This document shows positions 1-49,842 of a stretch of 49,842 nt of DNA, in pieces. The notes below the pieces were generated by a model. That model ran no database searches, was not told the DNA's origin, and saw only the letters and a list, made by a program, of their open reading frames with translations. The translations under genes and the position numbers were made by a program. Within the stretch, counting starts at the first letter, position 1; each line of letters begins with the position of its first letter. The DNA is taken from NCBI GenBank assembly GCA_018398765.1, contig JAHBMJ010004016.1, forward strand, positions 34,933-84,774, in the 5' to 3' direction. Source of the stretch: Chromera velia (taxonomy: Eukaryota; Sar; Chromeraceae).

Positions 1-99
<99 letters not shown>

Positions 100-109
100 C
101 TGTGAGCAG
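1..109. repeat. (TC)n then (TG)n microsatellite, end of an intron
   Basis: Starts as (TC)n to about position 19 and continues as almost pure (TG)n with a few CG steps to about 100. The last bases, CTGTGAGCAG at 100-109, form the 3' splice site of the ubiquitin-conjugating enzyme exon that starts at 110, so the repeat acts as the pyrimidine/TG tract of that intron. Confidence 0.9.
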
Positions 110-717
110 GTGGAGTCCTGCGTTGTCGATCGGTCAGACGCTCCTGTCGGTCGGGCAGCTTCTCGAGGAACCGAACCCGGGTGGGTGGGTTGGTGGGACA
201 GTTAGGGTGTCAGGCGGATGGATGGCTTTGGATGGCTGGGTGGGAATTCTTTCGGCGAGTGGTTGGGGGCGCACTGAGTGAATGCATTGTTGCGTGGTTC
301 AAAGAATGCACACACTTTCTCACTAGTTCACTGACCGTAGACTTAGTCAGTTGGCGTGACGCAGTCCTCTTTCCTTTCTGTCTCTGTGTCTGTTCTCCCC
401 ACACTCTTCGCGTGAACTCGACCGACCACACTCACTGCAACGACCGACGTCCTTCCTCTGTGTCCCGGCCGCGTCTCTCGTTTCCTTTTATCCAAATGAT
501 ATCTATATGTATACAGACAGACATGTTTCCTTGAAAAATTTCAGAAGCATTTGAATGTCGAATCCCCCCCTGTGTGTGTGTGCGTGAATTGCAACGATTG
601 CTGAAGGAAGCAGATCACCCTCTAAATCCAGACCTTGCCCAGCTGTACCGGACGGACAAGGCGACCTACGAGAAGAACGCGAGAGAGTGGACTCAAAAAT
701 ACGCAGCGGCTCAGTAG
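110..717 (+). CDS. Ubiquitin-conjugating enzyme E2 (UBC4/5 type), last two exons
   Basis: E2 enzymes carry ubiquitin as a thioester and pass it to substrates with an E3 ligase. Two exons are visible: 110-180 and 614-717. The first encodes [20 protein letters not shown] and then PNP, matching the family's WSPALTISKVLLSIxSLLTDPNP. It ends in phase 1 at donor GTGGGT (181). The second enters after GAAGCAG (613) and restores GAT, giving [19 protein letters not shown] and then the conserved AREWTQKY before the stop TAG at 715-717. The upstream part with the catalytic Cys (HPNI and ICLDIL region) lies left of the window, so the gene is partial. The phase match across the 433-bp intron and the nearly invariant family C-terminus make the call secure. 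The exact paralogue (UBE2D versus another) cannot be decided from this part. Confidence 0.95.
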
Positions 718-1953
718 CAAGGGACGAGAGAAGAATGAACAACAGGGCGGGCAGGAAAGATAGGGGGGAAAGAAGGAAGGGAGGGACGGAGGTAGAGGGG
801 ACCCCCTTTTTGAGTGACGGCAGGAAGGAAGGAAGGAAGGAAGGTGGGGAGTGGGGTGTGTGTGTGAGGGAGAGAAGAAACGCCGAGGCAGTTTGGTGCG
901 TGTGTGTTTGAGGGGGGGGAGGGGGTGCATGGGTGGGTGGGGGTCTGTCTTGTCGGTGCATGTGAGAAAGGGGGAGAAAGCTGCTCCCTGAATTCTCCAA
1001 TGAATTCCTTTAACCTGCTTCTCTCCTCTTTTCTCTTCCTCGTGCCTTCCCTCAGTCTTGTTTCTTCTTTTTCGTTCGTCTTCTCTGCTCTCTGGTCTCC
1101 ACCACACATCTACCTGCCTGCCTTTCTGTCTGCGTCTACCTCCTTCTTTCTGGCCTTCTTCCTTTCATACATGTCTTCTTCTCAGTTGGCGCTCGGGGAA
1201 GCCTGGAAAGAGCTGAATGATGCAGAGAATTTGTTCATGTATCCAATGGCATGTGCATGTTTTGTGTGTCCCTTATTTTCTTTTTGGTCTTGTTGTGTTG
1301 TTTTGACATGACGTGAGATGAGGAGAGATGTTGGCTTTGGATGCATTTCTTCCTCCCCCCCCCCCCCCCCCCCCCCCCCCATCGCTCAATGCATGCCTGT
1401 TGAATTCCGGCTGACTCCCCCCAACCCTCCCTCCCTCCCCCCCCTTCTGGCTGACTGACCGAGATGAAGAACATCCTGGACTCTAGGTGTGATTGTTCAC
1501 GATCGAGTGCAGCCATCCTTTGCTGAATTCACTCTACTTGTCATGTCATGTCATACAGACCCTCCCTCCCTCCCTTCCGTTGCGGCATCCATGCGGAAGG
1601 AGGGAGGGAAAAAAGAAGGGAAGGGAAGGGGAGGGGAGGAGATGAACCCCCCGCGAGGGCATCCAAATCGACAAATCGATCCGGCCTGTCGATCCTGAGA
1701 TGTCTGTCGATCTTTTCTTTCTTTCTTTCTTTCTTTCGTTCTTTCGTTCTTTCTTTCTTTCTTTCGTTCTTCCTGTCTTTCTGTCTTTCTCTCTCTCTCT
1801 CCTCGTCTCGGTGGGTGTGAGAAGCTTCAACTCAATCAACTCAGCAGGATCGTGCACTCGACAAGCTAGATCACTCGAAGAAAACGACGAAACGCACTCC
1901 CTCAAAAGAGAATTTCGAAAAGGAGAAGGGAGGGAGGTGGGGAGGACTTTCGG

Positions 1954-1992
<39 letters not shown>

Positions 1993-2640
1993 GTGTGTGT
2001 ATGTGTGTGTGTGTGTGCGCGCGCGTGCGTGTGTGACACAACAGCTGCAGACGAAGAAAAGAAAAGCACAAGAAAAAAGGAAACCGGACATCGAGTGGAG
2101 CTTTGACTCGCACTCTCTTCTGGTCATTTTGGGGGTCTTGCAGAACAGGGGGAGGACAAGCGAAAGAAAGGAAGGCACAGAGAAAAGCGTCAGGAAGGAA
2201 AGAGGTGGACATACAGAGCCACGGTGGCGATGTTACAGGAGGCACACAGAGAAGGGCCGGGGGGGAACAGTTGATAATTCGAATAATCAGAAGCGTTGTT
2301 TGTTTCGATCTTTGCGGCAATGACTCGATCAGCGGCCGGCCGCCTGCATGCACTTGCTTGCTATTCAGGCTGGTCGGTCAGCCACATGTATTCTATTCTC
2401 TTCCTCTCCTCCTTGCACTCTGTTTTCTCGCTTTGCACCTCACTCGCATTCTGAAGGTGTTCGTGCGCGGGGAGGGGGGGGGAAGGCCGGGGTGGAGGGG
2501 CAGCCGTGTATAGAAATGCAACACTTAATTCCCGTGTGTGCCTTCGTTGATGTGCAGAGACGGGAAGGATGGATTTGTGGGGTTTGGAATGGACAGGGAG
2601 GCTCTCTCGATGAAGAGAAATGAAAAAGGGCGCGGGATTG
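718..2640. other. Low-complexity spacer without a supported gene
   Basis: Downstream of the E2 stop. Contains (GAAG)n near 825-845, a run of 26 C at 1355-1380, (CTTT)n at about 1715-1765, and (TC)n followed by (TG)n at about 1958-2035. Open frames here are made by these repeats and lack family motifs or paired splice sites. The E2 3' UTR presumably occupies the first part. Confidence 0.7.
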
Positions 2641-3390
2641 TATCCTCCGCAGTCTAAGACTGTTTGTTGACGGCCTTGAAACCGCGCTTGCGTGGTGCTA
2701 TTATTGATAATGTGATTATATGTGTGTCAACCATCTGCACTCCTACAAACACAGAGTCAAAAGCATCAGTTGCGTTGCATTGATTGCAAAGCCTATAAAG
2801 CTAGGTCTTAAGCTTGTTTGCTAAGAACTAGTTCGTTAATTCAACCTAGAATTCAACCTGCCTTACCTGTGTTGACTTGCCAAACGAAAGCTTATCATTT
2901 TATCTAGCATTTTATTTATGTATTTTTTCGTCGGAGGAGACCAGTTACAAAATTATTAATGCTAGCATTAATGTACTATTAATAAAAATAGTTAAATTAA
3001 GGCCTATAGATTGAGGCATTTAAAGCTGGAGAACTACCATTTAGGCCCTGGCTGAGGCTGGCTAACGATGGGGCATACCAGTGGCCTATAGGGGTGGTTT
3101 CAATATTATATAGAATATTATGACATTCATCTTATAATTTATCATCTCCTAACTTTGCACTCACCAACCCATCCATATCTATCATACATCCATGATCCAT
3201 CCATACCGTCGGTGGACCACACCTATCTACATGAATCCATATTTGACTATTGTTGAGTCGGATAATGTTGACTATTTTTGAAAGCCAATTAGCAACTGTA
3301 GCCTCTAGGACCATCTTGCAAAGCTAATGGTACTTCTAAACGCAAGCTAGAAACCAGTACACAACAGCAGTGACAGCACTCTTAATCATC
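2641..3390. other. AT-rich island, probable transposon debris
   Basis: Base composition drops sharply to AT-rich compared with both flanks, and the low-complexity GT/TC repeats vanish. It contains the roughly 70-bp motif at 3010-3080 that recurs at 47893-47955 inside another AT-rich island. No open frame with recognisable protein similarity is seen. It lies between the E2 gene and the 3' end of the LRR gene on the other strand. Confidence 0.5.
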
Positions 3391-3641
3391 TATGGGCTCT
3401 CCATGCCTTCCCACGACCCTGCCTTATCCGCTAGGAAAGGCTGATCATCCCTCCTTCTACCCAAGTGCGGCCGCTTCCGCTGCCCCTCCCTCGACGCTCA
3501 CTCTTCGCACTTCCTCGCTGGTGCCTCGAAGGCACCCGCTGGCTGCTCTGTGGTGCGCTGTCTGCATTCTTGCTCTCATGTATGCGCACACCTGCCTGTA
3601 CGTCCTATCCCACTTAAGACTCACATGGTGCGCTACCTTCT

Positions 3642-6600
3642 TTAGGAACATCTCTCCGTCCACTTCAGCAGCTTCCCGTTTCTTTGGGCGGCTGCTCGCA
3701 GACGGGAAACGGCAGATATGAATTGAGTCTCTCTCTGCTCTCTGACTCCAAGCTCCTCCCCTTGAACTGTGTTCTGCGATTTCAAACTCAAGCTTCTAAG
3801 TTTCGGTAGTGATTGGGGGCTCAGAGCCTCGAGAAAGGCCGAAAGACCCTCAGTGCTGATTCGGTTATAATTGAGGTCGATTCTCTCCAGCTCTCTGCAC
3901 TCATGGGCAGAGAACACCTCCCCCAGCCTCCTCACCCTAGCATCGTCAAACCCGCAGCTAGAGAGGTCGAGATGTTTCAAGTGCGAGAGTTTGCCCCCAG
4001 ACGCCCCCCCCCCATTTGCGGCAAGAGAGGCAAGCGCCTCCTCGCTCAGACGTCCACAGGAAAGATTCAGACTGCGCACAAATGACGGCAGGCCGATCTC
4101 ACTCTCTCCGATTGCTCTGATCACTTCGTCTAGGTTGACGCCGGTTTGTCCGAGGGTGACGGCCATTTCTGTGAAACCAGGAGGCCACCCCCCCGCCCTC
4201 ACTGCCTCTCCCAGATCACCCACCCCCGTCTCGTCAAGGCTCAAAGAAAAACGCCCCAAGAACGTTAAAGAGGGAAGCTTGCCGGAGGCGAGAGCGACTG
4301 ACAAAGGACCCCCGACACAGACTGCACTCATTCCCGAAAGATTCAAAAACTTTAATTTCGATCGGCATCCCCCTTTCACTCTGCACAATCTCTCTCATGA
4401 AACGTTCCCATGAGTCTCTTCCAATATCTTCGTTTCGGCTCAGATTGAGGTAGGCGACACCGACAAGCCCCCCCTCCCTCACTGCATGACCCAACCCCCC
4501 GAGACCTTCGTCGGTCAGACGCGAGCTCGACAAATCAATGTCCGAAAGTTTAGGTAGCTTTCCAGACATCAAAGCTCCCCCCAATGATACCCCTCCTTCT
4601 CCTGCTCTTGTACAAGACAAACGAATTTTCTCCAAAAATGGCAAACCCTCCGCACTCTCCACCACTGACCCCATCAGGGCCTCCATCCCTTCAGAACCGA
4701 ACCATGCGGACTCGGGTAGTAACCCTCCCAGCTGTAGCACCCGGAGGCCGGATATATTCCCGACTCTGACTGCTTCAGCAAATCGGGTGATGTCTGCGTC
4801 TGTCAAGGGGGGACCCCACTTATGGAATTCAGAAAGCATGGGGAGTTTTGTGTGACTGAGGGAAGAGAACAACGCGGACTTTCCCTCCTCAATATTCTCC
4901 TCCTCCTCCCAGCCAGCGAAACCGATAGTGTTGATCCCCAGCTTTCGGACGCAGCAAAAATGCCCCCCTTCAATCGCCTCCCCGACCAACCTAAGCCTCT
5001 GGTTTGCATTCTCATTAAAACTCAGATGCAAGTCAAGCATCTCATACTTTCGCCCCTTATCCGCATTTTTCATCTCTTCAAGGAACGGCGTCACTTGATT
5101 GGGAGAGAGGCGGAGGCCTAGTGTGCGCATAGAGGGGTATCTGCACGCACCGAGTGCCCTCACTTCCTCTTCACACGAAGGGAATAAGCAGACACCCCGC
5201 ACACACAGGTCAGATGGGCACTCGGGAGCGCTCAGAGCGCCAAAGAATGCCTCCGAGAATTTCCTTTCGACTAGCCCTGTGCGCCAAGCATCATTGACTC
5301 TCAACTCCATCAGACGAGGGACCCCCCCTGCCCGAAGAGCCCCTCCCAAATCACACAGAAACCTACCCTCAAAACAATTCCCCCCCAAGTCCAGCACCTC
5401 CAAATTTGGGAGGTCCCTTCTTCCCATCGACTCTGTCAGAGGCTTCACCGCCTCATCTGTCAGCCTGCACTCTCGCACCAGAATCTCACGGAGAGACGGC
5501 AGAGAACTCATACACAGAACCGAAGAGAGCCCCTGCATTTCCTTCAGCCCCCCAATTTTGTTCCCGGAAAGATTCAAAGACTCCACTTTCATAGACTTCT
5601 CCCTCACAGCCTCGCACAATGTCTCCAGTCCCTCTTTCTCGAGGCCAGTCGCCTGGAGGTCAAGCACACGGAGGGAGGCAGCATTCCCCTCTTTGACCCC
5701 CTCTGCCACTGCTCGGATTCCCTCAGAGCCGAGAGGGTTGCCTGAAGGCAGCAAAGACGCATCGCACACTTAACAGATCACAAATAAAGAAAAAGAGATT
5801 GTCGACCCAGGACCATCGATCAGGCCAGATTGCGCAATGCAATGCAGGTCGCATGAGTATTTTGGATCATGGAGAAGAAACAAAATTCCATTTTATGCAT
5901 GCAGTGAAAGAAGTCGCTCCAGCCGATCCATCGACACCGTCGGAGAAGAGATGAAAGAGCAACAGATAGACAACGATAGAATTGCGAGAGGATCGAAGTT
6001 GAGTGACTGAGAGGAAACTTAGGCCCTTCGTGAACAAATCCTCTATCCAAAGATTGAAGTGAGAGCCGCAAAGAGAGCATGGGAGCATTTTCAACGGAAA
6101 ATCTAGGAACGTGCATGATGAATTCACTCGATCCATGAATGTCTCTGATTATCAATTTATGCTTGCCCTCATGTTTGTCCGGGTACCTGTACATTTGCCT
6201 GCTTACTCGCTTGTCTGCTCATTCCTCTGTTTTCTCATTTTTCCAGCTTCGTGAAAGCCTCTTCGATTCTTTTTTGAATTCGACGCCTCTCTCTTCCCGC
6301 GCCTCTATCTGGCTCTGTTATTGCCTCACGGACTCTTGAAAAGCACTTTCCACTCACAAATTTTCTCTCTCTCTCTCTCTCTCCCTCCCCCCCCCCTCCT
6401 TTTTTGTCCCACCCCACTGCATTTTGATGCTTTGCAGTCCATTCCATTCGTCCGCACATAAACACCCAAGAGGAGGCGGATCTCAACCTCTAACTGTCCC
6501 ACCGACCGCTCTCCCACCTAGGTCAAATTTTTCGCTTCATGACTTTGATGAATGAATGGACATGCATGTAACTGACTGACCCTTCAAGCAGAGGTGTTCC

Positions 6601-7867
6601 AAAGAAGGCAAAAGGAGCGGTAAGACCTGAGAGGCCTCCTCAGGTCCCACAGAGTTCTCTGCATGCAGATTCGATCCTTCGATCCTTCCATGGTTGTGTA
6701 TTGTTGATTCTGCGGAGAGAGACATGCACGTACACAGAAAGAAGGTGCAGATCGACACCGACATGCGCATGAACGAAACAGGCAACGAACGGAGTGCCTC
6801 CCTCATCCACGCAAACTGAAAGCTGATCCTTCTCATGGCGGAAGAGCAAAGCTCTCCCTCCCTCCCTTGTTCACCGCTTCAATCGTGCCCAACCCACCTG
6901 CAAATGTGATGCTCTTGAGTCGGGGGGCCTCCGTTTTCCCGTCTCTCCCAGCTGCCACTCGTTTCAAGAAATCAAGAAGAGGAAGGGCACGTCCCCTGAC
7001 GGCCCGAGAGTCTGCACACAGGGTCGGTTGGTCAAAAGTTTTGATCGATCATATGGGTGATTCTCTCTACCTACAGGCACTACAAAGCAAAAGAACACAT
7101 ACTCCTCTCATGAAAACTATGCGAATCACCATTCTGGGTGTTTAGGGACGCATCCACACAGCTGTGCGTGTGCGTGCGCATGCATAGTACAATTCCCCGG
7201 GCTGCTTTATTGGCAATGCCGAGGAGACGCTCCACGGACACAACCAGAAAGGAGGTCCGAACAAAACCTTGGCAAGGTGACAAGAACACAGAGCACAGAC
7301 AGACGGTGACGCAGCTGGGAAGAAAACAGAGACTCCCTCACCCTTACTCACCCAATTTGATCTCCTCAACGGTGGAAGGGAGGGCGTTCAAAAGGATATA
7401 GATTTCCTCTGGGGACAAGCCGCGCACGCCTGCAAAGAGAAACGAGAGGAGGGGGGAGGTGACTGGATGAAGGCAGCAAGAGAAGAAAAAGAAAATGAAT
7501 GGAGAACGAAGGGATGAATGAAATAGAAAAAAAATTCAGGGCAGTCTTGTCCTTCCGCTTCCGCCATGACCGAATTTGCAAAAATGTTCTCTGCACAGAC
7601 AGCCGGTCTCTTGCTTTGTCAGGACAGAGTAGACGTTTGTGCCAATTCATTAAAAAGTCGAAGGAGGGCGGTGCTGTATATGAACAGGCAGGCGCCCGTC
7701 AAGTCAGTTGTTGTGACGCGCTCGTCAATCCCCCCTTCCCCCAAAAATTAAGAGAAACGACAGACTCTTTCTTTCCGCCCGTCGCACGGAGCTACACTTG
7801 GCATCTCACCTGAGAGATCGAGACCGCGAGGAAATTCGAAGGGAATCTTCTTGTTTTCGTTTCGTTC
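3642..7867 (-). CDS. Leucine-rich-repeat protein (ribonuclease-inhibitor-like), frame broken once
   Basis: Exons in transcript order: 7867-7810, 7429-7352, 7011-6898, 5768-3642. All junctions keep phase (0/1, 1/1, 1/1). Acceptors are TGTGCAG, TCTTTGCAG, TGTGCAG and TTAAG behind a long T-rich tract; donors are GTGAGA, GTGAGT, GTGGGT. A possible further 5' exon is 8110-8011 (acceptor TTCAG, donor GTATGG, phase 0 exit). The protein is a string of 25-30-residue repeats such as LRVLDLQATGLEKEGLETL, KVESLNLSGNKIGG and LKHLDLSSCGFDDARVRR, the alternating helix-strand repeat of ribonuclease-inhibitor-type LRR proteins, which usually bind other proteins. In the large exon the repeats run in one frame from 5768 to about 4370 and in another from there to the stop at 3642. 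The switch falls near a run of five G (coding strand) at about 4370. It is either an assembly or sequencing indel or a real lesion. No signal peptide or membrane segment was found; the true start is unresolved. Confidence 0.88.
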
Positions 7868-9078
7868 CTGCACACAGTGGGAGTGGAAGAATGAAGGAGA
7901 TTTATATCAGGGCCCTCTCACTCTCGTCTTTTGCTGGGTCGGTCGTATCGATTCTGAAAAAAATTCAACTGAGAGAAAGGCGTTGGAACAGATGGAGAGT
8001 GTGCCCATACCAAGAAGGGAGGTCCCGGTCCCAAGCGCTCAGTAGAAAGCCGTCTGTTTGCAAGGGCAATTCGGCTCAATTCCAATTTCGAGTGTATGCC
8101 CACGAAGAAACTGAATGACCGACTGAGTGACTGACTGACTAAGTCTTTGGTCTTCAGAAATGCACTCAGCCAGGCAAGCCCGAAGGATTCCCTCTGTGTC
8201 GCCAGGTCGGAGAGCGACTGCGAGACAGACAGACAGAGGGAACAGGAGGGGGGAAGGGGGGGAAGAACGACAGAGAGAGATTGTGAGTTCTCATGAAGGA
8301 GAAGGACAAGGAAGGAAAGGAGACAACGCGCCTGGGGACCACATAGGCTAATAAGAACGAGAGACAAGCGAGGAGAGAGCAGGCAACGTCCTGCGTCAAT
8401 TTGTGTAGCGGTACCTTCAGTCAAGTCTGGAGGAAAGAGAGATCGGGTTTTCGACAATCGCCCCCTTCACCCTTTCTGTGCGAAGACCTCGACACCGTAC
8501 AGTTTGACTCCCACCTCTCTCCTGTCACGCCTCACCCACCTTGACCTGCGGAAAAGCCGACAGAAAGAAAGAAGAGAAGCAGAGACCTCCAGAAGAGACT
8601 CCGCACGGTTGCAACAAAACTGCGCGGTCGGAGTGGACGGGAGGCCTCGACCGCTTTGACATTTTTTCTCCTGCAAAGAGAGGAAGAATTCAGGTAAGGG
8701 GGAGGGGGGCAGATTGCTATACAGACAGACAGACAGGCAAACAGAAAGGGGGGGAGGACGCAGCAAGCAACAAGTATGTACAAAAGTGGAATGGTTGTTA
8801 GGCAAACGTTCAGGTCATTTTCCGGCAAGGGAGGGAGGGAGGGCGGGAGAGACGGAGGGAGGAAGGCAGCAGGAAAGAATTCACGCACCCACAGGAGCAC
8901 AAACGTCGACACACACAGACGCGTGAATCCAGAGAGAGCATGACGGAGAGGGGGGGAGGAGGGAGACGGAAAGTCACATGTGTGCGGTAAAAGAGGGAGG
9001 AGGGCAGAGAGGGAGACTGACCCAGGAGGCAGGCGAAGAGACGACGAGACGGAGACGGAGGGTTTCTGTTTCCCCCCC
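7868..9078. other. Spacer between LRR gene and kinase fragment; weak exon candidates
   Basis: Minus-strand segment 8110-8011 has paired splice sites and the right phase to be an upstream LRR exon (33 codons beginning FFVGIHSKLELSR). Another stretch near 8682-8550 opens with an ATG in good context after a TTTGCAG acceptor but could not be joined in phase. The rest is purine- or pyrimidine-rich low complexity, including (ACAG)n near 8720 and (GGGA)n near 8830. Confidence 0.35.
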
Positions 9079-10692
9079 CTACAGCCTAGCTCTCGAATCC
9101 CCTCCCTCCTCCCTTCCCGCATCCAAAGAGGACGTCACCCTCATCGCATCCTTCCCGCCCCTCACTTTCCCATTATTCGTTTTGATCAAGTGCTGAACGG
9201 TCAGGAGAGGAGAGGTCCCGAGAGGCAGATGTGCGTGCTCAAGATCGACTCCACGCACCTGCCCTTTCTGTTCTGCCCTCCGAGGGTCCTGCCCTCCGAC
9301 GTCCCTCTGCTTTGAGAAGAGAGGGGCAGAGCCTCCCCATGCAAACGGAATCAGAGCCCCTGTGCCGTCTCCTTTCTTCTCCTGTCGCTCACAGCTTCCC
9401 CCTTCATCCTCCGGGCCCTTGTCAGCGTTGATGGAGAAGCGTCTCCTCGCTTTACCTTTCTCTTCGGGTCCTGCGAGGCCCAACTTGCAGGTCCACGTCT
9501 CTCCATGCATCCATCCATCCCTCACACCTTCAAGACTACCTTCGCGCTCACCCCTCCAGCCCCCCTCCTTTCTCTGTCTATCTGTTCTCCAATCTACCTC
9601 CGTGCCCCATCCGCTCGGCAGGACACCCAGCCGACCCACAGGCGCAAGTTCGAAGCTCTCGAAAGCCGTCTCTGGCTCAGAGACGGCGTCCTTTTTGGAC
9701 ATTCTTTGATATTAATACATATAATAATCTGGCCCATTTGATGGTCAAGAGCAAGAGAATTCGCACCCTGATGCATGCAGGCGTGGAGTGAATGCGCGAG
9801 CTCCAGACACACGTACCTCCAGTTGCAAGAGCGGCTGTCTGGGCAGGGCGGGGCTGGGGGCGTTCCTCAGTCACCCGAACTGCCCGACCGGGTCCCCCTT
9901 GAGAGGGCGTTCCTGCACCCGCATCTGATTCAGCTCCTGCCCCTCCCCTTCCACCTCCTGGCGGAGCTTCGGAGCGTGGAGGATCCTGTGGGGGGGCAGC
10001 TGAACACGTGGGCACGAATCCAGCGGAAGTGCTCTGGTCAATGGAAACTGTTTCCTCTCCTCCTGCGGACTGCTGACCAGCCGCCTGCCGCGGGTGGCGA
10101 ACCAATGCTGCGCCATTTATCCCTTTCCCCTCTCCTCTAGTGCCCCCTGGTCCTCTGTCTAAAGCAGAAAGCGGAGCCACGACAAAGGGATGAGAGAGGA
10201 ACTCGGAGGAAGTCATCCTTTGAGTCGGATCGACGGTGAGCAGCCTGTGGAGAAGCTCTGAGACCCTGCAAGTAAGACGGAAAATCCAATCTCAGAGTCT
10301 CTCTTCCGAAATGAACATTCGCTGCTCTCTGTCCGACCTCGCAAAGGAATCTGAAAGCGAGTTGAAACACCCAACCCGCTCGTTGTTCTATCTTCTTGCC
10401 TCAGTCTCCCTCTTACGATTCGGTGATGGGATTGCTTGCCGGTCTTTGTCTTTAATTCAGAAGATCACTCAACGGTAACGCAGTCGAGGAGCTCACCGCA
10501 CACATACACGAATCCAATGCATATTGTTTGGTTTGCATGAAAAAAAAATCGACCCACTCTGGAGACAGGTGGTGGTTTGCAGGCAGCTCCACCCTTGAGA
10601 CGGCCTCGATGTTCTTCAGCAGCAGCGTCGGATTCGGACCATCGAAGGGGGGCCTTCCGAAGAGCATCTCGAAGAGAATGGCTCCGACAGAC
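9079..10692 (-). CDS. ATG1/ULK-like Ser/Thr protein kinase, C-lobe exons only
   Basis: Exons in transcript order: 10692-10558, 10265-9817, 9470-9259 or through to a stop at 9079. Exon 1 enters with one base, so the preceding codon is probably the Trp of the kinase DxWS motif, then reads SVGAILFEMLFGRPPFDG and PNPTLLLKNIEAV (subdomains IX-X). It ends at donor GTGGGT in phase 2. Exon 2 continues LSPE/VSELLHRLLTVDPTQRM and SSEFLSHPF (subdomain XI, the conserved Arg and the HPF ending). A Pro/Gly/Ala-rich tail without known domains follows, exits in phase 1 at GTACGT, and can join the next exon in phase. The ILFxMLxGRPPFxGxNxxxLLxNI pattern is most like plant ATG1 and ULK kinases, which start autophagy. 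That assignment is inference from the C-lobe. The N-lobe, HRD and DFG exons were not found upstream, so catalytic competence is unknown. Confidence 0.8.
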
Positions 10693-10874
10693 CTGCGTTG
10701 GGGGGGGAATAAACGGGGGAAAGCGACAGCAGAGACTTCACGAATATGAGACCACAGAGTGGGGAGAGACGGTCAGGCTTCACGGGAACAAAGCAGCCGA
10801 GCGGAGAAACACCAAGGGGAATGAGCAAGTGGTCCAGCCACTAATGAGATTAATTGATTGCGACACACACACAA

Positions 10875-10913
<39 letters not shown>

Positions 10914-11738
10914 AATCAAAGAGAAAGAAAGACTAAAAGAAAATGAGGCAAGGAAATCAATGCATGGGGAGGTGGTCGTGGACTCGAGAAGAGGTCAAGT
11001 ACACGGGACAGGTTTCATTCATTCATTCATTCATTCACAGAGAGAGAGAACAGGAATCTGACTCACCGTGCAAAAGAAAGCAGATCGAATGAGTGTGAGA
11101 AAAAGGCCCCGGCGTCCTCCTCGAACAGGGAAGCTCATGCATGCGTCGCCCGCTCTATCGGGAGGGACGCCCGGACTCTCTCTCGCTCTGGCCGCCGCAG
11201 TCTCTCTCTCGTGCCTCAATCGGCAACTTGAACACCCCGGTCCCCGACCTCCCTCCCTCTCTCCCCCGGCCCCTCACTCAGACATCTCGATGGATCCAAA
11301 AGCATCCATCCATACATCCGAGGCTCAGCCTGCGCGCAGACATACTCCGCAGACACGGAGGTGGATGGGAGGGAGGGGGAGGGGGGGGGGAAGGCAATTC
11401 AACATCGGTGAGCGCTAACTGAGAACTGGGAACTGAGAAGGAACTCCAGTGGGACTCTGCAAAAGAAAAACTCTATCGCTCGCAGTCTGTTGCCCTGAGA
11501 TGTGTCCGGTCTCCACATGGTGCATGCTTCCCCGTGAGCCCCACACATGCAGCCCTGAAGCATCCATCAGCCCCCACCCCCATCCCCCTCATGCAGTCAT
11601 ACACATACACACGCACGCACAACCGCACAGCTCTACACCCATTCATGGTCACTCCCTTCCCCCTCATGCAATGAGAGCACACGAACACGCCCTCATGCGT
11701 GCATCCCAAAATCCCCTTTGTCAACACACACTGACACC
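10693..11738. other. Probable kinase intron or spacer; microsatellites, no supported exon
   Basis: Contains (GA)n at about 10875-10915 and (ATTC)n at 11017-11036. A minus-strand donor-like G/GTGAGT at about 11068 follows a short open stretch reading EEDAGAFFSHSFDLLSFAR that might be an exon, but I could not place it in any family or find a matching acceptor. The missing kinase N-lobe should be here or further right if the gene is intact. Confidence 0.35.
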
Positions 11739-12258
11739 GACGTCCACCAATCCCCTACCTCACCCTCACGAGCACTCACATACATACGCAGACGTTCACA
11801 AATCCCCCAACCCACCCTCATGCGCCCTCACATACAGACACAGACGTTCACAAATCCCCCAACCCACCCTCATGCGCCCTCACATACATACACAGACGTC
11901 CGTACATCACCCACCCAACACTCACGCGCACTCACATACATACACAGACGTTCACAAATCCCCCAACCCACCCTCATGCGCCCTCAGATACAGACACAGA
12001 CGTTCACAAATCCCCCAACCCACCCTCATGCGCCCTCACATACAGACACAGACGTTCACAAATCCCCCAACCCACCCTCATGCGCCCTCACATACAGACA
12101 CAGACGTCCGTACATCACCCACCCAACACTCACGCGCACTCACATACATACACAGGCGTTCACAAATCCCCCAACCCACCTTCATGCGCCCTCACATACA
12201 TACACAGACGTCCATACATCACCCACCACACCCTCATGCGCCCTCACATCATTTCTCC
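11739..12258. repeat. 52-bp minisatellite, 10 units
   Basis: Units start with GACGT at 11739, 11791, 11843, 11895, 11947, 11999, 12051, 12103, 12155 (GGCGT here) and 12207, an exact 52-bp register. Two main variants occur: A, with TTCACAAATCCCCCAACC, and B, with TCCGTACATCACCCACCC. From 11791 the order is A A B A A A B A B. Because 52 leaves remainder 1 after division by 3, an open frame crossing the array reads the unit in all three phases; long plus-strand frames stay open because the unit has no stop. I regard those frames as by-products, not genes. Confidence 0.95.
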
Positions 12259-13146
12259 GTGGAGGAAAAAAGCGTTGACCTGAAACGGCGTGTCGATTTT
12301 TAGTTTTCGAGCAGCACACTCAAAGGAGATGGACAGGATTACGTGAAATACACAAAGAGGGCCTGGAATGCAGATTCCCTCCCTGCGAGGAAGAGGGGAC
12401 ACCCCAGACTCTGTTCTTCTTGCAGAACCGAGAGTATGAGGGGATCCTCTCTCTTCTCAACACGGGTAGTCGTGACTTCTTCTCCGAAAAGGCGTTTCTG
12501 TTTCCGAATATCCAGCTTCTGTGCACACTTTCGATGACTTTCCGGAGGATCTGAAAGACTGATGCACTTTAGTTTTCTGCTGAGAGCACAGCTGAGACCC
12601 GATGTGAGTGGGTTGAGGATCGACACAAAGAATCGCATGGGCATTTTTGGGTTGGAGACGCCCACATTGAACGCGTGCATGTCGCTAAGCCCCATGCATG
12701 CAAATTTCGCTTTCCGGGCCATTCGCGCGTGCGTCAGATGGGCCGGCCGTCTATACATGTCTATACGGCGTTCCGTCTACACGATGCATGACAGTGGATC
12801 TACGATAGATCTACGTGCCCGACTTGGTCTTTCCCTTGAACCGACTAGCAGCACAAAATGATGATTGAGGCCAGGTTTGGTATCACAGAAGGATGCGTGC
12901 TGTGCGAACGCCTCGCCCTACAGGTCAGACTACTCATTGCCAAGCCTTTCGGCCAATTTGCCCTACTTCGAGTGGATTTTTCAATTTGCCAGTCTGACAA
13001 GTGACCTCAGAGAGAACGTCGCGAGTCCGGACGATCCTCCGTCCAGCTCCAGCGAAGCAAGTATTTGGTATAGAAGACGGGAACGGAAGGTATAAGAGGA
13101 TCGTGCGTGCTTTAATTCGTCGGGTGCAGTAGCTCAGCTCTGCACC
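12259..13146. other. Spacer upstream of the membrane-protein gene
   Basis: Mostly unique sequence of mixed composition. Open frames exist on both strands (for example minus 12758-12342), but none shows family motifs or convincing splice sites. The 100-200 bases before 13147 should hold the promoter and 5' UTR of the membrane-protein gene; I see no clear core-promoter motif. Confidence 0.4.
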
Positions 13147-14307
13147 ATGCGGAGAGTGGGCCAAGGTGATAGACGTGCTGGGGAGACGGAAGCCGCACCG
13201 GCGTCCGCACGAGCCCATACGAAGGCCTTCGGCAGCACAGCGCCAGGCAGCAAACCGGTTTACGTTGTCTGGAGACCGCTGCTGGCTTTTCACCTCGTTG
13301 TGGCGTTCCTGTTTGCATTTTCGGTGCTTTGGGGTGTTCGGTCTTATGAAGTGAAGTATAGGACCAACAGAGACAAAAAGCTAATTACTCTTCAGGCCGG
13401 GAAAGTGGCGGATTTTTTCTACGCGTCTCCATCCGTCTCTTCGTCTCCATCATCACCGACGGAGGATGGGGGGAGGGCAGAGGGAGGGGGGGAGGCAGAT
13501 CCTGCATTGATGCTTTCTGAGGAAGCAGGAGGGACAGGAAGCGGGGCGGACGCGCGGAGGGTGCCCGTGTCATGTCCCGCTGTGCCGTCTCTTTTTTCAA
13601 GTGGGCCGTGCTATATCGGGCGTAAATTGTTCTACGGACTCCTGATGAGTGGGTCCTCCATGGTCTCAACTCACATGATTGCGTTTGCTTCCTGTCTGGT
13701 GGCAATGCTTCTTTCCCCCTTCAAGCCTGTCGAGCAATTCGAAAAGGCGATGCCGCAGCTGAAGAGCAAAAATGAGTATTACATTGGTCTCCGCATCTTT
13801 GCATTTGCCCGTCTCCTCTCTTACTGCCTGCTCGCAATTTTTCGAATTTTGATACTTTATCGAACTTTTGGCTTCCTTGAAAAGGTCCTGATGCATAAGG
13901 GGCATGATTTCTCTGACCACATCGTCTTGTTCTACATGCACCTGTTCATTGCAACAACGGAATGTTGGGTCCAGATGAGCATAGATGGGTTTTTCTCGTT
14001 CAGGGTAGAAGTTTCCAAACCTGGACAAACACTCGTCGAAAGCATCAGCAATCTGCCCCTCAGGTTTTCGATGTTTCACCTTCTCCTTGAGGTTTGTGTG
14101 ATGAACTTTTTGGCCTTCAAGACGGCGGCCAACTTTCATACTCCGTCAGAGACCATCATGGGGCTGATTGTCGGACTCATAGGCATTGGGGGGGGGGCGG
14201 GGATGATTGTGTTTGCTCTGCTTCACACTGGGTTTTGGCGCTCTTTTTTTTATGCTTTTAACCAGCGGGTAGAGCAGAGGTGGGCTTTCTTTGATGAGAG
14301 TGGTTAG
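13147..14307 (+). CDS. Multi-pass membrane protein, unrecognised family, 386 aa
   Basis: Single open exon with ATG at 13147 in the favourable context CACCATGC and stop TAG at 14305-14307. The N-terminal 37 residues are basic and polar. Hydrophobic segments follow at roughly residues 40-65 (VVWRPLLAFHLVVAFLFAF), 160-185 (GLLMSGSSMVSTHMIAFASC), 215-240 (ARLLSYCLLAIFRILILY), 255-280 (IVLFYMHLFIATTECWVQM), 300-325 (MFHLLLEVCVMNFLAF) and 338-365, the last containing GLIGIGGGAGM. A low-complexity Ser/Gly/Glu loop at about 97-140 separates segments 1 and 2, so six membrane helices are likely. I do not recognise a transporter or enzyme signature. Absence of introns contrasts with neighbouring genes. 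Confidence 0.78.
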   Translation: MRRVGQGDRRAGETEAAPASARAHTKAFGSTAPGSKPVYVVWRPLLAFHLVVAFLFAFSVLWGVRSYEVKYRTNRDKKLITLQAGKVADFFYASPSVSSSPSSPTEDGGRAEGGGEADPALMLSEEAGGTGSGADARRVPVSCPAVPSLFSSGPCYIGRKLFYGLLMSGSSMVSTHMIAFASCLVAMLLSPFKPVEQFEKAMPQLKSKNEYYIGLRIFAFARLLSYCLLAIFRILILYRTFGFLEKVLMHKGHDFSDHIVLFYMHLFIATTECWVQMSIDGFFSFRVEVSKPGQTLVESISNLPLRFSMFHLLLEVCVMNFLAFKTAANFHTPSETIMGLIVGLIGIGGGAGMIVFALLHTGFWRSFFYAFNQRVEQRWAFFDESG

Positions 14308-14707
14308 AAGGAACAAAGGAGGGAGGGCGGAGAGGACGGGGCGTGCGTCGGTTGGTTGTATAGTCTGGATGGATGGGCAGGGGTGAATGAGAGAGAGAGA
14401 GAGAGAGAAAGAAAGAGAGAGAGAAGAAAATGAATTCAGGGAGGGAAGAGGTTTATTTAGTGACTGCATGGGATTGGGGGATCCATCCGGCACCTTCCCT
14501 CCTTCCTTCCTGCCAGTGCAGTCGTTCAGGTGATGCATTGAATTCTTTTGTCTCGATCGTCTGTTGCGGGTCCTTCTTTTCGACCCCTCTTCTCAGAGAG
14601 TTGTTTGTGTAAATTGAGAGACAAGAGAGGAGGAAATGGGAAGGGGTCCTGTCACGTCCTTGTCTGTTCGCTTGTCCCTCTTTTTTTTTTTCTGTCTTCC
14701 TTCCTTC

Positions 14708-14738
<31 letters not shown>

Positions 14739-16185
14739 TCCACCCATCTGTCTGTCTGTCTTTCTGACCATCTACCCGAAATAAGACAACAACGAGAAAG
14801 AGGGCAAAAGACTTATTTTGCTTGTCGTTAGGTTTGTCTGTCTGACTCATCGCATTCATCACCTGTGAGCAAAAGGTCCACAGCATTATGCCTCTCCGTC
14901 TGTCTGCCGTCCTTTTCTCATTCTTTATAGGATTCTTGCGTCTGATTGATCCATTGACTAGCTGGTTGATCAGTTTCGATGGTCGGACTTATTTTATGAA
15001 CTTGTATGCCTCAGATAATAATAATTTTTGGCTGAGAGCGTACTATATAGTAATTAAGCTGCCAGTGTACCTGAGTCCTGGGTTTATAAAAATTATAAAT
15101 TCGATTCACGATTCAAGTTGATCGCTTAAATTTCAATGCATTGAAATCGATTTAACTTGAATAGTGGTTTGAGCCCTTGCATGTAGTTAAATGATTTAGC
15201 AAATGATAAAACTAGTGATCGACGAACAGTTTTTATTAAATACAGTCAGCCTTATACAGTAAAAATAAACAATTTAATTATTATTATTTTCTAGCGATTT
15301 CTTGATCTGCATATTAAACTTTATTTAGTTACTTTCGATGTTACTTTGTGCCGATCTATTAAACAGTAAAATTGTGATTAAATTTTATATTATTATGGAG
15401 GATTTAATTGCCTTTCGCTTACTCCCGCCCCAATGCCAACTGTCAGACGTACAGCTCTGCAGGCTGCAGCTTTTAATAAGCCTTCTATGGAAAGCGCCTC
15501 TAGAAGGATCACTAGACGGATCACAGCTTCCCAACCACCAGTCTAACCGGCCCGGACACGCAGGTGTAGCGTATTATAGCTAGTGCCAGTGACATTACTA
15601 CACTGTTGTTTAAAATATTGTTCAACACATTCTTTAAAAATACAGTTTAGATATCACTTCTGATGATGAACTAATTTTTTTCATAGGTGAGCCTTAGCGT
15701 ACGTTAATTAAGGTTCAAGTTATTTTGCCTCAGTAGCCTGAGAGCTTTTAATGGCTCGTTGGCTTCAACCCTAGTAGCTTTATAGAACCGAAACAATTCA
15801 ATTTAATTTGAATGCTAACTATCTGACTTTTGGGCTCAGGCTAAATTTCTGAAGATGAAGAAAAACTAGATCGAAGAAAAAAGGAAAAAAAGAAGGAATT
15901 AGAGAAGGAAGAAAGGAAGGAAGGACTCGGAAGGAAGGAAGGGAGGAAGGGAGGAAGGAAGGAAGGAAGGAAGGACGGACGGACGGACGGAAATAGGAAA
16001 GGACGGAAAAAGGGAAGTGCCAGTGCCCCTGTGCATCCATGCATTGGGACGCCTTGGCGGCACGCAACAGAAGGAAGGAATGAATGAATGAATGAAGGAA
16101 GGAAAGAAGGAAGGAAAGGAAGAAGGAAGGAAGGAAGGAAGGAAGGAAAGAAGGAAGGAAGGAAGGAAGGAAGGAAGGAACATGA
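14308..16185. other. Microsatellites and an AT-rich island
   Basis: Contains (GA)n at about 14388-14425 and (CTTT)n at 14705-14740 next to CTGT repeats. An AT-rich island spans about 14890-15840. Long (GAAG)n/(GGAA)n tracts run at about 15900-16180, broken by GGAC repeats at 15973-15990. The island carries a 50-bp imperfect palindrome at 15112-15161. A 77-codon frame at 14888-15121 inside the island has no recognisable similarity. Taken together this is probably old transposon sequence. Confidence 0.55.
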
Positions 16186-16644
16186 CTACATGGAGCGCGT
16201 AACAGTCGCTGCAAAGTTTCGGTGTGAGTGATAGAGCCACAAACGGGATAAATCAAATGCCAAATGGCTTGATTCATTCGTAGATGCCAGTGGAAGTACA
16301 TGCTGCAGTATGTAAGTGCGATCTGGGCGGTTCAAATCTTCTGTTTCAGTGCAGCGTGTTGCCGCTTTGTAGGCCTGGCTAGTTGCGGTTTTGATTTCTT
16401 GTTCAATATTTACAGCGTATCCACCCAGCTGAACTCTGTCCCCCCTGTTTTGCTTCACCTCTCCGATCCCTCTTCTTGATCCGCCCCTTTCCCTGCCATC
16501 GTCCTCTTTCCCTCTCATGCCTTCACTGTTCGATTTGTTGTCTTGTCGCCTAGCTTCCTCGTTGCAAGGCAGACAGAAAAAGAAGTGATGCATGCTCTCT
16601 GTTTCATCTCGCCCTTTGTGCATATCTAGTGTCGCCTCGATCAC
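16186..16644 (-). pseudogene. Non-LTR retrotransposon C-terminal fragment
   Basis: The minus frame reads HKGRDETESMHHFFFCLPC near its start. The H-x4-C spacing after a KGRDET stretch resembles the C-terminal zinc knuckle that follows the reverse transcriptase in many non-LTR elements (C-x2-C before, H-x4-C after). The two upstream Cys are not in the same frame. A frame just upstream (ELDEWEGWTGRG) looks like the preceding part, so at least one frameshift is present. A related motif occurs at 48020-48345. Confidence 0.45.
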
Positions 16645-17062
16645 TTTGCCTGGCGACTCCTCGATCCCCTTTGATGCCCCTCCCAGTCCAGCCCTCCCAC
16701 TCGTCTAGCTCCCTCTCTTTGTATTGTGTGACCGGCCTGCCTTCGTTTCTTTCGTTCCTTCATTGCATTTTGGTGCGTTCGTACACACAGGCAGACAAAG
16801 AGAGAGAGAGAGAGAGATCCAACCGGCTGTACGGACGCTTTTGCCTCGTCCTGTCACCCTGATACCTCCTTTGCGGGGCTTTTCCTTCCCCTTTCCTTCT
16901 CAACAGAATGGCTGCCCCTCATCCGACAAGTGCATGGGGTGTTTCTATGGAGTCACTGGAATAAACTTTGCAAGCAGACGATGGAACAAACGAAAGTATG
17001 TAGGTGATCACACTCTCTCTCATGCATGCAGACCTCTTTCTTCCCTTCTTCTGGTAGATACA
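16645..17062. other. Spacer, no gene seen
   Basis: Region beyond the stop of the minus-strand gene at 17063. Holds a (GA)n stretch at about 16799-16817 and otherwise unique sequence. It probably contains the 3' UTR of that gene. Confidence 0.4.
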
Positions 17063-19827
17063 TTACTGGAGCCCCCCGGCTCCCCCATGCAGGAAACTTC
17101 CCCCCTCGTCCTCTTCCTCATCTGCGTTCCTGGGTCTGGAGAGGGCGTGCACTGCGGCATAGACGCGGGGCAATGCGGAGACCATGGAGGTGCCGAAGGG
17201 GGACTCTGGGTGGAGGACGGAGTTGCGAACGTCAAGAACAGAGAAAAACATTTGGTGCGGCTTGTTCCTCTGAAGATGAACGTGCTGCTGCTGTTGGGAC
17301 CTTCTCAGTCGCCGGGTAGCTGTGGCTGTGTGGGGGGCTGTCAATGAGAGGGAAGGAGAGGAGACGCTGCCTCGCAACTTTCCAGCAGGAGCTGTGCGGA
17401 CTCTGTCGGAAGAGAAAAAGGGGTGCGCAGGAGGGGAAGTGGGGGCCTGATTTTGTCCGTGGGTGGGGGAGCGAGTTGAGGTGTAAAGAATATGTAGTTG
17501 TTCGTTGTCTGCTGAAGTTGCACTTGGCGGCTTCGCCTGATTGGAGGATGCTGCCGCACTCCCCTCGCTTGTACCTCCGATTGAAGTTCTCTGTTTGTTT
17601 TGTGAGGGTCCATTTGCTTCTCTTCGGTGAATGGAACTTGAAGAAGAAATGGAATTTGTTATTTGAAGAGGATCGGAAGACAGCGGGCCAGCGGCAGAAG
17701 TACTGGGCCTCTCTGCCATCAGTTTCTTCCGGGTCTGCTTCATCCGAGCTCTCTGCACTTTTTCCCTGCTCTTCTCAAGATTCGCCAACTGCACCGCGTC
17801 CTCCTCACAAGCTTTGTTTAGTGCCTTGGTCAGATCCGTCAGTCTGGACTTCTCGTGCACTCGGGTGACCCCCCCCTCATCGACGGGACTGCCCACCAGA
17901 GGACCGTCGGGGCCCGTGTTCAGATACCGAGAGACGAACTTGGGATGAGGATCGAGGCCGCCGCTGCCTTGGAAGAGGCTCATGACGGATTTGGATCGCC
18001 TGGCTTTGCTTCCTGTGTGCCTGTGTTTGGTTTTGCTCGCTGTGGGTGACATGTGAGGATGATGAGAATGAGAGTGCGTGTGGGTGTAAAAGTTTTCTCC
18101 CGCCCAGTTAATCGGAACTGGAAGTGACTGGTCAGTGGCAGGGTCTGCCAGGGGTCTTGCCATGATTCCCTTTCTCTCTGGGATGAAGCAAAGGGGGGGT
18201 TCCACAATTGCCGCTGGGGGGAAAGGCTGTATTGGTAGAGCCGGGGCGGCCTGGTGGAATTTGGAGGTCGAGGGGGGACCCACAATCGAGTACCACTCTT
18301 TGCCTTCGTGTGCAGTGCCGGCAGCGCACGTGCCTGCATACAGACAGACAGGCAGGCATATAATCAGAAAAGGGGTCTACACAGAAAGCCGACTCATTGA
18401 TGAAGTCGTTCAGAATTATTCGCTCTGGCCGGAGCAAACCAACGCTGCATGCTCCCAGTGGTTGGCTAGACCGTCACAAGTTGGGCCCGCGAGAAGGAAC
18501 AGAGAGAAGGGGGGAGGGCAGAGAGAAGGGGAGAGAGAGAGAGTCAGGCAGGCAGGCAGGCAGCCTCCGCAACTCGCGGCAACAAGAGAGAGAGGGGGAA
18601 AGGAGGGAAAGCGAGACCACAGATCTTTCTTGACTGCCTCTTCACCGAGAAAAAGCAAAACAAGAAGAGCAGAGCAAACGAACGAAACTCCTTGCAGATC
18701 CACAAACCTTGATTGCAAGTTCGCGCAAACTGGAAAGAGCTGTTGAAAGGACGGATCAACCCGGACCCTGCAACAGAGGAGACGAGAGGAGAGGAGAGGA
18801 GAGGAGAGGAGAGGAGACAAGAAAGGAATTCAAAAAGAACAGATCGAGGCAAGTTTCACGTAAGTTGAAAAGATCAAGACAGTGCTTTCCGAGAGGACAT
18901 CGGGCTTCCTTTGGTAAAACAGAACAGGTACTGCGAATCACACCACTATGATGCATGGAAGAGAATGAATGAATGAATGAGCTTCATTCAACTGACGCAC
19001 CGGTGAACGCCATCGCACACAATATCGAAAACAACAGCAAGTCCCAAGATGAGTATGTGGGTTTTGGTCTTCTTCCCTTCTCTTCTCTTCTCAGCTCTTG
19101 TCGTCTCCGTACCCCAGACCAACCGGTTCTTTCCTTCTTTCCCTTCTCCTTCTACTAGCGGCGCTGGCTCTGTCGCCACAATTCAACAATTCCCTCCACC
19201 CCCTTTTCCATTCCGTCCGCTTCCTTTGCACTTACAGGCATCTCTTCCTGCTCTTCATGACGAATCACGCCCCACTAAACAGGGCTGACCTTCGCCCCCA
19301 CAGTCTGTCTATCTGTATGATACAGTCGCAGCATCCTCACCACCCAAACTCACTCTGCCAAATGCATTGCTGTTCCCTTCGATATATATATGCACGCACA
19401 CAGGCAGGTACACTCTCAGTAAAGGATTCAGCATTCTGGTGCTGTTGGGTCAAATAATTTCAATCCAAGTATTCCTTATTTGTTCGTTTTCTCCTGCCTC
19501 CCCGAGACTCCGGTTTACTTACATTGGCCATTTCCGGTCGTGTCGCACTGAAAAAAACAACGGGAACAAACTTGGCTAATGACTTACGCTTCCTTACTTG
19601 GTGACGATGGACGCACGATGCCAACCCGACTGTGTATGAATACGCATGCACCACAATCAATACGGCAACGGACTTATTCTTGGGTGCGTCTGGTAGTATC
19701 GGAATATTTTCGCGACATCCGCTGGCTTTGTATACTTCTGTCCGAAGGCTGCTGCAATTTCCTTCTCGATCTGCTCCATGTACGCCCGGTTGGCGGGTTC
19801 CGAGATGATGGGCATCTGGGAAGTCAT
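17063..19827 (-). CDS. Unrecognised 523-aa protein, five exons including a 25-nt microexon
   Basis: Exons in transcript order: 19827-19674, 19547-19523, 18767-18708, 18444-18383, 18333-17063. Every junction keeps phase and the sum is an exact multiple of three. Acceptors are GTTTTTTTCAG, TCTGTTGCAG, CATGCAG and TGTATGCAG; donors GTCCGT, GTAAGT, GTTTGT, GTGTAG. The N-terminal 100 residues look folded (SEPANRAYMEQIEKEIAAAF, RVDPSFQQLFPVCANLQS, PERIILNDFINESAF). The remainder is low complexity: His-rich (THSHSHHPH), Ser/Pro-rich, and a basic, probably coiled stretch (LTDLTKALNKACEEDAVQLA and following KVQRARMKQTRKKL). I do not recognise a family. An upstream open segment at about 20045-19890 (FGLDPLFSFKPENP) could be a further 5' exon joining MPIISEP in phase, in which case the start lies further right. 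The (CCGA)n run just before the ATG argues for UTR or intron there. Confidence 0.72.
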
Positions 19828-20069
19828 GATGGTGACTCGGTCGGTCGGTCGGTCGGTCGGTCACCAGCCTTTTGTCAATTGGATACGCGCCTACCGTTTG
19901 TCTGTGTCTCTGTGCGATTCGAGGATTCTCCGGTTTGAAAGAAAACAGCGGATCGAGCCCGAAGACTGCTTGGCACTTGAATGGGCTTGTTCCTTTCTCA
20001 AGTGTGGGTAGGTGCTTGGTTTCACCCTCTGTTAATTTGGCAGATTTGTCTCCCTTCAAACTCGCATGT

Positions 20070-20958
20070 CATCGATCAGGGATGGTTGCGGTGCCTTTTT
20101 TCCTCTCTCTTTCCACTCATGCAGACAGAGGGGACACTTGTCACGTATTTGTACCTTCTGGATGCTCGAGATTCGATCTTAATGGAATCCTGATTGAACA
20201 AAGGGATCACAAAGTTATAACATGAATATAGCAATATCTGTACGTATATATCGCTAAAAAATATGTATCAATACAATGATACATGCATGCAAAAAATATA
20301 CGCATGCAGTCTACGTGCTAAATGGTATTGCATGGCGACAATTCGTGCACGTGCCGCTCCACAGTGACCGAGCTCCGTGCGAACATATACACCGGCCCCG
20401 GCCCATGCATGCGTCTTTTGGGCCGCGCCGGCCGCGCCGCGGCCCCGAACGGAAGGAAGGCACCTTTTGGAGACGCCTCTTCAAGCAGATATAGCACGCC
20501 ATTCTCGAAACGACTCGATCACGGTGGTTGCATAAGTACGGGGGAAACTGGTGACGGCAGTCAGTGACATAAACGGAAAAGGCAGTTTAGTTCCGAAGGG
20601 TGTCGTTTCGGGCGGCTCCGGTGCTGAGATTTGTTCCGTGTCAATTTCTCGAGCCTCTCTACCTCAGTCGAGTCACGTAGCTGACCTGTCCAAGCTTCCC
20701 CGCTGCTGTCCGCCATGCCGGGGCCTGACCTCATTCCCATGTCAGTCAGCACGCGTGTGGCCGTGTCGATGCGAAATGGTGTATGCGTTGTGATGCTTGC
20801 GCTGTCCGTCACCCAAGCCAGTCTGTCTGTCTGCTTGTCTGACCTATCTTTCGCGAAATATCTGTCTGCGTTGCTGTATACATTTGGATAAAGACACGTC
20901 TCTGCATGTCTGTACGTGTTCCGTTGTGTATGCTGTCGACAGCACTGGTGTGATCTGC
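20070..20958. other. Spacer between divergent genes, probable shared promoter region
   Basis: Lies between the minus-strand gene starting near 19827 and the plus-strand carboxylase gene, so it should hold both promoters. It contains a short AT-rich patch (20215-20300) and several TGCATGC motifs (20282-20288, 20404-20411). No coding sequence is supported. TGCATGC is a binding-site type known for apicomplexan AP2 factors, but the motif is common throughout this window, so I do not call it a regulatory site. Confidence 0.4.
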
Positions 20959-23900
20959 ATGATGTCGGTCTCTCAGTGAGTCAGTCTGACCTGCGCAGGC
21001 ACCTCTTTGAACACGCCACCGTGTCTGAACGTGTGTAAGAGTGTGTGCATATATGCGTAAGAGAGTCTGCGTGTGTGTGTAGGATTGTGTGCGCCTGTGT
21101 ATGTCTGTGTGTGTACTGTTGTTGTTGACGGGATCTGACCCTGAAGTCGGTTAGTTGGCCAGCCCACTTGGGTGCGTGTGTAGCTATTGATGAAAATGCG
21201 TCTGGGTGCGTGCGTTTTGTTCGTTCGTTTGGCGAAGATGTGGCGTGATCGTAGGGTGATGTATGTGTGTCTGACTGACATTCTGTGGTGAGCCTGCATG
21301 GCTCTTCTGCGAGCTTGCCCTCCGCATCTGTCTGCACACACGGGCGCAGTGCCTGTTGCACGCAGTGATGGCATGCCGTGCATCGAATCTGCTGCGCGCA
21401 TCATCTCTCGGTCTCTGTGTCTATTTTGCGGCTGTCTGTCCATGCATTCCTCTTTTCGTCCGTCCGTCCGTCCGTCGGTCCGTGTGTGTGTGTGAGAGAG
21501 AGAGGGAGAGAGAATTTGTTTGCGTGTGTCTCCTTCTCCGTTCGCCTCCCCCCTTCGGCATCCCTCCCTGCCCCTTTTTTCACCACCTCTCCCTGACACA
21601 CTTGTGTAGTCACCTTCATTCCTGTCTCTCGGCTCTCTCTCGCCTCTCTTTCTTGGAGGGGTTGCGGTCCGTCCATCCATTGATCTTCAACCAGACGCCT
21701 GCTTGTCTGTCTCTTTGTAATCCATAGTGTTTCCGTTTCCATGTTGTGCTGCGTGCGTGCAGGAGTGTGAACGTGAAAAAATGGCACTCCCGCATCCTGC
21801 CCGACGCGGCGCCCCGATCCCCTGAGGGCAGATCGGACGCCGGCCTTGAAGCTGCCAATGACTTGGATCACATTGATTTCTCCAAGCCGTTGAATGATGA
21901 TATCGATCAGCTCACCCAGATGCTCATGGAGGTCGCGGGGTCTCACTGTGACCCTCTGGTCTTCAAGAAGATCATGGAGATCCAAAAACTCGCCAAACAC
22001 TACTCGGATACGGAACAGGAAGACGACATGCAAGTCATGTCACGGTCAGTCCTGCCAGGGGAGAGATGGACGGGACGAAGCAAGGGAGGGTGAGTAAGAT
22101 GAAGGAAAGTAGGCTGAAGGAAGCGGGAAGAGAAGAGAAGGTCAGAGAAGAGAAGAGAATTGAGTGAAGAGTGAAGAAGCGAAAAGAAGGAAGGAAGGAA
22201 GAAAGGAGAGACTTTCCTGCGTACGTAATGGTCTGACTTCCCGGTTGCCTTCGCGCTTGCCCCAGTGATTGACTTGTCAGACGACGTCCGGCGCACACGC
22301 TTCACTGACTGACACTCGATCTCTATTCATTTTTGTGCTCGCACCTGCATTTCGTCGCCTGAGGCCATCCTGCAGGCATGACGATACGTGTGTGACCTCT
22401 CTCTCTCTCTCTCTCTCTCGCTCTCCTCTGTTTGACGCACGCAGAACCATCAAAGACCTCTCGAACGGCCACCTGCTGTTCGTGGCTTCCGCCTTCAGCC
22501 ACATTTGCAACCTGGGTGAGTGGGTGGGTGGGTGATGATGGCGCCATTTGTAGTGAATGAATAAATGAACTGTTATGCCATACGACTTCTATTTGTATAC
22601 CCACTGATGTAGACCCCTTGCAAGTTTGGATGGATTCGGGTCTCCGTTTAATCTAAAGCCGCAAGCTCTTCCTTTGTTGTGTCTTTCTGTCCGTCTCAGA
22701 GTTTGACATGACACAGGAAGGGAGCTTGGAGCTTCGTTTGTCCCATGCAATCCGATCGGGCGGGGGGGAGAGGGGAAGGCTCAGAGGAAGGAAGGGAGTC
22801 AAACGAGGAGGGAGGGAGGGAGGATGAAGTCTTCCTCTCGCGGGAAGGGAAGGAGTCATTGAAGATGGATTCTTTTCGTTTTCCTTTTTTTGTTCTCTCT
22901 CTTCCTCTCATCCTGCAAACAAGACTCTGGTGACTAGTGCTGTTTGCGTTCGCGTGCGTCTATGCGTCCAAATCACAGAAGAGAAAGCAAGAAAGATGCA
23001 GTCTATGTGTCTTGTTTCTCCGTCCATCGGTCGGCCTGTGTCTCTGTCTGTGTCTACGGTCGAAGTGTGAAGGGAACAAAAGACCAGCACACATAGAAAG
23101 GCTCAAGGTTCCATTTGCCTTCCATCCGTCTCTGTAATCTCCCTATCTGCCTGCCTGCCTGCCTGTCTGCCTGTCTGCCTGCCCCCAGCGAACTACGCGG
23201 AGCACACCCACCGGCTTCGGCGTCGTAGAGCGTTTGAACGGTGAGTTGTTGTTTCATGTGCCTGGTGTATCCCTCTTTCTTCTCGCTCACTCTTTTCACT
23301 CTCTCAAGAAGGAAGGGAGGAAGAAGGACGCAGGGAAGGAATGAAGAAAGAAGGAAGGAAGAAAGAAGGAAGGATGAAAGAAGGACCCTTATCCACCCAT
23401 GATGTTCCGAAAGAAAGCAACGACGACGACCGAAATCATGATCCTGCTCACCCATCCGACTGTTCTTTTGCGTGGGAAAAGGAATTGAGTGCATGGGTCC
23501 GAGAGGAAGAAGATCTCTTCTCAAAAGAGAGAGTGAGTAAGGACGTGATAAGAGGGAGCAGCATTCATCAGGACAATTTTGCACTGCTGCTGTCTTTTTG
23601 CTTGCTTCGCTGCCTTCCTGCCTGCCTGCAGTGTGGGAGAGGATGCGAACTATTTTGCAACAAAGACGACCTTTGACGGTTCCTTTGCGGAACTACTGGT
23701 CGGTCAGGCAGATGATGATATATTCATACATGATTGATGCCTCTGCAATAATTGCAAAGAAGACTGACCGCATTGCATCTGATGATTGTTGATGCGCTCC
23801 CTGTTCTCTCTCTCTCCCTCCCTCCCTCCTTGTCTTGTCCCTGTGCGTGCACCTCCCTCAGGTCTCTGCATAAATCTCCCGTCACTTCTTTTTCCCGTCT

Positions 23901-24360
23901 CTGCAGTGAAGCCCCTCCAGTGCCACAGAATAGAACACGGAGAGAGACAGAGTGAAAAAAAAACACACACACAGAAAAGAAGACATATGCGTCTCTGTTG
24001 ATATTTGCATGTGCACGTGCATGTCCGTATGAACATATACGCGCACGTCCATACGCGCATGTCCGGCATGTTCACTAGTGATGACGTCAGCTTCTGTGCA
24101 CGCGCACTTCTGACCCCGTGTCTGCATGATGCCCTAACTGCAATATTCCTCGCACCTAAACACCTCAGCTCCAAAACTCGTCTCTGCCCCCCCGCCCCCT
24201 CTTCCCCTCTCCTTCCAGTCGGTCTCTAGAATGCGACATCAAACGTGCAAAGTCTTTTTTCAATGCCTTTCCATGAAGACTTGAAGCTCGGAACCAAGAA
24301 TACACGCATGTAGGCGCGTGTGTGTGTGTGTGTGTGTGCGTGTGTGAGTGCGTGCTGGTT

Positions 24361-24409
<49 letters not shown>

Positions 24410-24454
24410 ATGTGTGTGCGCATGCGTGCGTGCGTGCGTGCGTGTGTGTGTCTG

Positions 24455-24486
<32 letters not shown>

Positions 24487-24609
24487 CATCTGTGTGTCTG
24501 TCCATCTGTCTGTCTGTCTGTCTGTGCGCCAAAAGAAGAAAGAAAAAAACAGAAGAGAAGGAAGAAAGAGAAAAAGGGAAAGAAAAGACGATAGAGTCTG
24601 TCTGTGCGT

Positions 24610-24641
<32 letters not shown>

Positions 24642-25414
24642 ACTCCTTCCGAAAATTTACCACTGTGTCGGATCGGTGCACATGCAGAAAGCCGGGTACA
24701 CACCTGCGAACATCTACAGGGGGCTTGCTGAGCAGACAGTCGAGTTCGTCTTCACAGCCCATCCCACCCAGGTCTGCATTCATGCGTGTCTCTCTTTGTT
24801 TCTTTTTGTCTTTCTCCTTCCCTCCTCGTCGCAATTAATTCGCCGCCCTTGAAGATCGATCGAGCATTACTTTCTTTCTTTCGGTTTTGAGTGCTTGAAC
24901 TTGCTTCACTCGTACACGACTTTTCACTCAGTGAGACAGGCCTTCAGTGGACATTTCAGTGGACTCACCACCCGAGTTAGCTGCCTGCGCAGACTTGTCT
25001 TTGAGTTTAATTCTTTTTCCTCCCTCCCTCCCGCACCCGCTTCGGTGACAAAGAACTTGAAAAGTGCATGCATTCATCAGAATTCTGTATGAAAATGAAT
25101 GCATGCATACAGGCCGTGAGAGCTTCGGTGACAAAGAACTTGAAGAAGATCGCGGACTCGACTCTCAAACTTGACCGACCCGATCTGACTCCCTTCGAGA
25201 CCGAAGAACTCAGACAGGGGATGCAGGCCGCCATGGAGACCCTCTGGAGAACTGACGAAGTCTGTCTGTCTGTCTGTCTGTCTTGTCTGTCTGTCTTGTC
25301 TGTCTTGTCTGTCTTGTGTGTCTTGTCTGTCTTGTCTGTCTTGTCTGTCTTGTCTGTCTTGTCTGTCTTGTCTGTCTTGTCTGTCTTGTCTGTCTTGTCT
25401 GTCTTGTCTGTCTG

Positions 25415-25447
<33 letters not shown>

Positions 25448-27140
25448 GTCTGTCTTTTCTTCACCCGTTCGTCTGTCTGTCTGTCTGTCTGTCTGTCTTG
25501 TCTGTGCAGCGATTTTCGCAGACGGACATGTAGTTTCTTTGTACTTATTTATTGATATGTGCTGGCTGGCTGCGTGAGGAGACCCCAATGCTTCGTTCGT
25601 TCTGGTTTGTTTATCTCAGCTAATGAAGTGCCTATATCGGGGGGACAATGACGGATATCCGCCTTGCCTTGCCTGAATGCCTCACACATGCACTGCGCTT
25701 CTTTTGCTTGCAAGCGCAAAAAGGTTCCTCCCTCATACGGGGGGGAGGCAAACGACCTGCAGATCGCTCGTGTGTGTGTGAGCATTTGTACGAAGAGCAT
25801 CTAATGCATGCGCACATGTCTCTGGCCGAAAGAGCGTGCCCCCCTATGCAAACCAGTGAGTGAGTGAGTGAATAAATGAGTGAAGAGTGAGTGAGTGAGT
25901 GAGTGAGGGAGGGAGGGAGTGAGTGAGTGAGTGTGTTGCATGGATGCATGGGGATAAAATTAATTGCCCCCCCCCCCCCCNCCCTTGCAGGTGAGGCGTG
26001 TGAAGCCGTCTCCAACCGACGAGGCGGAATCGATCGCCGGGGTGATCGAGAACCAGGGGGGTATCTTCCACGAGCTCCCCAGATTCCTCAGATACGTCGA
26101 CCACAAGCTCTCAGCCATGGGACAACCGGCGCTCCCTCTCTCTTCGGTGCCATTCAGGCAGGTCGACTTCCTTCCTTCGTGATTCTCCCTCCCTCCATTC
26201 GTGCAGGCCGTCTGTGTGTCTGTGTATGGGGTCTTCCCGGGTGTCATTTCTGGGAACTTGTCCATCATAGCGGTCGCAGTGGATCCACTCTTCTATAATA
26301 TTTGCGATACCTTTTAGGAAAACAATTTTAATAGTGCCTGGAGGCCTGTCTGTCTTGTCTGTCTGCCTGCGTGCCTGTCTGCCTGCGTGCCTGCCTGCCT
26401 GCCTGTCTGTAAGTTTGTCTGTCTGTTTGTCTGTCTATTTGCCTTTGTTCCTCCTCTACAGGTGCATCTTTGAGGAGATTGAAGCGCCTTCTGGCTTTAT
26501 GAATTCACCTGACAGCCTGCTAACGCGTTTACTCTCTCAATGTACAGAGACTGGCATAAAGCGAGGAAGGCGATGAAGCCTGTGTGACTGCGGGTATGAT
26601 GTGGGCATGCACGTATACAAACACCTGTGCAATTGAATGCATGAATGCAAGTAAACGTCCATGGAAGTGTATGTGTTTATGAATGGTATGCAGGTTCTCG
26701 TGCTGGGCGGGAGGCGACAGAGACGGTAACCCGTTTGTGACTGCAGACGTGACAAAGAGAGTGGTCCTGATGCTCAGAGTGCGAGCCTGCAATCTCTACT
26801 TGCAGCAGGTCTGTCTGTCCATCTGCATGTATGTGTAGCTGCGTGCCTTCCTCTCTGTCCGTTTGTTTCGGCGTCTGTCTCCCTCTTTCTTTCTTTTGAT
26901 TTTCTTCTGTCTGTCCGTCTGTCTGCCTGTCTGCCTGTCTGTGTCTGTCTGTCTGGTTCTTCACCTTGAGAAGATAGAACGGCATGTCTTCCTCCTTCGA
27001 TCCCTTCCGTGCGTCCGTCCTTGTTTGGTGTTGGCAGAGAATCTCTGTACCCATACATACAAATGTACGCAGAGAGAGTCACACACAGGCATTCAGCGTA
27101 CGCTTTTGTGCACGCTCAGTCACTCATACCTTTACGTGTG

Positions 27141-27175
<35 letters not shown>

Positions 27176-28395
27176 ATTCATAGATGAATTCATACGCATG
27201 CTTGGCCGCTCACTCCCTCCCTGACTCACTCAGATCGAGGAGCTTCTCCACGAGATCCCAGTCTACTACTTCACGGACGAACTGAGACGCTACGTCCATG
27301 AGGAAATGCCGGACGTGAAGGAGTTCTCTCCCAGACTGAGGTACAAGAGCTTTACCTCGGAGATTCCCGAGAAGGAAATGTACCGACAGCTCTTCGTCAA
27401 GGTCAGTCAGATTTCTTCTTTTGTAAGTGAAATCCAGGACGGACGGAGGATGGCCTGGTCATGTGCCTGGTGTGGTCGGAAAAGGTCCATCTAGGCATGT
27501 ACATCTAATAAGACTTAGGGAAAAGTCACTCACCGATTTCACTCCCCACATCCTTTGTCTAGTACTTCTCATTTTTTTCTGCCACTCTTTGCCTTTTTGT
27601 TTTTCTCCTCTCTGTTGCCTTTGTTCCGTTCCGTCTCCATCTGGTTCTCTGAAGGCATGCAGCCAGTCTCTTTCATTCGAATGTATCATCATATCGATAG
27701 GGCGTCACTCAATTCAATCAACCCATTCAATTCCCTCGATCCCATTTTAATTCTCTCCCCGCCACCCCTCTTTTTCTCTCTCTCTTCCTTCTTGCAGGTC
27801 CGCAGCCGTCTCCGCCTGACACGCGACTGGTACGAGGAGAAGATGAACTGCGACTACGCCGACCTGGCGGACCCCCCGGAGGACTCCAAGGGCAAGCCCG
27901 TCCTCTACCTCAACTCTGCCGCCCTGGTCAAAGACCTTATGGCAGCCTATACCTCCCTGACCGCCATGGAGGACACTCACGTGGCCAACGGGAGACTCCG
28001 AGATGTGATCAGACAGGTGACTGCCTTCGGTCTGAATCTTCTCACACTGGACTGCAGACAGGAAGCCTCTAGACACTCGGAGGCCATGGACCATATCTGC
28101 AAGTCAGCCGACCGACCTGGATGATTGATTAATCACGCATTTCTTCTTTTTCTTCTTCTTCTTCTTCTTCTTCGGATGAAAGTGCATAGACAATGCGCGC
28201 CCATGAAGCTTCCTTTTGTGCATTTGTGTTTGTATGCATGTATGTGTGTATGCGCGCAGAAAGACGTGTATGGACGCGGGGGTATGCGTGAAAACGCTGA
28301 ATGAAATCCTTTTTCTTTTCCTTTCAATTTTGCACGTCCGCTGCGTCTTGCTGGCTGCGTAACTTGATCTTGTAAGTGTGTCTTCATTGCGTTCT

Positions 28396-28430
<35 letters not shown>

Positions 28431-30181
28431 GTTCCGTTCAGGTATGTGGGCTTGGGCAGTTACGAGGAGAGGAGCGAGGAGGAGAGAAGGGCCCTCCTTT
28501 CGGATCTGCTTTCGGTTTGTCTGTCTGCCTGTCTGTCTTGTCTGTCTGTCTGTCTGTCTGTGTGTGTGTCTGTCTGCCTCTCTGTCTGTGACTATGTCGT
28601 TCTTTTGTCGTCCTCTCTCTCTCTCGTTCCTGCTTTCTTTCTCTTTTGTTTCTGTCTGTCTTCTTTCTGCCTTCCTTCCTTCCTTGCTTGTTTCATTCCA
28701 TACTGTTTGGTCAGTTGTGTAGGTGAAGTTAAGAAAGAAAATAGAAAAATCGTCGTGAGGCAGTCGGTCAATGTGTCTGCTAACTGCGTGCATGCTTGAA
28801 TGACGAGCTAGCGGTTTTTCTTTTGGAGGGAGGGCCCTGCATGCATTTCTTTCTTTTTGGGGGTTTTTCTTTTAATGATAATGATAATGATTTCCTAAGT
28901 TTCTTTTGGAGGGCCCTGCATGTGCACGTGCGTCCGTCAGACCCTTCAAAACGAAACTGCTACTCCAAGCATGACACAACAAGCAGTGTGGGCCCGTCTC
29001 AAGAACCATTGGTTGATGCCCGTGCGGGGGGGAAAGAATCAAATGTCCCACTAAAACGTTATGGCTCAGCGCACGAAGGGTTCTTTCTTGCGTGCTTTTT
29101 TTTTCTGCCTGCCTGCCTACCTGCCTGCCTGTGCGTGTGCCTTCCGCGGATCCGAGGCCGAGGGAGGGTTGCTCCGTCATGACTGAATATAGCGTCCTGA
29201 CGATGTACTCACTCCGAGCGGGAGGGAGCAAGACGGATAGAAGTTTTTCTTTCCTGCCTGTGTTTTGTCTCAGAGGGTGATCGTTTGATGGGTGTTTTCA
29301 TTTCGTGAAATTGAGTGAATCCAAACGGATGCCTTCCTCCTGCATGCAGTCCGAGAGACCCGTAGTGCCCTACAGAAAGAACACGGGGGCCAACGAGAAC
29401 GTCGCTGAGGTGCTCAAGACCTTCAAGTGAGGGAGGGAGACGTGTAGTGGAAACGAAACGATGTGCATGCATTGAAGAAGAGAGAACATCGCTCGTTTTC
29501 TGACTGCAGTGTAGAGACAGAGACTCAGTAAGTGACTGGTAATTTGAATTGTATTGAAGCAGGCGGATGTTCTTTCCTCGTTCCATTTAGGTCTCTCTCT
29601 CTCTCTTTCTCTCTCTCTCTGCGTGTGCGTGTGTGTGTGTGTGTACGTGTGTAGGTCCGTCTGTGTATGCGGTTGGGGTTGGGGGCTGGGTGGATGGGTG
29701 TGGGCGTGCAGAAAAACAGACAGAAACACAGACAAGACACGCAGACAGGCCCACAGACAGAAACACAGATTGACAGACAGACAGACAGACAGAAACACAG
29801 ACAGGGAATGCCGGTGCTGTAAGCGTTTGACTTCCCCCTTCTGCGGATCTGCCCCCCCCTTTTGTTCTTGTCTGCGTGCGTATTTGCCGGTTCGTGTCTG
29901 AGTGGTGTGTACGTGCTCGTGTGTGTTCGAAAGAACAATGTGAAAGAACAATGTACGTATGCATATGCACATACATGTACATAAGGACAAGAAACAAAAT
30001 ACTGATTAACGTGTGAATACATGAGGTTCTCTGCAGAACCCTGTCGATGTTCGGCGCAGAGGAGCTGGGGGCGTACATCATCTCGATGTGCATGCAGGTA
30101 GGAAGGTACCTAGGCAGGCAGGCGCATGGGGGGGGGAGTAGGTGGGTGGAGTGGGACCATGCGCCACACCCTGCTCCCTAA

Positions 30182-30216
<35 letters not shown>

Positions 30217-32061
30217 GCCTGAAATGTCTCATGTAGCTGCCCACCCTTCCCCTCGGCACGCCCGACTTGCGTGGGGTTCTTTCGTTGATGTTCGATCCCG
30301 AGATGGTTCGGTCTAGGTGTTCTTTCAAACACTCAGACACTTTCTTTTCATTTCTCACTTGTTCTGGTCCTCCTTTCCTGCCATCGTGTGTGGACGCAGG
30401 CGTCTGATGTGATGGCAGTGGAATTCCTCCAAAAGGAATTCTCAACGGATGGAAAGTGAGTGAGTGAGTGAGTGAGTGAGTGTGAGAGGCAAGCTTACCT
30501 CGTCTCGTTTCCTTCGTCCTGATTTCCTCTTGCCTTTCTTATGGAGGGGAGGCTTCTGTTACCATGTCGCTCTTTTGTGGTAATTGACTTGCATCCTTTT
30601 AGAGTTGCTTTGTGTCCTTTTTTTCTCCTCTGACTCGATGAGATGGAGGAGAGTTGGTGGAGAAAGTGTCTCCTCCGGCATCGCTTTAATTCCTTTAATT
30701 CCCTCCTCTGAGTGCATGCGATGTGTTTCTTTCTTTCTTTCTTTCTTTTCTTTGTTTGTTTGTTTGTTTTTACGGATAAGTGCTTTTGTACGAGTTAGCA
30801 TGATTTCATTTTTGTCTTCCTGAACTGACGACATGCTGACAGACAGACACGATCCCCATGTATGTCTTCACGGAACTGCCTGGCTGCAGGACGCAGCGGG
30901 TGGTCCCTCTCCTCGAGACGATCGACGCCCTTCACAGAGCGGAAAGCATTCTGGAGGTCTGTCTGTCTGTCTGACTGACTGACTGTCCCTTCCTCCATGC
31001 TGTTTCTCTCTCTGCTCGCCTGTCTGTCGGTCACTCGGTCTTCGTATGTATGCATGTGTCTGTTTCTATGTCTCTATGTCCCGCTGTGTGTCTGTGTGTG
31101 TGGGTGTGAGAGGGTGAGTCGTGTGATCCGTCTCAACGACGATCTTTTTCTTTGGACATTTCTATCGACAGAATTCTGTATGCAGACAAGTAGAGAAATT
31201 GCTGTACGCAGAAGTTGAGCAACGTTACGGACTTATGAGTGAGTGAGTGAGTGAGTGAGTCAGTGAGTGAGTGAGTGAGTGAGTGAGCGAGTGAGTGAGT
31301 GAGTGAGTGAGTGAATGTATGTATGCATGTATGAATGTGTGTGTGCATGCAGGCTCTGTTCACGTGCCCGATCTACCGGAAGAAGCTGACGGAGGTCCAC
31401 GGGAACATTCAGGAAGTGATGATAGGGTACTCAGATTCCGGGAAGGATGGGGGCAGGCTGGCGTCCTCATGGAATCTCTTCAAGGCACAGGAGACCCTTG
31501 TGGCTGTGGGGAAGAAACATGGAGTCACCATCAGGTCCGTCAGGCAGGCAGGCAGGCAGGCAGGCAGTTAGAGGAAGCAGCCAAGACAGGGTTGTCATTC
31601 GTTGCATTCATGTAGGAACAGGACGAAGACAGAAGAGATCTAGAGTGGGGGGCGGCATTCATTCACTTTGTAGGAGTCCACCTGGGGGGGTGGTTTCCTT
31701 CTTTCCTGGCTCGATTCAGCTAGGAGAGACGATGATTGTGCGGGTGGAGGGAGGTGCGCAGTGTTTGGAGCAATCTGATGAGACGAGTGAGTGAGCCACA
31801 GAGAGTGAGTGTAGGAGGAACAGGGGAGGTTGGAAGGAAGGAAGGAAGGAAGGGAGTGTGGAGTCATCACTGTGAGGTCGGTGTTTGCATTTTTCTTTCG
31901 TGGTCTTGTGATCTCGCTTGCATGCTGCGACTTGAATGGTTCTTTTCTTTTTTTCTTTTCCGGTGCTACACCGCGCATGTGCTGTCGCTTTTGGTGTTTC
32001 TGTTTACATCGTCCCTTCGGATGTTTTCGTAAAGAGATTACAGTTTTCTCGTGCACGCCTC

Positions 32062-32119
<58 letters not shown>

Positions 32120-33181
32120 TCTTCTTCTCCATCTCTCCCCCCACCCCCCCCTCTCTCGCTGTGTTGATGAATGCATGAGTGCAGATTCTTCCACGGCAGA
32201 GGAGGGAGCGTCGGCAGAGGAGGGGGCCCTCAGCACGTGGCCATCCTCTCGCAGCCCCCGGACACGATCAACGGGTACCTCCGCGTGACGATCCAGGGGG
32301 AGGTGATCCAACAGGACTTTGGGTTGGAGGGCCTGGCAGACAAGACCCTCGAGACCTTCATGACAGCAGGTACGTAAGTTTGTGCATTTACTTTCATACA
32401 GAATTCTTTTTCATACAAAGAATTCTGTATGAAAGTACAGGCAGACAAGACCCTCGAGACCTTCATGACAGCAGGTGGGTCGGTAGGTAGGTAGGTAGGT
32501 AGGTATGCTGATGGATGCAGACAGACAGACTACACACGCACACATATAAATGCATGTATGCGTATACATATACGTACACGCGCGCGCGCACACACACACA
32601 CAGAGGTGGGTGGGGGGATTGCCGAGAAGACTTCCGAGACGCTCCTGTCAACAGACACGCAGAAGGGAAACACGAATGGGCAGACGGAGTCCAGGGGGAA
32701 AACGAGGCGCCTCATTAGAGTCACGCTCACAGGCTCTCTGGACATGCATGCCCTCATTGAAACTACACACACACACACACACACTGTCTGCGAAAGTCTA
32801 GCCATCGAAATTCTTCCGTTGAGTCGTTGCGAGGGATCCGAGAGAGAGAGAGAGAGAGAAGAGAACAGAGAGAGAGAGAGCGGGAAACAGAGGCAAAAGT
32901 CTTCTGCTGTGATGCCATGACAACGTTCTCTTCTCTTGATGGTTGAATGCAAGCAAAATGTGCTCATTGTGTCCATAACTACCTGCCCACGTGCCTGCCT
33001 GCGTGCGTGTTGCTGTTGTTGTACAGTTCTGAAGTCGGATCTGCTGTCGACGAAGGCGGTGGTGAAGCCTGAGTGGAAGGGACTGATGGACAAAATGGCC
33101 GTCGCTTCCACTGCGTGGGTCTCTTTTCTCTCCTTTCTCTCTTCTCTTTTTTTGTCGTCTCTGCTTTCTTTCTCTCCCTCT

Positions 33182-33224
<43 letters not shown>

Positions 33225-34135
33225 TCTCTCTCTTTTCCTCATCCACTGCTCCTGCGTGCAAGGAAGGATGAAGGACCCTCTGCTCAAATCTTGGGAGGGA
33301 AGGATTCTGTTGCCCTCGCCCTTGCCACCGTTCCTCTCTTTCTCCCTTCCTTCCTTCCTTGTGTTGCTTGATTGTGTCGGATGGGAGGACTAATACATGC
33401 ATGCATGCAGCCACTACCGCTCGTACGTGTACGAGAGGCCCGAGTTCGTCTCCTACTTCCGCTGTGCGACTCCTGAAACAGAGCTGGGGAAGCTGAACAT
33501 CGGCAGCAGACCCCAGAAGAGAAAACAGGGGGGGGTCGAGACGCTCAGAGCCATCCCCTGGGTGTTTGCGTGGACTCAGAACAGGTTCCTTCTCCCAGTT
33601 TGGCTCGGTGAGCTTGTTTGTCTCTTTGTTTCTTTATCTCTCTCTTTCTCTCTTTGTTTCTTTGTTTCTTTCTTTCTCTCTTTCTCTCTTTGTTTCTTTC
33701 TCTCTCTTTGTTTGTTTGTTGGCCTGGACAAAGTGTTTTTGAGAACAGCTTCTGTCGTCCTTCAAATGAAAAGCCTCCAGTTTCGGCTCTGTAATGCCCT
33801 GAAAGGAAATCCCTGCCGCTCTTTTCAAGGGTTTGTTCCGTTTGTCTGTTTGACCCTAGTTTCATCTGAGTTCCTTGGTGTAGCTTGCAAAATCGAAAGA
33901 GATTACTCTTCGGTTTACTTTCACGTCTTTCTTTGTCCAATTCGCAGCTTTCATCGATTTCAGTGCTTCTTCCTTTGGGGGGGGGAGAAACGAATGTGAA
34001 TATATTTTGAAGGGGCAAGCAACCTTTCGTCCATTTTCTGTATTTCCATGTGGTTGTCTCCATTGTTTGTCCTTCATGGGCATATGAGTGTGTGAATTCG
34101 AAATTCTTCCTTCGGGTCTGGATTTAACTTGAATT

Positions 34136-34180
<45 letters not shown>

Positions 34181-35128
34181 GTGTCTGAGTAACGGCTTGC
34201 AGGTCTCGACCAAGCTTTCAGCTCTCTGAGCGAGGAGGAGAAAAAGCTGGTGGTGCAGATGTACAAGGAGTGGCCCTACTTCAAGTCCTTCATCGATCTC
34301 ATCTCGATGGTCATGGCGAAGGTCTCCCTCAGACTGGTCGAGGAATACGACAAGTAGGTACTTTCTTGCGTGGGCGGGCGGGCGCGTGGGCGGGTGTGAC
34401 CTTTGAAGGAGCCTCCACTCAGACAGATCCCCTAGGTCACTTGGAAGAGATCAGACAGAACGGATGAAAGAAGAGAGAGAGAGAGAGAAGGAAACAAAGG
34501 AAGACAGAAAAAAGATGAAAGAAAGAGAGCAAATTAAGGGGAGAGAGAGAAAGAGAGACTGACTGACAGACAGACAGAGAGGTCTACGTGCCTGCCTGTC
34601 AGCGTTTTTTCTTCTGTGTTTGTTTGAACGAGAGCAGAGTGCTGGTGCCCGAACAATTCCATGCCCTCGGGAAGGAGCTGAGAGGGTGTTGCACTGTGGC
34701 GATGACCAGAATTTTGGAGATCACCGGAGAGAAGGTCTTCCTCGACAACGACAAAATCACACAGAGAGCCTACTACGCCAGAAAACCCTGGTAGGTCTGT
34801 CTGTGTGCCTGCATGCCTCTTTGTATGCATTTATTAATGAATGGATGTGTGCGCCTATATACACATGTGGGTACGCAAAAGCATGTACGAACAGGAATTC
34901 ATCCGAGGAGAGTCTGTTTTACGCATATATGTGTCGGTCTTGGCACCCTCCTTGCAGGAAAAGGTTGGGAGGGAATGCTCTGTCGTTGGTTGTTTCGCAC
35001 AAAAGTGCCCTCCCCTTGCGCTGTGTGCCCACACCTGTTTGCGGTTCCATCTCTCTGTCGCTTTGAGCATCTTCTTTCTCGCTCCTGTTCCTTCTCTGAC
35101 TTTGTGCACGGACATTCGTGCGCGGGCT

Positions 35129-35167
<39 letters not shown>

Positions 35168-35219
35168 GCTTGCGTGTGCTTGTGTCTGTGTCTATATGCG
35201 TGTGTGTGTGGTGTGTGCA

Positions 35220-35254
<35 letters not shown>

Positions 35255-35304
35255 GCTTGCGTGTGCTTGTGTCTGTGTCTAGATGCGTGTGTGTGTGGTG
35301 TGTG

Positions 35305-35338
<34 letters not shown>

Positions 35339-35375
35339 CGTGTCTGTGTCTATATGCGTGTGTGTGTGGTGTGTG

Positions 35376-35411
<36 letters not shown>

Positions 35412-35729
35412 CGTGTGTAGCCACGCACGTTCAGATGTTCACGTGAATAGGAATATGCCGACTGCCTGACTGACTGACGCACGCACGCAGGATTTCCCCG
35501 ATGAACGTCCTCCAGATTGTAGTAAGAAGATTAAAGAATCAATTCAATTGACGCACGCAGGATTTCCCCGATGAACGTCCTCCAGATTGAGATTCTCCGG
35601 AGGCTGCGGGAAGAGGACGCGAAAGAGTCGAAGGGCCTGAAGAGTGCCGAGACAGAGGTGGCAAGGCTGAATGACGCTCTCATCGTTGTGATCAAGGCAA
35701 TTGCGGCGGGCATGCAGAACACAGGCTGA
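20959..35729 (+). CDS. Phosphoenolpyruvate carboxylase, about 23 exons
   Basis: Adds bicarbonate to phosphoenolpyruvate to give oxaloacetate, feeding the TCA cycle and carbon-concentrating routes. Exons: 20959-20975 (tentative start), 21763-22044, 22445-22515, 23189-23240, 23632-23698, 24688-24771, 25113-25259, 25991-26157, 26694-26808, 27234-27401, 27798-28102, 28442-28514, 29350-29426, 30037-30097, 30400-30455, 30890-30956, 31353-31534, 32185-32369, 33027-33114, 33411-33607, 34203-34353, 34638-34790, 35561-35729. All phases match; the product is about 977 aa, the usual plant-type length. Family motifs in order: FVFTAHPTQ (catalytic His), [14 protein letters not shown] and LLETIDAL (metal-binding Glu and Asp), [28 protein letters not shown] (catalytic His and Arg), [13 protein letters not shown], and the C-terminal QNTG. 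The plant N-terminal phosphorylation site (SIDAQLR type) is not seen. No transit peptide is evident, so cytosolic action is likely. Odd points: one GC-AG intron, exon-edge duplications at three introns, many GTC donors. Confidence 0.97.
24316..24532. repeat. (TG)n and (TCTG)n array in a carboxylase intron
   Basis: Long (TG)n with GCGT interruptions passes into (TCTG)n, then a purine-rich stretch, then a second (TG)n at about 24610-24640. It lies within the 989-bp intron between exons 23632-23698 and 24688-24771. Long Cys-Val or His-Thr open frames across it are repeat artefacts. Confidence 0.9.
25039..25144 (+). repeat. Exon-derived direct repeat flanking a palindromic spacer, case 1
   Basis: GCTTCGGTGACAAAGAACTT followed by GA occurs at 25039-25060 in the intron and again at 25122-25143 inside the next exon. 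The spacer holds an inverted repeat, TGCATGCATTCAT against ATGAATGCATGCA, around CAGAATTCTGTATG, and ends in the real acceptor CATACAG (25112). Confidence 0.9.
25260..25506. repeat. (TCTG)n and 9-bp CTGTCTTGT array starting at a splice donor
   Basis: The intron after exon 25113-25259 begins GTCTGTCTGTCTG, so the donor is the first unit of the array. The middle part is about 15 tandem copies of the 9-mer CTGTCTTGT, flanked by (TCTG)n on both sides. Confidence 0.92.
25855..25990. repeat. (GAGT)n tract, then poly-C with one undetermined base
   Basis: (GTGA)n or (GAGT)n fills about 25855-25932. A C-run at about 25968-25984 is interrupted by N at 25981, the only undetermined base noted in the window, and runs straight into the acceptor TTGCAG of the exon at 25991. 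Its true length is unreliable. Confidence 0.85.
28817..28922 (+). repeat. Intronic direct repeat, case 4
   Basis: TTTCTTTTGGAGGG plus CCCTGCATG occurs at 28817-28843 (with an extra AGGG) and at 28900-28922, about 80 bp apart, inside the intron between exons 28442-28514 and 29350-29426. The spacer contains (AATGAT)-like repeats. Unlike the other cases, no exon sequence is copied. Confidence 0.8.
31229..31316. repeat. (GAGT)n tract in a carboxylase intron
   Basis: About 20 copies of GAGT/GTGA with single-base interruptions, ending roughly 35 bp before the exon at 31353. It is followed by ATGTATGCATGTATGAATG and the acceptor TGCATGCAG. Confidence 0.9.
32335..32476 (+). repeat. Exon-end direct repeat flanking a perfect palindrome, case 2
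   Basis: The last 35 bases of the exon plus its GT (32335-32371) are repeated without change at 32440-32476. The 68-base spacer begins, with the preceding GT, as donor GTACGTAAGT and ends TACAG. It contains a perfect 19-bp inverted repeat, TACTTTCATACAGAATTCT at about 32389-32407 and its complement at about 32419-32437, separated by 11 bases. Splicing 32370-33026 keeps the reading frame; using the second copy as an exon (34 nt) would shift it. Confidence 0.95.
35128..35418. repeat. (TG)n with a larger repeat of about 70-90 bp, three copies
   Basis: A block containing GTGTCTGTGTCTATATGCGT, then GGTGTGTGCATG and (TG)n recurs with starts near 35180, 35270 and 35340. It lies in the intron between exons 34638-34790 and 35561-35729. 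Open frames across it are repeat artefacts. Confidence 0.85.
35480..35589 (+). repeat. Exon-start direct repeat, case 3
   Basis: CGCACGCAG plus the first 29 bases of the last exon (GATTTCCCCGATGAACGTCC and on) occur at about 35482-35519 and again at about 35552-35589. The spacer, beginning GTAGTAAG, is about 31 bases and contains CAATTCAATTG. The first copy reads into a stop, so the second must be the functional exon. Confidence 0.95.
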
Positions 35730-36321
35730 GGGAGGGAGGGAGGGAGGGACTCTCTCTTCTAAGCATGGGGGGGGACGGGGGGGGTTTGAAACGGATGGGG
35801 GGAGGGAGGTTCTGGGAGACGGCAGGAGAGGGAAGAGAAAAGAGATCATACGACCGACCGTCAGTCACCTCATGCATCCCTCTGTTCTCTCGACGGATGG
35901 ATGGAAAGAAGGACCAAGCGTCAAAAGACAAAAGAGAGAGCTTGCTTGACTTCTCGGCAACATCTGAGGATGCAAATGACACTGAATGAGTGGGTGAGCG
36001 GAAGGAAGGACGGAAATTTGCTTTCCTTCTTCCTGTCTGCGGGTCTGCGTGTGTATGTGTGTGTGAGCCTTCAGTTCCCTTCCGTCTTTTTGGTTTTTTC
36101 AATTCAAGAACATTCATTCACTCAGCAGAGGGGAGGATGTATGACAAAGAGAAGGAAATCTTTTTGTGACCATTTGTTTCTTTCTCTTTCTCCTTTTTCT
36201 TCAAGTCGAGACGAGCAGAAAGAAGGGCGTGGGAAGAAAGGCAGGACAAATTTTGGAAGTGCTGAAGGAAACTGAGCTCGCAGACACATGGGCTCTCTCT
36301 GTCCCTTTGTCTGCCTTAGTA

Positions 36322-36358
<37 letters not shown>

Positions 36359-36654
36359 CTCGCTCTTCTGCCTGTCTCTCCCCCCCTTACCTTTTTCACC
36401 TTTTTTTCTTTCGCCGCTTCTGCGAGACGGCGAAGAGGCGGGTCGCGGCCCTTCTCCTTCTGTGCTCTTTCTGCCCTCCGGTTCGTTGAGGTAAGTTGTT
36501 GAACGAACAACATTTTGGCTCTGGTTTGCACTAGGTGCTCTAACAATCGTGGTTGGTTGGTTGATGGATTGGTTTGTGGATGGGTTGGTAGGTCCCTGCG
36601 CTTTGGGAAGGCATTCTTTTGACCTCCCATTCTACGCGTTTTTGCGTTTGGTCA

Positions 36655-36685
<31 letters not shown>

Positions 36686-37600
36686 ATGTATAACTCTGTT
36701 ATTTTGGCTGGCCTTTTTCCGAACCATCATCCCGATGTCTTTTTTTTTGCCGGGGTGTGTGTAGGAACGCTGGCGAGCAGAGGAGGAAGGGAGGAGCTGA
36801 GCAAAGGAGGTTAACTTCACGGACACATGAAGGAAGGTGCGCTCATGCAGACAGAGAGAGACTGACGACAAGCGGCAATAAAAACAGATGGAAGGAAGTC
36901 GTTGTGTGTTTGCATTACCGCTCCCTTCTCTCCTGCCTGCCTGACTTGTCTGATACCCTTACCCTCTGTTTGTTGGTTGGCAAAAGAAAAATCATGAAAG
37001 AAATATTCTTTTTTTGTTCTTTTCTTTATTTCCTGTCCCCCCGCCCTGCTTGCCTTAGTGGTCCCTCGTTGGATTCTGTCTTTTCTCGTCTCACCCGTTG
37101 TTCTTCGTTCGTCTTACTTTTCTCCATCTGCTGCGTTTTTGTTCCTTTTCTCCTTTCTTCCTTTCTTTGTCGCTAGAAAGATCTGACGTGCCACTTGATG
37201 GGGTGCTTCTTCGGTTGATTGCATTCTTCTTTCATGCATCCACTCTTCTTCAAGCTGGAGAGGGAAAATGCGACTAACCAACCCAGCGGAGGACGCGAAA
37301 GAAGTCCGTGGAGCAGCTTGCAAGATTCTATCATGCATCCGTACGTCCATTCGCTTCCTTCCTCATTGGCTTATTTCATTCATCATTGGTCTGTGTCGAC
37401 CTTGCAAGGGATCAATAGAAACCTCGGTTGGTTGGCATTCGCTGTTTCGTTTAATTGACGTGCAAATGACTCGAAAAAGCTTTCCCAGTCGGTCTCGAAG
37501 TCAAAACGATCGAGTTGTCGTTGCTCAAAAGGAAAAGAGAGAAAGTAAGTCAAAATTGTACATGGATGCATAGATGAATACACATTTGGATGAATTCAGT
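35730..37600. other. Spacer downstream of the carboxylase; no supported gene
   Basis: Begins with the carboxylase 3' UTR. Contains (GGGA)n just after the stop, (TC)n at about 36323-36355 and (TGTC)n at about 36656-36684. A 101-codon plus frame at 37268-37573 starts with ATG but shows no family motif and runs through pyrimidine-rich sequence; I do not call it. The sequence becomes AT-rich from about 37600. Confidence 0.5.
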
Positions 37601-37929
37601 ATTTTGTCGACCGTGCACCGCTTCATAAATGTGACCGTTTCTTCAAAAATCTTTGCATATTAGAAGGAATTTCAAGGAAAACAAGGAAAAATCTACTGGA
37701 TATTGGGTGATCTTTTTTAATTTATAGGTTTCAATGATGAAAATTCATAAAATGCGAGAAACAAAAGAATTCATGAGTGTAATACAATCTAGAATACAGT
37801 ACTCATACTGACTAAAACTAACTAAAACAATTAAAGACTAACATGCAGTGTTCCGACTCCTAAAAGATAAATACTCAATCATTATTTATTGTTCGTTTGA
37901 GGAAAGTGTAGTTTTCTATGAATCTATAC

Positions 37930-38146
37930 CAATCCTGTAGTGTTACACATTAAAGTGTGCATAATTGTTGCTAGAATTGTTGTGCAAAAAATATAAAAGA
38001 TGAGAAGCTCAAACTGATGATATTTAATGTTTTAGTAAAGATTTTTTAGCATTATTAGTTTAAGCTTCTCATCTTTTATACTTTTTGTACAACAATTATG
38101 CAGACTTTAATATGTAACACTACACTATGACTATATACAGGATTAG
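37930..38146. mobile_element. AT-rich fold-back element (MITE-like or hairpin)
   Basis: A left arm at about 37930-38016 and right arm at about 38057-38146 are inverted copies. They share, on opposite strands, AATCCTGTA, GTGTTACA, ATTAAAGT, TGCATAATTGTTG and ATAAAAGATGAGAAGCT with few mismatches and two small indels. The loop is about 40 bp and AT-rich. It sits in the AT-rich island just upstream of the decayed retrotransposon. It could be a MITE, a rearranged element end, or a long-hairpin RNA source. No target-site duplication was identified. Confidence 0.75.
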
Positions 38147-38524
38147 TGTATTTATGATTTAAACTAGGATTTAAATCATGATTTAATTATATAATTTAAC
38201 TAGTGATCTAGCTAGTAATTTGAATTAATTGACTAACAGATCCCTTACTCCTTTTTATTTTTTTACAGTTAAACCTAGAGTTGAACACAAACATGCCTTT
38301 GCCTAACGGTAGAAGTATCTGCAATAATTGATGCAATTAGATACAGGGTCTCGGCTTCACTTGTGCCTCAATCGATGAGAGCCGCTTTCTGGGCTGGCGG
38401 AAGACGAAAGCCGATCACTGGCCTCAAAAAGGCACCTCACCCTACCTCTTCATCATGTTAGTCTTCTTTTTCCTCCTCCTCTTCTTCTTTTTTTTCTTCT
38501 TCTTCTTCTTTTTCTTCTTCTTCT

Positions 38525-38561
<37 letters not shown>

Positions 38562-38788
38562 TTTCTTCTTCTTCTTCTTCTTCTTCTTCTTCTTCTTCTT
38601 CCTCCTCCTCCTCCTCTTCCTCTTCCTCCTCCCCTTCACCTTCCTCTTCCTGCCCCTCTGCTTTCACGTCAATTCCAGACTGGGTTCTCAAACCGTCTCC
38701 TCCTTCTATTTTCTCCAAGAATGAACCTTTTCCCTCTTCTTCTTTTTCTTTCTTTTCTTCTTCATCATCTTTTTCCTCTGTAACCGGC

Positions 38789-39680
38789 GTGCGAAACGTG
38801 ACAGTGAATGGAAGAAGGCTGTCCATTGCCATGCTGAATGTCGGGGGTCTTGATTCTCGTCTCGGGAATGAATCGCTTGACCGGTGGTTGGAAGGGATCG
38901 ATGTTGCAATCCTGACTGAAACAAAGTACACAACCACTTCAATCAACACACCCACCCATACAGGAAAAAAACTTTAGTCATCAAGAATGGTACAAAAGAA
39001 AGCTGGGGGTACACAAAAGAGCAAAGGACAGGGAAGTAAAAACAGGGGGGGGGTCTATCCTTGTCCGATCATGCTTGGTCGCTAGTCTGAAGCCTTCTTG
39101 GGAGTTGGTGGGGCCCAGTATGGTCAAACTAACACTCAGGAACTGCTTGCCAGCCTAGGAAGGGGGGGGACGAATGCATCTCTGCACATTTTTGGTGTCT
39201 ATCTCCCCCAATCGGGGGCAGAAAAGAGACTAAGAAACAATGAACCGAAAGAGGTAGAGAGAGAGATGCTTCTCAACGCAGTCTGTGATGTTCCGCTATA
39301 TGACTTTCGCATTGTGGCAGGAGACTTCAATTGCCACATAGGAAAGGAGGTCCCTAAAGGCCTAAAGGAATTTCATGGGAAAGGGAACAGATCGGGGGGG
39401 CGGGTGACTTATAAGAGATCTTGGGAGGCAAGGGGGAAGAAGCAATCGAGGGACTGTCTCGCCGCTCTGACTATCGTTCAATCGTAAACGAACCAGGAAG
39501 AGCTGCCATTCACTTTTATAAGAAAGCAAACCTCTTTCCCTTGAATGGTCTGTCTTGGAAAGATGAAAAGAAAGGGATTGAAGTCAACTTCACAGGGGCT
39601 TGCACTTATTATGAAGGGGGTGCTCTAGCTACGGTCATTGATTTGTTTTTGGTTGATCCTCCTCTTCTTGGTTTGTGAAA
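38789..39680 (+). pseudogene. Retrotransposon endonuclease domain (AP-endonuclease-like), broken
   Basis: Segments in different frames carry the landmarks of the exonuclease-endonuclease-phosphatase fold: LSIAMLNVGGLDSR, DVAILTETK (catalytic Glu region), LHIFGVYLPQS, FRIVAGDFNCHIG (the GDFN motif) and TVIDLFLVDP. Two or more frameshifts, one between about 38975 and 39100 and another near 39480, separate them. The domain would nick target DNA to prime reverse transcription in an intact element. Confidence 0.8.
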
Positions 39681-40599
39681 TTCTTTTGGGGTTGAGCTAC
39701 AGCTTGACGCAGCCCCCAAACATGCGGCCGTTTCTCTATCTCTCAACCTCTTATCTCCGCCAAAACCGAATAACAACTCGCCGCCTCACCCTTCCCTTGT
39801 CCTATCCCCTTCTTTTATGAAACCAAGAAGGTAAACACCGGTCACCAATGATGAGATGATGCCTCTAGCAACTTCGGTAAAAGATTTAGCAGGGAAGGTT
39901 TGGCCTGGGTTGTGGGACACCGGGATCTAGGAATCAAAAAAAGAAGGCAAGCCTATTCTATCCATACCTCCGCCTCCTCCTCCTCCTCCCTTCTTCCCCC
40001 CTCCCCCTGTGTTCATCCCTTCTTTTTACCCCGCTACTCAGATACCACCTTCTGCCTTTCCGTCTTCCACTTGTTCTATCTCTGTACCACTGAGAAGCCA
40101 AATAGCCAGACTCACCTAACAGTGGGAGTATGTACTCACGCAATCGAAGGAGAGAAAATAAAAGCCAACTTATCCAAGAAAAAGTGAAAGGAAGGAAAAG
40201 GCTGTCGCACCTTGGAGGGATCAAGAATGCAGGGAGATTCAGAAGAGAGTTAGATCCGTAGAAAGGGAATGGAAGGAAGAAAAAGAACTCTGGGGACACG
40301 AACATGAGCAGTGTATCACAGCAAAGAGAAAAATAAGCAGGTTAAACAGAGAGAGAGGGAAGTTGATAGCAAGAAAAAAGAGAAAGTATACCATTCTTCA
40401 GGCAGAGAGACTCGCGAAAGAAGCTGCTAAGGACCTAGCAGCCCTATGGGAATGGAGGAGGGAGAGAAAAAAGGCAGAAAGTGGGAGTGAGGGAGAAAAG
40501 CCGTCCGCCTTTTCGTTTTCAAATTTTTAGGCCGATGTGTTCAGTGGGGACGGACTGGAGCCTTAAAAGAAAGATAAAACATCAGCTCCCCCCTCGGCA

Positions 40600-42334
40600 C
40601 CTTTCTTCTCTTTCGATAAATGTGAGAAGATACTGAAGGCAATCGACCCAAAGAAGGCAGCCAGCCTCGAAGGAATCTCCCCTACGCTAGCCCCTGTGCA
40701 GGTACATTTATGTTTTTCCTCTTTTTGTCTGTCTTGTTTTTTTCTTTTCATTTTCTTCAATCTTTTTTTCTTTTTTTCTTTCTAGCCAAAAAAGTGGAAC
40801 TTCATTTGAATCACTCCTGTTCCAAAAGGTTACGTCTCTCCCTCTTGTGACAAATGGAGGCCCATACACATTGTTTGCCTTCTGGCAAAGTTGTTTGCGT
40901 TGTTGATGGATGCCACATAATTATGGTCAGTTAAGGGAGATAACGAATATAGATGAACGACAGGTAGGTTTTAGGAAGGGAGTCGGTACAAGGGAAGCAA
41001 TAGCTGCTCTCCATGCTCTCACGGCTTCAGCAAAGAAGAGACACAGACCACTCCTTGCAGCATTTGTTGACTTCAGCAAGGCATTTGACCGAGTACCCAG
41101 AAAGAAAATGATTGACAGACTTAGAGAAGAAGGAGTTAGCGAGAAGGACCTGTGCATAATTTATTCTATATATATGAATGTGTGGGGAAAGGTGGATGGA
41201 TCAGATTGGGTCTTTCCCGAAAGTGCAGCAGTAAAACAGGGAGATCCACTTTCTCCTCTTCTTTTTCTTTTGTTTATTAATAATATTCATTCTGCTCTGA
41301 ATGTTGAAGGGAGGGAAGCTGTTAACGGCTTGGATGGAGAATCAGATACAGATGAAAGACAGAGGGGGGGAGAATGCGGAGAGAGGAGGGAGGAGAGTGA
41401 AACAACGGAGCAGCGACCCCGCATCCCTGAGGAGGTAAGATTGGCAGACTTACTGCTTAAGAGCATAGGTTACGTAGACGGTCTTGTTATTTTTGCTTAC
41501 TCTTCTTCTGACCTGTAGTGGCGTTTAGACCGTTTGGCCTCTTATTGTCAGAAACATGGGTTGAAAGTGAATTTAAAGAAAACAAAAGTTCTTGCACTCT
41601 CAGGCTCAAGAAGGGAAATAGAAGGGGAAGTGACTTTTGAAAGGAAGACAGTTGAACGTGTAAAGAGCTATAAATACCTTAGATGTCGTGTGTTTGAGAG
41701 AGGGGACCTAAGAAAGTCAGTCAGAGACCGACTTGAAAGTGCTGAACGCTGTTTGGGGGCAGTGATAGGCACTTGTTCATCCTTAGGTCCTTTGCCCCCT
41801 CGATGCAAAGTTTGTTTACTGCAGGCGCTCTGGAAGCTGGTAGTAACGTACTCGCTGGAAGCCTTGCTAGTAAATCAGAGAGATATCGTTGCACTTGATG
41901 TATTGCAGCTTCGATTTGTGCGCTGGACATTCCGTTTGCCCTATAACTCTTTCAAGGTGCCAACTTTGGTTTTGGTTGGTGTGCGTCCTATGAGAGAGAT
42001 CCTTTTTTATCAGTTGGGAGGTTTCATAGAAAGCATAAAGAAAATAGAAAGGGAGGTTCTTCGGGCAGTCTGGGATGTATGGCATAGATCGCTGACCCCG
42101 GTATGGGCTAATTCAGCCAGTAGCATGCTTCAGACAATCGCACCAGATCTTTTAAGAAAAGAAAGCCAGAGAGGGAGAAACGGAACAAATAAATGGACAC
42201 TCAGGCAGAAAGCAAGGGAAAGGGAAGCCTCAGAATGGTTGTCAGAATGGTTGACTTCAAGACCCGTCGGCGAGCATAGGTTCACCCGTTCATGTGGTAT
42301 CTATCTACACAACTCCCGACTAAGTAATTTTTAG
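40600..42334 (+). pseudogene. Retrotransposon reverse transcriptase, active site mutated
   Basis: Landmarks in order: DPKKAASLEGISPTLAP, then WRPIHIVCLLAKLF, RQVGFRKGVGTREAI, FVDFSKAFDRVPRKKM (first catalytic Asp region), AVKQGDPLSPLLFLLFIN, and SIGYVDGLVIFAYSSSDL where YxDD is expected. A TAG stop at 41517-41519, probably once CAG, follows, then LASYCQKHGLKVNLKKTKVL and the thumb-like part to 42334. The second Asp of the catalytic pair is Gly, so polymerase activity would be lost even without the stop. Confidence 0.88.
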
Positions 42335-42479
42335 ATAGAGAACCGATCGCACCAGCGTCTAGCCCTAGGTCTGGCCATGTTGCTTTTAATTAGGGGGGGG
42401 GGTTAGAAGAGGGGGGGGTTACACAGTTCAATTGTGTACTCTGCCTTACTCTCTCTTGTCTGGTAGTTCTCTTTTCACC

Positions 42480-42827
42480 TCTCTCCTTTGAGCATGTGCT
42501 GGTGAGGGAAGGAGATACGGTGGATCCTGCAAAGAACACTGTATTCACTATTCTGCAGTTGAAGGCAAAAAGGTGATCAACGATGCGGTACGTCGATTGT
42601 CTGCATACGTGCAAACAGAGCAGCTTAGATCCAAACTTCATTTGCTGGCAGAGAGAGTGAAAGAGAGAACAGGAATCGGTGAAAGGGTCTGCAGAGCAAG
42701 ATGGACTGCTGCAGCTGGGAGAAGAGGTATTGGGGAAGAAGAGACATATGTAAGAGAGCTTGTTTCATTTATTGTGGACCGGGAGCCAAAGAAGGTAAGT
42801 GTACTGATTGAAGCTTGTCTAAAATGA
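42480..42827 (+). pseudogene. C-terminal part of the retrotransposon ORF
   Basis: Reads FEHVLVREGDTVDPAKN in one frame and then an 84-codon frame to 42827 in another. It follows the reverse transcriptase without another gene between, and precedes a short 3' region and the (TAAG)n tail. The expected zinc-knuckle Cys residues before FEHVL are not clear. Confidence 0.45.
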
Positions 42828-43025
42828 GTGTACGCGCATCTTGTGTGGTTGTTCAGCCTTTAGCTTCAGCCTAGGCTGCGGAGGGTAATAGTTGTTCATA
42901 TTTATGCGGAAGCAGGCTAAGCTGCGGCGGTTTGCTCCTTTTGTTTACAACTGCATGCATGGGTTGCCATTTGTGTCTGGTTTCAGAGACCCTAGGCTTA
43001 ACCATAATTAAGTAAGTAAGTAAGT

Positions 43026-43927
43026 ATAGATGGCGATGGTCGGCGCGTTATAGTATGTTATAGTCATCCTAAGTTTAGAATACTTTTATAGATTTCTTTT
43101 TTTCTTTTTTGTTTTTCAGACTTGGATCTATACAGTACTATACTCAAGGCTTAAATATGTTTTTTCTAAAAATTGGCTTTAAGTCTGCATGTACGTTAGC
43201 TAGCATGCACAAGGACTGTGAAAGCATTAGAACATTCTGTCAAGAAATCGATCGGTTAACGCAATATACATGAAATCGCATTTACACATCGGTCAAAGGC
43301 TATACGCTCGCTACCGTGCTCGCCGCTCGCGAGATGAGCTGAAGGTCGACGTCTTTGAAGGCTGAAGCTTCGAGGCCAATGCGAGGTCACAATACTATTA
43401 GCAATACTCATGCAACACATGGTTCAACGGTGACAAACAGTGACACTGGCATCGGTCGTGCAAAGAGTCAAAGGCAAGCATTATGCAGAGGCTTACAGGA
43501 GCCTATAGATAGCAGCGTCCTTCTAGCAGAAAGGGAATGAGAAAAAGAGCAAAAAGTTTCCTACAAGGCTCCAAAGGTCGATTGGAAAGCCAATCTGATG
43601 GCGTCGAAGCAAAAGAGCTCCCCTTTCTCCCCCTCTTTCTCTCGCGATCAGACAGACAGACAGACAGACAGACAGAAAAACAGACAGACATACACACACA
43701 CAAACACACAACCGCAAAGAAAAAGCACATATTTGTGATTGCATGTTTCTTTCTGTTTCTTATGTGACAGGGTGACAGACGGACAGCCCATATATTTCGT
43801 TTGTTTCCCTCCTTCTCTGCATGTGCGACAGACAGCCAGACAGACAGCCAGCCAGACAGACAGGCAGGCACTCAGTCGGTCATTCACCCCACTTGCATTT
43901 TCAATCGATCCAGACGGTAATCCTCCT
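43026..43927. other. Spacer between retrotransposon and phosphodiesterase gene
   Basis: The first 250 bases are AT-rich and probably belong to old insertions. The rest is mixed, with (CAGA)n at about 43648-43690 and 43828-43870. No gene is supported. The 3' UTR of the minus-strand phosphodiesterase gene should lie at its right end. Confidence 0.45.
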
Positions 43928-45681
43928 CTAACTAGCTCTTCTGAGGACCCTTAACTCTTCCCGCTCCTCCCCTGAGCTCTCTGAAATGATCGATGAGGAC
44001 GAAGTGAATGGTGGTGAGCTCTTCGCTCTTTGCTTCTCTTTCTCTGTCTCTTCCTTGTGTGTCTCCATTTCATTTTCAGGACCGTCGCCAACCACAAAAA
44101 TCTCTTCAAGGACTCTCCCCGTCATGTAGCGACCTCTTGCAATACCCATCAACTTCAGAATCGTCGGAACCAAATCCCGATTATTTGTTCTTTGTATATT
44201 CCCACCTTCACCAAATTTGAACCCCTTCTTCACCCCCGGGCCCACAAAGACAGCAGGCACGTTCATGTCTGACAAACGGAAACCCCCATGTCCGGATCCG
44301 AATCCACCGTGATCTGCAGTCACGACAATCAGGGAGTCCCCGAGAAACCCGCGTGCGGACAGAGCCGTCACTATCGTTTGCACATTCTTATCCCTACCCC
44401 TGACCGCCTCGTAGTACTTGTCGCTACCCCAATAGCTCGAGTGCCCCACCCCATCGACCTCGTCGAAGTGAACGAACGTGAAGGTCCGTTCGTCTTCCCC
44501 AATCGCTCCCACCCATTCGGACACTTTCGCAGCAACCGCATCGTCATCGCCTCGGAACCTGTCGTCACAATTATTCTCACCGCACATGAATTTGATCCAA
44601 TCCCAGTTGTGTGCTACCCGAATTGTCCTCTGAGTTTGTTCCCTCCGGATCATGTCAAAAATGGACTCCGGGATCGCCCCTGCAAGTGTGCATGTACGCA
44701 TATCGTTGTACACACATTGAATGCACTCACAGACACGCATGTGCGTGTGCGTGTGTGTGTGTGTGGGATGGAAGCACCGAGCGAAATCGGACTCCAGAAG
44801 CTCATGCACTCTCTCACCTTTGCCGCTCACGGGGGGGAGCCCTGTCTGCCCCAGGTCGGGGTCGGTGTGTCTGGAGTCTGGAGCCCAGTCGTTGTCCTGA
44901 ATGCCCGACAAAACGGGGTCAAGCCCTGCATGAGCGCACACGAGAATGACGAGCGAGAACGGCAACCTTATTCTCGGGTTCGAACGGTTTCTTTAGTCAA
45001 TGGATTCGTGAGGGCTCACGCACAAGAAAGCAAAGAAAGGATTGGAAGGAAAGAGTGAAGAGAAAACAGTCAGACGGATCGCAGGAGGTTAATTGATTGA
45101 ATCAGATTGCGCGCGCGCGCGCGAGAGAGAGAGAGAGACAGAGAGAAGAAGGGAGAATTGAAAAAGGGCCACCACCAACGACAACGACAGGACGACGCAC
45201 TCACATACGTACAAACAGACAGACAGACCTGTCAGAATGGTTGCCCAGTTCGGCGCGGAGACCTGCGTCCGTCCATCCATGCACAAACGACCGAGCGAAA
45301 GGAAGGAGGAAAAGAAGTAAGAAAAGGAAAAATTGTGCTTGATCTTGTCATGTGGATCTTCAAATCACTATACGAAGAACGATGGAGAGATGGATGGAGG
45401 CCCCCTTTTTGTTTTGGGACACACGTATCAATTGGCGCATATGAACGTACAGAGAGATCAGCAGCCCGATAGCCATGCAGATGGAATAACAGGCAGACAA
45501 AGAGACCGACGCATGGTCGGGTCTGGCCTGGAGAAAGAAAGAAAGAGAAACGCTGCGAGGTCGATGACACGGAAAGATTGATTGATTGTCAGATACATAG
45601 ATAGAGCGATAGATAGAGAGATAGATGAGTAGATAGATGGACAGATTGATAGACGTGTGCCCATGTTCGGATTGATTCACC

Positions 45682-45738
<57 letters not shown>

Positions 45739-46132
45739 CGAGAGAGCGAGAGAGAGTCTGTGCGAGAGAGAAGGCCGGAGAAAAGGCAGAAGGGAAGGGA
45801 GGAAGGGAGGAAGGAAGGAAGGAAAACAGCAGAGAGAAAAAAAAAAAAAGGAAAACATATCGACGCACCCACGTGACGCAGGACAAAACCGAAGAGAAGA
45901 GGCACTGGCAGAGAAAGAAGATCTCGACAGACAAAAATCCAACCTTCAATCTACCTTCCATCCGAGAGACAGCCTCAACAAGCAAGCCACACATGCACCC
46001 ATCCGCACACCCACCGATGGCATTTGGTCTCTCATTTCGAATGTCACGCTTCCATTTTTGCAGAGCTCAGACAGAGAGGGAATCTCACCGCTGGCGTTCC
46101 TCATGTACTCTCCCCCAAACCCGTCGATTCCT

Positions 46133-46170
<38 letters not shown>

Positions 46171-46182
46171 GCGCGCGCGCAT

Positions 46183-46220
<38 letters not shown>

Positions 46221-47104
46221 ACGCGCGCGCGCGCATGCGCGCACACACATACACACACACAGACACAGAGACACAGAGACACACACACACACACACAGAC
46301 ACACACACACACACACACACACACATGCACACACACTCAAACCACAGATCCGGGAGACGAGAGGAGAATCTGACTATGAAGTTTGTGCTTCGGTTGAATT
46401 TTGCATGGGAGAGACACGTGAGGGTTGGCAGCAGGAAACGCAACCAGGAGACCATGTATGCAAAAAACAAAAACAAAAACGGTTGTTCTCCCCAGAAATA
46501 CATGCAGAGACTTCGCCAAGGAACTAGACGTGACGTGACGCGTCGTGATGCCGACCAAGGACTGAAGACCGCGAAGAGAGAGAGAGAGAGAAGGAAAGAA
46601 GGAAGGGAAGGAAGGAAAAACAGATAGAAAGAAACAATGCACAAATAAATCAATGAATGAATAAAAGAAAGAGGGGGGGGGCGTAGGAGGCAGAAAGCGA
46701 GGCGGCAGGTAACATAGACGCAAGAGAAGCACCCAGAGCCATCCACTGACGTAGGAGGAGATGAGGGGAAAGAGTGGGATAGCGGATTAACGGTCAACAA
46801 AGCTTTTGCCCGCCTTGGCCCTGGAAAGATCCTCAGTGAGGGGCACAAAACGAGTGGAGGACTACGGCTGCATGAAAGAAATGCGGTAGGCCAGAGACGG
46901 AGACGGCAGGCAATTGAGAGGAACAAACAGAGGCCGGTACGTACCAATGTACATCACGTGTTTTGGGGTGTTCCATCCTTTATCACTTCCAAGAAAATTG
47001 TCAAGGTCATTTCTGACAGCTCGTACCACTCCTGCCGCTGAAGCGAAGAACACAACCCAGCGCATCCCAGACCAAATAAATCGGAGACGCGACCCCTCGG
47101 ACAT
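43928..47104 (-). CDS. Type I phosphodiesterase/nucleotide pyrophosphatase-like enzyme, secreted
   Basis: Alkaline-phosphatase superfamily; members hydrolyse phosphodiester or pyrophosphate bonds with two bound metal ions. Exons in transcript order: 47104-46945, 46130-46015, 45262-45229, 44925-44818, 44679-43928; all junctions are in phase and give 389 aa. The ATG at 47104 precedes a hydrophobic signal-peptide-like stretch ([14 protein letters not shown]). Motifs: [11 protein letters not shown] (first metal-binding Asp), [15 protein letters not shown] (nucleophile Ser before APN, equivalent to the Thr of NPP enzymes), [19 protein letters not shown] (Asp/His metal ligands), [15 protein letters not shown] (Asp-His pair) and a closing TGRVLEEIF. 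Acceptors: TGTGCAG, GACGCAG, CATGCAG, CTTGCAG. Donors: GTACGT, GTGGGT, GTCTGT, GTGAGA. The Ser/Glu-rich tail after about residue 340 is extra. Substrate is unknown; extracellular or endomembrane phosphate scavenging is a fair guess. Confidence 0.92.
45689..45737. repeat. (AC)n microsatellite in phosphodiesterase intron 2
   Basis: (CCCA)n then nearly uninterrupted (AC)n, followed by (GA)n and (GAAG)n to about 45825, all inside the intron between exons 46130-46015 and 45262-45229. Confidence 0.9.
46137..46330. repeat. (AC)n with alternating GC patches in phosphodiesterase intron 1
   Basis: Four (AC)n blocks separated by GCGCGCGCATGCGC-type patches. Alternating purine-pyrimidine of this kind can adopt Z-DNA. 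On the coding strand the block supplies the (TG)n tract before the acceptor TGTGCAG of the exon at 46130. Confidence 0.9.
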
Positions 47105-48020
47105 GTACGTGTCCCTGTATCAGTACAGTAAAACTGAAAAAGGGGCCCTCTTCGACGTGCTTTCGCTGGTCTCCATATGTTCACCTACAGTTCTCCTATG
47201 TCCGATGCAGGGCGAAATTGCACAGGGGCCGCTCGTTGGCCTTTGAAAGTCGACCGTCCTTTGACAGATCCGACAGTGACATGCATCATTCACATGGGCG
47301 TGACAAAAGTTACAAAACACAAAGTTTGTGTACTTCCACCACATTGGCGCACAGTGGCACCACTATACCCAGCTATATACCACATCTTACCAATTTAATC
47401 TGCAGGTGTGATAAGGCGAGATAGGGCTTGTTCTTACTTTGTTTTCGGGAAATAAATTTTAAGATGCAATGATGCAACCAAAGCTCGAATGCAACTTGCA
47501 GTTATCAGAGCCTTAATGTACTCTAGAGTGTACTGCATGAGGGGGGAGTTTAAGAAAGTGAAGAGCTTAGAGAGAGGAAGCTTCACTGCTGCTTCATTCA
47601 GCACTGCTATAGGGCCCAAGGTGCTCGCAACAATGCAAGCCCGTTATAACGATCAATTGTAATCAATTGTAACTCAGAGTTACTCGGAGTGAACACTAAG
47701 TGCCTAAGTATTAGACAAAAGGCTTACTAGACAAAGACTATACATGTTAAAATTTATTTCTTTACTATGGGGGAAAAATTAACTTGCATAATCTTTGTCT
47801 TACTTATTCTGACACCCCTATCAATTTTTTTTTTTTTAAGAATTATACAAAATTTTAATCCATGCATATAATCTTTTTCTTTGTGTTAATGAATTGAGGT
47901 GGTTAAAGCCGGCGAGCCACCACTTAGGCTCTGGCCAACCACGGGGCATGACATGCAATGTTAGTTTGTTGACCTAGCGCATTGATTCATTAACACATAT
48001 CAACACGAACTCTCTCCAAT
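47105..48020. other. Phosphodiesterase upstream region and AT-rich island
   Basis: The first 250 bases should contain the phosphodiesterase promoter and 5' UTR. A minus frame at 47344-47120 is Cys/His-rich (VFCNFCHAHVNDACHCRICQ) but ends before the ATG; it could be a retroelement zinc-finger remnant. From about 47400 to 48000 the sequence is AT-rich and carries the motif at 47893-47955 that is shared with 3010-3080. Confidence 0.45.
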
Positions 48021-48345
48021 TTGGTTATACACTCCTCAACCGCCCTTATGCCCGCCAGAGGCTGGAACAACGAAATAAGAGCGATCATCTCTCGTACTTT
48101 CTTTTCATTCTCCCCCACTCCTCTACCAGCTGAGGCAGCCACCCATTATACAATTTCCACCCGTTTCTCAATGGACGCGTGCTCCTTTATTCTGCTGATG
48201 ATTTTGTCAAGCTTCTGTCTTTCCCTTTCTGTGTCCGCACATACCATGAGCAAGTGGATCTCATCACAAACTTTTCTGCCAGAGCAAGCCGAGCAGGTCT
48301 TCTCGAGCTCCCCCCGCTACACATAACCACCCGTCATCGCTCTCA
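48020..48345 (-). pseudogene. Non-LTR retrotransposon C-terminal zinc-knuckle fragment
   Basis: The minus strand reads KTCSACSGRKVCDEIHLLMV then CADTERERQKL: C-x2-C and H-x4-C spacing as in the zinc knuckle at the end of many non-LTR polyproteins. A TAA interrupts the frame after about 40 residues and the reading resumes behind it. It is AT-richer than the genes around it and sits at the edge of an AT-rich island. Confidence 0.6.
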
Positions 48346-48824
48346 GAAGAGGACGGATGTTCGCAGAGGATTTAAGAAGACAAAGGGACAGCGTGCGTAT
48401 ATGCAGATCGTTTTCTGTGATCATAAGCTTTCATTTAACTCCTAGTTAATATCAGTGTAGCTTAGTCTAGCTCCATCAAATCTAGATTAAATTTAATCTA
48501 CCTTAAATCTGACTTTTAACCCCAAATCTGTGCTATCTGGGAGCTACTGGGAGCAATGAAGATATAAAAATTCCAAGCAAGTTGTATTCCAAGCAAGTTG
48601 ATCGCGATAGTTGGAAGAGGACTGAATTGATAATGCACTTTGAGTGCAAGGTACGGCATTCACTATATCTGTCTCTCTCCCTCCCTGAGGCTCCTTCTAG
48701 CCCTCCCTCTTTCACTCCCTTTTCTGTGAGTTGATCTGTGGTACTTAACCTGCGCAACTGCACTTCATATGTAAAAATTCGAAGGGTTTGGACTAGCCCC
48801 CCTTTCCATCAGTCTCTCTCTCCC
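48346..48824. other. AT-rich spacer, no gene seen
   Basis: AT-rich with several short palindromes (for example AATCTAGATT with neighbours near 48480-48500 and TTCCAAGCAAGTTG repeated in tandem at 48570-48601). No coding sequence is supported. It lies at the 3' end of the minus-strand gene that runs off the window. Confidence 0.4.
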
Positions 48825-49842
48825 TCAGGCAGACGCGCAGACACAGTAGTCAACGGCCTCCTGCAGAGCCATCTGCCTCTTGTCAGGGACGTGAAGCGTC
48901 AGAGACTCGAAGTACCGGTCGCAGATTCCAATGAACTCCTCGAAGTTGCACTGGGCTGCCTCCCCAAGTCTCTTCTCCATGGCCTCTGCCTTGTCTCTCC
49001 CTTCCTGTGTTGCGTCCCCCCCGGCGACTCGGAGGGAGACCTGACACCCAAACACTACATCTAGCTACGGCATCCATAAAACCGCTTCACGTTCCCATCA
49101 GACCCCCAATGCCCCCCGCCCCGGCCTTGATGAGCCGGTCTCCTGCTTGCCCCATAGCGGTGCTTCTGGTGGAGTCTGATGTCTTTTCCTCCACCTTCGT
49201 CTTATCTGGGGGGGTGTTTCCGGTGAATTCCTTCACGATCTGATCGAAAAGGTTGAGACTTCCGTACCGGTGGAACGGAGGGCGCGGAATGAGGGGAAGG
49301 AAGGTCTCTGTGAAGGGCAGAAAGAGCGTCCACGCAATCGCATACAGGAACTTCAAGTCCTGCATGGTGCCGTCATGGGGGATGGTTGCTAGGAGTACCT
49401 CCTGATCCGAGTGCAGGTACTCGAAAGCTTTCTGGATCGTTTTCGGGGGAGCTCCCGCCCGCACTCCCTTCATGGCCGTGTATGCTTCGAAAATTATGGC
49501 CCAATGGGCCCATTTGATGGCCTTTGTGCTGGGGGGGAATGGGAGCGCTTGGTGAGGCTGGAGGCAATGCCATGCAGTCTTGAAGACTGCTTCCAAGAAT
49601 TTCTTCCCCAGCTGCGCCTTTTGGGCGAGAAACTCTGCTCTGTCTCTGCCTCTCTGACGATCCTCCTCACTTTCCCTCCCCTCCTCGTCCTTCTTCTTCT
49701 CCTTCTCGTCGTCTTCTTTCTCCCCCCCCACACGGCCTTTCTTTTCTGGCGGCGAGGGAGGCCCAGGTGCTGCAGCGTCAGCCTCGACATAGCCCTCTTT
49801 CCCCCCTCCCCATCCCCCAGGACATCTGCCTCCCCCCCCCCC
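48825..49842 (-). CDS. Unrecognised protein, 3' part, runs off the window
   Basis: The minus frame is open from the window edge to a TGA at 49087. It starts with a Gly/Pro and then Lys/Glu/Asp-rich, charged stretch (GGEKEDDEKEKKKDEEGRES), then a Trp- and aromatic-rich region (KFLEAVFKTAWHCLQPHQAL, IKWAHWAIIFEAYTAMKG, KFLYAIAWTLFLPFTETFLP) that may be a folded helical domain or contain one membrane segment. A second minus frame at 49055-48825 (DATQEGRDKAEAMEKRLGEA, ICDRYFESLTLHVPDK) looks like a C-terminal exon. A donor GTCTGA inside the codons for GIGG and acceptor GATGTAG would join the two in phase with a short intron, but the donor is weak. I recognise no family. Confidence 0.6.

Follow-up and report, generated by a model that had tools for sequence, protein, structure and literature searches.

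The window analysed here, a stretch of 49,842 nucleotides from a Chromera velia contig, carries a phosphoenolpyruvate carboxylase (PEPC) gene on its forward strand, on which all features below are given. One exon of this gene (32185..32369) was placed by tblastn with a Chromera velia protein (P0001), residues 667-728 of which match 32183-32368 at 100% identity; residue 728 of the matching PEPC corresponds to the last whole codon of the exon, 32366-32368. The preliminary description of this DNA had reported that the exon end plus GT is repeated exactly downstream, and the alignment bore this out: 32335-32371 and 32440-32476 are identical at 37 of 37 positions, their starts lie 105 bp apart, and, with the exon ending at 32369, each copy comprises the 35 last exon bases followed by GT. 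The GT at 32370, in the first copy (32335..32371), is the donor fitting the known protein. The second copy (32440..32476), delimited by the repeat alignment, contains a would-be 34-nt cassette (32441-32474), of whose use the protein gives no sign.

Between the two copies lies a 68-bp insert (32372..32439), beginning with ACGTAAGT after the GT as had been described. Its reported end, TACAG, was correct for TACA, whereas the final G is already base 1 of the second copy. The hairpin proved perfect as claimed, but it is not a 19-bp palindrome: the stem has 21 perfect bp around a 7-nt loop, and the 21-nt right arm (32417..32437) is the perfect complement of the 21-nt left arm (32389..32409), which contains the word shared by the family described below. 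Folded as single-stranded DNA, the insert reached -19 kcal/mol (z = -9.07 against 200 shuffles, 0 of 200 as good). Its first ~11 bases (ACGTAAGTTTG) could represent the duplication carried on, in diverged form, into the AGGT-repeat intron start. The structure supports the earlier proposal of an insertion with target duplication, of the kind expected from staggered-break repair, and the full identity of the repeat fits the recent event that had been suggested; within the family, repeat identity ranges from 0.81 to 1.0.

The joined exon peptides of the carboxylase, a query from which some exons were absent, had as their best match a 980-aa PEPC of Chromera velia CCMP2878, with 100% identity over a best local alignment covering 56% of the query. 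The source tags of this protein include 'mmetsp', which we take to denote a transcriptome collection. Mapped back on the window, the protein gave 19 listed matches above 85% identity. At 32369 the exon closes with ...ACA GCA G, and the next protein residues, A-V-L-K-S, come from an exon at ~33027; the 15-residue stretch across this junction contains neither the 34-nt cassette nor the insert. Inclusion of the cassette would shift the reading frame, and it had been proposed to act as a poison exon; the protein lends this no support, though rare inclusion may occur. Use of the second-copy donor alone would retain the insert in the mRNA and bring in an in-frame stop, TAA at 32375-32377 (frame 0: FMTAGT*). 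Since the protein lacks both insert and cassette, we infer that the first-copy donor was used in the mRNA behind it, and carboxylase splicing would accordingly proceed from that site. The second copy ends GCAG/GTGGGT, so a two-step (recursive) splice through it is possible, judging from these bases.

Two other duplications lie in the same gene. In the first, repeat alignment paired 25039..25061 with 25122..25144 around a palindromic insert of the same family, recognised from its sequence (25065..25107). The second copy falls within the exon starting at 25113 (P0001 residues 194-244 at 25110-25262), 3' of the working acceptor, and the insertion sits just inside the exon. The copy at 25039..25061 lacks the splice acceptor and the first exon bases that precede its partner; the decoy acceptor was presumably lost by deletion. 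The other duplication, 39 bp long, extends across a 3' splice site: 35481..35519 is identical at 39 of 39 positions to 35551..35589, within which tblastn placed the beginning of an exon of the known protein (residue 926 at 35562). Its 31-bp insert (35520..35550) has no family word and no inverted repeat of at least 6, and the locus suggests that long target duplications may not need hairpin-word inserts. Some carboxylase introns, e.g., at 33390-33410, end in TGCATGCAG or similar, which is the tetranucleotide repeat of the insert outer ends. Elsewhere in the window, 38900-42000 holds open frames resembling those of a retroelement, presumably a LINE endonuclease and reverse transcriptase.

For the genome-wide search, we used a 177.8-Mb assembly of 4,040 contigs (the window lies on contig C3479), a contig set differing from the published Chromera assembly, which is reported at 193.6 Mb in 5,953 scaffolds (PMC4501334). 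The region 32300-32520 resulted in 113 matches at E <= 0.001, itself included (40 candidates were scored, and palindromes can count on both strands). The exact 16-nt arm word CTTTCATACAGAATTC occurs 656 times in the genome (309 forward, 347 reverse), against 0 for its reversed control. A palindrome found nowhere else had been named in the preliminary description as a sign against its proposal; the 656 copies show otherwise, and a one-off event was rejected on the strength of them and the genome-wide matches. A longer word, GAATTCTTTTTCAGGGAGC, running on to AGGGAGC, has 37 exact copies (control 0). At G000:C2903, this longer word lies at 18437 (+) and 34861 (-), facing inward and 16.4 kb apart, like the ends of a large element; by rough estimate, ~0.3 such same-contig pairs are expected by chance.

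Several other origins of the word were considered. A viral or prokaryotic source was rejected, as a 22-nt word had 0 exact matches in viral_contigs and genome_contigs; 13 phage similarities were weak (E ~0.6). A known RNA family was rejected because 0 of the 40 listed matches reached the gathering score, most of them being microRNA hairpins. Equal word spacing in two contigs had pointed to a 1,356-bp element, but this was discarded because every word there lies in a separate short insert flanked by a separate repeat. No published description of such a hairpin-insert family was found in the open literature at the level of titles and abstract starts, with subscription papers and preprints outside this scope.

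We examined 100 stretches. Forty of them (L009-L048) comprise 39 around the best BLAST places and one neighbour stretch, and the other 60 (L049-L108) were drawn, irrespective of repeats, from the first 100 arm-word places in contig order. The first three of the latter were chosen for word spacing, yet they are on the contig-order list; this set omits places on C95, C116, C150, C253 (in the first set), C430, C440, and one on C433. The contig-order set contained 65 groups with the exact word, 52 single and 13 in tandem arrays of two to six units. A direct repeat was detected around 62 of the 65 (local alignment, score >= 16), with a length of 20-74 bp (median 40.5) and an identity of 0.81-1.0. 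The three remaining groups were an array with a 15-bp outer repeat just below the threshold, a diverged repeat, and an N gap. A score of at least 25 was reached by 49 of the 65 focal groups versus 90 of 1596 random flank pairs, 123 of which scored at least 16; such high random scores are probably due to microsatellites. Across 324 kb, where most loci had been selected by the word, 101 repeat pairs were found, 70 with a family spacer, and 21 of the other 31 were judged to be tandem repeats.

The carboxylase insert probably belongs to a family of some hundreds of short (~30-115 bp) inserts, each apparently formed in place. A repeat-rich genome assembled from short reads (PMC4501334) could in principle show such a pattern, and a single local tandem duplication could create one instance of it. 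The recurrence of the structure in 62 of 65 contig-order groups, with repeat copies diverged down to an identity of 0.81, makes an assembly artefact unlikely at the family level, and we regard an artefact or a lone tandem duplication as hardly credible. Arrays of several units of target repeat plus insert were observed at L036 (~1536-2690), L052 (803-1300), and L071, and L021 (1979-2790) holds a minisatellite of 74-bp units in which a diverged arm is present. The inserts seem to seed minisatellites.

The insert table comprises 113 records, all with a repeat. A set of 89 inserts was obtained from it by removing 22 in arrays, one microsatellite false positive (window 31086), and one insert longer than 130 bp (L024, an array). 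Across the 113 records, the inserts are mostly 30-90 bp long, and their outer ends, read inward, are TGCATGCATTTACTTTCATACAGAATTCTTTTTC, at times continuing to AGGGAGC. Most are head-to-head palindromes of this outer-end stretch. Terminal inverted repeats are present, the exceptions including L069 and L073, single-arm inserts of 30 and 33 bp.

The interiors differ from insert to insert. All 53 comparable cores were distinct, and an edit distance of at most 4 was found in 12 of 1378 pairs. The median difference between a core and its nearest neighbour was 16% of core length; the neighbour lay within 5% for 4 of 89 cores and within 10% for 18 of 89. The same median was obtained for the young-copy subset, 26 inserts with equal-length repeats of at least 0.97 identity, in which one core had a neighbour within 5% and five within 10%. 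Array units had a self-identity at the period of 0.84-0.99 in eight of 13 arrays; indels may explain the lower values, 0.45-0.75, of the remaining five. The near-identical units within some arrays indicate that copying can preserve cores.

The arms, in turn, agree with each other within an insert. The same variant base occupied both arms in 48 of 58 inserts (shuffle mean 29.0, reached by 0 of 20,000 shuffles), and a second variant base was alike in 26 of 27 (shuffle mean 20.9, p ~0.001). A further 151 arms were anchored on CTTTCATACAG with up to two mismatches, which by itself imposes some of the constancy of this stretch. Beyond it the match to the longer word fades: 146 of the 151 remained colinear over 10-29 bases, most often 23 (27 arms).

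A fold-back or MITE-like DNA element could account for part of this pattern. Under such an explanation, the outer ends would be terminal inverted repeats, a transposase would cut with an unusually wide and variable stagger, and abortive gap repair would have scrambled the interiors. The palindromic ends, the target duplications, the hundreds of dispersed arm words, and the symmetric variants are all expected of it. However, the 53 comparable cores are all distinct, those of young copies too, and single-arm inserts of 30 and 33 bp occur (L069, L073). Furthermore, the duplications of 20-74 bp exceed the 3-9 bp given for the characterised DNA-type introner families (PMC9860276), and an autonomous partner was not found among the places listed. 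We consider a fold-back element somewhat unlikely.

The outer motif restarts inside nine of 89 inserts by a simple pattern; two of the nine, L100 and L101, may be an edge or T-rich effect. At 38 of 86 joins between arm and target, a microhomology of at least 2 nt was found in the register of the template (shuffle mean 15.6, maximum 24 in 2000 shuffles); TGCA-rich targets, kept by the shuffle, give part of this, and the borders set by the alignment assign matching bases to the target. No clear nick motif was found at the duplication ends, whose composition was only slightly biased, to T at -1 (0.38) and to G at +2 (0.40); microhomology to TGCA may be the cause. Microhomology-mediated end joining that captured abundant short DNA, such as a high-copy repeat, at breaks with long overhangs would need no dedicated machinery. 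It would fit the microhomology at the joins, the patchwork interiors with restarts and inversions, and the locus at 35481-35589, where another insert content accompanies the same long duplication. Nevertheless, one vocabulary dominates, with the family spacer in 70 of 101 repeat pairs at mostly word-selected loci, and the same outer end faces both sides. Undirected capture of this kind is, in our judgement, improbable.

We then compared the duplications with predicted exons. A first, self-trained gene model lost its calibration and assigned the carboxylase to the opposite strand (36 of 89 sites at junctions versus 24.7% of controls), and it was replaced by a fixed coding model built from the carboxylase and run on reconstructed empty sites. 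This model overlapped 12 of 12 test exons, with nine starts and nine ends exact, these exons being the same as the training set; of its 25 predicted exons, 12 were not among the test exons, and three of these 12 correspond to additional exons of the protein. In an earlier run, the donor matrix was seeded with 12 strings, some from the carboxylase and some hand-typed as generic after the insertion loci had been seen, and 45 of 89 sites spanned a predicted junction (null mean 13.2, maximum 23). After the matrices had been retrained, the count was 60 of 89, compared with 20.2% of controls. The repeat run used splice matrices from carboxylase donors and acceptors only, minus the three junctions touched by insertions, and excluded the two window sites.

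In this repeat run, 43 of the 87 duplications outside the window spanned a predicted splice junction, 40 were noncoding, and four were wholly exonic, whereas control places in the same loci were 13.7% junction, 71.8% noncoding, and 14.5% exon. The null for the 87 sites had a mean of 11.9 junction cases and a maximum of 23 in 1000. The contig-order loci alone gave 32 of 55, against a null mean of 7.9 and a maximum of 16. The spanned junctions were 22 acceptors, 20 donors, and one both, and the junction lay anywhere within the repeat. Homology supported exons at several loci: a succinate dehydrogenase flavoprotein at L049 (E 1e-49 to solved structures), the second-largest subunit of RNA polymerase I at L089 (E 4e-5), and, from Pfam, tyrosinase, citrate transporter, and cytochrome b5. 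When ten exon peptides were submitted to Pfam, four were above the cut-off, four had sub-cut-off matches only (including the polymerase exon), and two had none. At L105, one citrate-transporter-like exon has an insertion with duplicated flank at its acceptor (775) and another at its donor (1087).

Purging of exon-internal insertions alone predicts ~13 junction cases among 83, compared with the 43 observed; if loss is no faster among noncoding insertions, insertion seems also to favour exon edges. The decoy splice sites are well preserved, with acceptors intact in 30 and 30 of 31 and donors in 25 and 26 of 26 for the two copies. As both copies are intact nearly always, selection on the decoys is not visible.

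The preliminary description had suggested intron gain, i.e., an insert that makes a new intron in a former exon, as introners do. Splice signals stand at both ends of the duplicated unit, the repeats span junctions, and the gene model places four of 89 insertion sites wholly in an exon, all of which agree with it. At the carboxylase, however, the insert lies just inside an intron that ends at a separate exon at ~33027, so this intron does not consist of the insert. In the frame test, none of the 89 sites had a frame that was open and coding-like on both sides, against 3.45 expected from control places, a weak test in that the Poisson probability of zero is ~3%; stricter exon-internal thresholds also gave 0. 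No clear case of intron gain was seen among the 89 sites, and both copies of the splice dinucleotide usually remain. We conclude that intron gain is a very improbable account and that the insertions look like splice-junction duplication instead.

A mechanism in which both 3' ends of a staggered break of ~40 bp were extended on one short template and then joined is the reading we favour, and it stands, in our assessment, at an even chance. A break with nicks ~40 bp apart would leave two recessed 3' ends, and their fill-in would produce the target duplication. Aided by TGCA microhomology, each 3' end would then prime synthesis on a short template common to both. The simplest candidate is a small RNA whose 3' end is ...UGCAUGCA, copied by a reverse transcriptase; such an RNA would end ...GUAAAUGCA(UGCA)-3'. 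Extension would stop at a variable point or restart on another template molecule, and joining the two extensions would yield the insert. At a splice junction, the duplication would carry a complete splice site on the safe side, and the reading frame would therefore be kept. The outcome would be a lengthened old intron with a decoy splice site left behind.

Two-end extension on one template explains jointly the palindrome, the equal arm variants, the unique cores, the restarts, the microhomology, and the duplication. In its favour are the genomic count of the arm word (656 versus 0), the repeats around nearly all contig-order groups (62/65), the distinct cores, and the concordant arms. The spread of the arm ends, the restarts, the microhomology, the junction bias, and the insert-free protein on record were also counted as support. 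Reverse transcriptase genes are abundant, since all 150 scored matches to PF00078, the best 150 of 1759 candidates, were positive. Against it, the duplication ends show no clear nick motif, the duplications of ~40 bp exceed the human L1 peak given below, the insert at 35520-35550 lacks the word inside a duplication of the same form, 18 of 89 cores have a neighbour within 10%, and the microhomology and arm concordance would also fit a fold-back DNA element with symmetric subfamilies. Inspection by eye of the best 150 PF00078 matches and the places listed found no reverse transcriptase closer than 13 kb to a hairpin or arm word, and neither a template gene nor the enzyme was found among them. 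For this reason, template extension rises no higher than evens against a fold-back transposon and the other rivals.

We propose, more tentatively, that Chromera velia possesses, or once possessed, a system by which the two ends of a break with a ~40-bp stagger are lengthened on one short template and joined. Its insertions would be written afresh each time, with a several-fold preference for exon-intron boundaries, and it would multiply splice sites across the genome and seed minisatellites. If so, this would be a mobile sequence in which no copy derives from an earlier copy. It would also be a natural source of duplicated splice sites, from which alternative donors and acceptors, cassette exons, and sliding intron ends could arise, and its target-site duplication of ~40 bp, several times that of characterised introners, could be studied in an alga that grows in culture. 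With RNA and long reads, the preference for junctions (43/87 versus ~12 expected) is testable.

The inserts share with MITEs and fold-back elements the inverted-repeat structure, the dispersion, and the target duplication. Copies of a MITE family typically have a common internal sequence and a fixed short target duplication, whereas the Chromera inserts have neither. Introner elements (Gozashti et al. 2022, PMC9860276; Amoebophrya, PMC7789003) are likewise described as many dispersed short genic inserts with inverted-repeat ends, direct repeats at their borders, and splice sites supplied by the target. Their direct repeats are given as 3-9 bp in the characterised families (PMC9860276) and 3-5 nt in Amoebophrya (PMC7789003), in contrast to 20-74 bp (median 40.5) in Chromera. 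Moreover, introners make introns, whereas the Chromera inserts duplicate existing exon edges, and the Chromera interiors differ at every compared locus, with only the ends shared.

Two described processes come nearest to the proposed mechanism. One is the copying of telomerase RNA into mammalian double-strand breaks, with microhomology in the register of the template (Nergadze et al. 2007, PMC2246262). These patches are similar in being short templated inserts at breaks with in-register microhomology and oppositely oriented parts. Their target duplications are rare (Table 1 of PMC2246262: 6 of 130 loci in rodents, 4 of 25 in primates), whereas duplication is nearly universal in Chromera, and the template word in Chromera does not belong to the TTAGGG-type telomere repeats.

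The other is twin priming by LINE reverse transcriptases, in which cDNA synthesis is primed at both ends and the two strands pair through a short complementary stretch (PMC2912911). The resulting 5'-inverted L1 retrocopies resemble the Chromera inserts in their inverted halves, microhomology, target duplication, and variable cDNA length, and the priming of two target 3' ends on RNA is the same in the mechanism proposed here (PMC2912911). Human L1 target duplications peak at 14-16 bp in a study limited to 5-30 bp (PMC2912911). The Chromera duplications differ in their median of 40.5 bp and in having no clear nick motif, and the Chromera inserts, shorter than ~115 bp, carry the same template end at both outer ends.
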